Of a stretch of 64,000 nucleotides of DNA, positions 1-64,000 are shown piece by piece. A model generated the notes under the pieces. It had not been told where the DNA came from, ran no database searches, and worked only from the letters and a program-made list of their open reading frames with translations. The stretch comes from Liopterus haemorrhoidalis. Taxonomy: Eukaryota; Arthropoda; Insecta; Coleoptera; Dytiscidae. The stretch is from positions 240,584,654 through 240,648,653 of the forward strand of contig OZ020611.1 of assembly GCA_963971575.1 (NCBI GenBank). The letters are read 5' to 3'. Every line of letters begins with the position of its first letter. Within the stretch, counting starts at the first letter, position 1. A program made the position numbers and the translations under genes.

Positions 1-98
1 TTCTTGTTATTCTAACCATTTTTTTTTGTAAACAAATAATTATATGTGTGTGATTACATCAAGTCTGTCTCCTGCTAAATGTTTTGTACGATAATATA

Positions 99-757
99 AA
101 AATTGATGTGAAGTGTGAATTTTCACACATTTCAGGGTTTTGCAGGTATTTAATAACTGAATGATGATTATTTGGGATGCAAAAACAAATTTTATGTCAA
201 AATATTTTTTTATGAATTTTAATTCGAATGCCTAATACCATTATTTAAGTTTCTAATTATGTGCAGTATTTTTTTTTACATAGCAAGGTTCATTAAGATT
301 TTGAAAATTGCGCCTATAGCTTCTATTGGTTCCTTAAATCATTAGCCCCGCCCTCTGATTTCGTATACATCAAACAGAATTAAATTATAATTTCAACACT
401 TTCCACTGGTTATTAAATTTACGCTTTTAAAAATTAAATGCAACATTTACCAAAATTTAACTAGAATTTTGACAAAATAATTTAAACAAAAGAAAACTGC
501 AAAAAAAAAACAAAAAAAATAAAATTGACAGGATTCGAACTCTAGTTTGCAAGTTACCTTGTTTGACAAATTAGAAAACCAATGACTTAACGCACATCGC
601 TATGAGCGCTGACGTATTAACTTGGTTATATAGCGAATTAGATATTTAACATATTTTGGTTAAAAACACAATAAATGCATTATTTTCCGAAAACATAATC
701 TGATCAAAAATTCCTGTTGTACTATTCCGGTTCACACCAATATACATTAGAATTTTT
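99..757 (-). mobile_element. GTCT/tRNA-cassette element, copy 1 (truncated)
   Basis: Reads 3' to 5' on the plus strand. It starts with the family 3' hairpin (GTGTGAATTTTCACAC) and AGGGTTTTGCAGGTAT, then the AT-rich body and a tRNA-like segment. It stops in the block ending near the ttcacaccaa motif. The 5' part with the stem and (GTCT)n tract is missing. Identification rests on base-by-base similarity to the long copies at 1410-2427 and 28638-29771. It is non-coding. Confidence 0.85.
526..610 (-). other. tRNA-like cassette in copy 1
   Basis: On the minus strand an A-box-like TAGCGATGTGCG is followed about 60 bases later by a strong B box, GAGTTCGAATCC. The flanks match the other copies, but the segment between them does not. 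No good cloverleaf acceptor stem is seen, so this is a Pol III promoter-like module and not a functional tRNA gene. Confidence 0.6.
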
Positions 758-1409
758 TTAAACACGTTAAAATCAAGTGAGCACCCTCTCTGGGTGCGCA
801 CTTGGTAGCTCTAATTTGGTATCAATAATTTATTGGATACAAGTGCAACACTATATTGTTTTTCATTTTCTAAGATATTTAATGAATTTTATCTTTTGAT
901 AGCCCAGTTCATCAGTTGACTATACTATCGATTTCCCAATAAAAAAAAGTTGCTGTAAAGTAACTGTCTTCACGGAACATAAAACTACATCAATATTATA
1001 CAGTTTCACTGTGAAGCTCGTTTACTAAGTTATCTTCTGGGAAATTCATGAGGTCCCAGAGGGCGAGTCCACCCCTACATACACGTACGGACCCTTGTCC
1101 GCGGCTCCTTTGATCTATACCTCCCGCACTGCACAACTGTTATGGGCTTTGCGTGTAAGAAAGTTGTAAGGGTTGAATTAGGTTCAAATGAGTTATAATA
1201 AAGTTATTTAGAGAAACATTGTTACGTATGAGTCATTCTGATGGAACGATAACGCTGTGTCTTGAAGGCTTTTTAAGATGGTTCAGTCTTGCCACTTTTG
1301 TATCGATTTTTTTCTTTCAATTTCCTTAGATATCATCTGAGCATATTCGTGAGAAATACTATCGCCCAAACCTTACCTTACGATATCATTTTTTTAGTCT
1401 ATATTTAGA
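758..1409. other. No gene recognised
   Basis: AT-rich sequence without a convincing coding frame. A short stretch at about 788-806 (ctctgggtgcgcacttg) recurs with one change at about 43986-44003, suggesting a shared relic end. Nothing else can be supported. Confidence 0.5.
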
Positions 1410-2427
1410 AAAAATTGATGTGAAGTGTGAATTTTCACACATTTCAGGGTTTCGCAGGTATTTAGTAAGTGAATGATGATTATTTGGGATACCAAAACAA
1501 ATTTTATATTTAAATATTTTTTTTGTTAATTTTAATTCGAATGCCTAATACTATTTATTTAGGTTTCTAAATATGTGCAGTATTTATTTTTTATATAACA
1601 AGGTTCATTAAGATTTTAAAAATTGCGCCTATGGCTTCCATTGGTTCTTTTAAGTCATAACTCCGCCCCTCTGATTTCGTGTATTCAATTTCAACAATTT
1701 CCACTGGTTATTAAATTTACGCTTTTAAAAATTAAATGCAATATTTGCCAAAATATAGCTACAACTTTGAAAAAATAATTTAAACAAAATAAAAATGCAA
1801 AAAAAACAGAAAAAATAAAATTATCTCAAGACCGGAGCGAAACTTAGTTTGCAAATTATAACGCGAGCATGCTGACCATTACACTATCAGAGCATGCTGG
1901 TTTACTTTGTTACATAAGTTATTAAGTATATGGTCAAGCAAAAAACACAAAAAATGCGTTATTTTCCGAAAACATAATCTGATCAAAAATTTCTGTTATA
2001 ATATTCCGGTTCACATCAATGTACATTACATAGAACTTTTTCAGATTTGTAGTTTAAACCATCTGGGCTACAGGGTGCGGGACAAAAAATTTTTGCACAA
2101 TTTCGCGTCTAACAATTTATTTTGCAAAAATTATATTTTGATCGTTAATCCACGTACTAAGGGCTTTCATTTCATACCCTACTCAGAATTTTAAAAACAT
2201 ATTTTTTTTTTCGATGAACACATAGTTGTTTATATTTTTAGGGGGATATGTTTTTTAGTTGTTTTAGTATTTTTTCTATGTGCGGGTCAAAGAGTTGTAT
2301 AAGCATGCCAAATTTCAACTCAAGTTTAGCCGTTTAGCTACAATTTTTACCGAACAGACAGACAGACAGACAGACTACAAAATGACGGAATAAGGGTTTT
2401 ATGGTTATACCTACAAAACCCTAAAAA
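1410..2427 (-). mobile_element. GTCT/tRNA-cassette element, copy 2 (full length)
   Basis: About 1.0 kb, minus orientation. The 3' end is at low coordinates: the TTGATGTGAAGTGTGAATTT hairpin region, then TTTCAGGGTTTCGCAGGTAT. The 5' end at about 2427 has a short (GACA)n tract, then a region pairing AAGGGTTTT with AAAACCCT. Both ends carry the same AGGGTTTYGYAGGTAT in inverted orientation. It is non-coding; a 95-codon frame inside it recurs as shadow frames in other copies and is attributed to shared repeat sequence. Confidence 0.88.
1822..1896 (-). other. tRNA-like cassette in copy 2
   Basis: On the minus strand TAGTGTAATGGTCAGCATGC resembles a tRNA D-arm and A box. The B box is degenerate (AAGTTTCGCTCC). 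It differs from all other cassettes apart from the A-box core, while both flanks are conserved. Confidence 0.6.
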
Positions 2428-2454
2428 TGGTTCACAACAGAATACATTTTCTTT

Positions 2455-2655
2455 TTAAGGTTTCTTAAGTATGTCTAAGAAACTCTTATATCGTCACTCG
2501 TATATATGTTTGTCTGTTTGGCTTATCTATAGAAATTGTAGCCTAAAAGCAATTCTTTGGCCCACAAATAGAAAAAAAACTGAAGTAGAAAAAAAAAATT
2601 ATACAGGAAGTATATAAATTTTGACATTTTTACGGTTTTGTAGGTATAACTATAA
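2455..2655 (+). repeat. Diverged head of a related GTCT element
   Basis: AAGGTTTCTTAAGTATGTCT with AAGAAACTCTTATATCGTCA reproduces the stem of the family 5' end in altered form. It is followed by gtttgtctgtttgg and an attgtagcc block. A second trace, acggttttgtaggtata, lies near 2633. This is an old relative or subfamily, not a recent copy. Confidence 0.45.
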
Positions 2656-2775
2656 TGATTATAATTTTATTTTATAAGTTAACATACAACACATTATATA
2701 TGTTGGCAGGGGCGGATCGAGGGATTGAATCGGCCCGGGCCCACGGAACTTGTTGACTATTCATAGGGAATGTTA

Positions 2776-4042
2776 TTAGGTGTGTGAATTAATTCGGTTC
2801 ATCTGGCGGTCAATTGCTTGACTATGGAATTTTCTAACCTCTAATATCTGCAACCGGCTTTATGTTTTAGTGTTGACATATGGCAATAATATTCAGTTGA
2901 TAAAAGTTGGGGTTTATAACAATAATATCGTGTTTATCTGATTCGAAAATGTCCAAATTCGACCCAAATAAGCATAATTTCCAGGAAGTTCTCATTTTCT
3001 GTTTTTATTTGCTTGAAATCAGCCGCTGAAGCTCATCGACTGCTCGTAGAAGCTTGTGGTGAAAGTGCTCCCACCGATAAATCATGCAGATAATGGTTTC
3101 GACGTTTCAAAAGTGATGATTTCAGTGTCGATGTAAAACCTCGTCCAGGTCAGACGAAGAAGCTCGAGGATGAGGAATTGCAGGCCCTAATCGATGAAGA
3201 TCCGTATCAATCGCAACATGAGCTCGCACAATTGTAGAATGTTGATCGATCAACATTTTCTGTGCGTTTGGCAGTCATGGAAAAGATTTACAAAGAAGAC
3301 GGGTACCGTACGAACCGTAAGAAAGAGACATCAAGAGGCGCAAAACCAAGTCTGAAATCTTGCTTGCCAGGCAAAGAAGAAAAGGTTTTTTGCATCGTAT
3401 TGTGACTGGATACGAAAAGTGGATATATTTCGATAATCTCAAACGAAGGAGATCCATTTGCGACTCAGGATAATAATCCTCATTGAGACCAAAGCGGAAT
3501 ATTCATGGCAAGAAAGTAATGCTCTGTATATAGTGGGACCAGAAGGGTGTAGTGTATCATGAGCTATTAAAGCAGAGCCAAACCATCACTGACGAACTTA
3601 ACCAACAACAATTGCTCCGTTTAAGCAACGCATTGAAGAATAAGCGGCCGAAATATGCAAAGAGACACGACAAGGTGATCCTCCAGCATGATAACGCTAG
3701 ACCACATGTTGGAAAGATTGTGAAGGCCATCTTGCAAGCACTTGACTGGGCCATTTTACCTTACCCGCTGTATTTACCAGACATTGCTCCATCAGATTAT
3801 CACTTGTTCAGATCGATGGCACACGGGCTTTCTGGTCAGCACTTGAACAATTATGAAGAAATAGAAAAATGGCTCAATGAATGGATCGCTTCGAAGAACG
3901 AGTCGTTTTTCCGTCATGGAATAGTACAACTGTCAGACAGATGGTAAAAAATAATAGCAAGCGATGGCAAATACTTTGTATAGTGTATTTTTTTAAATTT
4001 TTTCACAACAAAGTCTTTTCTGAAATTAATTCACACATCTAA
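2776..4042 (+). mobile_element. mariner element, D34D, 1267 bp
   Basis: TIRs TTAGGTGTGTGAATTAATT and AATTAATTCACACATCTAA (one mismatch) are flanked by TA at 2774-2775 and 4043-4044. The length is normal for mariner. It inserted into the hAT-like element at 2707-4321 and is therefore younger than that insertion. Confidence 0.9.
2949..3947 (+). pseudogene. mariner transposase, broken
   Basis: Cut-and-paste transposase of the IS630-Tc1-mariner superfamily. The first ATG is at 2949, soon after the left TIR. The N-terminal helix-turn-helix part is recognisable in several frames (RWFRRFKS-like text, then an EELQALIDEDPYQSQHELA-like stretch) but holds stops and frameshifts. The C-terminal 131 codons (3552-3947) are open and contain HDNARPH and APSD with 34 residues between the two aspartates, which is the mariner D34D signature. 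The frame closes at ..QLSDRW. The first catalytic Asp region near 3400 is in a disrupted frame. It cannot produce active enzyme. Confidence 0.88.
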
Positions 4043-4329
4043 TATAATTGGCCCGATTCCCGGGCATAAATAAAGACCAAAGTATATTTAAATAAACTTA
4101 TTTAATTTATATTTTTAGTATTAATATCGAAAATAAAAATACAGTCTCTAAAATAATGAAAACATGTTAGAAAAACAAATAAAAAAATGTGAGTGATTTT
4201 TAAAGTAATATCATAGAATTGATCATAGGTATTTGAGTGGATAGCGGCCGTCACATCGGCCCAAAAAAGCTGTCGGCCCATCGGGCGATGCCCGATCGCC
4301 CGATAGGTCGATCCGCCCCTGTATGTTGG

Positions 4330-4890
4330 TCTAAAAATAATTTTAGCACATGCCAATTTCATCCAACATTATCAGTAACCATGGTTCCATTATAAAACAA
4401 ACAACAATAACCACAAAAACCCTCATAACATCACTCTGAAACATTGGTGGCGCTAGCAGAGGGGGGGGAGTACCGCCCACCCCCAAATATTGCTTTGGCT
4501 CCCCTAGAATTGCTCGGAGGAAAAAGTGTGTGCAACAATGCAACAAGGATTATTTGTTTTTTAAGGAAGTAATTTTTTATTTTATCACTGATATTTTAGA
4601 GGTGCGGCCTTTTTCTTTTGCTCATCACTTGTAGTTTTGAAATGAGGACCTTGTTTTTTCAGGTCATCACTTATATTTTCACACTTGTCCATTTAAGACA
4701 TTTATATGCGAGTAAATTTAAGTAACATAATATTTTTTCCGGAAATTGTTCGTTTAAAAATGGGTTGCGTATATACATGTGTGCGTATTACATGCGAGAT
4801 TTTACTGTATTTAATGAAAAAATAAATATTTTTTTAAAATTTTGAGTGATAAAAAACAAAACAAAAAAATAGGAATTGTTGATTTTGATG
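4330..4890. other. Non-coding, contains a recurrent short module
   Basis: No gene is supported. At about 4608-4650 the run ttttgctcatcactt, followed by a gaggac-like motif, also occurs in the small elements at 16045-16195 and 32963-33148. G/C tracts near 4460-4500 suggest a relic transposon end, but no matching TIR was found. Confidence 0.4.
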
Positions 4891-4894
4891 AAGA

Positions 4895-4997
4895 AATATT
4901 GTCCTAGACATCCAGCATTCTGTTGACTTCTTACACTTATTAAATACCTACAAACCCCTGAAATGTCTGAAAATTCATATTACTCATCAATTTTTTA
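4895..4997 (+). repeat. Diverged 3' tail of a GTCT-type element
   Basis: Contains tattaaatacctacaaaccc, ctgaaatgtctgaaaattca and a catcaattttt end, as in the family 3' end. The upstream block (gttgattttgatgaagaaat.. gacatcca) resembles 31975-32110, so the two may belong to one older subfamily. Confidence 0.5.
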
Positions 4998-4999
4998 TG

Positions 5000-6590
5000 T
5001 TATACGGAAATTCTAAGCAGAACCTTAACGAGTTACGGGTCAAGATAGCACAAAAAATTTAAACTGATACATTTTTTTCATATTAGTCAAGATTTATATA
5101 GCCTACTAGACTACGTTCATCTTAACTTCATGCCAGTGTATCATAAATTACGTCACCAATTCTGCGCGAGAAAACAGCTGATCACATTGACGTACATTAG
5201 GGTTTTAAACAATTGTTGTGGAAACCAAATACACAAAATCATGTATTTCAAATACATTTTACTCATTTTAGTACACGGTATACTTGAAAGGTACGAGAAA
5301 TAAATAATAATAACGGAAATAAACAAACAACATCGCACAATACGTGTAGTTAAACACAAATCAAAGTAAGTGACGCCTCTGAAATGTGTTAAGCTAACTG
5401 TTGGTAATATAATAGACGAAATTTGTTTTCTGCGCAAGGGACTGGTAATATTCGCCTGTGATGAAGTTATCTTGAACGTACTCTAAAAGTACTGTCTGTT
5501 ATATTTGATTTCTTATTTGTATCTCCTAACACATCAAATAAAAATATTGTTGCTTCTATCTTGTTACAGCTTCTATATAATTTTTTCAGAAATCAGTTTT
5601 AGCTTTTAGAATCCCAGTGTATCCCTGAACATTTTTTGATAACCACTGGCATACCTCATTGTTTGTTTCTGGTCTAGTGAACTCAAATAAAACATGTAAC
5701 GTAATTCATTATCGTTTGTCAAAAATAATTTATTTGTGCCTATAAATTAAATTATTAATTGATGAATGCGTTATTTAAATTGCTTAATTAAACATTCTAT
5801 TTTTAGTTATCTATGTTCAGTTATTTCATTTGTTCATGCTGGTTGTTCGCTCTGCGTTGTTCGTTGTTCGCTGCCCGTTCTTGCACGAAAGTTTTGTTTT
5901 TAATTGTTTTGTCACGTGGCTAACAAGGAAGACCGTTCACACAGATAACATTAATATTTTATAGTTCATTTCGATTTCTAAATTATAATAGTTATTAGAA
6001 AATTTAAATTACATGTTATCGTTTACATGAAAGTGATATTGAATTTTAGAGTCATCCTATAATTTTCTTGTTAGTATTTTGTTTTTTTTTACTTTCGGGG
6101 AACTGGTTTTCTAATACTTAACAAGCAAAATTAACAGTTAACAATAATTATCTATATACTTTTACAAATCACATATAGTAACAACATTTTAAGTTCAGCG
6201 TAATATCTAAAGGGGAAACTTTTTAAGATCGCAGCGTCATATGCGGCAAAAGCAGGAACACTCGATAGTGAAATCAAACTGTCACTAGTGTATTTGTTTA
6301 CATAGTGAAAATGAACACGAGTCGTATTTTCCTATTTTTCGAGCTTTTATGTCTTTTTTTTAAATTTTTTTATTTAAAGGTAATCTTCGATTTACAAGAT
6401 ATGTAATATGCTATTCTAAAGAAATTTCAAGTTTTAGTTTTTCATTGTATTTTTAATTCTTTTTGACTCTGTCAATATGATATTAACAAAAAGTTGGTAA
6501 ATATATTAGTAAAAAATAAAAATCTCTGCCTGAAAAAGTGGAACAGCCTTTTAATACCATATCAACTGATGATTTAGGAGAATTTTGGGT
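5000..6590. other. No gene recognised
   Basis: AT-rich sequence with only short chance frames. A motif at about 6207-6235 (aaggggaaactttttaagat then cgcagcg) matches the right end of the THAP repeat at 14196-15010 and a site near 23200, so it may be a relic end of that family. Confidence 0.4.
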
Positions 6591-6639
6591 AGGGTAAGTG
6601 TCAGTCTTTTTTTTTGGACGTAAAAAATCACTTTCCATA

Positions 6640-7640
6640 AAATGTAACGAGCTTCTTAAACGGTCCCGTTTTCCTGGGATCCCGTATGAAAAAATACATC
6701 CCGTTATCCCGGGATTTCAACCCAGGAATCCAGCTTTTTTGGAGAAGGAATATTTAGTAATAAACGACCTGGTAACGGCATTACAGCCATTAAACATTGG
6801 TATTGAGAGACTTGGCCGACGCGGCGCAACACTACTTGAAGCAGAGGGTGTATTTGCGTTTATTTTGGATGAGTTACGCAAAAACAATAATAGTTTTTCG
6901 TCTAAAATATGGAATCTGTCCAACAGAGAATTGTCGAACGAAGGAATAATAATTTAGTTAGCTTACTAAAATACCTAAACAACTCATCAAATTATAACAC
7001 TACATACGAATCGGAAGTAAATTCCATATTACTACTGCCGTCTAAATCAGTATTGCTAGCTACAAACTAAAAAGTTATTTGCTAAACTTGAAAGATTTAG
7101 ATAGTAGTGGTGATGAGGTTAAAAATTCACTGATGGCAGAGCGAGAAATCATGTCTGAATTATCACTTCATCAGAAGTTGGATGTTGCTATTTCGAATGT
7201 GACACGAATTGTGAATGCCGAAGGTTTTCTGTATGACGTCAAAAACATCGCAAAAGAAAGGAATACCTATGATGCAACGGGAAAGCGTACCAATAAACTA
7301 ATCAATAACTAATGATCATTCCACCGACGTCGATTGAATCTGAAAGAGCCTTTTCTGCGGCAGGTCTTTTCGTCACAAAATTTCGGTCATCATTAGGTGA
7401 TAGCTCCATTGACAATTATGTTTTAAATTAAAATAATCTCTTTTTTGTAAATTACTAGTAATATTTTTTCGAGTTCTGAATCTGAATTAAAGATATTTCT
7501 GCACACACAACATGCTTATGGACTAATTAGTTTGTATTCATGCAATTTTAAAAACCCCGGGAAATTCCGGGGTCTCGCGAATAGATCAAATTTCATCCCG
7601 GAATCCCGGGATTTGAAAATTGCGGGAAATAAGAAGCCCT
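6640..7640 (+). mobile_element. hAT element relic
   Basis: Both sides carry clustered CCCGGGAT/ATCCCGGG motifs: 6660-6725 on the left and 7553-7625 on the right, where the end reads ..aagaagcccta. This is the subterminal pattern of a hAT family. The matching left TIR and an 8-bp duplication could not be identified, so the borders are approximate. It encloses the transposase relic at 6740-7431. Confidence 0.6.
6740..7431 (+). pseudogene. hAT transposase C-terminal part, broken
   Basis: Three blocks in different frames. Block 1 (about 6740-6957) reads DLVTALQPLNIGIERLGRRG then LLEAEGVFAFILDELRK, typical of the hAT RNase H-like core. Block 2 (7079-7312) includes SELSLHQKLDVAISNVTR. Block 3 (7312-7431) begins IPPTSIESERAFSAAGLFVT and ends NYVLN stop; it is the hAT C-terminal dimerisation motif. 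The N-terminal BED finger and first catalytic region are absent. Frameshifts at about 6960-7079 and at 7312 make it non-functional. Confidence 0.82.
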
Positions 7641-7774
7641 AGGTGACTTAATCTTAATCGTATTACTATAAACGTAGATTTACCTAAATAAAATCATTGT
7701 AGTGATAAAATTAAACTTGAAAAGCTTTGTTTTTTGAATACTCAAAGTTTTGATGACTGTGATAAAGCTGGTTT

Positions 7775-7897
7775 TGTTTTGTACCTCCTTATATATTAAA
7801 AATAAGACCGGACCAAGTACAGTACCCTGAGGAACCTCACAGTTTATAATTTCACTTGAACTTTTACTATTACCAATTACAGTATGGACTAACTCAT
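7775..7897 (-). pseudogene. LINE reverse transcriptase fragment
   Basis: Minus-strand translation gives CEVPQGTVLGPVLFLIY, the conserved palm motif preceding the FADD box in CR1/Jockey-type LINEs. Only about 40 codons survive. The adjacent (AAT)n tract at 7899-7920 looks like the 3' end of the next LINE, which seems to have inserted here. Confidence 0.7.
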
Positions 7898-8719
7898 AAT
7901 AATAATAATAATAATAATATTTATTAATCCTTTAAATACAGGACTGCATGTACGATATGTCAGTACATGAACTTATAATTTTACACAGATTTTGATAAGT
8001 AAAACAAGTTATACAATTGATAAAACAATAAAATCATACATTAAATTACCCGAAATCAATGTTCCCCATTGGCATGACTACACCAGTCCTTACAAGATTT
8101 TAAGAATTCATTCATTGAGTATACACAAGAAATACCTTAATCTTCCGCTTAAATACAGCAAACTGCGTATCATTTCTGACATGGAATGGTAGTGAATTTA
8201 ATAATTTAATACCAACAGTTTTTGGTAATTTTTTTGTCAGTTCCAGCATGTTCGCTGGAGTTCTGAAACAATCTTTTCCTCTGGTGTTATATGGATGCTG
8301 GTTCAAATATATTTGAGCAAAGTATATTTGATTTTTAAATACATAGACCAGCAATGTAAATACCAGGAACTGTTAATAATTTGTATTTTACAAAAAGAAG
8401 TCTGCATGATTCAGTGCGTCTTTTGTTTGCTGTACAACGTATTATTCTTTTCTGGGAAATAAATATGTCATCTGCCATAGTTGATGATCCCCAGAAGCAT
8501 ATTCCATACTTAAGCCTACTATAAAATTGGGCATAATAAAATTTAATAATGGTCACATGACCTACAATATTTTTTAAATTTTTTATTTGAAAGTGAACTG
8601 AATTTAATTATTTTAGTAGTTTTTGACAGTGGGTTTTCCAACTTAAATGTTCATCTATGTACAGGCCTAAAAATTTTGTTTCATTTTCTGATTTTAGATA
8701 ATCATTATTTATTTTAATA

Positions 8720-10028
8720 CAAGGTGTCTCAAAAGAAATTTTATATTTATTTAGCTTACTGCGTGAACGCAACGTATCCGAGGGGCGCGGGGGTTATGTC
8801 AATCGGTAGCCTGGCTCTTGGGAATTCAGTCGCTATGGAGCGTTTCTCGGGAGCAGACCGCGCGTTATGCGTGCGAGAGTTTTACAAAAACGGTGATTCG
8901 GCGACTGTTCGCGTAGAAAATTCTGCAGTATTCGAGGTTTTCACCACTTAAATGATGCGCCAAGCATTCCTCTCAGTCGACATTGGGTTAAAAAGTTTGA
9001 AGAGACTGGTACAACGCTGGATAAATCAAAATCCGTGCGACCTAGGTCATCAAGAACGGTAGAAAACGTGGAGAATGTTAATCAGTCTGTTCGTGACGAC
9101 CCGAACCTTTCAATTCGGAAGCGCGCAAGTGCTTTAAATGTGCATAGATCATCATTACATCGCATTATGCACAAAGACCTAAAGCTGCACCCCTACAAAA
9201 TTCAATTGGTGCAAGAATTAAAGCCCCAAGATGCCAGTCAGAGGCTTAATTTCGTAAATCAGATGATTGAGCGATTTTCAACGTTTACCAACATTTTGTT
9301 TTCGGATGAAGCTCATTTTTATCTTAATGGCCACGTAAATAAGCAGAACTGCCGCTACTGGAGTGCAACGAATCCGAAACGCAAATATCAGAAACCCCTA
9401 CATTCGCCTAAAGTGACCGTATGGGCTGCGATGTCGGCGCGAGGAATTATCGGCCCTTACTTTTTTGAAGACGAAAGGGGGCGTGCAGTTACAGTGAATT
9501 CAGAGCGTTATGTGGAGATGTTAGACAACTTCTTGGTACCTGAACTGCAAAACTTTCCTGGCTATAACCAAAGAACATGGTTCCAACAGGACGGAGCAAC
9601 TTCACACACGTCCAATATGTCTCTGCCACGTGTTCGTGAAATTTTCTCAGGCAAATTGATCTCCCGGAGAGGTGACATAAATTGGCCTCCACGCAGTCCA
9701 GATTTAACCCCTATGGACTTTTTCCTATGGGGTTATCTTAAATCTAAAGTTTACGCCAATAAACCGACTTCACTGGCGCATTTGAAAGAAAATATCCGTC
9801 ACGAAATAGCAGCCATCCCTGAGTCCACCTGTCGAGACGTCATAAGTAATTTTACTGTTCGATTAAATGAGTGCCGAGAACGCGAGGGTCTACATTTAGA
9901 CGATATTATTTTTAAGAAATAAATCCCCAAAAAGTGTATTTTAATAATTAATAAACATTTTTTCTATGTACGGCTTACTTTTTTTTTAATCGATCCACTA
10001 AATATAAAATTTCTTTTGAGACACCTTG
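8720..10028 (+). mobile_element. DD41D (rosa-type) mariner, copy 1
   Basis: TIRs begin CAAGGTGTCTCAAAAGAAAT at 8720 and its reverse complement ends at 10028, about 30 bp and nearly perfect. TA duplications lie at 8718-8719 and 10029-10030. It interrupts the minus-strand LINE, whose reading resumes cleanly on each side. A second copy of the family is at 40842-42161. Confidence 0.92.
8835..9922 (+). pseudogene. Transposase of DD41D mariner, one frameshift from intact
   Basis: ATG at 8835 gives MERFSGADRALCVREFYKNG. The frame breaks at about 8908, where the copy at 42049 reads on as ATVARRKFCSIRGFR. The downstream frame is open to the stop at 9922 (..DDIIFKK). It contains helix-turn-helix text (IRKRASALNVHRSSLHRIMH), the first catalytic Asp (ILFSDEAHFYLNG), the second (FQQDGATSH) and the third (TPMDFFLWGYLK). 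I count 41 residues between the second and third Asp, matching the rosa (DD41D) group. All three catalytic residues are kept. The single visible lesion suggests recent activity. Confidence 0.9.
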
Positions 10029-10978
10029 TATTTATATTGATTTGACTATTACTTCTAAGTTCTAAAGATCATATATTTAGTTTTGGAGGCATTTAAGTAT
10101 AATTTATTAAACAGGAACCAGTTGCTGAGTTCATGTATAAGAGGGATTATTTTTATTTCTGCGTATTTTTTTTTTTTTGCCTGAGAGAACAAGAGATGTA
10201 TCATCGGCGAACATTGTAAGATGATAATTTATGTAATAAGTAATATCATTTATGAATGGTAGGAATAGAATGGGGCCTAAGACAGATCCCTGGGGAACAC
10301 CGATATTAATGGGAAGAGGACCTGACTTTTCATCTCTTATATTACCTTTTCCATCTTTGAAAGACAACTGCACAAACTGGAATCTATTTGTGAGGTATGA
10401 ACTAAACCAACGACGGGGAGCTCGCGTATATACTTTTGCAATATGCATATGCATGTTAACTTTCAACTTTAGTTTAAAAATGACCTATTTTAGTTTTCGC
10501 TTCCTTTGTAGTATGAGATTATTCCCTACTAATCTTTTTTCAAGTCATAACTTCAGAAAGAAAAATCTAATCTAAAGTTCTATGAACAATATTTCTTAAG
10601 TTTCTAAATGAAGAATTTCCTTTCGTGCTAAGCTCGAATAATGAACCTTCTAATAATATAAATTGCTGTAATAAATAAAAATAAACTATGTCACATTTTT
10701 GTATTGAAATTACTCAAATAGAAATGAAACTCGTACAGTAAATACCATGAACAGTGCTGCCATAACAAGTTAAACACTCTTACCATAAACAGAAACAAAA
10801 AGTAACTGGTAGAATTTTCCGGATGACACAGTAAATTCCATCTTAAACGTTTAAATGTGAAAGTAATTGCTAAATATCTATTTGGTATTGAAAGAAATGT
10901 TTTAATTGACATGTATTGACTCATACTTTGCATAACGCGGTTTAAATCAGTGCGGATTTCACTATAACACAGTTTAGA

Positions 10979-11050
10979 ACAGTGTTTCTCAACCGCCGGT
11001 CCGTGAGATTTTTTTTGCCGGTCCGAGAGATTTTTTTTTACTATGCAACT
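10979..11050 (+). repeat. hAT-like terminal end
   Basis: CAGTGTTTCTCAACCGCCGG is a typical hAT terminus, and a related end occurs at 55908. The opposite end and an 8-bp duplication were not found, so this is an orphan end. The 10470-10978 stretch before it holds nothing recognised. Confidence 0.4.
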
Positions 11051-11175
11051 ATTTGCCTAATAAGTTATAACTTAATTTTGAGATGAAAATCTCGGTCCTT
11101 AATCAGTTAATTGCTTAAGTAGTAATTTGTTTCTTTTTTCACTAACTATATGTGATTTTCTATTTGTTGTTTTTT

Positions 11176-11421
11176 AGGGTTTTGTAGGTATGACCAAAAA
11201 AACCCTTATACCGTCATTTTGTCGTCTGTCTGTCAGATTATGTTTTCGGGAAATAACGCATTTTTTGTGTTTTTTGGTTGACGATTTACAAAAGTTATAG
11301 TTATGTAACACACCATGCTAGAAAACGTATCATGGTGTAATGGTTAGCATACTCGCTAGCTACCCAGAATTCTAGGTTCGCTAACGGAAACAATTTTATT
11401 TTTGTTGTTTATTCCATTTTT
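11176..11421 (+). mobile_element. GTCT/tRNA-cassette element, copy 3a (deleted)
   Basis: Starts AGGGTTTTGTAGGTATGACC preceded by Ts. A short GTCT run is fused directly to the CAGATTATGTTTTCGG block, so most of the body is deleted. It then has the cassette and the attttatttttgttgttt flank, and runs straight into a second 5' end at 11422. Confidence 0.85.
11326..11392 (+). other. tRNA-Glu-like cassette in copy 3a
   Basis: TGGTGTAATGGTTAGCATAC (A-box region) is followed by CTCGCT.. and ACCCAGAA..TAGGTTCG, the order seen in insect tRNA-Glu. The 3' half of the B box is lost. The same cassette, nearly identical, is present at 11709-11779. Confidence 0.65.
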
Positions 11422-12280
11422 AGGGTTTTGTAGGTATGATCAAAAAACCCTTATACCGTCATTTTGTCGTCTGTCTGTCTGTCTGTCTGTTCGGTAAAAA
11501 TTGTAGCCAAACGGCTAAACTTAGAGAGTTGAAATTTGGCATGCTTATACAACTCTTTGACCCGCACATAGGAAAAATACTAAAACATCTAAAAAACATA
11601 TCCCGCTAAAAATATAAACAAATATGTGCTCATCGAAAAAAAAAAAAAAATTTTTGGTTGACAATTTACAAAAGTTATAGTTATGTAACACACCATACTA
11701 GAAGACGTATCATGGTGTAATGGTTAGCATACTCGCTAGCTACCCAGAATTCTAGGTTCGCTACATGTCAGAGGAGACAATTTTATTTTTGTTGTTTTTT
11801 TTTCATTTTCATTTTATTTAAATTATTTTGTCAAAATTCTAGTTATATTTTGGCAAATGTTGCATTTATTTTTTAAGAGCGTAAATTTAATATCCAGTTG
11901 GTACGTTGGAATTATATTTTCATTCTATGTGTCCTGTATACGAAACCAAAGGGGCGGAGCATATGACAACCAATGGAAGCCATAGGCGCAATTTTCAAAA
12001 TCTTAATGAATTTTGCTATATAAAAAAATACTACACATATTAAGAAACCTAAATAATGGTATTAGGTATTCGAATTAAAATTAACAAAAAAATATTTTAT
12101 CATAAAATTTATTTTTAAAGTTCTTAGATTCACAGACGATAAACTATTTTAAACATATCGTTCATTTTGCCGTGATTACTACAAAGCAAAATTTGTCCTA
12201 CACACTCAGCATGCCGCCTTCACTTATTATATACCTGCGAAACCCTGAAATGTGTGAAAATTCACGTTTCACATCATTTT
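11422..12280 (+). mobile_element. GTCT/tRNA-cassette element, copy 3b (internally deleted)
   Basis: A 5' stem, (GTCT)n at 11467-11493, and the ggcatgcttatacaactctt body follow each other. A deletion at the A-run near 11637-11652 joins the body to the cassette leader. The 3' part has the bases tgtcctacacactcagcatg, also found in copy 5, and ends with the hairpin and cacatcatttttt at about 12280. Copies 3a and 3b share one cassette, so they probably arose as a tandem duplication. Confidence 0.87.
11709..11779 (+). other. tRNA-Glu-like cassette in copy 3b
   Basis: Same sequence as 11326-11392, with a slightly longer 3' part ending in gaggagaca. That 3' border motif is shared with the otherwise unrelated cassettes of copies 6 and 7, so it marks the junction between cassette and common body. 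Confidence 0.65.
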
Positions 12281-12437
12281 TTCAGGACTACTTAGCCTAT
12301 TAGAATAGTTTATTTGTTTCTATTCTGTTTTTTATTTTTATTTTTATTTCTATTTTTATTCTAATATATTCATTTAATTACGATACAAGTGACAGCGTAC
12401 GAATATTACATTCGTTAAATGGATGCTATGTAGACGT

Positions 12438-14090
12438 ACTAATAATAATAATATTTATTATGTGCTAAAAATATTACATTTTTTACAATCGTCAGTAACA
12501 TTACTTTTACAAAATATGTAGGGGACATTACAAGATGCATATTATATTTTATATGTAGGTTATAAATGTGCAGTATGTTTACAAATCTCATACATAGGTA
12601 CATGATATTTAGCTGGACAAACTGAGTGATCATAGAATCTCCTTCAAGTCACTGAAATCGTTTATCAGATACTCCTCAGTGGAGCAGAAGGCCCTGCATA
12701 TTAAATATCACTTGGTTATTTTTTTGAAATTTATAATGTTGAGACTTTTGATGTCTGGAGGAAGTACATTGTAAAATTTAATCGAAGAAATTGGTACTAT
12801 ACCTGGACATTGTAAAATTTAATCGAAGAAATTGTTATTATACCATTCCAAGTCTTGTGAAGTCTGGACGTATCTCGTTTTTATTTCTAGTGTCGTGTCT
12901 ATGGACTGAACTTTGGACTAAGAATTTGGTTTGGTTTTCATGAACGTAGAGGATGCAGTGGTGAATATACAGGGAAGGTAACGTTAATAAACCCAACTCC
13001 ACAAATACTTTCTTGCAGTCGCACCGGTATTGGATATTCCCCATAATCCTGACAGCTCTACGTAGTAGAGAAAATAGCCGTCCCACATGGCTGGAATGAC
13101 CCTAGATTAGAATGGCATAAGTCAATTGAGTTTGAATAGAGGCAAAGTAGTAGGTTCTTTGAACTGCCTTAGACGCACCCCATTTTAAATTATTTAGGCA
13201 GTAAATAGACGAACAAAGTTTCTTGGATATTTTGTTAGCATGCTCATCCCAAGTCAGCTTACTGTCTATTTCTAGACTTAGAAAGGATACCGAGACTAGA
13301 TTGTTGGTGTCCTGTAGATTTATACTAGAGAAGACCATAAGTTGGGTTTTGTTCGTATTCAAGGTTAACTTATTTGCCAGAAACCAGTTGTGGTAGTAGG
13401 ACATGGATGATTCTCTATTATCTATAAGTGACGTTAGGGATTTGTTGCTATCAAGGACTGTAGTGTCGTCTGCAAAGAGGATGGTGTTTAACTTGTTAAC
13501 GAAGGGTAGATCATTGATGTATAGTAGGAATAGAACAGGGCCCAGAACTGACCCTTGTGGGACGTGTTTTACATACAATGTCTGGGAGGTCTTTTGTCCT
13601 GCGTATACAAATTGTTTCCTGTTTGTCATGTATGAATCTATGAGACTGATGCTTTCGGGAGTAAACTTGTAATATAGTAGCTTTTTGGTTCAAATATCGT
13701 GATTAACACAGTCAAAGGCTTTGCTCAGGTCAAGAAAACTACCTGAGCAGTACAGTCCTTTTTCAAAGCAAAATGTGACGTATTCCATGAAATCTAGGAT
13801 CGCGTTGGTGGTTGATTTGAAACCATATTGTTTGGAGGAGAGTATATTGTGTTTCTCAAGGTAGCTTGTCAATTAGTTTTTTAAGATCTTTTCAAAAAAA
13901 TTTGAAAAACAAGGTAGAAGGGAAATAGGACGAAAATTATTTAGCTCGTTTTGACTACCTTTTTTGTGCAATGGTAATACACGTGCTAATTTCAATGAAT
14001 CTGGAAATAAACTGTGTCTAATGAAGATGTATGACGATGTATGAACAGTTTGAGAATCTCTGGTCGAAATAAAAATTGCTTCACTCATTG
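12438..14090 (-). pseudogene. 5'-truncated LINE with RT and C-terminal region
   Basis: Minus-strand non-LTR retrotransposon in four broken pieces. 14088-13873: RVLPLHKKGSQNELNNFRPI then SLLPCFSNFFEKILKN. 13872-13690: NILSSKQYGFKSTTNAILDF then FLDLSKAFDCVNHDI. 13629-13102: VPQGSVLGPVLFLLYINDLP, FADDT, NKLTLNTNKTQLMVF, SKLTWDEH. 13086-12838: GRLFSLLRRAVRIM, LLTLPSLYIHHCILY, HRHDTRNK. The 3' end is an ATT-repeat at 12441-12458, like the LINE at 7898. A 41-bp tandem duplication sits at 12770-12836. No endonuclease domain remains. Confidence 0.9.
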
Positions 14091-14195
14091 ATATTTTCCT
14101 GTTACATAGTTGTTGTCTAATTTAAGCAACCTCGTAGCTCTTATAGCTCTCGAGATAGAAATAGTGAGCAATTTAAAATGAAGACCTGTATGTAT

Positions 14196-15010
14196 AGGGA
14201 TTTGCAGCTAAGCACCCTACCATCTGGTGAGCGTTTCATGAACTTGTGTACATCAGATAACATTTCGTTTTGTGTATTGGTTTTGTATGAAGTTTGTTTT
14301 TAAAGTTTTATTATAATCATTGAAAAATGTATAATACATATTGTTGTGTGCCTATGTGCAATTCATTGAAAAGAAGAAACCCGGAAATATCGTTTCATTT
14401 GTTTCCACTAATATCAGACACCGTACGGTTCGAAACAAAATTGGGAAAGCAAGAGGTTAGGAATCGACGCGATGTTTAGATAAACAATTTAAAAATTGGA
14501 AAAAAAGTGAGCCCTTATATCAAAGTTTGCTCATTACATTTTAATGATAGTGACTACAAAAAATATTTTCAATTTTGTATTTATTATCGCATATCTTGAA
14601 AATTCCTGTTATTGTGTGTGGGTTTGTAATGCACAAGTCTCGAGGCATAATGCATAAATCTTTATGAACTCTTTGTTTTTTTCAGTGACTCCACACAATA
14701 TTATATGCCCAGCATTGTAGATTTCTACCCCTTGGTAAACAACACAGGAATTATTATTTCCCCCAATATAGTTAAAATAATCGACAATGGAAAATCGCCA
14801 TAACTTAAAACCAGATCACAAAATGTAGTATTTTAGATGTTTACAAGTGTTGTCACTTCACAAAATCAGAAAATCCCAAACAATTATTTATTTTTTGTCG
14901 TTTTCTGATACACTTTTCGCTATTATTTACTAGTAAATGTCAAGTGGTATCTGATTTAGAATGGTTTCAAAAAAATCCGCGCTACGATCTTAAAATTTTT
15001 CCCCTATAGA
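14196..15010 (+). mobile_element. THAP-domain repeat, copy 1
   Basis: About 0.8 kb, nearly identical to 34492-35306. The left end reads tatagggatttgcagctaag. The right end is gctacgatcttaaaattttt followed by cccctatag, giving short inverted CTATAGGG/CCCTATAG ends. The two copies at very different positions show mobility or duplication. A P-element or Harbinger-like origin is possible because both can carry THAP fingers, but no transposase core is seen. Confidence 0.65.
14327..14599 (+). pseudogene. THAP zinc-finger fragment
   Basis: The ATG at 14327 opens MYNTYCCVPMCNSLKRRNPE and continues ISFHLFP. This is the C-x(3)-C start and the HxFP motif of a THAP DNA-binding domain. After an in-frame TAG at about 14477 the same frame gives KVCSLHFNDSDY, the C-x(2)-H half. 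So the whole C2CH finger is present but interrupted by a stop. Downstream, a polypyrimidine tract and CAG near 14680 could be an old splice acceptor. THAP domains bind DNA and are found in P-element transposases and in host factors derived from them. Confidence 0.7.
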
Positions 15011-16044
15011 TTTTATAAAACAATGAAAACTTAAATATAAAATATGAAATTCTTTTGCCAGAGTTCATTTGGAAACTTTAAATAATTCAGATAATCGATT
15101 TTCCATCAAAATATTATCCTCTTTAAAACCAAAATATTTAGAACCAATATTTCGAAAAAGTTTTTAATTGGATATTAATAAACTCATAAAATATTAAACT
15201 TATTTGCCTTTAAAAATTCCTCTAATCCACAAAACCCTATAAAAAAATTTCACATAAAAATTATTTATGACATTTTTAAACGAGATTTTTTCTATGGTCT
15301 CGAACAGTTTTCTTGTGTTAATTTTTTATTTAGTGCCCCAGTAAATACATGGGACGCGTAATCACAAAATCAATAAAATGTTTCTTTATAAAAACGTTAA
15401 ATGATTTTTCTTTGGTATATTTTTAACTAGCACTTAAGGAAATAGCTTTTCTCATAGAATCAACTATAGATAAGAAATATTAAAGTGCACCTCGTACCTC
15501 TACAGTCTACAGAATGAAGGGAAATGTAACTTATTTAATATCTTTTTATCGCGTGGATTTTATTACTTTTCACAAACTACAAATAAACAGCTATTTACAA
15601 AGACGTTCTTGAGGATTTCTTTGAGTTATTGCTACTAAGTTTTTTACTTTAAATGTGCAGCTACTTTAATTAATTTTTGATTTGTGTAACGGTTTGTTTC
15701 TCATAGGCGTACAGGCAACCCGCATAACACAGAGGTAAGAGTGGTTGCGTATAAAGCGAAGGAATAGTTATTTATTTTTTACTTCGCTGTTATTTGCTTA
15801 TAATTCCTTGGGTATGAGATATTTAAACATATTCATAATAATCAGGCGTAATCAGCGGGCGTAATGGATCATAACGCCTGCTCATTAGCTCATTACGCCC
15901 TCAAAAAAAAAAAAAAAATACGGTTTAATAAAAAATATATATTAGGTCGTCAAGGATGAAATTTGTAGAAAAAAAGGCAAAGTTGGTTGATAATTTACAA
16001 GTATAAGGATTTATTTTATTCATCAAAGTATGCACCCATATTGT
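15011..16044. other. No gene recognised
   Basis: AT-rich sequence without supportable frames. A short inverted motif (gcgtaatcagcgggcgtaat against attagctcattacgccc) lies at about 15845-15900, next to an A-run. It may be a relic TIR. Confidence 0.4.
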
Positions 16045-16195
16045 CAGAGCCGCAGTAAAGGGGGGCGGAGGGGGCGACGGCCCTGGGCGCACTAAGGAGA
16101 AGGGCGCCATTGCGAAAGCGCCTTTTTTTTTTGCTCATCACTTGGATTTTGTGAGGCGAGGACGTGTAGCGCAAGTTTTCCTTACTGCGGCTCTG
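16045..16195. mobile_element. Short MITE, 151 bp
   Basis: Inverted ends CAGAGCCGCAGTAA and TTACTGCGGCTCTG are flanked on both sides by ATTGT, a possible 5-bp duplication. The interior is GC-rich (ggggcgg..ggcgcc) and includes the ttgctcatcactt module shared with 4616 and 33060. The superfamily is uncertain. Confidence 0.65.
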
Positions 16196-16329
16196 ATTGT
16201 ATATAATGAACGCCAATACCAAACAGTGGTTAGCAGGCCTGGAGACAAAAATTTTTGCCTAAAAATCACGATTTCTTTAAGGTCTACCCCTTAAGATTTT
16301 TACGATTTTATGCCATTTTCAAGGGTTTT

Positions 16330-17475
16330 GGATCACTGCCCATACAAAACTTAATAATTGGTTTATTAAAGCCGAAAATTTTTTTTAGACTAAACAATGT
16401 AGGAGAATTTTAAAAATTCAAACCTCAGATTTATATCCCTAACCATTTTTTAGTAAGAATTTATCAAAAATTTAAAAAATTAAAAAAAAAATTGAAAATT
16501 TTCAACAAATTATTGTTTCAAAATCTGGTTACAAGTCAATTAGGGCCTCAAGATTCCAAAAATTTCAACCGCAGGTCTTTATCGTATTTCGTTTTTGAGA
16601 TACGTCCATGCGAAAGTGAAAATTTCTATAAATTACGCCATATTAAAATTTATCATATTTTTAAAATACGCAAAACGAATAAGGCCTCAAATTTTTTCTA
16701 TACTAAATAAACTACGAGAAATCCAAAAATTCTAACCGCAGATCGCTATCTCTAACCGTTTTTGAGTTGTTTTTTTTTTTAATTCACGGTTTTCACAATG
16801 TAAATTATTTCATTAAAAAAAATTGTAGTAATCTCAAAACACGTTAAACGATTAAAGCCCGAAATTTTTTCTAGACTAAATAAACTACGAGGAATCCAAA
16901 GATTTTAACCGCTGATCGCTATCTTAAACCGTTTATGAGTTGTGATTTTTTTTTTAATTCACAATTTTCACAAATAATGTAAATTATGCCATTAAAAAAA
17001 TTGTCGTAATTTCAAAACTCATTAAACGATTAAGACCCCAAATATTTTCTAGACTAAATAAACTACGAAGAATACAAAAATTCGAACCGGAAGTCTCTGT
17101 CTAACCGTTTTTGGGTTGTGCTTTTTTTTCATTCACAATTTTCACAAATAATATAAATTATGCCATTAAAAAAATTGTCGTAATCTCAAAACGCGTTAAA
17201 CGATTAAAGCTCCAATTTTTTTCTAGACTAAATAAACTACGGAGAATTCAAAAATTCTAACCAGAAGTCTCTGTCTCTAACCGTTTTTGGGTTATGCTTT
17301 TTTTAATTACCAATTTTCACAAATAAAATAAATTATGCCATTAAAAAAATTGTCGTAATCTCAAATCGCTTTAACGATTAAAGCCACAAATTTTTTCTAG
17401 ACTAAATAAACCACGGAGAATCCAAAAATTTCAACCGCAGATCGCTATCTTTAACCGTTTATGAATTGTGATTTT
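16330..17475. repeat. Tandem array, ~174-bp unit
   Basis: The landmark actaaataaac(t/c)ac recurs at about 16702, 16875, 17053, 17227 and 17401, spacing 173-178 bp. Each unit carries a ttaacgattaaagcc block, a nnaaccgcagatcgctatct block and a ttgtcgtaatctcaaa block. Upstream units (16330-16690) are more diverged. It looks like a small satellite or an amplified element body. No coding frame persists across units. Confidence 0.8.
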
Positions 17476-18299
17476 TTAAAATTATCATTACCTTTCACCT
17501 GCCTACTACCTATTTACCACCTACTTAGAAACTACCTTTCCACCTACCTAGGTACCAAGATCTTGAAGTCACTTTCTGAATTTTCTTCTCAAGTGATTTT
17601 TCTAATTTCGACCGCAAACTCGTCTCAAGTGATCTTCTGTGACACTCATTTTAATTTTATATATACACAATCTCAAGTTTATGTTTCCAGAATCCATTAA
17701 AATGATACATCTGAGGCAATATTTCCAATATTAAGCGTATTAATAAACTACATATTGTCCAAAATGGCTGAATGGATGATATTGACTTGATATATATGTA
17801 CTTATCTGGACATCTTCTTTCAAAATTATTCGTGTGATGTAGAGAATTAACAAATAAATAAATAACTGCTTTAATATAAATATTTTTATATAATAATAGT
17901 TTTGGCATAAAGTGGATCTTTAAACAACTCAAATCTTAAATAATACTTATTACATGTCACATATTTATCAAAATAGCATCTTGACCTTCGATGACATAAA
18001 ACATTCTATAAGATATATTGACACCTGCTGCCCCCTATTAATATATTAAAAACTAATGAACTTGCACCTCTGACCTTCGTAGACATCAAAATAATTCCTA
18101 AATTTCTTGAAACAATGATTCCTGCTGCCACCAATTTTAAATTCTGGAATTAATGCAACTGACGGATATATACGAATAATAACGATCAAAAATTCGTTTT
18201 ATTATCAATTAACAGGATTAAATGACGTAGTATGTGAACTGATTAGTTAAATCGGTGATCTAATTCCCTAATCTTAATCTGAGAACTAGAGCAGATTAA
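17476..18299. other. No gene recognised
   Basis: AT-rich sequence with chance frames only. Two loosely similar lines near 17980-18080 (tgaccttcg..gacat, cctgctgcc) hint at an old duplication of about 85 bp. Confidence 0.35.
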
Positions 18300-19075
18300 G
18301 TGAAAACTAGTTCAAATGGCTATAATTCCCTTATTTATGAACCGATTTTAAAAAGCATCACACTTCTGGACTCAGATCATCAAGGTGCTTCTGTTAGTAC
18401 CCTTAAAAGTGCAAAATTCGGACTTCGACAAAAAATTCTGCTCCAGTTTCCGCCGAAAGTGGAGCACGGCTATAACTCGCTTATTTATGGACCGATATCG
18501 CTGAGATTTGGCACAGGGGTTACAATACTGAGAATTCAAAAAAACACATCCCGAGATAAATATAAACATTTATATATTTAATAAGAACATAAATATATTT
18601 TTAAAATGTTGAGTGGCATACCAAATGAAACCTCTTAAAGCTTGAATCAACAACCAAAATTATTTGAAAAATCAATTTTTTTATGGAATTTTTGCTAAAA
18701 ATATGTAAAAAAACTTTTGTCGCCAACTCTCAGAGGGGTTGTTCTAAAAAACTGAAAAAATCTCCATAATGAACATAGATGGGAACCGGAATTTTAAATC
18801 AGGTTAGATTTTCGAAAAATGTCGTTTTTTTTGAGTACTCGATAAAAAAAAAATATTTTTTAAAAATATTGTTTGGTATCAAAAGAAACGTCTTAGGACG
18901 TAGATTATGGAACGAAAAGTAATATTTTAAAATTGTTTTTTTAAAAACGATTTTAGACAAAAATTTGCTAAAAAAGTTTTTGTTCCACCCCATTTTACCA
19001 AACGAGGTTAAACTAAAAATCTGAATAAATTATAGGTAATGTACATCCGATTACGTTTTTGAAACATTTTGCAGT
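18300..19075 (+). repeat. Two tandem diverged relatives of the GTCT-element body
   Basis: The block order matches the family body: a pre-body with cacatcccgagataaatata, then ggcataccaaatgaaacctc, an atttttgctaaaaat stretch, a ttttgtcgccaac counterpart, then gaacatagatgggaaccgga. It repeats with ggtatcaaaagaaacgtctt, tttttgttccaccccatttt, ttaaactaaaaatctgaata and gtacatccgatta. No (GTCT)n tract or hairpin is seen. It may represent an ancestral or sister family. Confidence 0.5.
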
Positions 19076-19741
19076 TTTTGACAAAATTAATTATTTTTTA
19101 ATTTATGGTTAAATTTTGGCTAATAATGTTATGGATTTTTTGTATTTAAGGCTAAGATAGTTTGTGTCTCTTTTTGAAATTAAAAATATTATGTTAAAGG
19201 TATTTATCAATATATTTCTTATTAATCTAATGAAAACTTGAATACGAAGTAAATGTAAAAAAAAAAACGCTGGGAATTTTGGCCCCGGCGATTAGCCTCA
19301 TTCCTGAAACAGGCCCGTAAAAAGAATATAGGAAAAAAAATACGCTATCACATTCGGGTTGATTGCAACTCATTGGAGTGCAGCATGCTGGCTCATTACA
19401 TATTGGAACTCACAAAATTAACGAGGGCTGTGATGAAAATAGCTCTGTGCACTGTTTTACGCGCATCATAGTGCTGGTTTTTGTTTGAAATTTAAATAAG
19501 ATTAGAAAAACAAAATAAAAATTTCAATCATGTTTTTTCCTAAATTTATTTAATATTGGAGAGCCCTTATGAACCTAACACTCTTTCTTGTCATCAATTT
19601 AAAAGTTTCAGTTGACATAAAAGATAAATCTCTTGAAATATCTAACAATTTTTTCCGTTTCCATTATCATAATCAGAATTTCAAATCATAAAATAAATCT
19701 CTGTAATAGATTTCTCACTAAAAAAATATATTTTTTTGCAG
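19076..19741. other. Intron-like sequence before the cuticle exon
   Basis: No coding frame. The acceptor tttttttgcag ends at 19741, directly before the exon. A segment near 19215-19280 (attaatctaatgaaaacttg then aaaaacgctgg) recurs at 31160-31215, at the edge of a mariner. No upstream exon with a signal peptide was recognised. Confidence 0.5.
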
Positions 19742-20020
19742 TCTTACCCTAAATATCACTTCAACTATGGTGTAAAGGACGGGCACACAGGCGACATCAA
19801 GGAGCAAGAAGAGGAACGTGATGGTGACGTAGTGAAAGGCTCGTACAGTCTAGTGGAGCCAGATGGCACTGTACGCAAGGTGGAGTATCACGATGACGGT
19901 CACAGTGGTTTCAACGCTGTGGTCACTAGGTCTGGACATGCTCATCATCCACAGGTTGTCCATAAGGTTCCAGTGGTGGGTGGATTCCATGGAGGTTTGG
20001 CTCTTGGGGCTTATCACTAG
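19742..20020 (+). CDS. RR-2 cuticle protein, last exon
   Basis: Structural chitin-binding protein of the arthropod exoskeleton (CPR family). From the first codon the exon reads [20 protein letters not shown], then [20 protein letters not shown] and [20 protein letters not shown]. This is the extended Rebers-Riddiford RR-2 consensus, nearly complete; the usual AD before the GFNAVV block is DD here. A His/Val/Gly tail follows ([25 protein letters not shown]) and a TAG at 20018-20020. The start is set by a strong acceptor (polypyrimidine tract, CAG ending 19741), not by an ATG. The signal-peptide exon must lie upstream and was not found. GC content and codon use stand out from the surroundings, and the frame has no lesion. 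It is probably a functional host gene, normally made by epidermis at moults. Confidence 0.92.
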
Positions 20021-20100
20021 AGTATTATTAATTGTATGTATGGAGTTTGAGTTTAAGACAAACATTTGTATCTAAATATCAAAATTAAAAATACCAATGA

Positions 20101-20358
20101 ATTAATGCGGACACCGTTATTTTGGACGTTTGCCACTGTTGATAGTACTAGGCTAGAATAGTACAATATAATGAGTATTAGTATCAAAAAGATACACTTA
20201 ATACTTTATGAGGTATATAAAATTCTTTCGGACGTTTCGGAAACTGCTCAACGATTTGTTTTTGTCTTTCGATCATGAGAGTGATTGCTTTTGATACCAA
20301 TACTCATTATATTGTACTATGCAATGGAAAACGTCCAAAATAACGGTGTCTGCATTAA
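20101..20358. mobile_element. Long-TIR MITE / hairpin, 258 bp
   Basis: ATTAATGCGGACACCGTTAT on the left is mirrored by ATAACGGTGTCTGCATTAAT on the right (one mismatch). The arms continue through ttttggacgtt and, further in, tagtacaatataatgagtat, for about 65-85 bp. Because the flanks are themselves palindromic (ATTAAT) the exact border and duplication are ambiguous. It lies 80 bp after the cuticle stop codon, so it may be transcribed in its 3'UTR. Confidence 0.75.
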
Positions 20359-21584
20359 TATTGGACCGTTGCAAAATAGTTTCAAAGATATTACCAATGA
20401 ATTAGATTTTATATATCAAAGAAGATCAGGTAATGAACCACCATTTATTGACACACTACTAGATTAACCATCAAATTTAGAACATTTAAATTCTCTTTCT
20501 TGTTTTTTTTTGTGTTTTATGAATGATGATGAAAACTGAAAAATATTTTTTATATCATTTAAAAATTCTATAACCCTTAAAGCAAGCCTGTGGCCGCAAC
20601 TAAACAGCTAAACAGCTAAAACAGCGGTTCTTAAACTAAGGTCCGCGAAGCCATTACCGGAGGTCCGCGAAACAATTTTGACATTAACTTTACATCCCCC
20701 AACATTTCGCTTTTATTCAAATAACTCATTTAATAAAAATCCTATATGGTCAAGACTTTTTGTAATTGTTGTTACCTAACTAGTTATAGACATAACTAAA
20801 CAATATTTAGTAAAAATCCAATTATTTTTATTCAACTGCAATTTATTTACAGAAAACATATTATAACTTCTCGCTTACACTTTTTCTTCTAGTAGGTGCT
20901 TATGGCTTTAGATGTTGCATCCTAAAATTAGCTTGGGAAAATTTAGTTTCATTTTCATCTGGCACTATACTTCCACGTAATCAAACGTCAAATTACCGCA
21001 TAATTTCAATTAAAAACTTGGTGATAAAAAATAACTAAATCAATTTTAGTTTCATTTGATTTATAGACTGTTATTATTCTACAATATTTTATTTTAGTTA
21101 AATATACCGATTGAAATCATTCGGTTAGTTTCCATTCGATTATAATTTTTAGGTTAAAGTTGTGACGGTTGTAATTGGTTGTTTCGGCGGCCTCCTTATA
21201 ATTTTTAAGAAAAACCCAAATAGTCCGCTTTTCTATATCACGTTTTCTTTACTTATGGTACGAACACATAATGATTGTTGCCAACGACGTCTAAAAGCGC
21301 TGGTTAGCCAGTGAGATTGATGAGAATAAATCTCTCTTTACTTTTAGAGTCTGTATAATAAGATATACATGCTTATGGCTCAGGATCAGGCATGTGTACA
21401 AATAATAAACAGGTTCAAACATGATAAGAACATCAAGACCTAATACGCCCGATAATAAAAATTGTTTACTTATTGTTTTGTCTTTCAGTAGTGCGGTTGT
21501 GTAATAATAAGGTTTTGAAGAAATATTTTTATTTACCCACCCAAAAGGGCCAAAAATGTCTTTTTTAAGTGCAGGAAAATATAT
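20359..21584. other. No gene recognised, one hAT-like end
   Basis: A frame running out of the MITE into 20467 (..NELDFIYQRRSGNEPPFIDT..) has a protein-like composition, but I recognise no family. An orphan end, cagcggttcttaaactaagg, with repeated ggtccgcga, lies at 20623. The rest is AT-rich with no signal. Confidence 0.35.
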
Positions 21585-22110
21585 GGACAAGTCAGTAGAC
21601 TTAATGAAATATTGGGTGAAACGTTATAAAATTCGTAAAATGATTACGATTGATACTAATCATGGATTAAAAAAAGTGACCACTAAAAAACAAGATAAAA
21701 TGTTTTTAAAAATAATCCTATGTTATCTTTTCGTAAATATCAGGCAATTTTGTTAAAAAATCACATTAAGTTAGGTCTAATGATCCTGAGAAGTCGTTTA
21801 ATTGAAAATGGTATTAAATTCCGAAGCACCAAACAAAACCATTGTTATCGGTGAAACATGTCGAAAAACGACTCGCTTGGACGAAGGAAAATTTACACCA
21901 CGATTGGAGTGAGGTGGTTTTCTCTGATAAATCTAGTTTTTAAATGAAATATAAGCTTCAAACAATAAACGTTCAAAATTTGGATCAGCTAACTCGTCAA
22001 ATACGGCAGATATGGAGATCACTGCCAAAGTATACCGAAAATCTGGTAGAAAGTGTACCGAAAAGATGCCAAGCAATAATTAATAATAATGGACATTGGA
22101 CCAATTATTA
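21585..22110 (+). pseudogene. Tc1-like transposase relic, internally deleted
   Basis: N-terminal text DLMKYWVKRYKIRK and LKKVTTKKQDKM resembles the Tc1 paired-like region. Then RRKIYTT.. with GVRWFSL/VVFSDKSSF in alternate frames marks the first catalytic Asp. The sequence then jumps to IWRSLPKYTENLVESVPKRC and QAIINNNGHWTNY, the usual Tc1 C-terminus. The second and third catalytic residues are missing, so an internal deletion near 21960-22005 is inferred. Many stops and frameshifts show that it is old. Confidence 0.75.
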
Positions 22111-23955
22111 GGTAGTAGCGTAATAATATTTACAGTAAATTTTTAAATTATTTTTAGTTTTTCCTCTTCTCTCTTATAGTTTGTATCAACAAAGACGTCT
22201 TATTATACAGACTGTAAATATATCGGGACATGTAGAAATATTGTCGGCACTTGTAGCCGCACGGACTATGCGCCTATAAGTAAACAAGAATATTTGAAAC
22301 ATTATTTACAGGCTTACAAGAAGCTGTTAATATTTTTGTTGTTATATTGTTGATATTTTTCATTTTATTTGTAGTAAACTGCTCGTATTTCATAGATATT
22401 AACAAAATTTCTTTAACGTAGCGTATAACCAATGTTTACAATTATTTATCGCCAGGTTATTTTTTAGTATTTTATTATGAATTTGTTTTACAACATCTAT
22501 TCTGCAGAACTGGCACGTTTTAGTAGGTATATAACACCTGTAAATAGATACAGTAAAATTAATTCTAAACCAGGCCATTTTTAGTTAAGAAATTTCAGTA
22601 AACCAACGTTGGTAACAAATCTTTTTGTGTATGCACTAACCGACATCAACAAGCGCCGAGAACAAGTCTTATAGGTGCCGATAAATCAACTCTAAAAACA
22701 ATCTTTCTACGTGTTTATTTCCTTATTTAGCCAAGCAACTGTTAAACAGAAAATAATTATCTTTCTGTCTTTCTTCCTGTTTTTTTATTTTGGATTCTGT
22801 ATACAGTAGGCAGTGCTATAGTTGTAAAATCAGTAGGTGTACTGTACTTATATCGAAAAAATCAAAGGTTGTACGGTCACGAATAAGCTCGTTTAACGCG
22901 TCCAAATTTTAAAAAGCATATGCTATGCACTATAGGCAAATGATCATAAGACTCTATCTGGCGCAAGTATGTTGAACTAACCAAATAGGCAAGTTTGTTA
23001 TTGTTCTGAAGCACGTGTTACAGTTGTTTGGATTTTTAGATTTTGTATCTGTTTGGCATAAGTGTAATATATATTAAGAAAACACAAATCAAGACAAAAA
23101 TTTTAATAAATTCTTTCTAAATGTTAGATTACAACGTATTGTCCATATGTCAAAAAGTTGTTATTGTCTATTTGGTTAGTTTCGATTTTGACGCATTGGC
23201 GCTGCAATCTTAAAAGGGGTTACCTATTCTTTCGAAAAAAGTAGGAGGTATTCGCTGTATACCACCGTATACCCTTTACTACAGCCCTGATAGTAGGGCT
23301 TCACTTTCGATGCTTTTCAGTAGCTTTGAATTAAATCTTTGTCTTTTAAGTCTTTTACTTTTTCTCTGCTTTTTCGGTTTGATGTTCTTAATAGATGAGC
23401 CAAAGAAAGGCGCATCAAGAAAGTTGATTTGAAACAGTGTGTAATAATTTTATGTTTTAATAATTAAATAACAGTGTTTGTCTTAAACTCTAGTGTATAC
23501 AATGTTTAGTATAGTTTAATAATTTAACCAAATATTCACACATTATTATACTTGTCTTGCCATACACCCCTCATTCTTATATTACTGTTTTTATTTCATT
23601 TCATGTCGTGTATGTTAAATAATGGAGAATAGCTTTAATATTGTATATAGCTTTAAAAACACAAAAATATCCAATGTAAAAGGGCAGAGCACAGAGAATA
23701 GCCATTTTATATACATATACCACCTTTGTTCACTTAGTTATTTACTTTTATATTATTATTATTATTGTATAAAATAAATATATTTTTATATTTAAAATTT
23801 TTTCGTTTTTTTCAAAAATACCCTATTCTCTTCCATTTAAGTCTTATTTAGTCTATAACAAATCACCAGAAAAGTCACTAGATTTCTTCTTGTGGAAAAA
23901 TTTAATTTCGGCATAATAAACTAATTGTATATTGAAATATTATTTTATTTTATTG
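22111..23955. other. No gene recognised
   Basis: AT-rich sequence. A site at about 23197-23222 (ggcgctgcaatcttaaaagg) resembles the THAP-repeat right end, as at 6207. Short ATT-repeats lie at about 23752-23766. No frame shows protein-like conservation. Confidence 0.4.
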
Positions 23956-24056
23956 AGGTGATGAAAATCGCTGTTCACGCATTTTTTGTTTGACATTGAA
24001 GAACAAAAAAAGTCGTTCGGGGATAAATCAGGTGGATACGGGCAATGATACATTAA

Positions 24057-24582
24057 TTAGATGTTTTTCTCCTTCAAGTAATCAATTTTTTGACGTGCTG
24101 TGTGGGCGCTTGCATTGTCATGATGAAGAATGATGCGAAGTTTTAGGTTGTTTTTCCTGATTTTGTCGATGACTTCTGGTAAATAAATTGTTGTATACCA
24201 TTCAGCATTAACTGTTCTACAATCTACTAAAGGAATGGTTGCGACATGCCCAGTACAACCGAAGAAACAAGCGATCATTTTCTTGGAAGTGTTTCGTGAA
24301 CGAACAACTTTTGTGGGTTTCGGTTCAGTTGGCAGAACCAAACAGTGGATTGCTACTTAGTTTCCGGTTCATATGAATAAATCCAAGTTTCATCACCTGT
24401 AACGATGTTGTAAGTATACAGATTTTACAGTGCCTAGGTTGAATTTTTTTAGCATTCCCTTCGGTCAAATTATGCGGAATCCATCGGGAACAGATCTTTT
24501 TCACAGCTAAATGTTCATGCAAAATCGAATGTATTGCAGTCTGCGATATGCCAAAGGATGCCTCTATCCCAGGGGTCGACAA
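24057..24582 (-). pseudogene. mariner transposase, C-terminal and middle part
   Basis: Minus strand. 24582-24400: EASFGISQTAIHSILHEHLA then VKKICSRWIPHNLTE, the helix-turn-helix and WVPHxL linker. 24341-24057: RNTSKKMIACFFGCTGHVAT then RIILHHDNASAHTARQ. The second catalytic Asp is kept (HHDNA). The third (PNDFF region, near 24000) follows a stop at codon KEKNI. The N-terminal part is at 27336-27640, beyond the hAT insertion (SVMNLV/EDRHMTYR-like text). It cannot make protein. Confidence 0.82.
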
Positions 24583-24642
24583 CCTTGCGGTGACAAAGAG
24601 CCAAATCTATAATAAAAAAAAGAAAAAACAATAACATGGAAG

Positions 24643-25994
24643 CAGTGTTGTAATAGATACATTTGAAAATATATCTAGATACAGATACAGATACTTGAGG
24701 AAAAATGTATCTAGATGCAGATACAGATACAAATTTTAAAAAGTATCTAGATACAGATACATTTCTTTTTACAATGTATCTAGATACTTCAAGATACTTT
24801 TAAGATACTTTCGCAAAAATTAAAACACCACAAAAAAAAAGAAATAGCTAGAGCAAGGAATATATTTGTTCACAATAAAAAATAAATTATGCACTATGAT
24901 TACTCTTAAAATAAACACAAATAGCCTTTGAAGCTGTGTGTCAGAAATATTAACGAACTATATACCTATGTAATTTTTAAAATAATCACTTTTTTATTCC
25001 AATTTCAGCGGATATCTCGAACATTTTTGTTCGCTAATAAATTACTGATTATTAAATGAGTATTTAGGATGACAAAAATAAAACAACAATTTTATTTATT
25101 ATATTTTTCTTTATTTAATTCACATTTATAAAATTAATTCTTATTCTTAGATTAGATAATTACTTAATGGTTGTTTTACTTAACCTTTGTTGATAAAATT
25201 ATTTAAACTTTTTTTATTTATTATTTTTTTAAATTTATTCAGAATTGGAAATACAATTACACGTTATTAAAATTTTATAGATAAAAATAAATTAAATAAA
25301 TAAATAAATTATAAGTTTGAGAATTATGATAAAATACAAGTTCTATATATAATTAATTAAATTTTGGAAAACATCCTTTTATTTTTTTTCCTTTTTTTTA
25401 AATAAAAAAAAAAAAAAATAAAAGAATGTTTTCCAAAATTTAATTAATTACATATAGAACTTGTATTTTATCATAATTCTCAAACTTATAACTTATTTAT
25501 TTAATTTATTTTTATCTATAAAATTTTAATAAAACGTAATTGTATTTCCAGCTCTAAAAATGGCTTACGCCGAAACTAGTTAGCTAATATATATATATAT
25601 ATATATTTTTTTAATGAAATAATTTTATTAACAACGGTTACCCAAACAACCTTTAAATATAGTTACTAAACGTGTTTTTATTATTATTATTATTATAGTT
25701 TGCAAAGATAATTTTGCAAAGTAAATTGCCAGGCTGCAAGGGTTATACGCATTTCAAATGCGAAACAAGTGGTGTACATCTTTGTCTAACAAAGATAAAA
25801 ACCAAAAGAAAAAGACAAAATAGGAAAGTATCTGAAAAAAGTACCTGAAATACAGATACTTAGATACTGATTTAAATATCTAGATACAGATACAGATACA
25901 TATTTTAAAATGTACCTAGATACAGTTACTAGATACTTGCACAGTATCTAGTTACTGTATCTAGATACAAATACCTAGATACATTACAACACTG
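24643..25994. mobile_element. hAT-like fold-back element, copy 1 (1352 bp)
   Basis: TIR CAGTGTTGTAAT on the left and ATTACAACACTG on the right. The 8-bp duplication CATGGAAG is at 24635-24642 and 25995-26002. The ends hold many TATCTAGATACAGATAC-type repeats. The middle is an inverted repeat with arms of about 150 bp (25241-25391 and 25420-25560) around an A/T loop. No transposase is seen. A second copy at 50277-52393 has another element inserted in its loop. Confidence 0.9.
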
Positions 25995-26031
25995 CATGGA
26001 AGAGCCGCTAAAAAATATATGCAATATTTAA

Positions 26032-26308
26032 CCCGCCGTATACACACATAGGTCTGTGGTGTCCGGCCCGTTTCTAGGAATCGATAGGTCCCAAAGGTTA
26101 ATCCATATTTCGGGAACTTACCACGATTAAAGATTAATTTTTATCCATCACCCAATGCATGCTCTCTTTCTATAGATCCCAAACTATTCTCCTGATTTTT
26201 TTCAGATTTTTTAAACGAGTGGAAGTATGATAAAAAACGGTACGTCTCCGAAGACCCATGTGTGTATAGACCCATGAGGTGAGCAAATTGTAGTGTGTAT
26301 ACGGAGGG
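26032..26308. mobile_element. piggyBac-type MITE, 277 bp
   Basis: CCCGCCGTATACACAC on the left and GTGTGTATACGGAGGG on the right form inverted ends with one mismatch. They are flanked by TTAA at 26028-26031 and 26309-26312. The CCC start and TTAA target are hallmarks of piggyBac. An inner repeat (ccatgtgtgtatagac) mirrors the terminal motif. It is nested inside the hAT. Confidence 0.82.
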
Positions 26309-26438
26309 TTAAGAAAAAAACGTAAAAATTGTTTATTTGTTTTAAAATAATCAAGTATTACAACAAATTAATATTTACTTATACATTTAGTTTGTGATAC
26401 CTATTGCACTTGCCAGTATATTACAACATAATCATTTT

Positions 26439-27081
26439 TTAATGGGACGATTGCTCCCGCACAGTTTTCGATAAAACTTCAATATTTCGTGAATATTCAG
26501 TAATCTTTAACTTAAGGCAGCACTCAAATTTCAGGTCAGTAAGATTACTTCTTAACTGACTCTTTATTAATTTCATGTTGCTCAGAGTAATATGTGGATC
26601 CGAAAATTGCCAGTATTTAGTCCAAAAGCATAATTTTTTAAATATTGAACAATTCTGGAAGACGGTTCCAAGCTTCGAAAACAACTTTATCTATATTTTG
26701 AAGATTGTGAATTTCGGTCCACTTATGCTGGGAAGATAAAATGCACTTTTCTCTTTCTAAACTTTCTAGTTCAGAATTAAGTTTTAAGAATATATTATTC
26801 CATAAATCTTTTGATTTCAAATCCAATAATTGAAGTTCAAATTATGCCTGATTAATCAATGGGAATGGTGATAAATGTAATTGCTGCATATCTGCTTCAA
26901 TTGGTTTTGTCAAAAAAGCTAGTGTAGTTTTATATTTTCCAAACTCTTTAAATCTTTCTCCAAAATCTTCTTGCATGTTAACAATAGTTTGTGCAAAAAA
27001 AATTGGCATTAGTAAGACTGTTATTGTCCTTATGTTTTTGTAAATTAATAAAATATAAAAATGTGTCTGCACGTAAATCAT
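26439..27081 (-). pseudogene. hAT transposase C-terminal region (GTF2IRD2/ZBED-like type)
   Basis: Three adjacent minus-strand pieces. 27081-26842: NMQEDFGERFKEFGKYKTTL and KPIEADMQQLHLSPFPL. 26826-26638: DLWNNIFLKLNSELESLERE. 26684-26439: SNMKLIKSQLRSNLTDLKFE then CCLKLKITEYSRNIEVLS. The order and motifs (ERFxxF.., ..MKxxKSxxRxxLTDxxxxxxLK) are those of the C-terminal half of hAT transposases related to GTF2IRD2, ZBED5 and FAM200. The N-terminal BED and first catalytic parts are absent. Confidence 0.72.
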
Positions 27082-27699
27082 TCACAAATACAGATAACTT
27101 TTTTTCGAAACAAATTACTTCTTCTAAATGGGAATATGCAGTAACTCGGGGAATTACCGGGTGTGAATTTCACCGTAGAACATCCTGAACAATACAAAAC
27201 CTGTATAGTACAGGCAGAAAGTTGAAAATAAAAAAATAAATTATATTCAAATAAAAACCAGTAAATTTTCAAAGAGCCACAAAATTTTCTAAAAGAGCCG
27301 CATGCGGCTCCGGATCCGCAGGTTGACGACCCCTGCTCTATCCCACGGTAAGTCATATGCCGATCTTCTTGACTCATTTTGCCCCACAACTTATTTTGGT
27401 CGACCTTCACGAGATTCATCACTGACGGATGCACGACCATGACGAAATTCTGCAAACCAATTGTAAACAGTCTTTTCTGATGGTGCTTTATTACCAAAAG
27501 TTGATCGAAGCGAATCTATGCATTGTTGTTGAGATAGGTCTTTACTAAAATCGTAAAAAATCATCCAACGAAAACCATCACGAGTATCATCAATTTTTTC
27601 AAAAATTTGTTTTTTTTTAACGCTTACTTATTAAATCACAATTTAATTTTACGTATATAGTAATGACACATTTCAACCTCCATCTAACTCTGTGTTCTA

Positions 27700-27905
27700 C
27701 CAGTGTTTTTAGTTCATCTCATGTGTAACCTGCTCTCTGTCCTTTGCTCATGGTGCTTCGTCTCCATATGTTTCTTGGTCTGTCCACTCTTCGACTTCCC
27801 TGTGGATTTCAGTCCAAGACTCTGAAGGTGGTGTCGTCTTCTGGTTTGCGATGTGTATTCCATCCTCATACTCATTGTAATTCATAACGATTTCCAAGCT
27901 TCGGG
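27700..27905 (-). pseudogene. Possible LINE 3' coding end
   Basis: The minus-strand text has a basic stretch (RRHHLQSLGLKSTGKSKSGQ, KKHMETKHHEQ) like the C-terminal tail of endonuclease/RT LINEs, interrupted by stops. It is followed on the plus strand by a GAA-rich microsatellite at about 27915-27975. Evidence is composition and loose pattern only. Confidence 0.3.
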
Positions 27906-28637
27906 AGGAGATAGCGCAGAAGAAGAAGAAGAGGAGGAGGTAAAAGAAGAGGAAGAAGAAGAAAAAGAAGAAGTGTTTCTATGACAATTATATCACCACG
28001 AAACCACGGAGTTAGTTTAGAAATAAATTATAAAATATTAAATTTAATATGCTAACTGTATCTGATTTTTCACAATAGAGACATCAGATAAAAAAGTTTT
28101 CCACGAAAAATTTTCTATTTTTACTTAGAAAATAAGTTAGTTAGAAAATGGTGAAACCCAGTGCCTTATAGACAGTAAATGTGCAATCCTTCTATATAAG
28201 TAAGTTTCCGCATTTAAAAAAAAAATTGTTGAGTCAAATGAAATTAAAATGTTGCAATTGACACGGAAGTGGATCAGAGATTCTCAACAGAGTACAGAGA
28301 AGGACGTGAGTTGCATAGGAATTAGCTTGTTTGTGCCATATGATCGCATTTTCTATTTTCTTAACAGAAGAAAGTTTTTATTAAGAAAGAAAATAGTTTT
28401 GTATAATTACTTTATTTTAGTTCAATGATTTTACTTAACTATTTTCATTATTATTTAAATGAAAGAGAAATTATATTTTAAATCATTATATATTTATTAT
28501 TATTTTATTAGCTATTAGATAATTAACAATAATATATTTAGCATATTTGTATTTTTCCGTGTAAAGAATAGAGGCGGATTTAACGGCTGTCAGTGCCCTC
28601 GAGCTCGAAAGGGTCTGTGATTTTTATTGTCATTTTT
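27906..28637. other. GAA microsatellite, then no gene
   Basis: 27915-27975 is a purine-rich (GAA/GAG)n run. The remainder up to the next element is AT-rich and without recognisable signals. Confidence 0.5.
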
Positions 28638-28683
28638 AGGGTTTTGTAGGTATGACAAAAAAACCCTTATACCGTCATTTTGT

Positions 28684-28684
28684 C

Positions 28685-28764
<80 letters not shown>

Positions 28765-28765
28765 T

Positions 28766-28798
<33 letters not shown>

Positions 28799-28799
28799 T
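28684..28799 (+). repeat. (GTCT)n microsatellite in copy 4
   Basis: About 29 GTCT units with two interruptions (tgtttgtc and ctttctg). Other copies have 3-18 units at the same place, so the tract is a fixed structural part of the element that changes in length. Confidence 0.95.
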
Positions 28800-29278
28800 C
28801 GGTAAAAATTGTAGTCAAACGGCTAAATTTAGAGAGTTGAAATTTGGCATGCTTATACAACTCTTTGACCCGCACATAGGAAAAATACTAAAACATCTAA
28901 AAAACATATCCCCCTAAAAATATAAACAAATATATGCTCATCGAAAAAAAAATATATTTTTTTACAATTCTGTGTAGGGTATCAAATGAAAGCCCTTGGT
29001 ACGTGGATTAACGATCAAAATTTTATTTTTGCAAAATAAATTATTTTGAGGCGATTTTTGCCAAAATTGTGCAAAAAAAATTTTGTCCCACACCCTTTAG
29101 CCCAGATGGTTTAAACTAAAAATCTGAAAAAAATCTCAGTAATGTACATTGGTGTGAACCGGAATAGTACAACAGGAATTTTTGATCAGATTATGTTTTC
29201 GGAAAATAACGCATTTTTTGTGTTTTTAAGTAAAATATGTAATATATTTAATCCGCTATTTAACATACTAAACGAGTG

Positions 29279-29352
29279 ATCCTGTATAGCACAGTGGTAG
29301 TATTGTCGCTTAGTGAGTTGAAAATACTAAGAAACTGTGTTCGAATCCCGTC
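29279..29352 (+). other. tRNA-like cassette in copy 4
   Basis: A box TAGCACAGTGG at 29287-29297 and B box GTGTTCGAATCCC at 29337-29349, about 40 bases apart, both near consensus. This is the best-preserved Pol III promoter pair of the set. The leader ttaatccgctatttaacata is shared with copy 7 (cassette 1) and loosely with copy 1, while the cassettes themselves differ. Confidence 0.7.
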
Positions 29353-29887
29353 AATTTTAATTTTTTCAGTTTTTTTTTGCATTTTTATTTTGTTTAAATT
29401 ATTTTGCCAAAATTCTAGTTATATTTTGGTAAATGTTGCATTTAATTTTTATAAACGTAAATTAAATAACCAGTGGGAAGTTTTGAAATTTTAATTTAAT
29501 TCTATATTTGAAGGTATCAGAGGGCGAGGCTTATGATTTAAGCAACCAATGGAAGCCATAGGCGCAATTTTCAAAATCTTAATGAACCTTGCTATATAAA
29601 AAATACTGCACATATTTAGAAACTTAAATAATGGTATTAGGCATTCAAATTAAAATTTATAAAAAAATATTTTGACATAAAATTTGTTTTGGCATCCCAA
29701 ATAATCATCACATAGTTAATAAATACCTGCGAAATCCTGAAATGTGTGAAAATTCACACTTCACATATTTTTCTTTTTTGAGTAATCCAGTAAGTATTAT
29801 TGGGGCCCCTGGGGGCCTACGTACGGCCGGGCCTAGAATTTCTCCAATTTTTAATGAGAGTATTTTTTCCAGTCCCGGTATTTTTAT

Positions 29888-31154
29888 CTACTTCACTCAA
29901 TAAGTCTCCGGTCTGACATATATATGGCAACACTGTTGACAGACCCATAAGATTTCTGGATAGTACCAACCTTCGAACGATACGTGTGAAAATTTCATGA
30001 CATACTGACAATTAGTTTAGAGGTTACAGGAGTTTTAGTAACTCCAGTTTTGTAATTTTCAAAAGAATGGCTAAAAAGAATTTCGTGTGTTGATTAAACA
30101 TTGTTTTTTTATGGGAAAAAATTCTGTTGAGGCCAAACAGTGGCTTGATAAGCGTTATAGAGACTCTGCACCAGGAAAATCAACTATTACTGATTGGTAT
30201 GTTGAACGCGGTCGTACAAACACCGATGATGCTGAACGCTCTGACTCGCCCAAAATCGACAGTTGTTCCGGAAAACATAAAAAAAGTCCACAAAATAGTT
30301 TTGAAAGACCGTAAAGTGAAATTGCGTGAGATAGCTGACATCTTAAAGATATCAGAAGGTAGTGTATTTAAAATTTTACACGAAAATTAGAGCATGCGTA
30401 AATTGCTTTCGTTTACACCGGACCAAATCCAACAACGCGTCAACGATTCAGAGCGCTGTTTGGAGCTGTTCAAGCAAGATAAAAAGGATTTCTTACGTCG
30501 GTATGTGACAATGGATGAAACATAGATCCACTACTACACACCTGAATCAAAAAGATCTTCAGCTGAGTGGACAGCAGTCGGTAAAAGTCGTCCAAAGCGA
30601 CCAAAAACTCAAAAGTTAGCTGGTAAGGTTATGGCATCCGTATTTTGGGACGCGCATGGTATTTTGTTTATCGACTATCTTTGAGAAAGGTAAAACTATC
30701 AATAGCGAATACTACATGGCATTATTGGATCGACTGAGTGTAGTAATCAAGAAAAAACGACTTCACATGCAAAAGAAAACAGTGCTCTTTAACCCAAACA
30801 ACGCCCCGTGTCACAAGTCGATGAAAACGATGGTTAAATTGAATGAATTACGCTTCGAATTGCTTCTTCATCCACCGTTCTCTCTAGATCTGGTCCCCAG
30901 CGACTACTGGCTTTTTGCAGACCTCAAAAAGATGCTCCAGAGAAAGAAATTTGACTCAAATGAAGAAGTGATTGCCGAAACCGAGGCCTATTTTGAGGGC
31001 AAAGACAAATCGTTCTACAAAGAAGGCATCGAAAAGTTAGAGGAGCGTTAGAATGAATGTATCACTCTTGAAGGAGAGTATGTTGATGAATTAAGTAGAA
31101 TTTCTAAAAAAAATGTTTTCCTTAGTTATACTGGAGACTTATTGAGCGACGTGG
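29888..31154 (+). mobile_element. mariner element, 1267 bp
   Basis: Left end CTACTTCACTCAATAAGTCT and right end AGACTTATTGAGCGACGTGG are imperfect inverted repeats. TA follows at 31155-31156. Downstream flank tttcttattaatctaatgaa matches 19210-19230, suggesting insertion into a dispersed repeat whose empty version lies there. Confidence 0.82.
30067..31101 (+). pseudogene. mariner transposase, catalytic Asp lost
   Basis: The start ATG at 30067 (MAKKNFV..) is followed by frameshifted N-terminal text KHCFFMGKNSVEAKQWLDKR and YRDSAPGKSTITDWYVE. Then VKLREIADILKISEGSVFKI (HTH) and LLSKWVPRLLTPDQIQQR-type linker. The first catalytic motif YVTMDET is followed by a TAG in place of Trp. The frame 30656-31051 has FNPNNAPCHKS, where the second catalytic Asp is Asn, and VPSDYWLF with the third Asp kept, 34 residues later. 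C-terminal KSFYKEGIEKLEER ends at TAG; family members read on ..ECI. Several stops and at least two frameshifts. Confidence 0.87.
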
Positions 31155-31386
31155 TATTTCTTATTAATCTAATGAAGACTTGACTACAAAACAAATGCAG
31201 AAAAAACGCTGGCAAAATTAAGCACACCGTGAGAAAAAATATGAAAAAAGTATCTCGTGCAATATCCAGCTTATGTTCTGATTTCATTTGTATACCTTGT
31301 ACGGAAAATTAAATACACAAATTTCAACGAGTATTTTACGAAATTGCCCGCTATCCACGAGTGGTTGCAGCCTGGGATGAAATGTA

Positions 31387-31929
31387 ATGGTGAGTTTAGT
31401 CAACACTTAGCGATAGCTGCTGCGTTAATTTGAATCTTACTCTTAGTTTTAGTCTTGGCTTTCATCGTCTTGAATGAGTACGGGTTTATACAATGTTTTA
31501 ACGAGTTTTAACTTTTAACAAGTAACCAATGAGACGTCGAGTTTAACGCACGCGCATAGTATCATTTTTCTAAATCTCAAAAAATTAAAATTTTTGGTTA
31601 TTGACAAATATAACATTGTGTGTAAACATGTACCGAAATAAGTCTAGAAGTGTTGCTGCTATTTATGGCCTTATGTTGGCCACGATGGGTGCTTTTAGAA
31701 TTTAAATCGGGGTGCGCGCACGCGCATGGTGCGTTTTAACGTGATTTACTCCCAGCCGTAGGAAAGTTAGAATTTAGTTATCTTTCAAGGCCAGAACCAT
31801 AGGACTAAAATTAAAGAAATGTGTTGTATGAACTTGCTCGTAGCGATACGATAGTTTATCTTTTAAGGATAAAATTAAAATATAGGAGTAAGACTAAAGC
31901 TATCGCTAAGTGTTGACTAAACTCACCAT
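31387..31929. mobile_element. TIR element, 543 bp, TA-flanked
   Basis: ATGGTGAGTTTAGTCAACAC then TTAGCGATAGCT at the left is matched by AGCTATCGCTAAGTGTTGAC then TAAACTCACCAT at the right, about 32 bp perfect. TA lies outside both ends. The interior has two cgcgcgcacgcgc-type GC islands in AT-rich DNA and no coding frame. It is probably a non-autonomous Tc1/mariner-type element, but the superfamily is not certain. Confidence 0.8.
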
Positions 31930-31974
31930 TAGTGAAACTGCTTTCTTCTGGGTAGTATTCAAATAACGAATAAA

Positions 31975-32110
31975 AGTGATTACCAAAAAACTGTTGATTT
32001 TGATGTGATTATGGAACAAATATTCCAAGACATCCATTATTATCTTGGTTTCTTTTAAATACCTACAAAATCTGTGGAAATGAAATATGTGGAAACTAGT
32101 GCACCCGTTG
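31975..32110 (+). repeat. Diverged tail of GTCT-type subfamily
   Basis: actgttgattttgatgtgat, aatattccaagacatccatt and taaatacctacaaaatctg align with 4860-4960. The terminal hairpin is degraded. It supports an old second subfamily with a different 3' body. Confidence 0.45.
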
Positions 32111-32414
32111 CCAACTGTGTTGGCAAACAAATCATTACCTTAATGTGGAACTTGCTCGACACCTCAGACTTCTTTCTCTAGCCATACGCCTAACTTCATC
32201 CAATTCAAATTGAATCAACTCTTCGCCCATTATTAAAAACTGGACAAATAATGAGCATTAATCCGAATTATTAATTCATTAACTTTTTAAGATGGGAAAA
32301 CGATTCATTTTCACTCAGTGCATTATATTTATAATGTTAAAACTAAAAATGATTTGAGACGCTAAATTTAAAATATATTTATTAAAATTAATTTTCCATT
32401 TTCTTATATAATAT

Positions 32415-32520
32415 AAAAATACGCACACGGAAAAAACGCACACGCATTAATACGCACACGGAAAAAAGCACACATGAAAAAATACACATACGGCAAAAAG
32501 GGCACACGGAAAAAAGCATA
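32415..32520. repeat. Minisatellite of CACACGGAAAAAA-type units
   Basis: Imperfect repeats of about 15-20 bp (acgcacacggaaaaa, tacgcacacggaaaaaag, gggcacacggaaaaaagc). A frame across it is an artefact of the repeat. Confidence 0.7.
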
Positions 32521-32636
32521 CTTACACTATATCTCAAATTACGGGGTAGATTTACAATATCCCACTGAACACTGCGCATGCATCACACACACGTCATTTG
32601 TTCAATATACAGAGATTCTAAACAGGTGGGACTGTG

Positions 32637-33165
32637 CAGAACTTTTAAAACACAATTTATTTTTAGGTGGTTTATAAAAAAAAAAAAATAAACAGTTATC
32701 AACCATAACCTAAGATAGTGCTTTTAAGGTGAATCACTGTCTCTAGCCCTGCACAGAACAGTTAAAATACAATTTATTTTTAGGTGGTTTATAAAAAAAA
32801 AAAAAAAACAGTTATCAACCATAACCTAAGATAGTGCTTTTAAGGTGAATCACTGTCCCTAGCCCTGCACAGAACAGTTAAAATATAATTTATTTTTAGG
32901 TGGTTTATAAAAAAAATAAAATAAACTGTTATCAACCATAACCTAAGATAGTGCTTTTAAGGTAGGGTGACCATCCGTCCCGGTTTTCGGTCAATTGTCC
33001 CGGTTTTTGAATCTCTTTGCTTTTCATTTTGAATCTGAGTGGTGAGGACTTTTTTTTTTTTGCTCTTCACTTTAAATTTGTGGAGGTGAGAGGACCTTTT
33101 TTTTTTTCCTGTGTCCCGGTTTCCCTTCACTGAAATCTGGTCACCCTATTTTAAGGTGAATCTAA
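32637..33165. repeat. ~117-bp tandem array, three units, third one interrupted
   Basis: Units start at about 32637, 32754 and 32870 (agaac..ttaaaa..caattta, tttttaggtggtttataaaa, cagttatcaaccataaccta, gtgcttttaaggtgaatcac). Units 1 and 2 show the intact gtgcttttaaggtgaa site. In unit 3 a MITE is inserted at that site. Confidence 0.85.
32963..33148. mobile_element. hAT-like MITE, 186 bp, with empty sites next door
   Basis: TIR TAGGGTGACCA at the left and TGGTCACCCTA at the right. The 8-bp duplication TTTTAAGG lies at 32955-32962 and 33149-33156. The neighbouring tandem units carry a single TTTTAAGG, proving the insertion. Subterminal cccggttttcgg/cccggtttccc motifs and the ttgctcttcactt module are present. 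Confidence 0.92.
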
Positions 33166-33309
33166 CCTCAACTAAAAGGTAAATGATATTTTAATGTGAT
33201 AAATAAACAGAAACCATTGTTTTAGAGCCACTGATAATTCTTGAATTATTTAGTGTAGTCGTTATGTGCTGCCATCTGTTTAGAGTTTGCAGTGGGATAT
33301 TGTAAATCT

Positions 33310-34491
33310 TGTCCTATAAATCGTAGAAATAAAAAACTAATAAAGCATTGAAAAAATAATAATAAAGAAAAACAGTCACATTTTTCTTACTTTCATCAAA
33401 ACCAAATATTTTTTAAAATAATTATTTTTCTGCTAATAATATTTTTAATCAAAAATGTCGAATATCACGGAAGGATAACGTTTTTCTGTGTTTTGTTTCG
33501 TAAAAAAACCGATCCGTGTATTTCACAACTAAATTAATAATTGTGAAGTAATTTTTTAATGAAAAACACAACTGTCATTTTTACTAATTTGTTGTCAACA
33601 CTCAAAACAAAAATTCACAGCACACTACTGTCCAATACATAAACAATAATTTCTTACAATTCTATCAATTATTATAAAAAGTGTTCGTAGAATATTCACT
33701 ATTATTGCATCTTATAATAATTATAAAAAGTGTTCGTAGAAAATTCACTATTATTGCATCAACAATATATTTTAAACAATTTTGACATAAATAATTAACT
33801 TATGCGCGCCTCTATCGGGGAATGAAGAAACGACCGGTCGAACATACGAACCTCTATGATACGAACATACAAACAGGCGTATTAAATTATAGGATTCACA
33901 CTTCACATCATTTTTTTTAGTGGGGCTTAATACATTTCTCCAGCAGAGTTAGTTCTCTATTTCTATATTCCTCGGCGGTACCTCTATTCTATTTCCATGG
34001 TATGTCTTGCACCAAATATGGATCTACCATATAAAGAAGATTCTAAAAACAAAAAATCTAAAATTCAAATTCTCGTAAAATATACATAAAATTAAAAATT
34101 ATCTATTATCTAAGCATATAATTAGCAATATACCTACATAGTTGCAAAGCTATAAAACAAACACGCCAATGGTAGGCCCACGTACCCGCAGTGCGTACGT
34201 ATATCACAGCTGACGAGACGCGCTTATAATTACCAGCGCGTAGGAGGAATATCGTTAACAATTAAAAGTTCAATACACGCAAAATACATTAATCACATAT
34301 TTCTATGGATATATTGGATATGTAATTTTTAAAATAATATTGTGCCCACGATATTTAGACAATTTATTTTTAATTAGTGTGAAATATTAGTTCTCAAAAT
34401 ATTTTATGGCAAAAAATTGGAAATATATTTTCATAGTTAGTAAAGTTGATGACAGGTACCGTAAGTTTGGCCAAAGGGGCGGGGGGGCTGC
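33310..34491. other. No gene; short tandem duplication and orphan tail
   Basis: A ~50-bp unit (attataaaaagtgttcgtag then aatattcactattattgcat) is tandemly duplicated at about 33669-33765. An orphan family end, attcacacttcacatcattt, lies at 33894-33913 without the rest of the element. Otherwise nothing is recognised. Confidence 0.5.
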
Positions 34492-35306
34492 TCAAGGCTA
34501 TAGGGATTTGTAGCTAAGCACCCTACCATCTGGTGAGCGTTTCATGAACTTGTGTACATCAGATAACATTTCGTTTTGTGTATTGGTTTTGTATGAAGTT
34601 TGTTTTTAAAGTTTTATTATAATCATTGAAAAATGTATAATACATATTGTTGTGTGCCTATGTGCAATTCATTGAAAAGAAGAAACCCGGAAATATCGTT
34701 TCATTTGTTTCCACTAATATCAGACACCGTACGGTTCGAAACAAAATTGGGAAAGCAAGAGGTTAGGAATCGACGCGATGTTTAGATAAACAATTTAAAA
34801 ATTGGAAAAAAAGTGAGCCCTTATACAAAGTTTGCTCATTACATTTTAATGATAGTGACTACAAAAAATATTTTCAATTTTGTATTTATTATCGCATATC
34901 TTGAAAATTCCTGTTATTGTGTGTGGGTTTGTAATGCACAAGTTTGTAGGTATAATGCATTAATCTTTATGAACTCTCTGCTTTTTTCAGTGACTCCACA
35001 CAATATTATATGCCCAGCATTGTAGATTTCTACCCCTTGGTAAACAACACGGGAATTATTATTTCCCCCAATATAGTTAAAATAATCGACAATGGAAAAC
35101 CGCCATAACTTAAAACCAGATCACAAAATGTAGTATTTTAGATGTTTACAAGTAATGTCACTTCACAAAATCAGAAAATCCCAAACAATTATTTATTTTT
35201 TGTCGTTTTTTGATACACTTTTCGCTATTATTTACTAGTAAATGTCAAGTGGTATCTGATTAAGAATGGTTTCAAAAAAATCCGCGTGGCGCTACGATCT
35301 GTTAAC
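34492..35306 (+). mobile_element. THAP-domain repeat, copy 2
   Basis: Nearly identical to 14196-15010, from ctatagggatttgtagctaa to atccgcgtggcgctacgatc. The right terminal cccctatag seen in copy 1 is missing here, so this copy is truncated on the right or the true end is earlier. Nothing is recognised between 35307 and 35454. Confidence 0.65.
34633..34905 (+). pseudogene. THAP zinc-finger fragment, frameshifted
   Basis: Same ATG and first half as 14327 (CCVPMCNSLKRR, ISFHLFP), then the same in-frame TAG. A 2-base loss near 34825 (ttatacaaag against ttatatcaaag) shifts the CSLHF half out of frame. The TAG shared by both copies predates the duplication; the frameshift is private. Confidence 0.68.
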
Positions 35307-35454
35307 CCAGTTGTGGACCATAGAATATCTAACTGATTTTGTAAAAAAAGTGATATTGACCTTTCTGGTACTTTCGTCTTATCCCAATTCTCTATTTTCC
35401 AATTATAACGATTTCCTAAAGAACAAACTTCTTAAAGATCCATTTATATAGAAC

Positions 35455-35553
35455 AGGGGTGGCCAAAGCGTCGACCGCGTATATATTCCTAGTCGCCCGC
35501 CTGATATGTACACATCTCTGATGCCCAAAATCAAAACAAAACATCGCTATATA
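35455..35553 (+). repeat. hAT-like terminal end
   Basis: CAGGGGTGGCCAAAGCGTCG then accgcg, with gtcgcccgc further in. The same end with changes occurs at 37397 and, across a LINE insertion, at 38582-38640. The opposite terminus was not found for either. Confidence 0.5.
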
Positions 35554-35599
35554 TCAGGTGATTGCAAAAGTTCGTGCCCGTGTAATAATGACTGTATCC

Positions 35600-36300
35600 G
35601 TGATTAGGTGAATAGTAATCCACGGATTTCGACTGAAGAGATTGCTGAGAAGTTAAATGTTGACAAATCGACAGAATTTCGCCATTTAAAAAAACTTGGC
35701 TATACTTCGAAATTCGATATATGGGTTCCGCACATTTTAACAGAACGGAATTGAAACGTGTTTCCACTACCGTTTCTCTCCTTGCCCGTAAACAAAATGA
35801 ACCTTTCTTGGATCGAGTAATAACTGGAGATGAAAAATGGATTATGTATCACAACATAAAAAGAAAAAAAAAGCTGGAAGCATGGGAGTGAACGAGCAGA
35901 ATCTTTGGCAAAAACTGAATTGCATCCAATGAAAGTGTTGTTATGTGTCTGGTGGGATTGCAGAGGAATACTTTATTTCGAGCTTCTTCCACGTGGCAAA
36001 ACAATAAGTGCGGAGAAGTACTGTGAGCAACTCACCCAACTCAATGTGGAAATCCAAGCAAAACGTCCGAGTTTGGTTAATTGAAAAGGCATCATCTTTC
36101 ACCACCACAACGCTAGACCACATGCCGCTCAACAGACACTGCAAAAACTTAGGGAGTTAAAATGGGAAATCCTCCAGCACCCGCCGTATTCCCCTGACCT
36201 TGCCCCTTCAGATTTTCATTTGTTTCGTTCTCTTCAAAATAATTTAAATGGCAAAGAAATTGTTTCTGTGGATGAAGTCAAAAACTACCTTACTACTTTC
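35600..36300 (+). pseudogene. mariner transposase fragment, catalytic Asp to His
   Basis: Starts within the HTH region (NPRISTEEIAEKLNVDKST, then RHLKKLGY and WVPHILTE). First catalytic motif TGDEKWIMYHN. KVLLCVWWDCRGILYFELLP, then IIFHHHNARPHAAQQTL, where the second catalytic Asp is His. HPPYSPDLAPSDFHLFRSLQ carries the third Asp, 34 residues later. Frameshifts fall near 35885 and 36080 (in-frame TGA). The last coding residues run into the palindrome at 36301. Confidence 0.84.
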
Positions 36301-36351
36301 TTTCGATTGTTCTTACAATCATTATGATAATGATTGTAAGAACAATCGAAA
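36301..36351. repeat. Perfect 51-bp palindrome
   Basis: Arms of 25 bp (tttcgattgttcttacaatc + attat) around a single G. The left arm overlaps the end of mariner coding sequence; the right arm is its exact reverse complement. It suggests a fold-back or template-switch event inside the mariner. Confidence 0.92.
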
Positions 36352-36407
36352 CGTTGCAATAATAAATAAATATGTTTCAAAATATAGGCTTTTTATTAAT
36401 CACCTTA

Positions 36408-37160
36408 GTGATCCCCAAAAAAGGACAATACGAAAATTGGAAAAAGTATATATATATATATATAAAGTATAGGTATTTTATTTATTTATTTATATATATA
36501 TATACACAAGTAAGAAATTAAAAAATAAAGGTAAGTTGGCATCTTCTTTTTTGTTTCCGCAATGAATTTCAAAATGTCGCGATAATAGGAGCTTGTTCTA
36601 ACTGAACATTGTTCTGATTCTACAAATTAATAATAAGTGATTGAGTATTCAGCGTATATTATTACAAATGCATTTATTAATAAGCTATGGCTTGACCTTT
36701 AGCCGGCCTTAGATAAAAGCGAAAGTTAGCACCGGGGGGGAGGCAGCGTGGCCTGCTGGTCAGGTCACTGTCAGTGCATGCTCTTACATAACAGACCATT
36801 TAGTAGAAACAATTGAACTGATCAACCATCAAGGACAAATGAAAACGACAGTTATGCTTTTTACTCAACATTGTATTTTTATTAAATTGAAGGTTGATTG
36901 TGAATGAATTGATTTTATTTGTTTTTATTTATATTACAAAATAAAATAAATTGTTTCAAATTCACAATGAAATATTATTATTACTAGCCCAAAAGTTAGA
37001 CACTAATGGGTCAGTTGTGCGACCCGTAAAGCATTCCGTAAGCAATCTATAGGTGTTACCGGTACCTAAAGGCAATTGGCTGATTAGGTGCACACCCGTA
37101 ACGTTAAATGTAATGGATTACTTACATAGATTGCTTACGAACGAGTTATGATTTGTTCAT
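36408..37160. other. No gene; TA repeats and a hairpin
   Basis: (TA)n and (TTTA)n runs at about 36450-36505. An inverted pair, cgtaagcaatctat at 37031 and atagattgcttacg at 37126, bounds a ~110-bp hairpin-like segment. The remainder is AT-rich. Confidence 0.5.
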
Positions 37161-37178
37161 AATTGATCTATCTGTCTA

Positions 37179-37238
37179 TTCGTCTGTCTGTTTGTCAGTC
37201 TGTTTGCCTGTCTGCCTATTTGTTTGCCTATCTATCTA

Positions 37239-37321
<83 letters not shown>

Positions 37322-37324
37322 GCC

Positions 37325-37361
<37 letters not shown>

Positions 37362-37385
37362 TTCTGTCTGTCTGTCTGCCTGTCA
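37179..37385 (+). repeat. Long (GTCT)n microsatellite
   Basis: About 200 bp of GTCT units with GCCT, ATCT and TTCT interruptions. Unlike the others it is not flanked by the family 5' stem or the cggtaaaaattgtag block, so it is either an independent microsatellite or the last remnant of an element. Long open frames here on both strands are artefacts. Confidence 0.9.
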
Positions 37386-37419
37386 TCTGTCTATACCAGG
37401 GATGGCCAAAGCGTCGACC

Positions 37420-38581
37420 TGATAAAGATACTACGTTGCCTATCGAATGCCAACATGAGTTACAAAGAACACTGGGCCCTAGGTTCGAGGATACTGTCAT
37501 CTTTACTGACGGATCAAAATCCGGAACCAGGGTTGGATGTGCGTTTGTTGTTCTGAACCCACGTCAACAGTTTCAGTATCGTCTGCACTAGTGTGTACAC
37601 TGCTTAGCTGTACGCTATTTTCAAGGCTCTGTGTTTTGTTTCGTCAGAGCAATGTCGGTCAAGTGTTATCTTGACTGACTCGCTGAGCGCTCTAAACAGT
37701 ATCCAAGATCCAGATCCAGTGCATCCTCTTGTACTAAAGATCCGGTTGCTACTTCACAATCTGAATGCTCAGAATGTGAGGGTTGGGCTGTTTTGGATAC
37801 CGGGACATGTTGGTATTAAAGGCAACGAAGCGGCAGATGCAGCTGCAAAAGTCGCCTCCCACAGACCTATGATTGATGTTAGTTTCATATTTCCAGATGA
37901 TGCAAAGAGTCATCTGAAACACCTTGTTTTAGCCAAGTGGCAACATGAGTGGAGCAGTATACAGAACGTTAAGTTGAGACAAATTAAGGGAGACGTTAAA
38001 CCACGGGGTTCTTCCTGCAGGATTAACCGCAGGGAGGAAACCGCCATCACACGCCTCCGTATAGGTCACTGTTGGTGGACCCATGGACACCTTCTTCGAG
38101 GTGAAGAGTCCCCTATCTGTGAGACGTGTAACACAGATTTGTCTGTGTTACACTTTTTAACTAGTGTATACAGTTCGAGGATCTCAGGGAGAGGTTAGGC
38201 CTGTGCTATGACCTGTCAGCTGCTTTAAGTGACGGCAGGGCACTCATGGACAGGCTGATACTCTTCCTGAGAGAATCGAACTTACTGTTTTATGTGTGAA
38301 GTCTTGCACCTTATTTTAATGTGTTCTAGTTATTGACTGTGATATCCGATGGTAATTGGCCCCTTTACAGCCTCTTACAATCACCCTGAGTCTGTTCATT
38401 TTTTCGAACAGACTTTTTATTTTATTTATTTGTATTTGTCCGTGTAAGATTTCTTTGATTGAGTATGCGTTATTTTAATGATATTATTTATTTATTGTCT
38501 TATTTAAGTAGCTTAGACATTTAGATGGGCTGCGTTAGGCGTAAATAGCCTTTGTTGCTGTGCGCCAAAAATTTTAACTAA
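37420..38581 (+). pseudogene. 5'-truncated LINE 3' end with RNase H domain
   Basis: Flanked by an exact 13-bp target duplication CAAAGCGTCGACC (37407-37419 and 38582-38594), as expected for target-primed reverse transcription. Coding: VIFTDGSKSGTRVGCAFVVL is the RNase H start with its first Asp. After a stop and frame change (37590-37670), 37671-38198 reads TDSLSALNSIQDPDPVHPLV, VGLFWIPGHVGIKGNEAADA, then ICETCNTDLSVLHFL, a Cys-rich C-terminal finger. RNase H next to such a finger fits the I/Jockey group. It ends in a 3'UTR (gggctgcgttaggcgtaaat) and an aactaa tail. The target was a hAT-like end. Confidence 0.9.
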
Positions 38582-38594
38582 CAAAGCGTCGACC

Positions 38595-39636
38595 GCAAGG
38601 CCTCTGGAAGTCGCCCGCGAAGCTGACTTGAACATTGACAAATCATAATGATAAATTCAGAGCGTATTTAGATTTAAAAAATAATAATAAAAAAGTAAAA
38701 ATTCAAAATTATTCTCTGCAATTAGTAGAAAACTATTAAAATATCACTTTATTCGTTGTAAAAACGGAGTGAGAATGGACAAAAAAAAAAAAAACACATG
38801 CTGAACTATACGTAAACAATGACAGTATACTTTTATGCAGTGTTCGCTTTAGTGCCGCTAGAGGGATACGCGTTAATTTGAGTCAACAATACAATTCGAT
38901 CGACTTTTATGTCTCTAGGTCAGAGCTTGGCGCTAGGTGGTACTTCAACTTACCAGATACCTACGAAACCCTAAAAGGTATGATAATTCCCACTTTCCAT
39001 CAATTTGTTTAAGTAACGTTGATAATATCTTGAATTTATGACTTTGAAATCTCGAGTTAGTACTATTTTATAATCAATAAAACAGTATTTATATTGATAT
39101 TTTATTGATACAATATAAAGTTATAAAATGTAACATAAGGATATCTAAACAGATGTCAGGCGATACTGCTAATAAATATATTCAGCAATAATTCTGTTAT
39201 TTGTTGGAGTGTTTAAACTGTAATTTATAGGTGTGCAGAGGTGTGCTGAGGATCGCGTGTCGCGATCTCATGGACAGCCTTATTCGGAGTTATTAGTCCG
39301 TATCGATAGATTTTTTGCAACTGCCCATTACTATTGTCTATAATTTCATAATGTAATGCGATACCCAAGTGTTAATTTGGGATTGGTTTTTACAGTTAGT
39401 TTCAGATTTATGATTATATTACTCCAGATTAAATCATGTCAATTTCTGTTGCGTATTTTAATGAATTTGAATCTGATCGTGAGTGATACGTATTTAAAAA
39501 ATCAGCTGTGGCCACCACAGGACCGACCGCCATCATAAAGTACTTGTATAAAATACATTCGAGCAGCAGAGTAGAAATAACTTGGCCTAATATTTTCTAA
39601 CAGAGATATTATTTATCATGACCATGGAAACGTTAA
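38595..39636. other. No gene; hAT-like flank and diverged family tail
   Basis: 38595-38650 continues the interrupted hAT-like end (gtcgcccgcgaagctgac). At about 38955-39010 gatacctacgaaaccctaaa and cactttccatcaattt resemble the family 3' end. The rest shows no coding signal. Confidence 0.45.
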
Positions 39637-39773
39637 GGCGCATCCCCACTATGCCGCAGTTTGCCAGCTGGCAATGCCAACTGGCAATGCCAACTGGCAA
39701 TGCTAACTGGCACAGCCAACTGTGTGGCTATATACACGTCCACATCTGTGTTGGCATTTAGTTTAGTCGCACA

Positions 39774-39905
39774 ATGTTCACCGAGGAAGAATTACTAATT
39801 GCTTCAGCTGCTGTTATCATACTTGACAGTGAAGAAAAAATACGCAAACGGCGCAAAAGACTGTTTTGGGTACGTCCAAGTCTTCAAAGTAGATCACGCA
39901 CCGGA
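39774..39905 (+). pseudogene. Harbinger transposase N-terminus
   Basis: MFTEEELLIASAAVIILDSE then EKIRKRRKRLFWVRPSLQSR. The RRxFWVRPxxxxR motif is characteristic of the PIF/Harbinger transposase N-terminus. After about residue 44 the sequence becomes the antisense of the MADF gene, so the deletion joint lies near 39900. The catalytic DDE domain is missing. Confidence 0.75.
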
Positions 39906-40133
39906 CTTATTACATTCCCTCTCTTTTTTTATTTCGCGCGAAAAATGGCACACCAAGTTTTTGATTTTTCTATCAATTTCTTCTTTTTGTACTCCAAAAC
40001 TAACCGCAATTTCCAATAGAGCGTCACATCTCTTATTCCTGTCTTTATAGTCCTTTAAACGACAGTCCCACTAAACAGGACGATCCCGGTACAAATCGAT
40101 CAAATTAAACAGTTTTTCGTTTGTCCACTCCAT
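39894..40133 (-). pseudogene. MADF-domain protein of Harbinger, one nonsense change
   Basis: From the ATG at 40133 the minus strand reads MEWTNEKLFNLIDLYRDRPV, stop, WDCRLKDYKDRNKRCDALLE, IAVSFGVQKEEIDRKIKNLV, CHFSREIKKERE, and a stop at 39896-39894. It matches the MADF (Myb/SANT-like in Adf-1) pattern: an acidic aromatic start, LxDxRxRPVLWD, a Y/KDR region, a W-less helix and IKxLRxxFxRE. In Harbinger elements such a protein helps nuclear import and DNA binding of the transposase. The single TAG replaces the residue between V and W (normally Leu). Confidence 0.8.
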
Positions 40134-40372
40134 CTATAAACAACGTTGCTCATATGCGTCTGAATCACAACCTGAATTTAAGCCTAAAGCCGCGTGATGC
40201 CACTTGGCACGTCCCCACTCACCGTTCTTATCGGCTTTCTTTGAAGGAGACCGATACTCGAGCGATTCTCGTTGGCATGCCGCTGGCACGATGGCATGTG
40301 CCAACGGTTACGTCCACACTATGCCGCAGTTTGCCAACTGGCAAACTGTGGCATAGTGTGGACGCCGCTTAA

Positions 40373-40841
40373 CATATAAGTATGAAAAAATTGAGACTCG
40401 TGTCGATTTTAAGATTATTGCGAATATTTAGCAACAGAAAAAAATTTCGAAAAAATGTATTTAACAAAGGTTGTTATAAATGCAGTAACTAATAACTTTT
40501 ATTTGAGACGTTTTTTGATAAAACAAAAATTTGGAAAAATTTTACTAAAATTGATTAAATTAATTGATGTACAATTCAGCGGTTCTTAACCTTAATAAAA
40601 ATAGAAAGAAAATATACTTATTGAAAAATAATTTTTTATTATTATTATTCGTCTCCTCAAAATACTCTCCCGCATTTATTATCATTATTCGTCTCGCACT
40701 CCTCAAAATACTTGGGAAAATACGTTGGGAACCACTGTACTAAAGGCTGATTATAAAGAGTTAAGATAAACAGAATGTTGCTGGTACAAGTTATCGAAAT
40801 ATGGTAAATAAAAATTAAGAATTTGTGAATATATTTTTATA
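40373..40841. other. No gene; possible small hAT-like element
   Basis: 40578 cagcggttcttaacc and 40724 gggaaccactg look like a hAT TIR pair about 160 bp apart, with duplicated cgtctc..ctcctcaaaatact units between them. No 8-bp duplication was found, so the call is weak. Confidence 0.35.
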
Positions 40842-42161
40842 CAAGGAGTCTCAAAAGAAATTTTATATTTAGTGGATCGATTAAAAAAAAAGTAAGCCGT
40901 ATATAGAAAAAATGTTTATTAATTATTAAAATACACTTTTTGGGGATTTATTTATTAAAAATAATATCGTATAAATGTAGACCATCGCGTTCTCGGCACT
41001 CATTTAATCGAACAGTAAAATTACTTATGACGTGGACTCAGGGATGGCTGCCATTTCGTGACGGATATTTTCTTTCAAATGCGCCAGTTAAGTCAGTTTA
41101 TTGGCGTAAACTTTAGATTTAAGATAACCCCATAGGAAAAAGTCCATAGGGGTTAAATCTGGACTGCGTGGAGGCCAATTTATGTCACCTCTCCGGGAGA
41201 TCAATTTGCCTGAGAAAATTTCACGAACACGTGGCAGAGACATATTGGACTTGTGTGAAGTTGCTCCGTCCTGTTGGAACCATGGTTGGAACCGTCCTGT
41301 TGGAACCATCTTTGGTTATAGCCAGGAAAGTTTTGCAGTTCAGGTACCAAGAAGTTGTCTAACATCTCCACATAACGCTCTGAATTCACTGTAACTGCAC
41401 GCCCCCTTTCGTCTTCAAAAAAGTAAGGGCCGATAATTCCTCGCGCCGACATCGCAGCCCATACGGTCACTTTAGGCGAATGTAGGGGTTTCTGAAGTTT
41501 GCATTTCGGATTCGTTGCACTTCAGTAGCGGCAGTTCTGCTTATTTACGTGGCCATTAAGATGAAAATGAGCTTCATCCGAAAACAAAATGTTGGTAAAC
41601 GTTGAAAATCGCTCAATCACCTGATTTACGGAATTAAGCCTCTGACTGGCATCTTGGGGCTTTAATTCTTACACCAATTGAATTTTGTAGGGGTGCAGCT
41701 TTAGGTCTTTTTGCATGATGCGATGTAATGATGATCTATGCACATTTAAAGCACTTGCGCGCTTCCGAATTGAAAAGTTCGGGTCGTCACGAACAGACTG
41801 ATTAACATTCTCCACGTTTTCTACCGTTCTTGATGACCTAGGTCGCCCGGATTTTGATTTATCCAGCGTTGTACCAGTCTCTTCAAACTTTTTAACCCAA
41901 TGTCGAATGAGAGGAATGCTTGGCGCATCATTTAAGTGGCGAAAACCTCGAATACTGCAGAATTTTCTTCGCGCTACAGTCGCCGAATCACCGTTTTTGT
42001 AAAACTCTCGCACGCATAACGTGCGGTCTGCTCCCGAGAAACGCTCCATAGCGACTGAATTCTCAAGAGCTAGGCTACATTGACATAACCCCCGCGCCCC
42101 TCGGCTACGTTGCGTTCACGCAGTAAGCTAAATAAATATAAAATTTCTTTTGAGACTCCTT
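40842..42161 (-). mobile_element. DD41D (rosa-type) mariner, copy 2
   Basis: TIR CAAGGAGTCTCAAAAGAAAT at 40842 and its complement ending near 42161, with TA outside (40840-40841, 42162-42163). Both ends share AGTCTC where copy 1 has TGTCTC, so this copy belongs to a slightly different lineage of the family. Confidence 0.9.
41010..42049 (-). pseudogene. Transposase of rosa copy 2, broken
   Basis: The ATG at 42049 gives MERFSGADRTLCVREFYKNG and the frame-correct ATVARRKFCSIRGFRHLND lost in copy 1. HTH region VHRSSLHRIMQK. A CAA-to-TAA change after KIQLV (41669) stops it. Further on the first catalytic motif ILFSDEAHF is still legible. 41470-41201 has TVWAAMSARGIIGPYFFEDE, then a ~30-bp insertion duplicating the ggaaccatggttggaaccgtc area between WFQQDG and the SH that follows it. 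TPMDFFLWGYLK with the third Asp is kept at about 41120. Nonsense and insertion make it dead. Confidence 0.88.
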
Positions 42162-42267
42162 TATAATATATATTTTTATCCTAAAAATTGTCTCATAAAA
42201 TTGGGGTGCGTCTTATGGTCCGAAAAATACAGTATATTAGCACATAGACAGTTTAGTCTGTTTAAAC

Positions 42268-42539
42268 CAGTGGTTCTCAACCAGGGTGCCGCGAGCTTTT
42301 CAAAATAAATTCGCCGCTTTTCTCGGAATTGAAGAAATATTTATCGTTTATAAATTTTCGAATGATCTTTAAATACATATTATGTAATTGTAATATTATT
42401 GTTTTTTTTCCAACATCACAATTATAGTTTTGATTGATTATACTTTAAATTGACAGTGATATATTTAATAGTAGGGTGCCGCGAAGATCTCACATTTTGC
42501 ATAGGGGTGCCTTCACCTAAAAAAGGTGGAGAACCACTG
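42268..42539. mobile_element. hAT MITE, 272 bp
   Basis: CAGTGGTTCTCAACC at the left and GGTGGAGAACCACTG at the right. A perfect 8-bp duplication GTTTAAAC is at 42260-42267 and 42540-42547. Internal ggtgccgcga motifs repeat near both ends. No coding frame. Confidence 0.92.
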
Positions 42540-42765
42540 GTTTAAACGGACAACCCGTAGCGTATGTGTTAAGGGCCCAAAAAAAAAAAAAAATAAAATA
42601 AATAATAACTACTGGGTTTGCCGGTCGCTATGGCGTAGTGGTCAGCTCATTTGACTACTAACCATGGGGACTCGGGTTCGAATCCCGGTGATGGCATGGA
42701 TGTTTGTATTTGCCATAAAATTACTAATTTATTCAAAATAAAAATAAAGATATACTGGTTAATGG

Positions 42766-43658
42766 TAGGGATGGGAATTTATTTTTGAATATCGATATAT
42801 GCGCGATTCGATATATCGTAAGTGTGATATCGATATTCGATATATATCGAAGTAAAAATATCGATATTTTCGATATATCGAAATAACTATATATATATAT
42901 ATATTACGGTCTTTAAATATCAATTAAAAATATTCCTTACACTGTAAAACCGACTTTAGATTTATTGGTTTTGATCATTATTAAGAAAGTGACATTTCTT
43001 ATAATTTTTTAATACCAACATGTCAATTTCAAAGGTGCAAATTATTGAAATCAAAATTTCGTCTTACAGGCTATTCCAAACGATTAGGTGGAATTAAATG
43101 GAAATTTCGTTATTTTAGGCTGTCACGAAACGAGACCTTGCTTGGGTTATTTCATGTTTCAGGTTTGGTATGTGAAAAATTAAAATTCCAACAGTGAAAC
43201 CATGGAAACGAATGATATATGTCAAATATTTTAATACATTTTTCCATATTTTGAAGACAAAAAAATTAATAAATGGGAAATTTTTATTAAGAATGACCAA
43301 AAATTTAAATGTAATGAAAAGGACATTTTATAATGACAATCAATTTAATCTAGAATTTGCAATGTGAGCATGTTTTTCAAAACTTAACCAAAATGACCAA
43401 AAGTCCGAATTAATTGATAAAAATTACTAGATTTCAAAAATTAGTTCCGCCTAAACGTTTGGAATAGCCTATAGTTTGTTTCTACAAAAGTGAACAGCAT
43501 ATATTTAAATGTAAAAAATATACAAGTATACCGATATTTTGTGCGAATATCGATATTTTGCGCGATATATCGCATTTCAAATATCTATATGAAAATATCG
43601 ATATATTTTTCTAAAGTATCGATATTTTCGATATATCGATATATCGTTCCCAACCCTA
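42766..43658. mobile_element. hAT-like element rich in TATCGATA motifs
   Basis: TAGGGATGGGAA at the left and TTCCCAACCCTA at the right (one mismatch). The 8-bp duplication GTTAATGG is at 42758-42765 and 43659-43666. Subterminal arrays of tatcgatattttcgatatat lie at both sides. It is inserted in the SINE and itself holds a MITE at 43067-43471. Confidence 0.88.
43067..43471. mobile_element. TA-flanked MITE (Tc1/mariner type), copy 1
   Basis: CAGGCTATTCCAAACGATTA then GGTGGAA at the left mirrors ttccgcctaaacgtttggaa then tagcct at the right. TA at 43065-43066 and 43472-43473. Homologous, with many differences, to 52777-53173. Internal palindromic stretch tttccatggtttc-like (gaaaccatggaaacg) is common to both. 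Confidence 0.82.
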
Positions 43659-43720
43659 GTTAATGGACATCAGTAGCTGACCAAATTAAAAAAAAAAAAA
43701 AGAAAAACTACTGGGTTGCC

Positions 43721-44705
43721 TTATAATACATAAAAGGACCTAATTTTGTAACAATCAAGAAATTTTTTTTTTTTAATTTAGAACTTCAGGCAGTGGGTTA
43801 AAATATTCTCGAAATTTTCAAAATGAAAAGATTAGGGCGAGCGGCAAATAGCATTTTGGTTCGCTTCCATTTTTGAAAGATGGTGGATGCTCCTGTTTAG
43901 TTATGAAAAAGCAGTCAATTCAAACAAAAACATTTTATATAGCTTCTTGGTGGGGGGGGGGGAGGTGCTGAAGTACAGGAGCCTCCTCTGGGTGCGCGCT
44001 TGAACGAAACTATTGAAGCTAAATGAAATTATATCTAGTGTAAAGCAACCTTTAAAAACATAAACTTTTTTTGCTCATTTTTAGTCGTTTACTTTGCACG
44101 TGACATTATATTTATTTGTAATTCCATTCACATATAATAATAAAAATCAATTGATACAGCTTTTTCAAGTGAATCTGATCTGGTTTGTCTGGACAGTCCA
44201 TCTATTGATATCAATGGTCGCCCATTGACTTAATTAGTGGATGGAGCGAGTGTCGCCCACATACACATACATGACGTGACAGGACTTGCATGCAGATCCG
44301 GAGGCAGGTGTTCTGGCGCCGGACAAACGTGCATCGGATCATAATTAAAACTATTAATAAACGATTAGAATCAGATTAGATGTAGAACTAGATCATTATT
44401 TTGGATGGACACGTGTCATTTTAAAATTCCGATCACACTTTTGAGGTATTTGTATTTTGATTAGCTACATAAGAGATGCTTTCAATTAATTTGGTAGGAA
44501 AATATAAAGATTCTGTGGTAATTTATGAATTATTCAAGTTTCTAAGTTTATTGTGTTGATACCATGATAAATTAGGTTAATCTGATTCAGTTAAAAATTG
44601 AAGTGAAGTGGCGTAACCAAAATGGCGATCCTGCTCGAAGTGTATACTGCGGAAGAGCAGCGTGTTGTTGTGCGTTTTTTTGCCTGTTATAATATATCCT
44701 ATATA
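43721..44705. other. No gene recognised
   Basis: A G-run (about 43953-43962) and the ctctgggtgcgcgcttg motif shared with 788 lie here. No coding or structural signal beyond that. Confidence 0.4.
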
Positions 44706-46142
44706 GAGCCCATAGGTGTGAAATTATTCATTTTTGAGAAAAGTTATGAGGAAAAAAAAGTTTCGTAATTAAATTTCCTACAAGATAGGATTATTTAGAA
44801 ATTTCAAAAATTGTTAAACTTTCTGCAAAATAGCAATAACTGCTGAAAAAAACACTAAAAAACATGTGTTTGCATTTTACTTTTTTTAATGACTTGTATT
44901 GTACTTAGGACCTCCAAATTTCACCCTGTAAAACTTTATGATATGATAAAACAACACTGTAAATTTCCTTAGGATCGGTTCGATAGGTTTTGCAAAATAA
45001 TTTTGCAATCCAGGATTTGCAAAAAAAATTTGATATTTTTCAAAATATTGCAGGACGCAAAGTGAAGCAGATAGAAAGTTGAAATTTTTTTTACATATAG
45101 AAGAACACTTCACCTTTCATCTGCAATTTGCAGAATTGAAATCGGTTAATTAGGACGAAGTTGGGAATTTTTTAAAACAATGTTAAAAATTTTTCGTTAT
45201 AAATAAATTGAATATCTTTGCAACTACACAACCAAAATTAACTTATAAAAGCTCATTGGAAAGGTCTTTGAAAGAGGATTAAAAAAAAAAAAGTGAGGTT
45301 ATATCAAGAAAAACTCACCTATTGTTTATAACTTTATTGCAAATGACGCTCAACTTTGAAGAGGGGTATCTCGGAAACTAATTGACATAACCTCACTTTT
45401 TTGACATAACCTCATTGGAAAGGTCATTGAAAGACGTTTATAAAAAAAAAAAGTGAGGTTATGTCAATTAGTTTCCGAGATACCCCTCTTCAAAGTTGAG
45501 CGTCATTTGCAATAAAGTTATAAACAATAGGTGAGTTTTTCTTGATATAACCTCACTTTTTTTTTTTTAATCCTCTTTCAAAGACCTTTCCAATGAGCTT
45601 TTATAAGTTAATTTTGGTTGTGTAGTTGCAAAGATATTCAATTTGTTTATAACGAAATATTTTTTTTTAACATTGTTTTAAAAAATTCCCAACGCTGTCC
45701 TAATTAACCGATTTCAATTTCTTGCAAATGAAAGGTGAAGTATTCTTCTATATGTAAAAAAAATTTCAACCTTATATCTGCTTTACTTTGCGTCCTGCAA
45801 TATTTTGCAAAATATCAATTTTTTTTTGCAAATCCTGGATTGCAAAATTATTTTGCAAAACCTATCGAACCGATCCTAAGGAAATTTACAGTGTTGTTTT
45901 ATCATATCATAAAGTTTTACAGGGTGTAATTTGGAGGTCCTAAGTACAATACAAGTCATTAAAAAAAGTAAAATGCAAACACATGTTTTTTAGTGTTTTT
46001 TTCAGCAGTTATTGCTATTTTGCAGAAAGTTTAACAATTTTTGAAATTTCTAAATAATCCTATCTTGTACGAAATTTAATTACAAAACTTTTTTTTCCTC
46101 ATAACTTTTCTCAGAAATGAATAATTTCACAGCTATGGGCTC
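44706..46142. repeat. 1.4-kb fold-back (inverted repeat) element
   Basis: Left arm 44706-45405 (gagcccataggtgtgaaatt ... taacctcactttttt) and right arm 45447-46142 (aaaaaaagtgaggttatgtc ... cagctatgggctc) are near-identical reverse complements of about 700 bp around a ~40-bp loop that repeats part of the arm. An equivalent 64-75-codon frame exists in both arms but has no recognisable domain. No flanking duplication was identified. It could be a fold-back transposon or a head-to-head duplication. Confidence 0.88.
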
Positions 46143-46339
46143 AAAAAGAAAAATAAAAATGATTTTTTTCTTAATTTTTTAATATTTTCAATTTTTAAAC
46201 AATGTTCCCGAACTTTTTGGCGGGGAGGATAAGTCAATTATTGTTATGTGAGTTATTTCGAAGCAATTTCTGCAAAAATTAGCGTGCCCCCTCTCAACAT
46301 CCACATGACGTAGTATTTTTACAGATCCGCCCTGGACTA

Positions 46340-46639
46340 AACTGGATGGCGATTGATGCAACAATTCGACGGGTGGACGAGATGGTTCGAGCTAACAGGC
46401 GGGTTTCAATAGACAGTATAGCAACTGCAATTGGATGTTCTCATGGTTTGGCCTACAAAAAAGCATCTTGGCGGCAAACGTTTCTCGGGTGATAACGATG
46501 TTGAACGAGAGGTACGCATGTACCATAACTGAGACTGCCGCCCAAAGAGTTTTATACAGCAGGCATTGGGGCATTGATAAACAGGCATTAGCGATGGGAT
46601 AAATGTATTAATGTTGGTGGCGACTTTGTTGAAAAATAA
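46340..46639 (+). pseudogene. mariner transposase, both ends joined by deletion
   Basis: The N-terminal HTH part WMAIDATIRRVDEMVRANRR then VSIDSIATAIGCSHGLAYK (46345-46460) is followed after about 85 bases by the C-terminal end KEFYTAGIGALINRH, TAG, RWDKCINVGGDFVEK and TAA at 46637-46639. The catalytic core between them is absent. This is the classic internally deleted mariner. TIRs were not identified. Confidence 0.75.
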
Positions 46640-48250
46640 AACTTATTTTCGGCTAAGTATTTCTTTGAGTATTTTTTTAATAGTCTTGTAACGTTTTAAA
46701 AGAAATTTGTTTATTTTATAAACAAATTTAATACGGTACGCTAATGTACAGCAGCCTACTTTATTAAAATAAGACAATATCGCATAGATTTCGGTAACCA
46801 TGATTACACAATAATATAGAAGTAACAAACAGTATTTTATTATTCGTGAAAATCATTTGGTACGTGGTCAGACCTTCGTTCTCAACAGAAGAATATTCTT
46901 ATACGGTGAAGAGTATTTTAAAGACCTTTAGAGGGATTTGTTTTGAGAACGTAAAGATGAAAAGGACGTTGAGTTCCTACGATTTATTCGGATTTATATT
47001 GCCACAATACAAATTCACTACAGAGAGCCGCATAACATCTTAAGGTAATAATCTAAATTATTGTGTTGTATTGCTTGTATATTTTTGTATAATTGTATGC
47101 GGCGCTTAAAACGCAAGCATTTACCGAGATTTAATGGATATGATCTTATTTTAGGCTCTCCTTCCCAGTATTTCTCCTTTTTCTCTCTCTCTCTCCCTCT
47201 TGGTGCGTCGCAGGAAATATCCAGAGCCAGCTTACGGCATTGGCGTACTGGTTTGGATAATTTGGGGCTGGACGTACCGAGCGTCGAAAGAAGGCAAGGA
47301 TAGAGGAAACTTCAAGAAAAAAATCCAGATAAGCCTTTTTAATCAAAATTATTTGTGTTATTGTTTATATATTGTTTATTTTAAATTTTGAATATCAGTT
47401 GTATATATTTTTTTTATACGTTAGATTTTATTCGGAATGTGTAGGAATTTCGTGACGCTGGTCGACCAACCCGGGAAAGCTTTGTAATCCAGCGCATTCT
47501 GGTAAAATCGCTTTAACCAAATTTACCTTTAATTAATATTTTTATTATTTGTTTGTAATTTATAATATTATTATTCTAAATTTATTTTTGGTATCTATAT
47601 ATTTTATTTACATTTAGATTTTCTATTATAATAAATTTTATTGTTTTTGATATTTACTATATTCAGTTGTTGTTATTGACTTATGTCCCAAATATCTCGT
47701 TTTAGGTTAGGTTTCGCCTAGTGATACTGATTTAATCAGTCTTCGTTAAAATCTAGTCTGTGCGTGGGATCTACAGGTCGGTCCCAATTATTTTATTTCA
47801 GACCAGTTGGCGCCCTTAAATTTTTTTATAATTTCATCTAATTTTGGAACCGCACGACCGTCTCGGCTGTTTAAAGGCTAGCCACAAAAGACTAAATAAA
47901 CCTATAGCCGGTGTTTTATAGGTCACAGTCTTTTGTGATTTTATTACTGATATTCCTTCGTAATTTGTCAATCTTGGACAGATCCATTGATCAATGTCTC
48001 ACTACCGGCCTGATTAACCAAACCGAGATTAATAGAAGAATTGGTTTGGGATGGGTAGCCCTTGGAAATCTGAATCATTTTAAAAGATGATTTCACCATC
48101 TGTGTGAAGCGAAAGGTATTTGGTTAATGTATTTTACCTATAGTGCTGAGACTCTCACCCTCACGCGAAAATCTACCGAAAAACTACGAGTCGTTTAAAG
48201 ATCCATGAAGAGAACGATGATTGGTGTTAAAAAAAAAGTTTTTAAGAATC
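46640..48250. other. No gene; weak LTR-like junction
   Basis: A frame at 46846-47043 and its neighbours have no recognised family. Near 47796-47822 ttatttcagaccagttggcg then ccc looks like an LTR end followed by a TGGCGCCC primer-binding-like octamer. No second LTR, polypurine tract or gag/pol text was found, so a retroelement is only a possibility. Confidence 0.35.
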
Positions 48251-49352
48251 AATGGGCCGTATGAATAAAAATAAGCATAACCTTTTACTTGCAAATTATG
48301 AAGCAAATCCTTGACACAATATGAATAAAAATGCAAGCAAAACCTTCTACTTATAAGTAAGAAGCAAATGCTTTTTTGTAGATCTTTTGCTCAAGACAGA
48401 AGTAAATGGTTATGAATAAAACAGACCTTTTACTTTAAATTATAAGCAAATGCTTCGAAAAACATGCATCTATATATTCATATACTCACTTGTGAAAAAT
48501 TGTTGTAGTGAACTAATTGCCATGGCGGATATTGTGCATTTAAGGAATATGAAACTTTATAAACATCGTTCTTCATCACCTCGTACTGACATAAAAGTTA
48601 GTTTCGTTTTGAACAGGAGAACATAGAGTGTTTAGCTAATAATTTTAAGGTAACTTTTTTTTGTTGAGATATCTAGCTGGACTTGGATTTTAAAGAAGTA
48701 TCGGTGAAGAACTTGGGGTGGAGCAATCCACAGTATCACTGACTGTCAGCAGTGTTGTTGATCAAACAGTTGCACAAGCTGGCAACTGGATTAAATTTCT
48801 TACTTCCCAAAATTTATTAGTGGAGGCGAAAAAAATGTGGCAAAAAAAAATACCGTTTTTCAACCGCAGTTGGTGTCATTGATTGTACACATATAGGGAT
48901 AGAAAAACCATGGAGATGAATATGTCAATCGTAAAGGAAAACCTATGCTAAAAATATACGCAATTTGTGATGCCAGTGAAATGTTCACAAGTGAAGGTGT
49001 AAAGTACCCTGAATCTGTACATGACTTTACACCAATAAAAATAAACTGATATGTCAAACATGGAACTCAGTACAGCACTAGTACAGTTTTGATAGTGTTT
49101 ATAGACTAATTTCAAGTTGACAGCAATCAGAAAGAAGTAGTACGATTTTGATAAATACTGATTTTCAGGTTTCAACATAAACACATCCTCTTGACCTTTT
49201 ACTCACCGGTAGAAGCATTGAGTTCTAAGTAAAAGGTAATCATTATTCATATAAAAAGAAGCAAATGCTTTTACTCCGACCTTTTACTCGAAGCAAATGC
49301 TTTTACTTCTACCTTCTACATATGAGCATTTACTTCAACTTTATTCATACAG
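48251..49352 (+). mobile_element. PIF/Harbinger relic with palindromic subterminal repeats
   Basis: Approximate ends GGGCCGTATGAATAAAAATA and cttcaactttattcatacagc are inverted partners. Between the ends and the coding core, AAGCAAATGCTT and shorter agcaaat or gcttttact variants recur at about 48302, 48364, 48429, 49261 and 49292. This pattern suits transposase-binding sites. The coding relic is at 48522-48990. Confidence 0.7.
48522..48990 (+). pseudogene. Harbinger transposase N-terminal half
   Basis: The ATG at 48522 reads MADIVHLRNMKLYKHRSSSP. After a TAG and frameshift comes GVEQSTVSLTVSSVVDQTVA (HTH), then LTSQNLLVEAKKMWQKK and, in another frame, AVGVIDCTHIGI with the first catalytic Asp, and EYVNRKGKP. 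The VIDCTHxxI..(Y)VNRKG series is the Harbinger DDE start. The second half of the catalytic domain is not found; downstream sequence to 49250 is unrecognised. Broken in at least three places. Confidence 0.78.
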
Positions 49353-50045
49353 CTGAATAACTACGGAAAATAAAAACAAAATTTTAATTGGGCCCCTTTG
49401 TTAAGTGAGTCCTAGATCATTACCTTGCTAGCCTATGCGGAAAAAAGGCCCAAATCTTGTCATTTTTTTCGAGTCTACCCACTGATCGACGAATTTTTAG
49501 CTATCAAAAAATTAAAAAACAAGATTGCTCCAAAAATTTCATAGTTGTAAAAATATTGCGTAGGCGAGACATAAAACTGACCTCCGAAATATTTAATTTT
49601 GTTGACCTGTTTGGTCATGATAATTTATTTGACAAAAAGCCTACAAGCACTTCTTTGTTTTTGGATTTTTTTTGTTTCAGAAATTGTTTAACATAATATA
49701 TGATTAATAAATTTCAAGTATCAACTAAATTATTGGTTTAGAATTAGTATTAAAATATGTTTGGAATTATCTTACGTTGTGTAGGTATATTATTTAACAG
49801 CAGTAAAGTTTTTTAATAGTTATAAAGTTTATTTAAGACAAATAAAACTGTCATAAAATTTCAAATATTAAATTTTGAAACACTTTTAAGATACATAAAA
49901 TATAATCGTTACAAACATGGTAAATAGTCTAAGATATTTATGATCCAGTGACGTAGATAGGAACGCAGGAGAAATTGTTTTTTTTTTAATAGTACAAGTC
50001 GGATATCGTTAGTTGAGCTTTTGAGAATGCGCAATGACAAAATAG
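49353..50045. other. No gene recognised
   Basis: One 79-codon frame (49457-49696) has an AT-driven composition (K, N, F, L) and no recognised motif. Otherwise AT-rich. Confidence 0.4.
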
Positions 50046-51024
50046 CAGGGCCGACGCTAGGATTTGCGAGGCCATGTGCCAGGGCATGTTGACAAGTAAA
50101 ATTTATATTGACGCGGTGGTCAAAAAGGGCTGATTTAATAATGATGGACCACGCAAAATGACGGAATGAACGAGATCAAAATGTAATTTTCCTTACCTGG
50201 TGCTGTCCGCTACCACGCTATGTTTACATATTAGATACTCCTATAATGTTTCAAATGTAAGTATTTTAATGAGGGACAGTGTTGTAATAGATACATTTGA
50301 AAATATATCTAGATACAGATACAGATACTTGAGGAAAAATGTATCTAGATGCAGATACAGATACAATTTTAAAAAGTATCTAGATACAGATACATTTTTT
50401 TTACAATGTATCTAGATACTTCAAGATACTTTTAAGATACTTTCGGAAAAATGAAAACACCACAAAAAAAAAGAAATAACTAGAGCAAGGAATATATTTG
50501 TTCACAATAAAAAATAAGTTATGCACTATTATTAATCTTAAAATAAACACAAATAGCCTTTGAAGCTGTGTGTCAGAAATATTAACTAACTATATTCCTA
50601 TGTAATCTTTAAAAAAATCACTTTTTTATTCCAATTTCAGCGGATATCTCGAACATTTTTTGTTCGCTAATAAATTACTGATTAATAAATAAGTATTTAG
50701 GATGACAAAAATAAAAAAACAATTTTATTTATTATATTTCTTTATTTAATTCACATTTATAAAAGTAATTCTTATTCTTAGATTAGACTTAATGGTTGTT
50801 TTACTTAACCGTTGTTAATAAAATTATTTTATTTTTTTTTTATTTATTATTTTTTTAAATTTATTCAGAGCTGGAAATACAATTACACTTTATTTAAATT
50901 TTATAGATAAAAATAAATTAAATAAATAAATAAATTATAAGTTTGAGAATTATGATAAAATACAAGTTCTTTATATAATTAATTAAATTTTGGAAAACAT
51001 CCTTTTATTTTTTTTCCTTTTTTT

Positions 51025-51940
51025 AGGGTTTTGTAGGTATGACCAAAAAACCCTTATACCGTCATTTTGTCGTCTGTCTGTCTGTCTGTCTGTCTGTTCG
51101 GTAAAAATTGTAGCCAAACGGCTAAACCTAGAGAGTTGAAATTTGGCATGCTTATACAACTCTTTGACCCGCACATAGGAAAAATACTAAAACATCTAAA
51201 AAACATACCCCCCCTAAAAATATAAACAAATATGTGCTCATCGAAAACAAAAATATTTTTTTTAAATTTTGAGTAGGGTATCAAATGAAAGCCCTTAGTA
51301 CGTGGATAAACGATCAAATTTTTATTTTTGCAAAATAAATTATTTTGATGGGATTTTTGCCAAAATTGTGCAAAAAAAAATTTGTCCCACACCCTGTAGC
51401 CCAGATGGTTTAAACTAAAAATCTAAAAAAATTCTAAGTAATGTATATTGGTGTGAACCGAAATAGTACAACAGGAATTTTAGATCAGATTATGTTTTCG
51501 GAAAATAACGCATTTTTTGTGGTTTTTGGTTCACAAAGTACAAAAGTTATACTAATGTAAAACAATCACATGCGTACGATAGCGTAATGGGTTAGAGCAC
51601 TGGTGTCGTAAGTTAAAATGCGCTGGAAACGAAGGGTTTCGAGTTCGAGTACGGAGTGAATTTTATTTTTTCTTTTTTTTTGTATTTTTATGATGTTGAA
51701 ATTATTTTGTCAAAATTCTAGTCATATTTTGACAAATGTTGTATTTAATTTTTAATAGCGTAAATTTAATAACCAGTCTTATTATATGATTAACAGACGA
51801 TAAATTATTTTAAAAATATCTTTCATTTTGCCGTGATTACTACAAAGTAAAATTTGTCCTACACACTCAGCATACCGCCTTCACTTATTATATACCTGCG
51901 AAACCCTGAAATGTGTGAATATTCACACTTCACATCAATT
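51025..51940 (+). mobile_element. GTCT/tRNA-cassette element, copy 5, with empty-site partner
   Basis: Begins AGGGTTTTGTAGGTATGACC after a T-run and ends with hairpin TGTGTGAATATTCACAC, then ttcacatcaatt. Comparison with the uninterrupted locus at 25385-25415 (cctttttttt then aaataaaa) shows insertion between T residues with no duplication. (GTCT)n is at 51071-51099. The body after the cassette is shorter than in copy 4 and shares the tgtcctacacactcagcat block with copy 3b. Confidence 0.92.
51572..51659 (+). other. tRNA-like cassette in copy 5
   Basis: A box TAGCGTAATGGGTTAGAGCA at 51580-51599 and B box GAGTTCGAGTAC at 51641-51652. The spacer includes gctggaaacgaagggtttc, absent from every other cassette. 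The leader caaaagttatactaatgtaa matches copies 3, 6 and 7. Confidence 0.65.
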
Positions 51941-52411
51941 TTTTTAAATAAAAAATAAAAAAAAAATAAAAAATAAAAGAATGTTTTCCAAAATTTAATT
52001 AATTACATATAGAACTTGTATTTTATCATAATTCTCAAACTTATAATTTATTTATTTAATTTATTTTTATCTATAAAATTTTAATAAAATGTAATTGTAT
52101 TTCCAGCTCTGAAAATGGCTGAAGCATGTTTTTACTCCCACCAAGCAAGAAAGAGTTTACTGGTCGCTGATTGGTTAATTTAAACTTAAAATTCAAATAT
52201 CTGAATGATGCTAAATGTATTACCTACTTGAAAAATCGTAAGGACATATTTTGTAAAAAGACCTTGAAAAAGACAAAATAGGAAAGTATCTGCAAAAAGT
52301 ACCTGAAATACAGATACTTAGATACTGATTTAAATATCTAGATACAGATACAGATACATATTTTAAAATGTACCTAGATACATTACAACACTGATGAGGG
52401 ATACATTTATA

Positions 52412-53473
52412 CAATGTTCCATTACTCAACGAAAGTAACCGCGGTTGAAGTTTCCCGTTCCGAAAGTGTACGACATTAACTTTTTCAGGAAAATTGTTAG
52501 GTTTCGGAACGCGGTTACTGAAAATTTTGGTTACTTTTTTGTAACCAAACTAACCGTAGAAATATCGCGGTTAGTGTGGTTATTTCCTCCCACTACAAAC
52601 TTCAGATCTAATGTAAACTACAAAAGGCGGGAATTTCAAAACAATTACAATAAGGCGAGAGTTAAGTGGAGGGAATTAATCGTTTCTTTGTAGTGCAAGT
52701 AGTAAATTATAATATTATTTTACTATAGTCTATAATTAAAACAGTAAGAATGAGTGTAAGTAACTGATTTTTAGTACAGTCTGTTTCAAACGCTTAGGCG
52801 GAACTAAATGGGAATTTCGTTCTTTTAGGTTGTCACGACAAGGCACGTTGCTTGGGATATTTAATTTTTTCACGTTGGAAAGTCAAAATTCAATATTACA
52901 ACAATGAAACCATGGAAACGAATGACCTATGTCAAAATTAAATTATTTTTAATGACAAAAAAATAAATAAATGGGAAATTTCTATTAAGAATGACACAAA
53001 AAATCAAAATATAAAGAAAATGACATTTTAAAATGATATTAACCTTAACCAAACAATATTTATTGTAAGTATGATTTACAAAGCTTAAACAAAACGGCCG
53101 AAAAGCACGATTTAAGCGATGAAAGTAACTAAATTGCAAAATCTAGTTCCGCCTAAGCGTTTGAAACAGACTGTAATATTGATCGATGTCGTGAAAAATA
53201 ATATTGGAAAAATCATATATGTTCTTATATAATGTGCCATTGTAAACAAGTACTAATAAAACAAATATTTTTATTAATAATTTTGTAAGAGAATATCTAT
53301 AACCTATAACGTCCATAAAATGACAGTTCAGTTGTCTGTTTTATCAACTGTGAGGTGTGACTACCGTTCCGTAACTAAAACGCGTTTTCAGGTAACCACT
53401 GGGTAACCACAACTTACCATGACTTTACCGTCACCGCGACCGCGGTAGATAGGTGTGCAGTTACGGAACATTG
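52412..53473. mobile_element. TA-flanked element with aaccgcggtt motifs
   Basis: CAATGTTCCATTAC at the left and GTTACGGAACATTG at the right (one mismatch) with TA outside (52410-52411, 53474-53475). accgcggtt and gtaaccac motifs repeat at both sides. It contains the MITE at 52777-53173 and no recognised protein. Confidence 0.6.
52777..53173. mobile_element. TA-flanked MITE, copy 2 (397 bp)
   Basis: CAGTCTGTTTCAAACGCTTA then GGCGGAACTA at the left is mirrored by TAGTTCCGCC then TAAGCGTTTGAAACAGACTG, nearly 30 bp perfect. TA at 52775-52776 and 53174-53175. Better preserved than its relative at 43067-43471. Confidence 0.9.
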
Positions 53474-53874
53474 TATTAGTGAATGTTACACTATTTTTTT
53501 TTTCTGTGGCATCTATCAATAACAACTTTCGGCTGTGTGATTTTTTCTCGTATTCGGGGAATCATAGCGCTTCACAGCTGATGCAAAGCACCCCACCCGT
53601 TTTCTTCTTTCTAATTTAAGCGCGCTCGAAAACTACATATACAATTTAGATGGGAGTTTGGTGTACGCGAGTACGCGCGGTTCAGAAAGTTCACACCATG
53701 CGCGAGGCCTGTTGGGTCGCGTGGTCATGTGCCACCGCACATGCCTAGCGCCGGTCCTGCAAAAGAGGCACATGGAGATGAAAACCTAGACCGATGTATG
53801 GGTAGGAAGTAGCGGCGATATCTATGTTTAAAAGTTTTTTAATTTTATTTTATTTCTGCAAGAAGACTAATATA

Positions 53875-55681
53875 GTACAGGAAATGAAGCTCAAAAAATG
53901 ACAAAACCTCGCAATTTTTTCGTCCAGCATCGATTTGGATAAAAATTTGGAATTAGGCTCATTTCAACCTCTAGTTCATTTTCTACATTATGCCGTTGTA
54001 CGCTTTTTGTTTTTTAAGGGTGAAAACTACCCCTAATTGTAAAAAATTATAAAATAACATTTTAAACCTTAATATGGGTAAAATTTGGTTTGGATTAGCT
54101 AAATATGGATCGTTTTATGCTTTAGAATACAATTTCATAATGTTTCAACCCTTAAAAATCAACCCTTGTTGGAGCTTAATGTAAAAAAAAGTATTTATCT
54201 TAAAAAATGATTTCATCTTGCATCGATTTGCACCAAAATTTGAAATTAGGTTCGTCTCACCCTCTACTTCAAATCATGCTCATGGGCACTGTTTATTTTT
54301 TAAGGGTGAAAACTACCCCTAATTGTCAAAAATTATAAAATAACGTTGTAAACCTTAAGATGGGTAAAATTTGGTTTGGATTAGTTGAATAATGATTGTT
54401 TCATGCTTTGGAATACAATTTCTAATGTTTCAACCCTTAAAAACCCACCCTTGTTATAGCTTGATATAAAAAAAATCGCTCCGAACCCTGCTATTCGAAT
54501 GTTTCGAAAAAAAATTATTGGTTTTTTAAACATAGCTCCTTCATTTTTAGTGATAGAAAGTTTTTTTAAAAACGATTTTGTAGGGCTTTTTAAGAGCTAT
54601 AAGACTATGTAAATTAAATTCCTTAAGATCCGTTAGTTTTTAAATGGGGTGAGTTTGAAGGGCTCGAATAAGGTGGTGTTCGCTTGTAAATAGAGGTTTT
54701 AAACGGCTATATCTCGCCAAATATTCACTGTACAGAAAATATATGCACAAAGAAATTTAAGTCATTAAAAAAGCTACAATTTAGTGCTCTATCATTTTTT
54801 TCGTATCTCCATTAATTTCGGAGATATTTTGAAGAAAAGGGTGAAAAATACGAAATCGCAAAAAATCGTTTTTTCTTTAAACTCTAATTTTTCTAAAATT
54901 AGGCATTTTAAATTGGTCAAACTTCTTGGGTGTACTGAAAATACATATAAGAAGAGAACCACAGAAGGGTGAGGATCAATTTTAATTAGGGGGGGTAAAT
55001 AGGGGGTTGTTTTCACTGATTTTTTCGTAGAAAAAAGTAGGTACCAACCTTATTTTGATCATAAATCGCTTAATTTTTATGCTAGAGACTTTTTTTTTTT
55101 TGGTTTGAAAGGTCTAATCAAATACTTTAAAAAAGATTCAATTAGTTTTCCTCGAAAAATGCAAATTTTTCCTGTTATTTGACTTTGAATCTTTCAAATT
55201 ATGCATTTGGCGAAAAAAAGTTAACCATTAACATGCCGTATCTCGGTTCGTATTGGTCGTAAAAAAATAATAAAAAAAGAATTTTGTTTGTTTTTTCAAA
55301 AACTACAATTTTGCTTTCTACAGTTTTTTTGATAAAATACATAGTTTTCGAGTTATTCACAAAAAACTTTTTAAAAACATCGATTTTTTCGTCGAATAAC
55401 TGTTACTTTGAACCGCGAATAACTCAAAAAATATTAGTTTCACGAAGAAAACGTAAAGAACATTTTTTTCTTAGAATTACTTTTCCCATCGATTCCTATA
55501 GTTAAAATGTAGTAAAAAATTTCCACCCCCGAGATGGGGTGGCAACCACCCCCAAGGTTTTAGCGTACACCGGCATGATGTAGAAAATGATCCTTGGGCT
55601 ATTCCCTACCTTCTGTGAAAATTTCACGTAATTCCATGCTGGACGAAAAAATTGCGAGCCAAAATGCTTCATTTCCTGTAC
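53875..55681. mobile_element. Unknown 1.8-kb non-coding element, copy 1
   Basis: Terminal GTACAGGAAATGAAGC and GCTTCATTTCCTGTAC are perfect inverted ends with TA outside. The inverted similarity continues inward through cgcaattttttcgtccagca and, 60-70 bases later, cattttctaca then tgtacgc, so each end is a ~125-bp composite TIR. Inside, a ~285-bp module (aagggtgaaaactaccccta, gggtaaaatttggtttggat, atgtttcaacccttaaaaa) is present twice in tandem (about 54018-54185 and 54302-54465). No protein domain is visible. The second copy lies inverted at 58531-60317. Confidence 0.88.
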
Positions 55682-55907
55682 TAATATCCGATGCCAGGGG
55701 GCGAGCTCCTACACCTGGATGAGAGGTGAATAAGTTTGAAAATGGGAGTAATGTCAACATATTATTCTCGCTCAAATAATATCACCAACGGAAATTTGAA
55801 TAAGCTACCTCATAATTCAAACTGTTTTTACCAATCAGAACTGCTTCATTTAACGAGCTCGGCCATTTAGTTGGTTATGTTTATTGTTTATTTGTACGAT
55901 TTATGTC

Positions 55908-55944
55908 AGTGTTTCTCAACCGAAAACGTACCACGGACCAGTAC
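55908..55944 (+). repeat. hAT-like terminal end
   Basis: CAGTGTTTCTCAACCGAAAA followed by ccacggaccagtac, related to the end at 10979. No partner end was found. It abuts the LINE fragment. Confidence 0.4.
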
Positions 55945-56188
55945 AATATTTGATTTTCTACCGGGAACCACAAAAAATAAATGTACTATTAAACAAATCA
56001 TCAAACTATCAAAATGGGAGATAAAAACAAGTAAAATGTATGAATACGGAGGCTTTTCAACAGAAGAAGTAAGGAGGAAAAGAGAAAGTGGACATGGAAT
56101 GCAGGACATGGTAGAAAGAATGAAGGACATACAGCAACAAGAATTAAGCAAGAGAATAAATGAATCAAGGTACAATAATAAGTAAAAA

Positions 56189-57182
56189 AATTGATGTGAA
56201 GTGTGAATTTTCACACATTTCAGGGTTTTGCAGGTATTTAGTAAGTGAATGATGATTATTTGGGGTGCCACAACAAATTTTATGACAAAATATTTTTTTA
56301 TGAATTTTAATTCGAATGCCTATTACCATTATTTAAGTTTTCAAAGATGTGCAGTATTTTTTTTTTATATATCAAGGTTCATTAAGATTTTGAAAATTGC
56401 GCCTATGGCTTCCATTGGTTGTTTTTAGTCATAGCTCCTCCCCTTTGATTTCGTGTACATTCAAATATATAATTAAATTATAATTTCAACAATTTCCACT
56501 GGTTATTAAATTTACGCTATTAAAAATTAAATGCAACAATTGTCAAAATATAATTAAAATTTTGAAAAAATAATTTAAACAATATAAAAATGCAAAAAAT
56601 AAATAAAAAATAATATTGTCTCCTCACGTAGGACTCGAACATGAGTCCGATTACGAATTCTTGGACAGAACGCAAGTATCTTAGCCACAGCACCAAGAAA
56701 CACGTTACTGTTGAGCGTATTATATAACTATAAGTTGTCAACATTATTAGCAAAAAAACACAAAAAATGCTTTTTTTTCCAAAAACATAATCTGATCAAA
56801 AATTCCTGTTGAACTATTCCGGTTCACACCAATGTACATTACTTAGAATTTTTTCAGATTTTTAGTTTAAACCATCTGGGCTACAGGGTGTGGGACAAAA
56901 TTTTTTTTGCACAATATTGGCAAAAATCGCTTCAAAATAATTTATTTTGGAAAAATAAAAATCTGATCGTTAATTCACGTACCAAGGGCTTTCATTTGAT
57001 ACCCTACTCAGAATTAAAAAAAAATACTTTTTTTTTTCGATGAGCACATATTTGTTTATATTTTTAGGTGGATATGTTTTTTAGATGTTTTGGTATTTTT
57101 CCTATGTGCGGGTCAACGAGTTGTATAAGCATGCCAAATTTCAACTCTCTAGGTTTAGCCGTTCGGCTACAATTTTTACCGA

Positions 57183-57220
<38 letters not shown>

Positions 57221-57267
57221 GACAAAATGACGGTATAAGGGTTTTTTGGTCATACCTACAAAACCCT
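56189..57267 (-). mobile_element. GTCT/tRNA-cassette element, copy 6 (full length)
   Basis: 3' hairpin end at 56191 (ttgatgtgaagtgtgaattt), 5' stem at 57230-57267 (ataagggttttttggtcata then cctacaaaaccct). (GACA)n at 57184-57224. It interrupts a LINE coding sequence that continues on the other side without an obvious target duplication, only T/A residues at the joint. Confidence 0.9.
56618..56700 (-). other. tRNA-like cassette in copy 6
   Basis: Minus strand: A box TGGTGCTGTGGCTAAGATAC, B box ATGTTCGAGTCCTAC, then gtgaggagacaat, the 3' border shared with copies 3 and 7. The middle (ttctgtccaagaattcgtaa) is unique. Confidence 0.65.
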
Positions 57268-57770
57268 AAAAATGGAACAGGCAAAGACCGCTGTATCTAA
57301 AAAAAAAAAACGGGAAACGGAAAAAAAAAAAGAATAATTGTAAGGTTTAGATGTGGGAATGAAGAAAAGGCGAACAAATTTTGGTTAAAAGAGTATGATA
57401 AACGATGTAGAATATGCAGAGAAGAAAGGGAGACGATTGAACATATGCTGTAAGGATGTGAAGAAATGAGAAGCAAAAGAGGAACAAGAGAAGATATTTT
57501 AAACGGAAATGGCTGCGGATACACATGGATGAAAGAAGTAATGGAGAGGAGAAAAGAAATTAAAGAAAAATAAAATAATAGGAAAATTGTTGTTTCCAAA
57601 ACAAAGCAAAATAGATTTCAAATCGACAGATAATTAAAAAAAAAAATAGATTTATATTTTAGTTAAGACTTGTTATGTAGGAAATAAACAGATATATAAT
57701 AAAATGTAGTAGATACCGGTTAAGTAACACTGATTTATGTAATCTAATAAAATAAATAAATAAATAATAG

Positions 57771-58530
57771 GTTCCCAACACCTAGATAGGCGTATAAGGG
57801 GCAGAGCAGGTAAGTTCTCCGTTTCTAGACCACCGGTCATAGATATGAAAGCTACGTGGTCAGTGTGACGTTTCGACCGGTCCTATTATCCCTGAATGAT
57901 CAGATACTCATTTATAAGTATCAAATACTTGAGGCTGAGTCAACCCCTGAGCTGACCACAATTTCGGAAGATAAAAATCCGAAGGAGGTGGGAGGTATCG
58001 AACCAGCGTATTATTTAATATAATTTCTTCTTGCCGCCACTGATAATTAGCGCCAGGTCTTGCTACGTACTTGACCGAAACGATAAGCGGTATTACACCA
58101 AATGCCTTCCACTTTAGCAAGTTTAGCTTAGGTTAAACTAATGCACTATGTACCATAATTATGAGGAATTAACCATAACATTTGGTTGCGATTAGTAATG
58201 ATTTTTTATGATATGTTACTGTGAATGACCGAATGCGGTCAGTGTTAACATCGACCGGTCAATGTCAGGTTAAGTTTAATTAGTACAAATCTAGATTAGC
58301 AGAAGCCGAAAGGCTCGAAATAAGCTGAAAGAAGATCTTTTTTTTTCGGACATGGCCGGGCATTGTTAAGATTGTTCGCCATCCGGTCATTCATAGTAAC
58401 ATATATATACATATGTATCAAAAATATTTATTGATCTTGATACTTTTAGTTGATTCATCATCGGATAAAAGCAATGAAAATGGACTATTTGAACAGAGGA
58501 CTGTTTTTTAAACAGATTCAGTAACAAATA
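57771..58530. other. No gene recognised
   Basis: A B-box-like GCTGGTTCGATACC occurs on the minus strand at about 57990-58012, without a clear A box at proper spacing. gaccggtc motifs recur near 57835, 57876 and 58252. Otherwise unremarkable. Confidence 0.4.
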
Positions 58531-60317
58531 GTACAGGAAATGAAGCATTTTGGCTCGCAATATTTTCGTCCAGCATGGAATTACGTGAAATTTTCACAGA
58601 AGGTAGGGAATAGACCAAGGATCATTTTCTACATCATGCCGGTGTACGCTAAAACCTTGGGGGTGGTTGCCACCCCATCTCGGGGGTGAAAATTTTTTAC
58701 TACATTTTAACTATAGGAATCGATGGGAAAAGTAATTCTAAGAAATAAATGTTCATTACGTTTTCTTCGTAAAACTAATATTTTTTGAGTTATTCGCGGT
58801 TGAAAGTAACAGTTATTCGACGAAAAAATCGATGTTTTTAAAAAGTTTTTTGCGAATAACTCGAAAAATATGCATTTTATCAAAAAAACTGTAGAAAGCA
58901 AAATTGTAGCTTTTAAAAAAGAAAACAAAATACTTTTTTTATTATTTTTTTACGACTAATACGAACCGAGATACGGCATGTTAATGGTTAACTTTTTTCG
59001 CCAAATGCATAATTTGAAAGATTCAAAGTCAAATAACAGGAAAAATTTGCATTTTTCGAGGAAAACTCATTGAATCTTTTTTAAAGTATTTGATTAGACC
59101 TTTCAAACAAAAAGAAAAAAAAGTCTCTAGCATAAAAATTAAGCGACTTATGATCAAAATAAGGTCGGTACCTACTTTTTTCTACGAAAAAATCAGTGAA
59201 AACAACCCCCTATTTACCCCCCTAATTAAAATTGATCCTCACCCTTCTGTGGTTCTCTTCATATATGTATTTTCAGTACACCCAAGAAGTTTGACCAATT
59301 TAAAATGCCTAATTTTAGAAAAATTGGAGTTTAAAGAAAAAACGATTTTTTGCGATTTCGTATTTTTCACCCTTTTCTTCAAAATATCTCCGAAATTACT
59401 GGAGATACGAAAAAAATTATAGAGCACTAAATTGTAGCTTTTCTAATTACTTAAATTTCCCTGTGCATATATTTTCTGTACAGTGAATATTTGGCGAGAT
59501 ATAGCCGTTTAAAACCTCTATTTACAAGCGAACACCACCTTATTCGAGCCCTTCAAACTCACCCCATTTAAAAACTAAAGGATCTTAAGGAATTTAATTT
59601 ACATAGTCTTATAGCTCTTGAAAAGCCCTACAAAATCGTTTTTGTAAAAACTTTCTATCACTAAAAATGAAGGAGCTATGTTTAAAAAACCAATAAATTT
59701 TTTTTCGAAACATTGGAATAGCACGGTTCGGAGCGATTTTTTTTATATCAAGCTCTAACAAGGGTGGGTTTTTAAGGGTTGAAACATTATAAATTGTATT
59801 CCAAAGCATGAAACAATCATTATTCAACTAATCCAAACCAAATTTTACCCATCTTAAGGTTTACAACGTTATTTTATAATTTTAGATAATTAGGGGTAGT
59901 TTTCACCCTTAAAAAATAAACGGTGCCCATGAGCATGATATAAAATTTGAAGTAGAGGGTGAGACGAACCTAATTTTAAATTTTGGTGCAAATCGATGCA
60001 AGATGAAATCATTTTTTAATCCAACAAGGGTGGATTTTTAAAGGTTGAAACATTATGAAATTGTATTCTAAAGCATAAAACGATCCATATTTAGCTATCC
60101 AAACCAAATTTTACCCATATTAAGGTTTAAGATGATATTTTATAATTTTTTACAATTAGGGGTAGTTTTCACCCTTAAAAAACAAAAAGCGTACAACGGC
60201 AAAATGTAGAAAATGAACTAGAGGGTGAAATGATCCTAATTCCAAATTTTTATCCAAATCGATGCTGGACGAAAAAATTGCGAGGTTTTGTCATTTTTTG
60301 AGCTTCATTTCCTGTAC
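58531..60317. mobile_element. Unknown 1.8-kb non-coding element, copy 2 (inverted)
   Basis: Reverse-complement partner of 53875-55681 over its whole length, with small indels. Ends GTACAGGAAATGAAGC and GAAGCTCAAAAAATGACA-type counterpart are present, with TA at 58529-58530 and 60318-60319. The opposed copies enclose 2.85 kb holding the LINE and copy 6. Confidence 0.88.
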
Positions 60318-60688
60318 TAAAAATAAGATCCAGGTGGACAAACAGACAGATTGATAAACCCTTGACCGTCTATCGGCTTGTCAGAGCAACAGACCAACAA
60401 ATAGACAGATGACCAGATCAACAGTCCGATATCCACTTAAGATCTGTCCTCGATTACGTTTCTGCTTCAAAATTACAAATAAGCTATCAAAAATTCGGGC
60501 GAGTGTCATGATTTATGTTCACAAGATATTGACACTTAAATTCTACCTCTTTACGCCTCTGTAACAGATAATATCATGTCATGTAGTTGCACAAATAAAT
60601 ATTCAATATTATTTATAATCCAACTCTTTTCAAACTTACAAATCATAAAAAACATGGTTGTAAAGTGTGAATTTTCATACGTATGGTA
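60318..60688. other. No gene recognised
   Basis: Short acagacagattgat and gacagatgaccagat motifs recall a decayed (GACA)n tract. At about 60650-60680 gtaaagtgtgaattttcatac resembles the family 3' hairpin. These may be two fragments of an old copy. Confidence 0.4.
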
Positions 60689-61952
60689 CGAGGGCTATAT
60701 TTTAAGTTTTTACAAAAATTAAGAAATATATTTTTTTTAACTAACTGTTTTATGGTTATTGGTTTTTTTAAATATTCGCCTTTAATATTGATACACATTT
60801 GCATGCGTACAAATCAATTCTCGAAACATTTTTTCCACTCTGAAGTTTGTATCTCAAAAACATGGTTTTCGAAGGCTTCAACAGCGTTTTGAGGTAATGA
60901 AAATCGCTGTCCATGCATTTTTTGTTTGACATTGGGGAACAAAAAAAAGTCGTTAAGGGGTAAATCAGGTGAATACGGGCAATGAGACATTAATTCAATG
61001 TTTTTCCCCTTCCAATAATCAATTGTTTGACGTGCTGTGTGGGAGCTTGCATTGACATGATGAAGAATGATGCGACGTTTTTGGTTGTTTTTCCTGATTT
61101 TGTCGATGACATCTGGCAAACAAATTGTTGAATACCATTCAGAATTAACTGTTCTCCGATCCTCTAAAGGAATGTTTGCGGCATGTCCAGTACAACCGAA
61201 GAAACAAGCAGTCATTTTTTGGAAGTGCTTCGTGAGCGAACAACTATTGTGGGTTTCGGTTCATTTTGGAAGACAGTGAATTGTTGCTTAGTTTTTGGTT
61301 CATATGAATAAATCCAAGTTTCGCCACGTGTAACGATGTTGTATACGGATTTTGCAATGCCTAGGTTAATTTTTTTTTAGTATTCCCTTACACCAATCAA
61401 CACGATCCTTTTTTTGAACTTCGGCCAAATTATGGGAATCCATCGGGAACAGATCTTTTTCACAGCTAAATGTTCATGCAAAATCGAATGTATTGCAGTC
61501 TGCGATATGCCAAAGGATGCCTCTATTTCACGGTACGTCACATGCCGACCTTCTTCAATCATTTTGCGCACAGCATCGATGTTTTTTTGAATCACAACCG
61601 ATATGGTCGACCTTCACGAGATTCATCACTGACGGTCGCACGATTACGACGAAATTGTGCAAACCAATTGTAAACAGTCTTTTCTGATGGTGCTTCATTA
61701 CCAAAAGTTGAACGAAGCGAATCTATGCATTGTTGTTGAGGTAGGCCTTTACTAAAATCGAAAAAAATCATCCAACAAAAACCTTTACGAGTAATATCTT
61801 TTTAAACGCTGACTGTCAATAAACTACTCGGTCAATTTATAATCTGCCACTGATTTAACAATAACAAATAACAAATTTGACGAATATAGTTATGACACAT
61901 TTCAATATTTCCATCTAGAGGTCGATTGTAAAAAAATAAAAGCTAACCCTCG
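60689..61952 (-). mobile_element. mariner (D34D), full-length copy, 1264 bp
   Basis: CGAGGGCTATATTTTAAGTT at the left and taaaagctaaccctcg at the right are short imperfect inverted ends, with TA at 60687-60688 and 61953-61954. It is the same family as 23956-27690, and here not interrupted. Confidence 0.85.
60814..61771 (-). pseudogene. mariner transposase, catalytic Asp to Val
   Basis: The ATG at 61771 gives MIFFDFSKGLPQQQCIDSLR, then SEKTVYNWFAQFRRNRATVS, DESREGRP. After a break, 61595-61377 has MIQKNIDAVRKMIEEGRHVT then REIEASFGISQTAIHSILHE (HTH) and KKICSRWIP. A gap with frameshifts covers the first catalytic region. 61215-60814 has CFFGCTGHAANIPLEDRRTV, RIILHHVNASSHTARQ, where the second catalytic Asp is Val, and PYSPDLPLNDFFLF, with the third Asp at the D34D spacing. 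The copy at 24057 still has Asp at this place. Confidence 0.86.
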
Positions 61953-61954
61953 TA

Positions 61955-62247
61955 TACACATGATTTGTTTAGTGTAATTTACTGTACAGTATGTACGAAA
62001 GCGACTCAAGCAGGGTTAAATGAATGACTGTCCAATATCTGTTTGTGCGACTGCACACCTACACAGTCATGTAATGCAGTGAGTGCATATATTTTAAATG
62101 TTAGTTTTACACACTGCAACTGTTGTAAGGAAACGAGTGTTTGTGTATCGCCCCCTAGAAATAAATACCAACTGTTTATTCACTCAGAAAAAATAATAAA
62201 TATCATAATGTACCTATTAAAAAAAAAAAAAAAATACCAATAGTAAA
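61955..62247. other. No gene recognised
   Basis: A 66-codon frame is present but its composition and lack of motifs argue for chance. It ends in an A-run at 62220-62234. Confidence 0.4.
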
Positions 62248-62677
62248 AATTTATGTGAAGTGTGAATTTTTACACATTTCAGAGTTTCGCAGGTATTTAG
62301 TAAGTAAATCATGATTATTTGGATGCCAAAACAAATTTTATGTTAAAATATTTTTTTATTAATTTTAATTAGGATGCCTAATACCATTATTTGGGTTTCT
62401 AAATATTTGCAGTATTTTTTTTTATATAGCAAGGTTCATTAATACTTTGAAAATTGCGCCTACGGCTTCCATTGGTTGCTTAAGTCATAAACTCCGCCCC
62501 TCTGATTTCGTATACATTCAAACATAGAATTAAATTATAATTTCAACACTTCCCACTGTTTATTAAATTTACGCTTTTAAAAATTAAATGCAACATTTGC
62601 CAAAATATAACTAGAATTTTGACAAAATAATTTAAACAAAATAAAAATGAAAAAAAAAAAACATAAAAAATAAAAAT

Positions 62678-62745
62678 TGGCGGGAATTTAACAGTAGTTT
62701 GCAACTTACGAAGCGAGAACGTTACCACTGGACTACGGACGTTCA
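62678..62745 (-). other. tRNA-like cassette 1 in copy 7
   Basis: Minus strand: A box TAGTCCAGTGGTAACGTTCT, typical of a tRNA D-arm. The B box is decayed (CTGTTAAATTCCC). The leader tccgctatttaacacagtaa is shared with copy 4. Confidence 0.6.
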
Positions 62746-62839
62746 CTCGTTTACTGTGTTAAATAGCGGATTAAAAGCCAAATATAACTAGAATTTTGAA
62801 AAAATAAAAATGCAAAAAAAGAACAGAAAAAATAATATT

Positions 62840-62925
62840 GTCTCTTCTGGCAGGGTTCGATCCCTTTTGGATCGAGTTACTAGGGTGAAACGCCAGCGCC
62901 AAAACCACTACACCAGCATACATGT
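62840..62925 (-). other. tRNA-like cassette 2 in copy 7
   Basis: Minus strand: A box TGGTGTAGTGGTTTTGGCGC, B box GGGATCGAACCCTG. The B-box region also reads as a good B box on the plus strand (GGGTTCGATCCC). The 3' border gaagagacaat matches copies 3 and 6. Confidence 0.65.
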
Positions 62926-63392
62926 TCCAGTGTAGCGTGTTACAAAGCTATAACTTGTGTACATTATTAGCCAAAAATCACAAAAAATGCGTTTTTTTCC
63001 AAAAACGTAATCTGATCAAAAATTACTGTTGTACTATTCCGGTTCACACCAATGTACATTACTTAGAATTTTTTCAGATTTTTAGTTTAAACCATCTGGG
63101 CTACAGGGTGTGGGACAAAAATTTTTTTGCACAATTTTGGCAAAAATCGCTTCAAAATAATTTATTTTGCAAAAATAAAAATTTGATCGCTAATCCCCGT
63201 ACCTTTCATTTGATACCCTACTCAGAATTATAATATTGTTTATATTTTTAGGGGGATATGTTTTTTAAATGTTTTAGTATTTTTACTATGTGCGGGTCAA
63301 AGAGTTGTATAAGCATGCCAAATTTCAACTTTCTAGGTTTAGTCGTTTGGCTACAATTTTTACCGAACAGACAGACAGACAGACAGACAGAC

Positions 63393-63436
<44 letters not shown>

Positions 63437-63486
63437 GACAAAATGACGGTATAAGGGTTTTTTGGTCATACCTACAAAACCCTAAA

Positions 63487-63570
63487 AAGAAGTCATTGGG
63501 TGCCAAATCAGGACTATACGGCGGACGACTCATCAAATCGACGTTTTGAGTGCTCAAAAAGTCACTTGTT
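63487..63570 (-). pseudogene. mariner transposase scrap
   Basis: The minus strand reads STQNVDLMSRPPYSPDLAPN then DFF, the third catalytic Asp motif of a D34D mariner. Only about 28 codons are left, trapped between copies 7 and 8. Confidence 0.75.
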
Positions 63571-63574
63571 ATGG

Positions 63575-63876
63575 GCTACAGGGTGTGGGACAAAATTTTT
63601 TTTGCACAATTTTGGCAAAAATCGCTTCAAAATAATTTATTTTGCAAAAATAAAATTTTGATCGTTAATCCACGTACCAAGGGCTTTCATTTGATACCGT
63701 ACACAGAATTGTAGAAAAATATTTTTTTTTCAATGAGCATATATTTGTTTATATTTCTAGGGGGATATGTTTTTCAGATGTTTTAGTATTTTTCCTATGT
63801 GCGCGTCAAAGAGTTGTGTAAGCATGTCAAATTTCAACTCCTTAGGTTTAGTTGTTTAGTTACAATTTTTAACCGA

Positions 63877-63910
<34 letters not shown>

Positions 63911-63912
63911 CG
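63575..63912 (-). mobile_element. GTCT/tRNA-cassette element, copy 8 (partial)
   Basis: Contains the gggctacagggtgtgggaca, accaagggctttcatttgat, aagcatgtcaaatttcaact and (GACA)n (63883-63912) blocks. After the repeat it departs from the family (catcataaaaatagtcaaaa) and lacks the usual 5' stem. The remaining sequence to 64000 is not recognised. Confidence 0.8.
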
Positions 63913-64000
63913 ACAGACATCATAAAAATAGTCAAAACGTTATGTAGGGACCACATTTCGTGGAGATCTATCGAAATCTCGAAATGTCAAAATCGGTATG

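Follow-up and report, generated by a model that had tools for sequence, protein, structure and literature searches.

At the locus considered here several copies of one repeat lie close together, alike at their ends and over much of their bodies, and differ at one internal place; what is it that varies there, and why does it vary between surroundings that are kept? The sequence is a 64,000-bp stretch of the Liopterus haemorrhoidalis genome (C1:240584654-240648653 of the assembly, which comprises 1.02 Gb in 91 contigs), hereafter called the window. A reading of its letters alone (the sequence-only reading) had proposed a Helentron-like family whose copies each carry a different tRNA-like cassette.

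Copies of the element and their ends

A BLAST search with the copy starting at 28638 as the query revealed eight copies or fragments of one non-autonomous element in the window, with the main matches being 82–95% identical, at the positions from which the family had been reported. The (GTCT)n tract and the common ends described by the sequence-only reading recur across the copies, as does the variable segment claimed for a fixed internal place in seven of them, which together hold nine cassettes, two apiece in the 11176/11422 and 62248 copies. The number of eight was right but not the description of all as long, since the 63575 copy is a left-body fragment without a cassette, the 99 copy lacks its 5′ end, the right body of the 51025 copy has diverged, the 11176/11422 copy is nested or tandem and the 62248 copy is chimeric. 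The features, in positions of the window, are:

28638..29771, + strand, copy A, complete; AGGG starts at 28638 behind a T-run; genomic copies of the same type are 93–97% identical
28638..28653, + strand, copy A, 5′ subterminal inverted repeat AGGGTTTTGTAGGTAT
28681..28798, + strand, copy A, (GTCT)n microsatellite
28797..29227, + strand, copy A, left body, about 430 bp
29228..29378, + strand, copy A, variable segment: about 46 bp upstream, the cassette and a T-rich tail
29287..29297, + strand, copy A, A box TAGCACAGTGG; 9/9 of the pattern, identical letters in L002
29338..29348, + strand, copy A, B box TGTTCGAATCC; 9/10 of the pattern, identical letters in L002
29361..29366, + strand, copy A, T-run seen in the sequence, putative Pol III terminator
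29379..29771, + strand, copy A, right body
29723..29738, + strand, copy A, 3′ subterminal inverted repeat ATACCTGCGAAATCCT
29744..29759, + strand, copy A, 3′ palindrome GTGTGAAAATTCACAC
98..760, − strand, copy B, 5′ part missing; variable segment 501–661
1410..2422, − strand, copy C; variable segment about 1799–1940
11176..12281, + strand, copy D, nested or tandem pair with 5′ ends at 11176 and 11422 and two closely similar cassettes
51025..51943, + strand, copy E; variable segment about 51527–51681; right body diverged from the A type
56189..57267, − strand, copy F; variable segment about 56594–56753
62248..63483, − strand, copy G, chimeric: G1 cassette (about 62828–62973), a right-body piece, then G2 cassette (62677–62755)
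63572..63919, − strand, copy H, left-body fragment without a cassette
18524..19046, + strand, distant relative of the left body, 71–73% identity; by eye no cassette recognised downstream

The 5′ end of the element is a T-run followed by AGGGTTTTGTAGGTATGACC and then by CCGTCATTTTGTC(GTCT)n, and the 3′ end in its typical form reads ATACCTGC[GA]AAACCCTGAAATGTGTGAAAATTCACACTTCACATCAATTTTT. The variable segment, mostly 140–165 bp in length, is bounded on the left by ...TTGTGTTTTT and on the right by GCATTTTTATTTTGTTT... The pattern of the subterminal inverted repeat (subTIR) gave 28 matches in the sampled sequence, 23 of which are 5′ ends (a count including L001, which is window copy A again, and L005 and L006 with their common flank). 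All 23 stand behind five or more T, and for 17 of them a 3′ end with the subTIR, the palindrome and the T-run was also found. The palindrome is exact in 13 of these 17 3′ ends and has one change in the other four, lying about 10 nt before the final T-run; compared with the reverse complement of the 3′ repeat, the 5′ subTIR agrees at 14–15 of 16 positions in most copies and at 13 of 16 in copy A.

Subterminal inverted repeats of about 11–15 bp, a GTCY microsatellite, a 3′ stem-loop and T-rich borders form the HINE/DINE-1 layout as given in passages of PMC2374699 and PMC4067079, and the present repeat has subTIRs near both ends, a 3′ palindrome and a GTCY-type microsatellite behind the 5′ subTIR. 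Set against those descriptions, the anatomy supports the term Helentron-like used by the sequence-only reading, as well as the conclusion that the repeat is a non-autonomous element of DINE-1/HINE (Helentron) anatomy.

The genome contains 91 Helitron_like_N matches, many of them inside open frames of >1,000 codons, so proteins of that broad kind exist. An autonomous partner with the same ends was not found at the one locus sampled, on contig C14, where the left piece is still within an open frame and does not reach the element end, and the right piece has no such end and gave just short AT-rich BLAST matches. On this contig, a Helitron_like_N match has a 2492-codon frame, and upstream of the match, in L063 (C14:13003200-13005200), lies open frame, perhaps part of the same one, that by eye resembles a cysteine-protease domain with tandem repeats of some 20 residues behind it. 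An exact 33-base pattern of the element had 0 matches in viral contigs.

Older relatives of the left-body end were seen at L022:3848-3957, L022:4134-4249, L015:8887-8973, L016:1444-1535 and L027:2516-2596 with a search model restricted to the last 130 bp of the left body, the window relative at 18524–19046 matching over more than that. In all of them, the window relative included, the left-body end is followed by other sequence in which no cassette was recognised by eye, and at L022:3500-4000 such a relative is joined to a similar 3′ end. Among its other features the window has an open frame of 341 aa at 8897–9922 (+ strand), by eye resembling a mariner-type transposase, and tandem arrays at 16673–17477 (174-bp unit), 32637–32963 (116 bp) and 59757–60265 (266 bp).

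The abundance was estimated from an unselected sample of 21 stretches of 10 kb each, placed at round coordinates blind to matches (16 from a set of 20, plus 5). Seven of the 21 stretches hold a cassette-bearing copy, i.e., one per 30 kb, which extrapolates from these 21 stretches to about 34,000 cassette-bearing copies genome-wide (Poisson range roughly 14,000–70,000). At seven such copies in 64 kb, the density in the window is higher than in this sample.

Subfamilies and their promoter boxes

When the A, G, C and E copies served as queries, the matches listed included many copies that align through the cassette. Candidates run to thousands, of which each copy list covers at most 40 that were scored; the genomic copies used from the matches listed are 12 of 39 for A, 10 of 39 for C, 4 of 4 for G1, 6 of 35 for G2 and 6 of 39 for E, with L001 excluded from the counts as the same copy as window A. 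Assignment to a subfamily followed the search that had retrieved the copy and inspection by eye. One cassette is common to 13 A copies among those fetched, and likewise to 11 C, 5 G1, 6 G2 and 7 E copies (the window copies being included for A, C, G1 and E), which rules out a unique cassette in each copy. The idea of a different cassette per copy is true of subfamilies and not of individual copies, and it arose because the window holds about one member each of several subfamilies.

Two observations on duplicated copies may be added here. Six A-type copies of near-equal identity and coverage lie within 0.55 Mb at C1:244109313-244660000, spaced 57–216 kb apart, which suggests that a large block has been duplicated there; the end of the contig is about 2 Mb away. 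The cassette and the left flank of L005 (contig C9) and L006 (contig C1) are identical on two chromosomes, and this copy seems to sit inside a longer duplicated stretch.

For comparison of the cassettes 15 types were defined, eight of which represent the nine window cassettes and seven come from elsewhere in the genome; type A is represented by the genomic copy L002, and of the two type D cassettes the second was taken. The best ordered pair of A box and B box scores 14–18 of 19 in these types, and in 14 of the 15 the boxes, taken in order and at their spacing, do better than dinucleotide shuffles at p ≤ 0.05 (L010 has p = 0.08), figures that do not amount to 15 independent tests because several types are closely related. 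This comparison rules out boxes arising by chance in AT-rich DNA. Internal A and B boxes are a feature that the cassettes have in common with tRNA-derived SINEs. The A-to-B spacing is 42–46 in seven types, 52–56 in another seven and 61 in B, and the segments of the cassette types inspected have a T-run behind the B box, the segment of L010 ending early.

Between types the A boxes are 0.68 and the B boxes 0.66 identical, against 0.48 and 0.46 in shuffled cores with re-picked boxes (60 sets), and the stretch between the boxes is 0.54 identical against 0.41 in shuffles. Judged by the shuffles, conservation within the cassette is highest in the boxes, and the remainder keeps some common ancestry. 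The sequence-only reading had the cassettes matching in the boxes only, and it is the "only" that has to be given up, in view of both the inter-box identity and the cassette groups being partly common with those of the 46 bp upstream.

The likeness to tRNA extends to the promoter boxes and not to a tRNA recognised by covariance model. At the gathering cut-off no cassette in the whole window was matched, and permissive tRNA covariance scans of the A, C, G1, G2, E and L034 cassettes gave no tRNA match, so that the cassettes scanned do not score as tRNA genes. Calls made by ARAGORN under relaxed settings were scattered all over the elements and were discarded as uninformative. No conserved RNA fold was found, the fold z-scores ranging from −1.7 to +1.5 and the longest perfect stems summing to 66 compared with 68.6 ± 3.9 in shuffles, with a 7-bp stem in a single type, G1, at a nominal p = 0.044. 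Stem sums and z-scores rule out a conserved fold as well as local hairpins from template switching. The cassettes are promoter boxes, not tRNAs.

The sole Rfam tRNA match at the gathering cut-off in the window is at 42624–42696 (+ strand, 34.6 bits), called tRNA-Ser with anticodon ACT by ARAGORN, and is perhaps a pseudogene or a SINE head.

Where the element changes and how the cassette is inherited

Over 58–70 bp of the left flank, A, C and G2 have one and the same consensus, with cores 59–70% alike. For A and C the consensus identities are 1.00 in the left flank, 0.67 upstream, 0.59 in the core and 0.97 in the right flank, and for A and E they are 0.97, 0.54, 0.56 and 0.95, respectively. A and G2 show 0 differences at 100 flank positions, and in the core they differ at 12 of the 75 positions aligned and by a further 15 gap columns; these equal-length counts replace the left consensus values against G2 (0.76–0.83), which are an artefact of the shorter 58-bp G2 piece. 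The seven unselected copies (21 pairs) gave mean identities of 0.91 on the left, 0.65 upstream, 0.55 in the core (0.49 when shuffled) and 0.74 on the right, the last being lowered by the poor right bodies of L010 and L029. Cassettes diverging at the pace of their flanks, the outcome against which the sequence-only reading had set its proposal, were not seen: between subfamilies the cores diverge far more than the flanks.

Within subfamilies (12 of 13 A rows were used, one duplicate being dropped) the rate of private change at non-CpG positions is 0.021 in the left flank, 0.019 in the right flank, 0.034 upstream and 0.039 in the core. The core excess, about twofold over the flanks, reaches its maximum in C and is not seen in G2; its persistence without CpG rules out CpG decay as the source of core change. 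When fixed changes were compared with private ones, the odds ratio for the core exceeded 1 in all 10 subfamily pairs and reached p < 0.05 in five, the four pairs with G1 and the pair C–E not being significant; the pairs are not independent, the small subfamilies (5 and 6 copies) have rough consensuses, and the private counts come from the rate table with slightly different core borders. This is good but not conclusive evidence that change is concentrated in the core in the source lineages.

The same pattern might arise without any special turnover if the source lineages were old, the cassette evolving neutrally and the body being held by purifying selection for transposition. The subfamily copies are young (flank private rate about 2%) and their consensus cores are merely 50–70% identical, which agrees with such a history, as does the right body, which is not constant everywhere: its middle in E and L022 is only 30–60% identical to A. 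The left body fits less well. It is alike over its full 430 bp and not patchy, at 82–100% identity to L002 per 40-bp bin in eight of the 12 copies from other types (the remaining four being truncated, chimeric or carrying a diverged stretch), and the remote relative shows that it is able to drift to 71–73%. A non-autonomous rolling-circle element is expected to require just its ends. Moreover, in the five nearest pairs the core has diverged more than its own 46 bp upstream, as judged by eye from the trees. We regard old lineages as a somewhat unlikely explanation.

The distances of the upstream part and of the core are correlated over the 15 types (rho 0.30, Mantel p = 0.003). In the comparison of cassette with body suggested by the sequence-only reading, the core showed rho 0.01 with the left body (p = 0.41; 14 types, D having no left part) and rho 0.17 with the right body (p = 0.07); the left result may be noise, as left differences are mostly private and the left parts of B and L034 are truncated or chimeric. 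Upstream and core trees agree on the pairs E/L022, G1/L020 and D/L010, and both hold A, B, G2, L027, L029 and L034 on one side; they disagree on C and E/L022, which switch sides, and on G2, which joins A upstream and L029 in the core. Two chimeras were found, namely window 62248–63483, made of a G1-type and a G2-type piece, and L034, in which an E-like upstream part is joined to a second left body bearing another cassette. An upstream–core correlation together with no left–core correlation fits one inherited segment that moves between backbones, with the weak left signal as a caveat, and exchange between copies, one of the ideas of the sequence-only reading, gains some support from the chimeras and from the left–core value, noisy as the left signal is.

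Its other idea on origin, capture of tRNA genes, fares worse. Had each subfamily arisen by capturing its own tRNA gene or tRNA-derived repeat, independently and at a common hot spot, the spacings could reflect the sources: tRNAs without and with a long variable arm differ in length, and the A-to-B spacings of 42–46 and 52–56 resemble the two kinds. Some cores also look by eye like tRNA-Glu. On the other hand, the permissive scans found no tRNA in the six cassette types, the upstream and core distances are correlated, and no free cassette outside an element was found in about 350 kb (15 queries; a small sample, the tandem G2 apart). The missing tRNA matches, the absence of a kept structure and the upstream–core correlation make repeated tRNA-gene capture unlikely.

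Hypermutation alone, in which Pol III transcription of many copies raises mutation at the cassette without selection or exchange, is improbable. That transcription-associated mutagenesis increases mutation at the flanks of tRNA genes is stated in a passage of PMC8113476, which cites Thornlow (2018) for it; this serves as a precedent, to which the private rate of the core, about twice that of the flanks, would correspond. From a twofold rate, however, one would not expect A and G2 to have 12 substitutions at 75 core positions and none in the flanks (p = 0.0003), and selection would still be required for the conservation of the boxes. A twofold higher mutation among copies does not suffice alone as the cause of the fast core change.

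A tRNA-derived SINE inserted once in the ancestral element and decaying since, with boxes as functionless remnants, would match SINE heads in general, which are likewise boxes without a kept tRNA fold, and a single insertion is compatible with the upstream–core correlation, but under functionless decay the boxes would not stand out, as they do, from the remaining core in their conservation between types, making this account very improbable.

The reading we prefer, with a probability of about one half, is that an old tRNA-derived Pol III promoter lies in the centre of a Helentron-type element, its boxes and terminator being kept and the rest diverging fast and moving between backbones. The ancestral segment would have been single, probably acquired long ago from a tRNA gene or a tRNA-derived repeat, and inherited at its fixed place. 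In source copies selection would act mainly on the two boxes, on the distance between them and on the T-run as terminator, and we think, judging by the sequence, that the segment is retained for recruiting TFIIIC and Pol III there. Selection on the Pol III boxes only, as the sequence-only reading had put it, is the better of its two ideas, the boxes being the most conserved part and no RNA structure being kept.

Substitutions and indels would accumulate in the remaining cassette far faster than in the body, and the segment could be transferred between backbones via recombination or template switching among copies. Fast divergence and such movement would leave each subfamily with its own cassette in a near-constant body. 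The fast change may reflect relaxed constraint, transcription-linked mutation (transcription of active copies may increase the local mutation rate), escape from small RNAs, or exchange. TFIIIC and Pol III on the boxes are predicted to give a short RNA of roughly 90–100 nt, or the boxes might simply keep the middle of the element open; either could help source copies to persist or to be mobilised in trans by the Rep-helicase of a Helentron, possibly through chromatin that is open to rolling-circle initiation or through an ability to resist silencing.

A bolder version, tentative and rather doubtful, makes the internal Pol III promoter part of the transposon's own machinery and places the transcribed stretch under diversifying turnover, with cassettes traded like alleles. 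Boxes and terminator would then stay fixed and most else would be replaced in each new successful lineage, for example as a way of outrunning small-RNA silencing.

Known systems and the variable centre

The closest likeness is to DINE-1/INE-1 of Drosophila, for which passages of PMC2374699 describe conserved end blocks A and B with a GTCY-rich microsatellite in block A, subTIRs, a 3′ stem-loop, a TT insertion preference and a centre that differs between species and is apparently non-homologous. That centre consists of repeats and varies between species; the one described here carries A and B boxes, and its variation is between subfamilies within a single genome. In the same passages DINE-1, with the yakuba copies named, is reported without Pol III signals. 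HINEs likewise have subTIRs near both ends, a 3′ palindrome, T-rich borders, no coding capacity and, in some copies, microsatellites, according to parts of PMC4067079, the main text of which does not contain the word tRNA.

With tRNA-derived SINEs the element shares a Pol III-type head, and SINEs also include related families with different tRNA sources (as covered in part of PMC5063351) and families with a common 5′ part and other tails (in part of PMC3272025). The difference lies in the position: a SINE promoter is the 5′ head of a retroposon, and the promoter here is central in a DNA element with Helentron-type ends, the cassette of copy A being about 600 bp inside it. A Pol III gene within an annotated Helitron has a parallel in the Arabidopsis tRNA-Cys cluster, discussed in passages of PMC10701932 as possibly the first capture of a non-coding RNA. 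It differs in being one cluster, over which prediction tools gave no reliable Helitron, and no variable cassette is described for it in those passages.

The sequence-only reading knew of no described family with this property, a statement to be qualified, because conserved end blocks around a centre that is non-homologous between species are already known from DINE-1, as far as the relevant passages of PMC2374699 go. The combination seen here, in which the variable centre of a Helentron-type element is a Pol III promoter, was not found in the open-licence literature, nor were published Pol III boxes in such an element.

DINE-1 is the highest-copy repeat of Drosophila melanogaster, as the title of PMC4067079 has it, and why such elements have differing centres but constant ends is apparently unexplained. 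With a recognisable signal in the centre the question becomes testable, and the thousands of copies in dated subfamilies could separate selection, transcription-linked mutation and exchange.
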